Shown piece by piece: positions 1-12,395 of a stretch of DNA of 12,395 nucleotides (positions are counted from its first letter, which is position 1; each line of letters opens with the position of its first letter). The stretch lies in assembly GCA_018667995.1 (NCBI GenBank), contig JABIQT010000888.1:1-12395 (forward strand), written 5' to 3'. The position numbers and the translations under genes were made by a program. The notes beneath the pieces were generated by a model. It saw only the letters and a list, made by a program, of their open reading frames with translations. It was not told where the DNA came from and did not search any database. The stretch comes from Candidatus Latescibacterota bacterium. Its GTDB lineage: Bacteria > JAAXHH01 > JABIQT01.

Positions 1-1116
1 CAGCGTGACATCAACGGTCTCTTGTCCCTCAAATCGGAGAACCCCAAGCTCGACTGTTGTGCCGGGGGGCATTACGGCTACGCGTCGTCGGAAGGAATCG
101 CTGTCGATGACCTTGGTGCCGTTGATTGCAACAATTACATCGCCTTCCTGTAGGTCAGAGACTGCCGCAGGTCCATCCTCGGGGATCCCTGAAATGAGCA
201 CCCCACCTGTATCAGGCATGCCGATTGACTCGGCCATTTCATCGGTGATAGGTTGTATGAGTATCCCCAGATAACCGCGAGTCACTTTACCGTCGCGTAT
301 CAATGTGGTCATAATATGGCGGGCCATGTTTGCGGGTATCGAAAACCCCAAACCTTGATATCCCTGCCCCACAATGGCAGTATTGATACCCATCAAATTG
401 CCGTCTAGATCCACGAGGGCACCACCACTGTTTCCTGGATTAATGGCGGCATCGGTCTGAATGAAGTCGTCGTAATCGGTGATACGCAAGTCTGATCGCC
501 CCTTCGCACTTACTATGCCAGCTGTTACAGTGTGCTCCAGACCAGCCGGGTTGCCAACAGCCAGGACCCATTCTCCGACACGAATGGCATCCGAATCACC
601 GAATGGGAGAACTGGAAGGTTATCGCTATCTACCTTGATGACAGCGAGATCAGTACGGGGATCTGCGCCGATTAGTTCGGCGGCCAGTTTTCTACTATCG
701 GGAAATTCCACTATAATCTCGTCGGCATCTGCCACGACATGGTTATTGGTAAGTATGTATCCGTCCTTTGATACGATGACTCCTGAACCTAGTCCGTTTC
801 TGCGAGGCTGGGGACGCTGTTGGAACCCTCTTCCCCCGAAAAAGTCTTCAAAAGGCTGGCCCTGGCCGGAACTCCTGGTGGGTGCAGATTTGCTTCGGAT
901 TAACACCACGGAAGGTTTGACCTGTTCGGCGATGTCTGCGAAACTACCACTAAACTCCCTCAGAGAACGGGCGTCGGCACTTACCGTGGGCATAAAGGAG
1001 GAATCCCTCGAGTCTGAAACAAGGTTCAGAGGCGAAGCGAAGAGCACTCCCATAATCATTCCCAATATTAGCAGTCCAATGATGGTTAGCTTACCATGTT
1101 TGAACGTTACGGACAT
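1..1116 (-). CDS. htrA: HtrA/DegP-family periplasmic serine endoprotease, C-terminus cut by window edge
   Basis: Trypsin-like (S1C) envelope protease that degrades or refolds damaged exported proteins. The 372 residues present start at an ATG preceded by a strong AAGGAGG site with a 6-nt gap. Residues 10-29 form a hydrophobic segment that could be a membrane anchor or an uncleaved signal. The catalytic triad is complete: His126 in TNNHVV, Asp156 in DPRTDLAV and Ser230 in GNSGGAL. A flexible Gly/Gln/Arg-rich loop at about residues 77-108, including FEDFFGG, matches the LA loop of the family. A PDZ domain starts near residue 281 (GYLGI) and runs to the edge. Family members usually have one or two PDZ domains, so up to about 100 residues may be missing. 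It lies downstream of lon but behind a terminator, so it is probably transcribed separately. Family assignment is firm; the choice between DegP, DegQ and DegS types is open. Confidence 0.95.
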   Translation of the reverse strand, partial: MSVTFKHGKLTIIGLLILGMIMGVLFASPLNLVSDSRDSSFMPTVSADARSLREFSGSFADIAEQVKPSVVLIRSKSAPTRSSGQGQPFEDFFGGRGFQQRPQPRRNGLGSGVIVSKDGYILTNNHVVADADEIIVEFPDSRKLAAELIGADPRTDLAVIKVDSDNLPVLPFGDSDAIRVGEWVLAVGNPAGLEHTVTAGIVSAKGRSDLRITDYDDFIQTDAAINPGNSGGALVDLDGNLMGINTAIVGQGYQGLGFSIPANMARHIMTTLIRDGKVTRGYLGILIQPITDEMAESIGMPDTGGVLISGIPEDGPAAVSDLQEGDVIVAINGTKVIDSDSFRRRVAVMPPGTTVELGVLRFEGQETVDVTL

Positions 1117-1122
1117 TACTTT

Positions 1123-1129
1123 CCTCCTT
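1123..1129 (-). promoter_or_regulatory. Strong ribosome binding site of htrA
   Basis: On the minus strand the sequence reads AAGGAGG and ends 6 nt before the ATG at 1116. This is near-perfect Shine-Dalgarno complementarity and fixes the start codon of the protease gene. Confidence 0.8.
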
Positions 1130-1215
1130 GAATCGATTTACACTCCGGGTATATCCACGGAATATCGCTCGGGTGGTATTTGCGTTTATTTGCGATCCGG
1201 CTACATCTTCAGCAT

Positions 1216-1240
1216 AACGTCCTAAATGATCTGTCGTTCC
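1216..1240 (-). promoter_or_regulatory. Candidate ECF sigma-factor promoter of htrA
   Basis: The minus strand reads GGAAC, then 16 nt, then CGTT. This is the general layout of ECF-type (extracytoplasmic stress) sigma promoters, with a GGAAC -35 and a CGT-containing -10. It sits about 100 nt upstream of the htrA start codon and downstream of the lon terminator, where a promoter is expected. Envelope-stress sigma factors often drive htrA/degP genes, which fits. The motif is short, was found by eye, and could be chance. Confidence 0.35.
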
Positions 1241-1260
1241 ATACATATTCAGGGCATAGT

Positions 1261-1297
1261 AAAACACGCGCCGGTTTTATACGAACCGGCGCGTGTT
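1261..1297 (-). terminator. Intrinsic terminator of lon
   Basis: A perfect 14-bp GC-rich inverted repeat (arms 1263-1276 and 1284-1297, 7-nt loop) is followed on the minus strand by further T residues. It begins about 38 nt past the lon stop codon at 1335 and therefore separates lon from the htrA gene. The arms read AACACGCGCCGGTT and its reverse complement. The opposite side lacks a good T-run, and no plus-strand gene ends here, so it is assigned to lon. Confidence 0.85.
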
Positions 1298-1334
1298 CAA
1301 TGTAACCTGATCTATCGATGCATGTCAACCCGGT

Positions 1335-3401
1335 TCAGTTTCGTGCCGGCGTCACCATGAGTTCCTCAAAATCGCCCATCCATTCATTGGATTCTTCGGC
1401 GTTCTCCTGGGTCAAGGCAAGCTTGAGAACCTGCTCTACATTATCAACCAGGAAAAAACACAGCTTCTCTTTGATGGACTGCGGCACATCCTCAAGGTCT
1501 CTCTCATTACGTTTCGGTAGTACAACGGTGGTGATTCCGGCACGCTGAGCGGCTAGCACCTTCTCCTTGATTCCACCAACCGGCAAGACCTTTCCACGCA
1601 ACGTCACCTCACCAGTCATTGCCAGGTCGTTTCGGACAGAGCGCCCCGTCAAGAGAGAGGCGAGTACGGTTGTCAATGTGACACCCGCAGAGGGTCCATC
1701 TTTGGGAATCGCGCCAGCAGGAAGGTGGATGTGGATATCGTGATCATCGAAGAAATCAGCCGCGATACCCCACTCCAAGGCATGCGACCTGATGTAAGTG
1801 AGAGCTGCCTGAGCCGACTCCTTCATGACGTCACCGAGCTGACCCGTCAAAGTCAGCCCCTTCTTCCCATTCATCTTGCTGGCCTCTATGAACATGATCT
1901 CCCCGCCAACGGCAGTCCATGCAAGTCCAATGGCGACGCCAGGTTCACCTGTACGCTCGGAGACCTCAGAGTGGTATTTCTGTGAACCCAGGTGCTTCTG
2001 GACTTCCTCTGGTGAAATGATGAATGTTGAATCGCCTCCTTCGGCGACGATACGTGCCACTTTGCGAGTCACTTTACCGATCTCGCGTTCGAGGTTTCTT
2101 AGTCCGGCCTCGCGGGTGTATTGGTCGACTATGGTCCGGACACCAGTCCTTTCAAACTTTATCTGCTCCGGCGTGAGTCCGTGATCACCCACCTGCTTTG
2201 GGATCAGGTGCCGCTCTGCTATTTCGATCTTCTCCTCTTCGGTATAACCCGAGAGTTCAATAACTTCCATCCGATCGCGCAATGGACCAGGAATCGTCGA
2301 CAACACATTTGCGGTGGTGATAAACATGACATTCGAAAGATCAAATGGTACATCGAGATAGTGATCCGCAAAGGAGTTATTCTGTTCGGGATCGAGGACC
2401 TCAAGAAGTGCTGACGACGGATCGCCCCGGAAATCTGAACCAAGTTTGTCGATCTCATCAAGCATAAACACAGGGTTATTGGTTCCGGCCTTACGGATGC
2501 CCTGAATGATGCGCCCTGGCAGCGCACCTATGTATGTACGCCTGTGCCCACGAATCTCTGCCTCATCGTGAACTCCTCCAAGGGACATCCTCACGAATTC
2601 ACGGCCGAGAGCCTTTGCGACTGAACGTCCCAGTGATGTTTTACCCACGCCCGGAGGACCGACAAAGCACAATATAGGTCCTTTCATTTCGGGTCTCAGC
2701 TTTCGAACTGACAGATGCTCAAGGATACGATCCTTTATGGTCTCAAGTCCGTAATGATCTTCATCAAGAATGGTAGAGGCTTCGCCAATATCGAGCCTAT
2801 CAGTGGTTGACGAACTCCACGGCAATTCAGACAACCACTCGAGATAAGTACGGGCTATCGAGAATTCAGGCGAAGATGGTGACATTCTCGAGAGGCGAGT
2901 CAGCTCCCGATCCGCATCCTTGCGCACATCTTCCGGCATCCCTGACTCCGCTATCTTGCGGCCAAGATCGTCACGTTCTTCTGAGTGTTCATCGGCTTCG
3001 CCGAGTTCTTTTTGAATGGCCTTCATCTGTTCGCGCAGATAGTAATCACGCTGGGCCTTTCCCATCTCAGTCTGTACCTGATTCTGGATTCTACTGCCCG
3101 TCTCAGCTACTTCAAGCTCACGATTGAGTAGGATAGTAAGTCCCTCCAACCGCTGACGGACATTGTCTGACTCCAAAACTGCCTGTTGATCGGCCAGAGA
3201 TATCTTCAAGTTGAAAGCGATAAAATCGGCCAATTTGGAGGGTGCTTCTTCAAGGTTTATGGCGGCGATCTTCAATTCATCAGACATATTTTGGACCAGA
3301 TCTACGAGCTTCTGGAATTGTCCGGAGAGATTTTGCGCGAGCCCTTTTACTTCTACTGAATCATCATCCGCTTCGTCGAGTAGTTCCGCCTTGACACGCA
3401 T
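1335..3401 (-). CDS. lon: Lon protease, ATPase and protease domains (second piece of an interrupted gene)
   Basis: ATP-dependent AAA+ serine protease of the cytoplasm that removes misfolded and regulatory proteins. This 688-residue frame holds the end of the substrate-binding N-domain and the coiled-coil region (about residues 1-200). The AAA+ module follows, with Walker [10 protein letters not shown] at 248-256 and Walker [10 protein letters not shown] at 311-319. The C-terminal protease has its catalytic Ser571 in PKDGPSAG. The partner lysine lies in GGIKEK; the 43-residue spacing usual in Lon points to Lys614. The first 121 positions of a normal Lon lie upstream in the same frame (3402-3764) but are separated by a TAA at 3423-3425. 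The ATG at 3401 has no clear Shine-Dalgarno site and falls inside the N-domain, so it is probably not the natural start. Restored across the stop, the protein would have 809 positions, typical of Lon. It is either a recent nonsense mutation or a sequence error; all motifs downstream are intact. Confidence 0.93.
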
Positions 3402-3422
3402 TATTGGCTCGGTCTCAAGGAC

Positions 3423-3425
3423 TTA
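3423..3425 (-). other. Premature in-frame TAA codon within lon
   Basis: This single ochre codon occupies position 114 of the reconstructed Lon frame. Both flanks are in the same reading frame and both match Lon. It is neither TGA (selenocysteine) nor TAG (pyrrolysine), so recoding is not an obvious explanation. Other genes in the window show no internal TAA, so a reassigned code is not supported. Confidence 0.8.
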
Positions 3426-3764
3426 AATGACCTTCATTCGTGACACACCCTGTACCAGAACGTGAAGGCCGTCCGGAGGTAGTTTCATCGACTTATGGAC
3501 CATTGACAGTGTACCAGTATTGTAGAGATCCTCCGCTTGGGGCGCGTCTACATCAGGATCGCGCTGGGCAAGTATCAGAATTTCACTGTCGCCTTGAAGC
3601 GCCTCATCAAGCGCCTTAACCGACCCTGACCGATTGGCCACGAGGGGTGCAGCCATGTGGGGATAGATTATCAAGTTTCTTACGGGCAGAACTGCAATGC
3701 TATCATATATTCTTGCCTTGCCAGATTCGGACCGGTCCGGTCCATGTCCAGTTGAGATTGCCAT
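3423..3764 (-). CDS. lon: Lon protease N-terminal fragment ending at an in-frame TAA
   Basis: This frame encodes 113 residues matching the start of the Lon N-terminal (substrate-recognition) domain. The pattern SIAVLPVRNLIIYPHMAAPLVANRS is followed by the LILAQRDPDVDAP and HVLVQGVSRMKVI segments expected at this place in Lon. The ATG at 3764 is preceded by GAAAGG with a 7-nt gap, so this is very likely the true lon start. Translation stops at TAA (3423-3425). The seven codons after the stop (V-L-E-T-E-P-I) continue naturally into the 688-residue frame ending at 1335, with no frame change. One substitution such as GAA to TAA would explain the break. Alone, this piece has neither ATPase nor protease and would not be a functional Lon. 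Confidence 0.85.
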   Translation of the reverse strand: MAISTGHGPDRSESGKARIYDSIAVLPVRNLIIYPHMAAPLVANRSGSVKALDEALQGDSEILILAQRDPDVDAPQAEDLYNTGTLSMVHKSMKLPPDGLHVLVQGVSRMKVI

Positions 3765-4035
3765 TTTCGCACCTTTCTTTATAAGGAAATTGAGACAGTC
3801 AGTATCTAATCCCCGACCACAAGTCGGCGATATCTGGCAACATACAGTGTCTCGATGTTATAGCACTGAACGTGCCAATCGGTTTCGCCAAGGATTAAGA
3901 AACCTGACAATGACCCGTTTTACAGTGGGTTATGAATGCGAATAAGGAAAGCGGAGCGGAGACACATCGAGGTATGATGCGCAGATTTGGTGCAGCAACT
4001 GCCGATTTGACAGACAAACTGACATTACTACGGAA
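3765..4035. other. Intergenic region between namZ stop and lon start
   Basis: About 270 bases with no convincing gene; short frames on both strands lack family resemblance. It should contain the lon promoter, but I found no clean -35/-10 pair and no CIRCE or HAIR heat-shock operator on the minus strand. A small 5-bp hairpin (CCGAC, loop CACAA, GTCGG at about 3814-3828) lies in the probable lon leader. I see no terminator after namZ, so read-through into lon is possible. Confidence 0.4.
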
Positions 4036-5205
4036 TCAGTTATCGTAATGCAAAAATGGCAGACTAAGGTCTCGGAACATGGACTCAGCCTCAAGAAATC
4101 CGTCGGTAATCTCACTAGGTCGGACCCCGTCCATCAGATCCTTGCGTACGGTGTGATTTCCGATCAATCTGTCGAAGAAAAACTGGGGATCTCCGGCCAC
4201 TTTTGTCCACTCGATTTCATTCGGCCATAGTTCAAGGATCTGTGACATCATTGACAGGGAAACGTAGAGAGGATCAAAGTTTCCCCTGTCCATCACGTGA
4301 ATCTGAACCCCGTGACAAGTACAGTCCTTCAGTTTCCAGAAAGTTGGCCGAAATGTTGCCGGACGAAACCTGATACCTGGCATCTGTCGATCATTCAGTG
4401 CCTCGGCCAGTTGACTACTCACCATCCAGGGCGCACCGATTAACTCAAAGGGACGGGTAGTGCCCCTCCCCTCCGATATATTGGTTCCCTCGAACAGACA
4501 CAACCCCGGATAAACAACAGCCGTATCAACGGTAGGCATGTTGGGCGATGGTGGCACCCATTGGAGACCTGTATCTTCGTACCACATAGTTCGTCGCCAT
4601 CCGGTCATGAACGCAACTTCAATTTCGGCACCAATATCCTCGGTTCTGTTTAGCAAGAGGGCCAATTCACCAAGTGTCATACCGTGGCGAATAGGAATAG
4701 ACGAAGCGCCTTCAAACGATCTCAGGTCCGGTTGAACAAGAGGACCTTGTACTCGCATTCCGGTGATTGGATTCGGTCTGTCAAGAACCATTACTGGTAT
4801 GCCAGCCGCAGCGGCCGCCTTCAAAGTGTATATCAACGACGTCAGGAAGGTGTAGAATCGAACTCCTACATCCTGGATATCAAAAATCAACAGGTCGATC
4901 TCTCGAAGCACTTCACCAGCGGGTGATTCCTTAGGTCCATACAGGCTGTGTACAGGTAAGCCTGTGTCGCGATCTGTTCCGTCACCGATTCTCTCACGAT
5001 CCTGGATGTGACCGTACAGTCCATGTTCTGGACCGAAGAGCGCGACAATCCTGTTCCCAAGGAGTTTTCTTAGTACAGAAATGGTACTATCGAGTATAGC
5101 GGTGACACCTGTCTGATTAGTAATCAGGCCGATACGTTTTGCTGTTCCCAACTTAATAGGATCTCTCACAAGGCATTCTATGCCCGTTTGCACTTTTCCA
5201 CCCAC
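4036..5205 (-). CDS. namZ: DUF1343 exo-beta-N-acetylmuramidase (NamZ family, GH171)
   Basis: NamZ enzymes remove terminal N-acetylmuramic acid from peptidoglycan fragments during wall turnover and recycling. The 389-residue protein shows the family pattern in order: RIGLITNQTG (24-33), FGPEHG (57-62) with its conserved acidic and histidine residues, FDIQDVGVRFYT (108-119), LDRPNP (141-146), PSPNMPT (219-225) and EGTNISEGRGTTRPFE (239-254). Length is normal for the family. The start is a GTG at 5205 with GGAG about 10 nt upstream; a second in-frame GTG at codon 5 is possible. No signal peptide is visible at either start, which suggests cytoplasmic action on imported muropeptides or sugars, unlike the secreted NamZ of Bacillus. 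It is divergent from the kinase operon and precedes lon on the same strand. Family assignment is strong; substrate is inferred from the family. Confidence 0.9.
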   Translation of the reverse strand: MGGKVQTGIECLVRDPIKLGTAKRIGLITNQTGVTAILDSTISVLRKLLGNRIVALFGPEHGLYGHIQDRERIGDGTDRDTGLPVHSLYGPKESPAGEVLREIDLLIFDIQDVGVRFYTFLTSLIYTLKAAAAAGIPVMVLDRPNPITGMRVQGPLVQPDLRSFEGASSIPIRHGMTLGELALLLNRTEDIGAEIEVAFMTGWRRTMWYEDTGLQWVPPSPNMPTVDTAVVYPGLCLFEGTNISEGRGTTRPFELIGAPWMVSSQLAEALNDRQMPGIRFRPATFRPTFWKLKDCTCHGVQIHVMDRGNFDPLYVSLSMMSQILELWPNEIEWTKVAGDPQFFFDRLIGNHTVRKDLMDGVRPSEITDGFLEAESMFRDLSLPFLHYDN

Positions 5206-5276
5206 GTTGTTTCGTCTCCAATTCAGCCCATTCTCGCTTCTTAATGAGTGTTGACAAGAAGAGGCACACAGGTTAG

Positions 5277-5309
5277 TTTTTGCCGTTCAGTCAATATATA
5301 GTATATGAC
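5277..5309 (+). promoter_or_regulatory. Candidate promoter of the sensor-kinase operon
   Basis: This AT-rich element lies about 90-120 nt before the first kinase gene. It reads TTGCCG (5280-5285), an 18-nt spacer, then TATGAC (5304-5309), with an overlapping TATAGT at 5297-5302. A similar arrangement (TTGCAG, 17 nt, TATGAC, also overlapping TATAGT) occurs before the cytochrome gene at 10311-10339. The part 5291-5308 is also a near-palindrome (TCA...TGA), so it could be an operator as well, shared with the divergent namZ. No experimental start site is known. Confidence 0.4.
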
Positions 5310-5400
5310 GGTCTAACTATCTTCCAGCGAATACATGTGATAGCTCAGTCGACACCTCCCATCTAATAGGGAACGAGTGTCGGCCGGTAGGTGATTCGGG

Positions 5401-7032
5401 ATGCAACAGCAAGTTCTCATAGTCCACAGTCAAACGTCGGTAATCGCAGACGTCTTAGGTGCACTGGATCAAGGGCCACATCAGTTGACGGTGTCGACCG
5501 AACCGAACCTAACCGAAACATTGTGTGAGAAATACCGTCCGGACCTGCTAATTATGGACTGGGATCCGGATGGTTTCGGCGGCATTGAGGCTTTTCAAGC
5601 CTTACATGACCTCAATCCGGAGATGCTATCAATCGGCATCGCTCCGGGGGATGTCCAGGCTGTACCATCAGAGTACGTCCGCAACGGACTTCGGTCTTGG
5701 CATCAGCTGCCTATTAAGATTGACCAACTACGTAAGCAGGTGGAAAGATGCCTTTGGGTCGCTCAACCAAAAAGGACTCTTGTCGACCTTTCGAGAGACA
5801 TAGACGAACGTGCAAGCCATCTCGATACCTTTCTATCGATCAGTCGTTCGATTACTGCAAATCTGCGGAATGATCTCGACACACTATTAGAACAGATCGC
5901 CGAAGAGACCTCTCGCATGCTGGTCGCGGAACGGACGAGCTTGTTTATTTTTGACAGGGCACATGACTGTCTGTGGTCACGCGTAGCAGAAGGGGAGGTC
6001 GATCGAACTATAACGCTGGGTATGGACCAACCCGGGATCGTCGTGCATGTGGCTAAGACCGGACAACCGTTACAGGTCCAGGACGCCTATCGTGAACCGC
6101 TTTTTAATCCGGACGTAGATCGAATTACCGGTTATCATACCAGGAATATACTAGGCTTTCCGGTTCGGAACGACCGCGGGGAGCTCATCGGCGTAATCGA
6201 AACGCTTAACAAGATAAGTGGCCCTTTTACTGATTCGGACGAACGGCTACTGGCCATCATGTCGTTTCTCTTCGCTGCGGCTATTGAAAATGCTCAGTTG
6301 TATGAGGCACTTCGTCAACAGATCCGTGAAAACGAATCACTAGAATCACAGAAAATCCAGGCTGACCGTCTGGCGGTGGTGGGTCAGATGGCAAGCAGCA
6401 TCATCCATGACATACGGGGACCTCTTGCAATTATACGCGGATACGCAGAATTAGCTGTTGCAGGAACGGAGTCAACTGAGAAGCGGCAACGCTTCGCAAA
6501 TACCATCACCGCGGAAGTATCGAGGCTGCATGATATGGCCCGCGACCTGCAGGAGTATTCCGATGGGACGAGTTCGGTAGCGCTTATTCCAACGGCCATA
6601 GAGCCATTTATCGAATCCTTTCTCGAACTGATACGACCAGACTTTTCGGAAAGGAGCATCCATATCATCCATCACCTGCAGTATGAAGGGAATCTGATGA
6701 TGGATGCAGGGCGAATGAAGCGCGCTTTTCACAATATCTCAGCGAACGCGGCGGACGCTATGGCGAGCGGTGGATCATTCATGGTTACGTCCTCACAAGT
6801 TGGCGAGCACGTGCATATCGAACTTCACGATACAGGCGCAGGCGTGCCGGATGACATCCAGGATCGGCTCTTTGAGCCTTTCGTGACCTCCGGTAAAACC
6901 CACGGAACCGGTCTTGGACTGGCGGTCGTAAATCGCATTATCCACGAACATCAAGCCGAGATCACTGTGGCGACAAGCACAACCGGTACAACTTTTACCA
7001 TACGCTTTCCTGTACCAATGGAAGGAACGTAA
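5401..7032 (+). CDS. Soluble hybrid sensor: degenerate receiver, GAF domain and complete histidine kinase
   Basis: Cytoplasmic sensor histidine kinase of 543 residues without membrane segments. Residues 1-120 resemble a response-regulator receiver. Asp53 stands at the phosphorylation position, but the N-terminal acidic pair is replaced (VLIVHSQ), and the usual Thr/Ser and Lys switch residues appear to be missing (QLP where KP is usual). It is probably a pseudo-receiver. Residues 155-300 form a GAF domain with the N-K-F-D-E pattern (Asn270, Lys271, Phe276, Asp280, Glu281) seen in cyclic-nucleotide-binding GAF domains. The kinase core is complete: H-box SSIIHDIRGPL with His336, N-box Asn445/Asn449, G1 DTGAG (477-481), F-box FEPF (491-494) and G2 GTGLGL (502-507). 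The start ATG has a weak GGTGA-like site upstream. The stop is 3 nt before the next gene, so the two are co-translated. The output partner is not in the window; no intact response regulator with an effector domain is present. Confidence 0.9.
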   Translation: MQQQVLIVHSQTSVIADVLGALDQGPHQLTVSTEPNLTETLCEKYRPDLLIMDWDPDGFGGIEAFQALHDLNPEMLSIGIAPGDVQAVPSEYVRNGLRSWHQLPIKIDQLRKQVERCLWVAQPKRTLVDLSRDIDERASHLDTFLSISRSITANLRNDLDTLLEQIAEETSRMLVAERTSLFIFDRAHDCLWSRVAEGEVDRTITLGMDQPGIVVHVAKTGQPLQVQDAYREPLFNPDVDRITGYHTRNILGFPVRNDRGELIGVIETLNKISGPFTDSDERLLAIMSFLFAAAIENAQLYEALRQQIRENESLESQKIQADRLAVVGQMASSIIHDIRGPLAIIRGYAELAVAGTESTEKRQRFANTITAEVSRLHDMARDLQEYSDGTSSVALIPTAIEPFIESFLELIRPDFSERSIHIIHHLQYEGNLMMDAGRMKRAFHNISANAADAMASGGSFMVTSSQVGEHVHIELHDTGAGVPDDIQDRLFEPFVTSGKTHGTGLGLAVVNRIIHEHQAEITVATSTTGTTFTIRFPVPMEGT

Positions 7033-7035
7033 CGC

Positions 7036-8601
7036 GTGAAACTACTGGTAATCACAGATGATCCCGTGGAACTTGCTGCTGGTGAGAATGGCACCTTTGA
7101 TTTTAATATCGCGGGCACACCTGAGGACGCGTTGAGTATGCTAAGCGGTGACCATTACGAAGCAGTCATTATGGATGCGAATAGTATGACGACCGCCCCC
7201 GTAACCGATGCATATAGATCGACTCAAAGCCCCGCCTGTCAGCTCATTCTGGTGGTGCCACCTAACTCCGAGATACCGATAGATGCCCTCAATGAGGGTA
7301 TAGATGGCTACATTTCTCAACCAGTCACTGAAGAGTCCGTCCGGGCCCTCTGGCAGGTCCGTGACCACGTCGAATCAGAAATACTGCGCCATCGTACCGA
7401 ATTACGCCACCGGGATGAGGAAATCGCTACGCTCGTCGCAATCAGCAATATCGTCACCTCCAACCTCGAATTCGTTCCTTTACTGGCGGCCATAGCCTCC
7501 GAGACTTCTCGCGCACTGGATGCAGAGCGTACAAGCATATTTCTGTACCATAAGGAGAGAGATGAACTTGAAGCCGCCTTTGCTGAGGGGTTGGGTCCCT
7601 ACGCGATCAAGATGCCAGCTACCCAAGGTATTGCGGGAAGGGTTGCTACATCTCGGAAAATGCTAAACGTTTCCGAGGCGTACGGAAGTCCATACTTCAA
7701 TGCGGAAACTGATAAAAGAACCGGGTATGAGACAAAATCTGTGCTGTGCGTGCCGCTGATCAGTCCGTTTGGCACCTTGATTGGGGTGGCGGAATGCCTC
7801 AACAAGAACAGTGGCATTTTTACAGCCCCTGACGAACAGGTGCTCACGATGCTCTCACCACTATTTGCGGTAGCGATCGAGAACGCTCTTCTGTACCAGG
7901 ATCTGATGACCCAGGTCCACCAAAATGATGAAATGACCGCCGAGAAGATACGATCGGAAAGATTGGCGATCATCGGTAGGATGGCGAGTTCAGTGACAAG
8001 AGATATCGCGGGCCCGATGGAAGAGATCGTCCAACATGCAAGCCGGTTAGGCCAAGAAGACCTTACACCAAAAGAGAAAGAAACAGTCTGTCAAGCGATA
8101 GAGGGGGTAGTGGATCAGCTCGTAGACAGGGCCCAGGAACTCCTGGATTTCTCCAAAGGATCCCTCGAACTCCTAAAAGATGTTACCACTGTAGAACAGG
8201 TCTTCGAGGGAATGAGAATCCTTCCCGGAGCCGCGAGTGGGGGCACACGAACGACTCTCAGTGATGGGATCAATCGGAACAGAAGTGTTACACTGGACCT
8301 GGAAAAACTGCTTCGATCAATCATGCGCATCATGGGGGCGCTACGAGAATTGGATGCATCCGCATTCTCCTTGGCCCTCGACGCCAGAGACGACGAGTTG
8401 CTCATAGAGGTATCACCACTTGACGAAGCGACATTGACCGCCTTCATGGACATGCTTGATGAACCTTTTTCGGGAAATGCAGAGGACCATGATACTGGTC
8501 TTCGAATACTCATTGCACAACAGGTGATTCACGCTCACGGGGGCATACTCGAGAAACTGCCCCATGGCTTGCAGGTAAGAATACCCGTTACGCCAACATA
8601 G
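7036..8601 (+). CDS. Paralogous sensor with inactivated kinase core (pseudokinase): receiver-like, GAF, HK-like
   Basis: This 521-residue protein aligns along its length with the preceding kinase and clearly arose by tandem duplication. The start is GTG, preceded by AAGGA about 8 nt upstream. The receiver-like part (1-110) keeps an acidic pair (Asp8, Asp9) and Asp47, but the switch Thr/Ser and Lys are absent (QP for KP at 95-96). The GAF domain (about 140-285) again has N-K-F-D-E: Asn256, Lys257, Phe262, Asp266, Glu267. In the dimerisation helix the phospho-accepting histidine is Arg322 (SSVTRDIAGPM). In the ATPase-like part the N-box asparagines are gone (RSIMRIMGAL) and G1 is gone (VSPLDEA), while DEPF (475-478) and HDTGLRI remain. 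It cannot be expected to autophosphorylate and is more likely a regulatory partner, perhaps forming heterodimers with its neighbour. The reading frame is clean and long, so it is under selection rather than decaying. No membrane segment. Confidence 0.88.
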   Translation: MKLLVITDDPVELAAGENGTFDFNIAGTPEDALSMLSGDHYEAVIMDANSMTTAPVTDAYRSTQSPACQLILVVPPNSEIPIDALNEGIDGYISQPVTEESVRALWQVRDHVESEILRHRTELRHRDEEIATLVAISNIVTSNLEFVPLLAAIASETSRALDAERTSIFLYHKERDELEAAFAEGLGPYAIKMPATQGIAGRVATSRKMLNVSEAYGSPYFNAETDKRTGYETKSVLCVPLISPFGTLIGVAECLNKNSGIFTAPDEQVLTMLSPLFAVAIENALLYQDLMTQVHQNDEMTAEKIRSERLAIIGRMASSVTRDIAGPMEEIVQHASRLGQEDLTPKEKETVCQAIEGVVDQLVDRAQELLDFSKGSLELLKDVTTVEQVFEGMRILPGAASGGTRTTLSDGINRNRSVTLDLEKLLRSIMRIMGALRELDASAFSLALDARDDELLIEVSPLDEATLTAFMDMLDEPFSGNAEDHDTGLRILIAQQVIHAHGGILEKLPHGLQVRIPVTPT

Positions 8602-8609
8602 GAGATTTC

Positions 8610-9392
8610 ATGAAAAGCACATACTGGATTACACTGCTGGTTTCGGTCGGATTAGTTTTGGCTGCCATGGAGACATCGACGGCACAGGAAGACGCTGGAG
8701 AGGAATCTCTCCCGGTCGAGGAGATAGTTGATGAGGGCGGCGAAATGATGGATGCTGCACAGGAGGTGGCAAACGAAGAGATGATCGAAATGGCCGCTCC
8801 GGTGGTTGATGAGGCTAAAATACTCTACGACCAGGCCGTTGAGATACACGAGAGTGGCGACCTTGTTCGGGCGATGCAGACCTACCGACAAGCCCTGAAA
8901 ATAAATAAGAAGCATGCTCCCTCCTACACCAATCTAGGACTTCTCTATATGGAGGCAGGGGAGAAGGATGAGGCCGTCAAGGCCTATAAGAAAGCAGTGG
9001 AGTACGGAACAACCGATGAGGATGCGGCCTACAACCTGGGAACGCTGTATATGCAGGATGAAAAATGGGGCGATGCCGCGAAAGCCTTTGCAGGTGCAAC
9101 AGCTACGCACCCCGACGATCAGGATCTCCACATGAGTCTCGGGAACGCCTATTCCAAACGCAAGAAGTACCCGGAGGCTGTTAATGCGCTTCGGGCCGCT
9201 ATAGACATCAATCCTGAGACGCCGGCTCCTTACTACAATCTGGCATTGGTCTATGTGAAGATGAAGAACGTGAATATGGCTACTGAAAACTTCAAACAGT
9301 ATATTAAGTATGCCCCTGAGGACGCTCGTGATACAGCGCTGGTGGGCAGATGGATCACTGGCATGGGAGGCACCCTGGACGCCCAGGAATAG
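8610..9392 (+). CDS. Exported five-repeat TPR protein
   Basis: TPR repeats form helical scaffolds for protein-protein contacts; no enzymatic motif is visible. The 260-residue protein begins with a Sec signal (MKSTYWITLLVSVGLVLAAM) with a likely cut after Ala25 (STA-QE). A very acidic linker (26-68, rich in Glu and Asp) follows. Then come five consecutive 34-residue TPRs at about 69-102, 103-136, 137-170, 171-204 and 205-238, and a short tail. The ATG is preceded by GGAGA directly after the stop of the pseudokinase gene (8-nt gap), so it is translationally linked to the kinase pair. It probably works in the periplasm or at the outer face of the membrane, perhaps as a scaffold for wall or envelope enzymes such as the transglycosylase next to it. 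The specific role is unknown. Confidence 0.88.
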   Translation: MKSTYWITLLVSVGLVLAAMETSTAQEDAGEESLPVEEIVDEGGEMMDAAQEVANEEMIEMAAPVVDEAKILYDQAVEIHESGDLVRAMQTYRQALKINKKHAPSYTNLGLLYMEAGEKDEAVKAYKKAVEYGTTDEDAAYNLGTLYMQDEKWGDAAKAFAGATATHPDDQDLHMSLGNAYSKRKKYPEAVNALRAAIDINPETPAPYYNLALVYVKMKNVNMATENFKQYIKYAPEDARDTALVGRWITGMGGTLDAQE

Positions 9393-9462
9393 GCGAACAT
9401 CGCACTTCACGACTGCACTTTGACAGAATCGACCTGTATCCCTTCAAGAAAGGTTACGGAAA

Positions 9463-10266
9463 TTGCCTACAGACCGACGCGGCTTTCTCGGAATGTCGAT
9501 AGCCCTTCCATTTATCCCGTTGGATCTGAGAGAGGGACCGCAACCGGAACCCATAGGGCCGGCATCTCAATACGCATACATACTCAAGAAATTTCCCATC
9601 GAGGAAATCCTGCCCGTCATAGTTGAGGCCTGCAGCACAAACCAATCAGTGTTTCCCTTGGAGCCGGAAGTGGAGGTGGCACTTCTCAGGCAGGAATCTC
9701 TATTTAATCCCAGTGCAATATCTTTGGCTGGCGCTGTCGGCATCGCGCAATTCATACCTGAGACCGCCAGGGATGAATACGGCATGAAGGTCCTGGTCAC
9801 AGAGGATTACACTGAGGGCGTTCGGCTCCGAAAGCTGTTCTTGGACGAAAACAGGAAGGTAAGTGCGGCTCTACGGGAAAACGACTTTGAGAAGGTCAAG
9901 AGACACAAACTCCGTACGGACGAGCTGGGCAAGGAGACAGAGACGAAGTTTGTTCGCTATAAGATTGAGTTAGAAAGCTTGATTATTGGGACATCAGCCT
10001 CGGAACGCATGGCGATTGACCAGCGTCTTGATCCCGAGCTGGCCATTCGCAATGGCGTCCGCCATCTGGCAGAGGTAAGCCGCGCCTGTTCAGATCGCTT
10101 TGGAGGCTCGGTTCGGCACAACGTACTACGGGGTTTGGCCGCTTACAACGCGGGGCTTGATCAGGTATTCAAGTTTGATGGCATGCCTTTCTTGTTCCAG
10201 ACCGTGGACTACGTGCGCAAGATTATGGTAATGTACGACCAGCTGATGTCCGATCGAAAATTGTGA
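9463..10266 (+). CDS. SLT-type lytic transglycosylase with long helical insertion
   Basis: Lytic transglycosylases cleave the glycan backbone of peptidoglycan to give anhydromuropeptides. Family motifs are present in order: catalytic Glu78 in LLRQESLFNPSAIS, GAVGIAQFIPETA (90-102), AIRNGVRHL (194-202), LAAYNAG (225-231) and QTVDYVRKI (246-254). Between the second and third motifs lies an unusually long, highly charged and probably helical insert (about residues 105-188), where common SLT domains have roughly 15-25 residues. The TTG start is the only plausible one between the in-frame stop at 9421 and the ATG at 9493, and it has AAAGG about 9 nt upstream. The N-terminus reads DRRGFLG followed by a short hydrophobic stretch, which looks like a twin-arginine signal although the core is short. 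A 70-nt gap separates it from the TPR gene; same strand, probably same operon. Confidence 0.88.
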   Translation: MPTDRRGFLGMSIALPFIPLDLREGPQPEPIGPASQYAYILKKFPIEEILPVIVEACSTNQSVFPLEPEVEVALLRQESLFNPSAISLAGAVGIAQFIPETARDEYGMKVLVTEDYTEGVRLRKLFLDENRKVSAALRENDFEKVKRHKLRTDELGKETETKFVRYKIELESLIIGTSASERMAIDQRLDPELAIRNGVRHLAEVSRACSDRFGGSVRHNVLRGLAAYNAGLDQVFKFDGMPFLFQTVDYVRKIMVMYDQLMSDRKL

Positions 10267-10302
10267 GTCACACGGCCCGTTCCCCGATCATTGAGATCTC
10301 CG

Positions 10303-10339
10303 TTGATTTTTTGCAGACAATCAATTATAGTAGTATGAC
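10303..10339 (+). promoter_or_regulatory. Candidate promoter of the cytochrome/ferredoxin unit
   Basis: Two overlapping sigma-70-like pairs are visible, both with 17-nt spacing: TTGATT (10303-10308) with TATAGT (10326-10331), and TTGCAG (10311-10316) with TATGAC (10334-10339). The first is the closer to consensus. The core resembles the element at 5277-5309 before the kinase operon. Position, about 100 nt before the cytochrome start codon, is suitable. No clear terminator for the upstream operon was seen between 10267 and 10302, so read-through is possible too. Confidence 0.45.
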
Positions 10340-10358
10340 TTTTTTCGCAAATTAGATG

Positions 10359-10380
10359 TAGCCCCGTGCACGCGGGTCTA
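10359..10380 (+). other. Small hairpin in the probable leader of the cytochrome gene
   Basis: Arms TAGCCCCG and CGGGTCTA pair at seven of eight positions around a 6-nt loop. It is not followed by a T-run, so it is not a usual terminator. It could be a leader RNA element or chance. Confidence 0.25.
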
Positions 10381-10438
10381 TCAAGAGTGTGTCATAAATC
10401 GAAAACAATTGGTTCCATTTCATCCAAAAGGAGTTCGC

Positions 10439-10891
10439 ATGAAAGCGCATGTGTACCGTTTGATGGTTGGCTTGTGCCTGTTCTTACTTGTTGCAGCAGT
10501 ATCTATCACAGCCTGCGGTGGTGGGGAGGAAGCGGTTGAAGAAACAGCAGCAGAGCCGGTTGACGAAAACCTGTCCGCCCGGCAGGAAAAGATGAAGCAG
10601 ATTAGCGCCCTGTGCGGCGGCATTCAGAAGATGCTCAAGGCCGGATCCACCACAGACGTCTCCGAAGACGCTAAGAAGCTGAAGGCTATAATGGCAGAAG
10701 TCGCCATGATTCCTCCTCCGTTTGACACCGAGAAGTATAAATTCTATGCCGCAGATTTCCAGACGAAAGCTGATACATTAGCCATGGCTTCCGAATCTGG
10801 ATCCGCAGATGACTCAAAGCCTGCTTTCGTGACACTGACCGAGACATGCGGTGTCTGCCACTATACCTGCAAATATCCCCTCGACCTATAA
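10439..10891 (+). CDS. Lipoprotein with C-terminal CxxCH heme site (cytochrome c-prime/c556-like)
   Basis: Small membrane-anchored c-type cytochrome, probably an electron carrier in the periplasm. The start at 10439 is chosen over an in-frame upstream ATG because AAGGAG lies 5 nt before it and the signal peptide then begins naturally. The 150-residue product has a positively charged start, a hydrophobic core (about 8-24) and a lipobox SITAC with Cys26 as the lipidated residue, followed by GGGEE and an acidic linker. The rest is mostly helical, with the heme motif CGVCH at 137-141 close to the end. Helical bundle plus C-terminal CxxCH is the design of class II cytochromes (c-prime, c556). The sequence between is too divergent for me to be sure of that fold. 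The neighbour downstream is a multi-cluster ferredoxin, consistent with a redox role. Confidence 0.8.
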   Translation: MKAHVYRLMVGLCLFLLVAAVSITACGGGEEAVEETAAEPVDENLSARQEKMKQISALCGGIQKMLKAGSTTDVSEDAKKLKAIMAEVAMIPPPFDTEKYKFYAADFQTKADTLAMASESGSADDSKPAFVTLTETCGVCHYTCKYPLDL

Positions 10892-10948
10892 GATACGGCG
10901 GTATGCCGCATCCCAGGTCCCAGGGCTCATGGAATTTCCGGGTCGCCG

Positions 10949-12379
10949 ATGACAGATATCGCCACAGTTCCGAGCATCCCCGAAGTCGGGGAGTTGTCTG
11001 AATTTGAGATATTTGTGGGGCTTCCCGCCAAGCTCCTCGAGAGGGTGCGCGACAACGCGCCTCTTCTCGAGGCGGCCCCTGAAGAGATCATCTGTACCGA
11101 GGGACAATTTGGACGTGAGCTCTATCTTATCTTGTCCGGATATGTCCGGGTGTCTAGAAACACCGAGACTGAGCCCTTCTTGGTGGGTAGTCTGAACCGT
11201 GGTGATTTCTTTGGTGCCATGAATCCTCAGTCAAACCAGGTTTCAGCCGTTTCTGTCACGGCGACTACCGACTGTGTCCTGCTTGAGATATCTCATACCC
11301 TCCTGCAAGCAATCCTCAAATCTTCTCCTCACGCACAGAAACTCGTCGAGCGGACGTATAACGATCTGGCACTTCGGTCCGAACTCCGGCACGTAGACCT
11401 ATTTGAAGGTTTCAGCTCAAAAGAACTTGATCACCTGATATCCAAAGCCGAGGTGGTAGCCTATGCCAAGGATGAAGTGATCGTGCGCGAAGGCGACGAC
11501 GGAGATGCTATTTTCATTGTACGAAGCGGATTTGTGAAAATTGTGAAGGAAAGGCCAGAACCGCAGGAGGATCTTGTTATTGCCTACATGCGGGAGGGCC
11601 AGTATTTCGGAGAGATGGCTCTGCTGCGGGGTGAAAAGCGCAGCGCCTGGGTTATTTCTCTGAACGACTCGGAAGTAATCCGAATTACCAAGGACGACTT
11701 CGACCTGCTGTTGGATTCACACCCTGTCATGCGCAAGCAAATTGAGGAAGTAATTAAGAAACGCGATGAGCGTTTTGAAGAATTGCTCGACGATGACGAT
11801 ATGGCGGACCAGATTAAGTTTGTCGTAAATGAAGGATTGATGCAGCAGAATACGGCACTCGTGATCGATATGGACAAGTGTATCCATTGCGACAACTGTT
11901 CCGATGCGTGCGCGGCTATTCACGACGGACATTCTCTGTTGGTTCGGCATGGTCCGCAGTTGGATACGGTGGAAGCAAGCACATTGTTTCCAACATCGTG
12001 CCATCACTGCGAGGACCCACTATGTCTGACCGGGTGCAATTTCAATAGCATGGAGCGATCTCCTGCAGGCGAAATCAGCATTGTCGAGGAAACTTGTACA
12101 GGATGCAACCTATGTGCAAAGCTTTGTCCCTATGACACCATTGTAATGGTTCCGCGCCAATCGGAGACGCAGGTGGGCTGGTTGGGTAGGCTCTTCGGCA
12201 GCAAGCCTGAACCGGTTTTTGTACCCACATCTCCGACGGGAAAAAAGTACAAACGACTGGCCATGCAGTGTGATCTTTGTACGGGACGCCAGCACATGAA
12301 CTGTGTCTATAACTGCCCTACAGGAGCCATCTTTCAGGTCAAGCCCAATGAGTACTTCTCCGGTGCCGAAAGCAACTGA
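10949..12379 (+). CDS. Two cyclic-nucleotide-binding domains fused to a four-cluster [4Fe-4S] ferredoxin (NrfC/DmsB-like)
   Basis: A 476-residue fusion protein. CNB domain 1 (about 19-130) lacks the ligand-binding Glu and Arg (FFGAMNPQ). CNB domain 2 (about 148-265) has a complete phosphate-binding cassette FGEMALL...RSA (220-233) with Glu222 and Arg231, so it could bind cAMP or cGMP. A charged helix (about 260-285) leads to the ferredoxin part. Its 16 cysteines fall in four groups: 311/314/317/321, 351/354/359/363, 383/386/389/393 and 441/444/452/456. This is the pattern of electron-transfer subunits such as NrfC, DmsB and PhsB, carrying up to four [4Fe-4S] clusters. There is no helix-turn-helix, signal peptide or membrane segment, so it is not a CRP/FNR transcription factor and is probably cytoplasmic. 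It follows the cytochrome gene by 57 nt on the same strand. The start has only a weak upstream GGG. Partner oxidoreductase subunits may lie beyond the window. Confidence 0.92.
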   Translation: MTDIATVPSIPEVGELSEFEIFVGLPAKLLERVRDNAPLLEAAPEEIICTEGQFGRELYLILSGYVRVSRNTETEPFLVGSLNRGDFFGAMNPQSNQVSAVSVTATTDCVLLEISHTLLQAILKSSPHAQKLVERTYNDLALRSELRHVDLFEGFSSKELDHLISKAEVVAYAKDEVIVREGDDGDAIFIVRSGFVKIVKERPEPQEDLVIAYMREGQYFGEMALLRGEKRSAWVISLNDSEVIRITKDDFDLLLDSHPVMRKQIEEVIKKRDERFEELLDDDDMADQIKFVVNEGLMQQNTALVIDMDKCIHCDNCSDACAAIHDGHSLLVRHGPQLDTVEASTLFPTSCHHCEDPLCLTGCNFNSMERSPAGEISIVEETCTGCNLCAKLCPYDTIVMVPRQSETQVGWLGRLFGSKPEPVFVPTSPTGKKYKRLAMQCDLCTGRQHMNCVYNCPTGAIFQVKPNEYFSGAESN

Positions 12380-12395
12380 CAACTGGTCCCCCTGC

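What the first reader, a model, noticed from the sequence alone, without database searches (positions are those of the whole stretch)
10949..12379. Cyclic-nucleotide-gated ferredoxin: tandem CNB domains fused to a 16-cysteine four-cluster Fe-S module
One reading frame joins two CNB domains (the second with an intact Glu222/Arg231 phosphate-binding cassette, the first without) to an NrfC/DmsB-like ferredoxin with four complete cysteine groups. CNB domains normally control transcription factors, kinases or channels. Here the only apparent output is electron transfer, suggesting direct allosteric control of an electron route by a cyclic nucleotide. The cassette and cysteines are seen directly; the gating idea is inference.
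Basis: partly seen in the sequence, partly recalled or inferred. Interest (0 to 1): 0.68.

Follow-up and report, generated by a model that had tools for sequence, protein, structure and literature searches.

The report
Nucleotide-sensing subunit of membrane electron chain
This gene makes a protein that joins two signal-sensing (cyclic-nucleotide-binding) domains to a four-cluster iron-sulfur electron wire; relatives in many bacteria sit beside, or are fused to, a membrane cytochrome, so it is probably the regulated inner part of a chain that carries electrons out across the cell membrane, an arrangement I could not find described.

Summary
In detail: window 10949-12379 (+) is one 476-aa frame with two CNB domains and a HycB/NrfC-type ferredoxin with all 16 cysteines. 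CNB2 has a canonical phosphate-binding cassette (Glu222, Arg231); CNB1 does not. The fusion is old and widespread: whole-length relatives in 15/398 Pseudomonadota, 45/396 Acidobacteriota, 18/235 Myxococcota and 21/201 Chloroflexota genomes.

The finding missed the partners, because the contig ends here. In 48 of 49 loci examined outside Chloroflexota, a four-TM protein with four invariant His (two HX13H pairs, NOX/ferric-reductase pattern) follows directly or is fused to the ferredoxin, and a 3-10-haem c cytochrome usually comes next. The window's own genome has these genes on another contig. In relatives the input module varies: an NAD(P)H/FAD reductase, NuoEF plus a HoxU-like part, or none. 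I read it as the cytoplasmic wire and sensor subunit of a transmembrane electron-export complex. Gating by cyclic nucleotide is plausible (at least one canonical cassette in 48/50 proteins; a cAMP-phosphodiesterase-like gene adjacent in an alphaproteobacterial clade) but not shown. No matching paper was found. New variant of a known kind.

The parts
10949..12379 (+). CNB-CNB-4x[4Fe-4S] protein, 476 aa
   Evidence: orthologues L013, L014
11063..11290 (+). CNB1 beta barrel (residues about 39-114), phosphate-binding cassette degenerate (FGAMNPQSNQVSA)
   Evidence: Pfam PF00027, two stretches; AF2 strands, no cassette helix
11450..11689 (+). CNB2 beta barrel (residues about 168-247), canonical cassette; Glu222 at 11612-11614, Arg231 at 11639-11641
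   Evidence: Pfam 170-258; VIA Z 20.0 to PKG II CNB-B with cGMP, 18.9 to SthK with cAMP; conserved in 42 of 50 relatives
11723..11836 (+). helical linker (residues 259-296) from CNB2 to the ferredoxin, candidate coupling element
   Evidence: AF2 helices 259-281 and 283-296, pLDDT falling to 43 at the end
11855..12358 (+). HycB/NrfC-type ferredoxin, residues 303-470
11879..11911 (+). Cys group I: C311xxC314xxC317xxxC321
11999..12037 (+). Cys group II: C351xxC354xxxxC359xxxC363
12095..12127 (+). Cys group III: C383xxC386xxC389xxxC393
12269..12316 (+). Cys group IV: C441xxC444x7C452xxxC456
10439..10891 (+). cytochrome c'-like lipoprotein (ITAC lipobox, CGVCH), directly upstream, likely periplasmic member of the same cluster; the ORF listing starts it at TTG 10409, the ATG at 10439 after AGGAG fits better
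   Evidence: PF01322 34.6 bits over cut-off 26.5; sequence; same gene at the same place in L013 9468-9971

Best explanation
The protein is the cytoplasmic wire-and-sensor subunit of a transmembrane electron-transfer complex. Electrons enter its four [4Fe-4S] clusters from a cytoplasmic donor: NAD(P)H through a fused FAD reductase or through NuoEF/HoxU-like parts in relatives, and an unidentified donor in the window's lineage. They pass to two b haems in a four-TM partner and then to a membrane-anchored multihaem c cytochrome in the periplasm. The tandem CNB domains read a cyclic nucleotide (cAMP or cGMP) and, through the helix joining CNB2 to the ferredoxin, alter docking or distance along the wire, so that electron export follows second-messenger state. 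Shown: domain content, conservation, gene partners, fusions. Inferred from known chemistry: haem ligation and direction of flow. Inferred only: nucleotide binding and gating. I put the wire-in-a-membrane-chain part at about 0.85 and the gating part, given that, at about 0.55.
For: Full-length family in four large phyla plus two small groups. Cyt b next door or fused in 48 of 49 loci outside Chloroflexota; fusions in two separate parts of the tree, L092/L093 and L118-L121 with L150. The cyt b family has four invariant His, H102/H116 and H269/H283, in 50-51 of 51 sequences. A cytochrome with at least 3 CXXCH starts within about 1.2 kb downstream in 45 of those 49, with an FHA domain in those checked by Pfam outside the window's order. 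The window genome carries cyt b, a 3-CXXCH cytochrome and a TPR lipoprotein in the same order as L013. Input modules: Pyr_redox + CNB + CNB + Fd; Complex1_51K, 2Fe-2S_thioredx and Fer2_4. Sensing: CNB2 canonical in 42/50 and at least one canonical cassette in 48/50; CNB2 fold match to cNMP-bound domains, Z 17-20; class III cyclases in the window genome, 4, and in 29/30 carrier versus 20/30 non-carrier Acidobacteriota genomes, Fisher p 0.006, uncorrected for genome size or kinship; an Rv0805/Icc/GpdQ-type phosphodiesterase gene follows the cytochrome in nine alphaproteobacterial loci.
Against: No binding or activity data exist. L116 and L117 have lost the cassette Arg in both CNBs but keep cyt b and cyt c, so the chain can exist without a canonical site. 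Most Chloroflexota relatives lack cyt b and cyt c and have weakened cassettes. The window's lineage has no identified electron-input module. The ferredoxin half of the AF2 model is unreliable (pLDDT under 50, 9-sequence alignment), so no coupling geometry can be read from it. The window and the C339 contig do not overlap, so their adjacency is inferred from L013 and L014.
Confidence: 0.5

Rival explanations
1. Same electron chain, but the CNB domains no longer sense anything: they are a dimerisation or docking scaffold for the ferredoxin and cyt b.
For: CNB folds without ligand are known (general knowledge); CNB1 is degenerate in the window lineage, CNB2 in L097, L118-L121 and L150, and both lack the Arg in L116/L117.
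Against: 32 of 50 relatives keep both cassettes canonical and 48 of 50 keep at least one; a scaffold needs neither the Glu nor the Arg.
Confidence: 0.25
2. The chain is regulated through the CNB pocket, but by another ligand (cyclic dinucleotide, haem, metabolite), as in CNB-fold regulators such as Clp, CooA or CprK.
For: The CNB superfamily includes non-canonical ligands (PMC2246266, for CooA and chlorophenol sensors; Clp from general knowledge); the cassette drifts in some branches.
Against: Canonical GE...R(S/T)A cassette in most members; nearest solved structures are cAMP/cGMP-binding domains; a cyclic-nucleotide phosphodiesterase-like neighbour.
Confidence: 0.13
3. Electrons run inward: periplasmic cytochromes receive electrons from an outside donor and cyt b passes them to the ferredoxin and NAD(P)+ or a cytoplasmic acceptor.
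For: The gene content alone does not fix the direction; large multihaem cytochromes and porin-like genes lie near some loci.
Against: Reducing NAD(P)+ or low-potential clusters from c haems is uphill without a coupling pump, and none is conserved in the loci listed; NAD(P)H-oxidising modules are the ones fused.
Confidence: 0.1
4. The clusters are a redox sensor and the CNB domains the output (for example binding a partner), so it is a signalling protein and not a wire.
For: The window neighbourhood holds GAF-histidine kinases, and a GGDEF-like response regulator sits downstream on C339.
Against: Four clusters in wire order and fusion to cyt b and to FAD reductase speak for electron transport.
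Confidence: 0.04

Closest known systems
HycB/NrfC/DmsB/PsrB-type 4x[4Fe-4S] electron-transfer subunits
   Same: Four Cys groups in the same order; HycB4 and FHL subunit 2 align over the whole ferredoxin part.
   Different: Two CNB domains in front; partner is a dihaem b protein and a c cytochrome; no NrfD or molybdopterin subunit seen among the Pfam-checked neighbours.
NADPH oxidase / ferric reductase / MsrQ-type dihaem b proteins
   Same: Partner has two HX13H pairs on TM helices and weak Ferric_reduct / Ni_hydr_CYTB matches; cytoplasmic reductant to outside acceptor (inferred).
   Different: Electrons would arrive through four Fe-S clusters, with CNB domains in between, and leave through a multihaem c protein.
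Tandem-CNB regulators: PKA regulatory subunit, PKG
   Same: Two CNB domains in tandem with canonical cassettes in most relatives; fold matches to PKA R and PKG.
   Different: Output is a ferredoxin, not kinase inhibition.
CNB-controlled bacterial enzyme: mycobacterial Pat acetyltransferase (Rv0998)
   Same: CNB domain directly attached to an enzyme (NCBIfam NF058543 match in the CNB only; 4avb).
   Different: Acetyltransferase, single CNB, soluble.
HoxEFU/NuoEFG NADH-oxidising module
   Same: In L107, L110 and L113 these parts precede or are fused to the CNB-ferredoxin.
   Different: There they feed a CNB-ferredoxin/cyt b chain, not a hydrogenase or complex I.

Membership tests
CNB domain superfamily (PF00027) | CNB beta barrel recognised above the curated cut-off | tested here: met
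   133.8 bits against cut-off 27.5, two stretches; Z up to 20
Cyclic-nucleotide-binding CNB (ligand site) | Phosphate-binding cassette with GE and R(S/T/A)A | tested here: met
   CNB2 yes; CNB1 no
Cyclic-nucleotide-binding CNB (ligand site) | Measured binding of a cyclic nucleotide | not testable with these tools
   needs purified protein
DMSO-reductase-type Fe-S subunit (HycB/NrfC/DmsB) | 16 Cys in four groups with the canonical spacing | tested here: met
   47 of 50 relatives complete, 2 with one substitution in the alignment, 1 masked
DMSO-reductase-type Fe-S subunit (HycB/NrfC/DmsB) | Passes a curated subfamily model (NrfC, DmsB, HydN and others) | tested here: not met
   Best 43-49 bits, far below cut-offs of 200-1003
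DMSO-reductase-type Fe-S subunit (HycB/NrfC/DmsB) | Encoded with a molybdopterin enzyme and/or NrfD-like anchor | tested here: inconclusive
   None among the Pfam-checked neighbours, but not every neighbour was scanned
NOX/ferric-reductase-type dihaem b membrane protein (partner, on C339) | Two His pairs about 13 apart on two TM helices | tested here: met
   H102/H116, H269/H283 invariant
NOX/ferric-reductase-type dihaem b membrane protein (partner, on C339) | PF01794 or PF01292 above the gathering score | tested here: not met
   18.6-24.0 bits against 28-30.1
Class III cyclic-nucleotide phosphodiesterase (neighbour in alphaproteobacteria) | NCBIfam CpdA or SpdA model above cut-off | tested here: not met
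   78 and 133 bits against 225 and 400; still nearest to Rv0805/Icc in the PDB

The most novel reading that the evidence does not exclude
A cAMP- or cGMP-gated transmembrane electron valve: across several phyla a second messenger directly switches export of NAD(P)H-derived electrons to periplasmic multihaem cytochromes, with an FHA domain on the cytochrome subunit as a second regulatory input.
Probability: 0.4. Interest if true: 0.8.

Novelty: new variant of a known kind. Interest (0 to 1): 0.62.

Why it matters
Second messengers are known to control transcription, kinases, channels and a few enzymes. Direct allosteric control of a respiratory-type electron path by a cyclic nucleotide would be a new regulatory layer linking signalling to redox balance and possibly to extracellular electron transfer. 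The family is widespread, has tractable carriers (Sphingobium megaplasmids), and has swappable input modules, so the idea can be tested directly.

Tried and rejected
Viral contigs: no match. Overlap of window end with contig C339: none, so joining is inferred from synteny only. Cyclase genes 8-12 kb from the module in G488, G824, G652 and G480: the genes in between are not conserved, so I do not count it as linkage. Considered and rejected: chance ORF fusion or assembly artefact (three genomes, same frame); free-standing soluble ferredoxin as the main form (partners in 48/49 loci); membership in NrfC or DmsB proper (scores far below cut-offs). AF2 could not model the ferredoxin half because only window and the search for related loci sequences may be used, giving 9 rows. 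Eight topic searches of the literature and one for FHA plus cytochrome c3 found no paper on this fusion or gene set; the library is open-access PMC only, so this does not prove absence. The 2007 CNB survey found (PMC2246266) has no mention of ferredoxin in its main text.

Full report
Observation. The frame at 10949-12379 (+) encodes 476 aa with two CNB domains followed by a ferredoxin with 16 cysteines. CNB2 carries the canonical cassette FGEMALLRGEKRSA; CNB1 has lost both the Glu and the Arg (FGAMNPQSNQVSA). CNB2 superposes on cGMP-bound PKG II CNB-B (Z 20.0, 1.9 A over 147 residues) and cAMP-bound SthK (Z 18.9, 1.5 A over 134). The ferredoxin part matches HycB4, HycB3 and formate hydrogenlyase subunit 2 over its whole length.

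The fusion is real. Two other genomes of the same order carry the same frame at 67-68% identity, L013 (record CAJXCW010000089.1) and L014 (VGJU01000347.1, a Candidatus Zixiibacteriota MAG; partial, the contig begins within CNB1). The first residues are conserved from the ATG in L013. In the window's class 3 of 16 genomes have it.

Distribution. An alignment of six relatives, used as a profile at E <= 1e-50, finds it in 15 of 398 Pseudomonadota, 45 of 396 Acidobacteriota, 18 of 235 Myxococcota and 21 of 201 Chloroflexota genomes (phyla named from the records that served as centres) and on 12 Sphingobium megaplasmid records. It is a family present in a minority of genomes of many groups.

Partners. 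The window is at a contig end, so I tabulated the neighbours in 60 loci with profile HMMs. Outside Chloroflexota (49 loci) a four-TM protein starts within 330 nt downstream in 41 and is fused to the C-terminus of the ferredoxin in 7; only L096 lacks it. Across 51 sequences it has four invariant histidines, H102/H116 and H269/H283 in the numbering of the window genome's copy, i.e. HX13H twice, the pattern of NOX/ferric-reductase dihaem b proteins (that comparison is from general knowledge; Pfam Ferric_reduct and Ni_hydr_CYTB match only weakly). A cytochrome with 3-10 CXXCH starts within about 1.2 kb downstream in 45 of the 49, and in the members checked other than the window's order it has an FHA domain. 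In the window's own genome these genes are on contig C339: cyt b 5188-5985, a 3-CXXCH anchored cytochrome 4859-5179, a TPR lipoprotein 4219-4791 and a response regulator 3186-4166, all on the minus strand and in the order seen in L013 and L014. C339 and the window do not overlap, so adjacency is inferred.

Input modules. In one clade (29 of 60 sequences, SH-aLRT 99) a TrxB-like NAD(P)H/FAD reductase is fused in front. In L107 and L110 the gene before it is a NuoE-NuoF fusion and the protein's own N-terminus is HoxU/NuoG-like; L113 has the same layout by gene size, cysteine count and the start of the upstream protein. In L119 and L120 an FAD protein lies two genes downstream. The window's lineage has none of these nearby. 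The swapping of input and the constancy of output is the best evidence that the CNB-CNB-ferredoxin core is the hub of an electron path. Cyt b fusions occur in two separate parts of the tree.

Sensing. Among 50 proteins outside Chloroflexota, by a fixed pattern, both cassettes are canonical in 32, only CNB2 in 10 (including the window), only CNB1 in 6, neither in 2. In six of the ten CNB2-only cases, all Myxococcota, CNB1 still has GE and an Arg run and misses only the last position of the pattern. The window genome has four class III cyclases. Carrier Acidobacteriota genomes have one in 29 of 30, non-carriers in 20 of 30 (p 0.006, not corrected for genome size or kinship). In nine alphaproteobacterial loci the gene after the cytochrome is a metallophosphoesterase nearest to Rv0805 and Icc in the PDB, below the cut-offs of the named cAMP-phosphodiesterase models. 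These are supporting, not decisive.

How it most likely works. Cytoplasmic reductant to four Fe-S clusters, to two b haems, to periplasmic c haems, with the CNB pair placed between donor and clusters so that ligand binding moves the C-helix of CNB2 (residues 259-281) that leads into the ferredoxin. Domain content and partners are shown; haem ligation and direction are inferred from known relatives; nucleotide binding and gating are inferred only. Direction outward is favoured because the fused modules oxidise NAD(P)H.

Compared with what is known. Each part belongs to a known family, but I found no description of the combination in the full-text searches (open-access PMC only). I classify it as a new variant of a known kind: a transmembrane reductase chain with a built-in cyclic-nucleotide sensor. 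The Chloroflexota branch, without cyt b in most members and with weakened cassettes, shows that the fusion also exists in another setting whose function is open.

Noticed in passing
window 1335-3764 (-): The Lon protease is split into two frames (688 aa and 113 aa, separated by about 20 bases), while L013 has one 819-aa frame: a frameshift or an assembly error in this MAG.
   Followed up: no
window 5401-8601 (+): Two tandem GAF proteins; the first is a full histidine kinase, the second has a GAF domain but no recognisable HisKA or HATPase match, so it may be a degenerate kinase. The pair is conserved in L013.
   Followed up: no
L163 (G000:C339) 5986-6449: The contig end next to cyt b holds an opposite-strand TPR-like fragment just upstream of the cyt b start region; possibly a chimeric assembly end, which would explain the missing link to the window.
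   Followed up: partly
L153-L161 (Chloroflexota): A divergent branch of the fusion without cyt b or cyt c, with the cassette Arg often changed to His and group I written CxPGCRxCxxxC or similar; neighbours are not conserved among the loci looked at.
   Followed up: partly
L148 (Myxococcota), first 230 residues of the frame: What look like two FHA-type domains in front of CNB-CNB-ferredoxin, read by eye and not checked with Pfam.
   Followed up: no
L032 17953-21945, L084, L087, L107, L110, L111: Large opposite-strand proteins of about 1100-1330 aa with 7-10 CXXCH lie next to the module in several loci; possibly further electron carriers of the same system.
   Followed up: no
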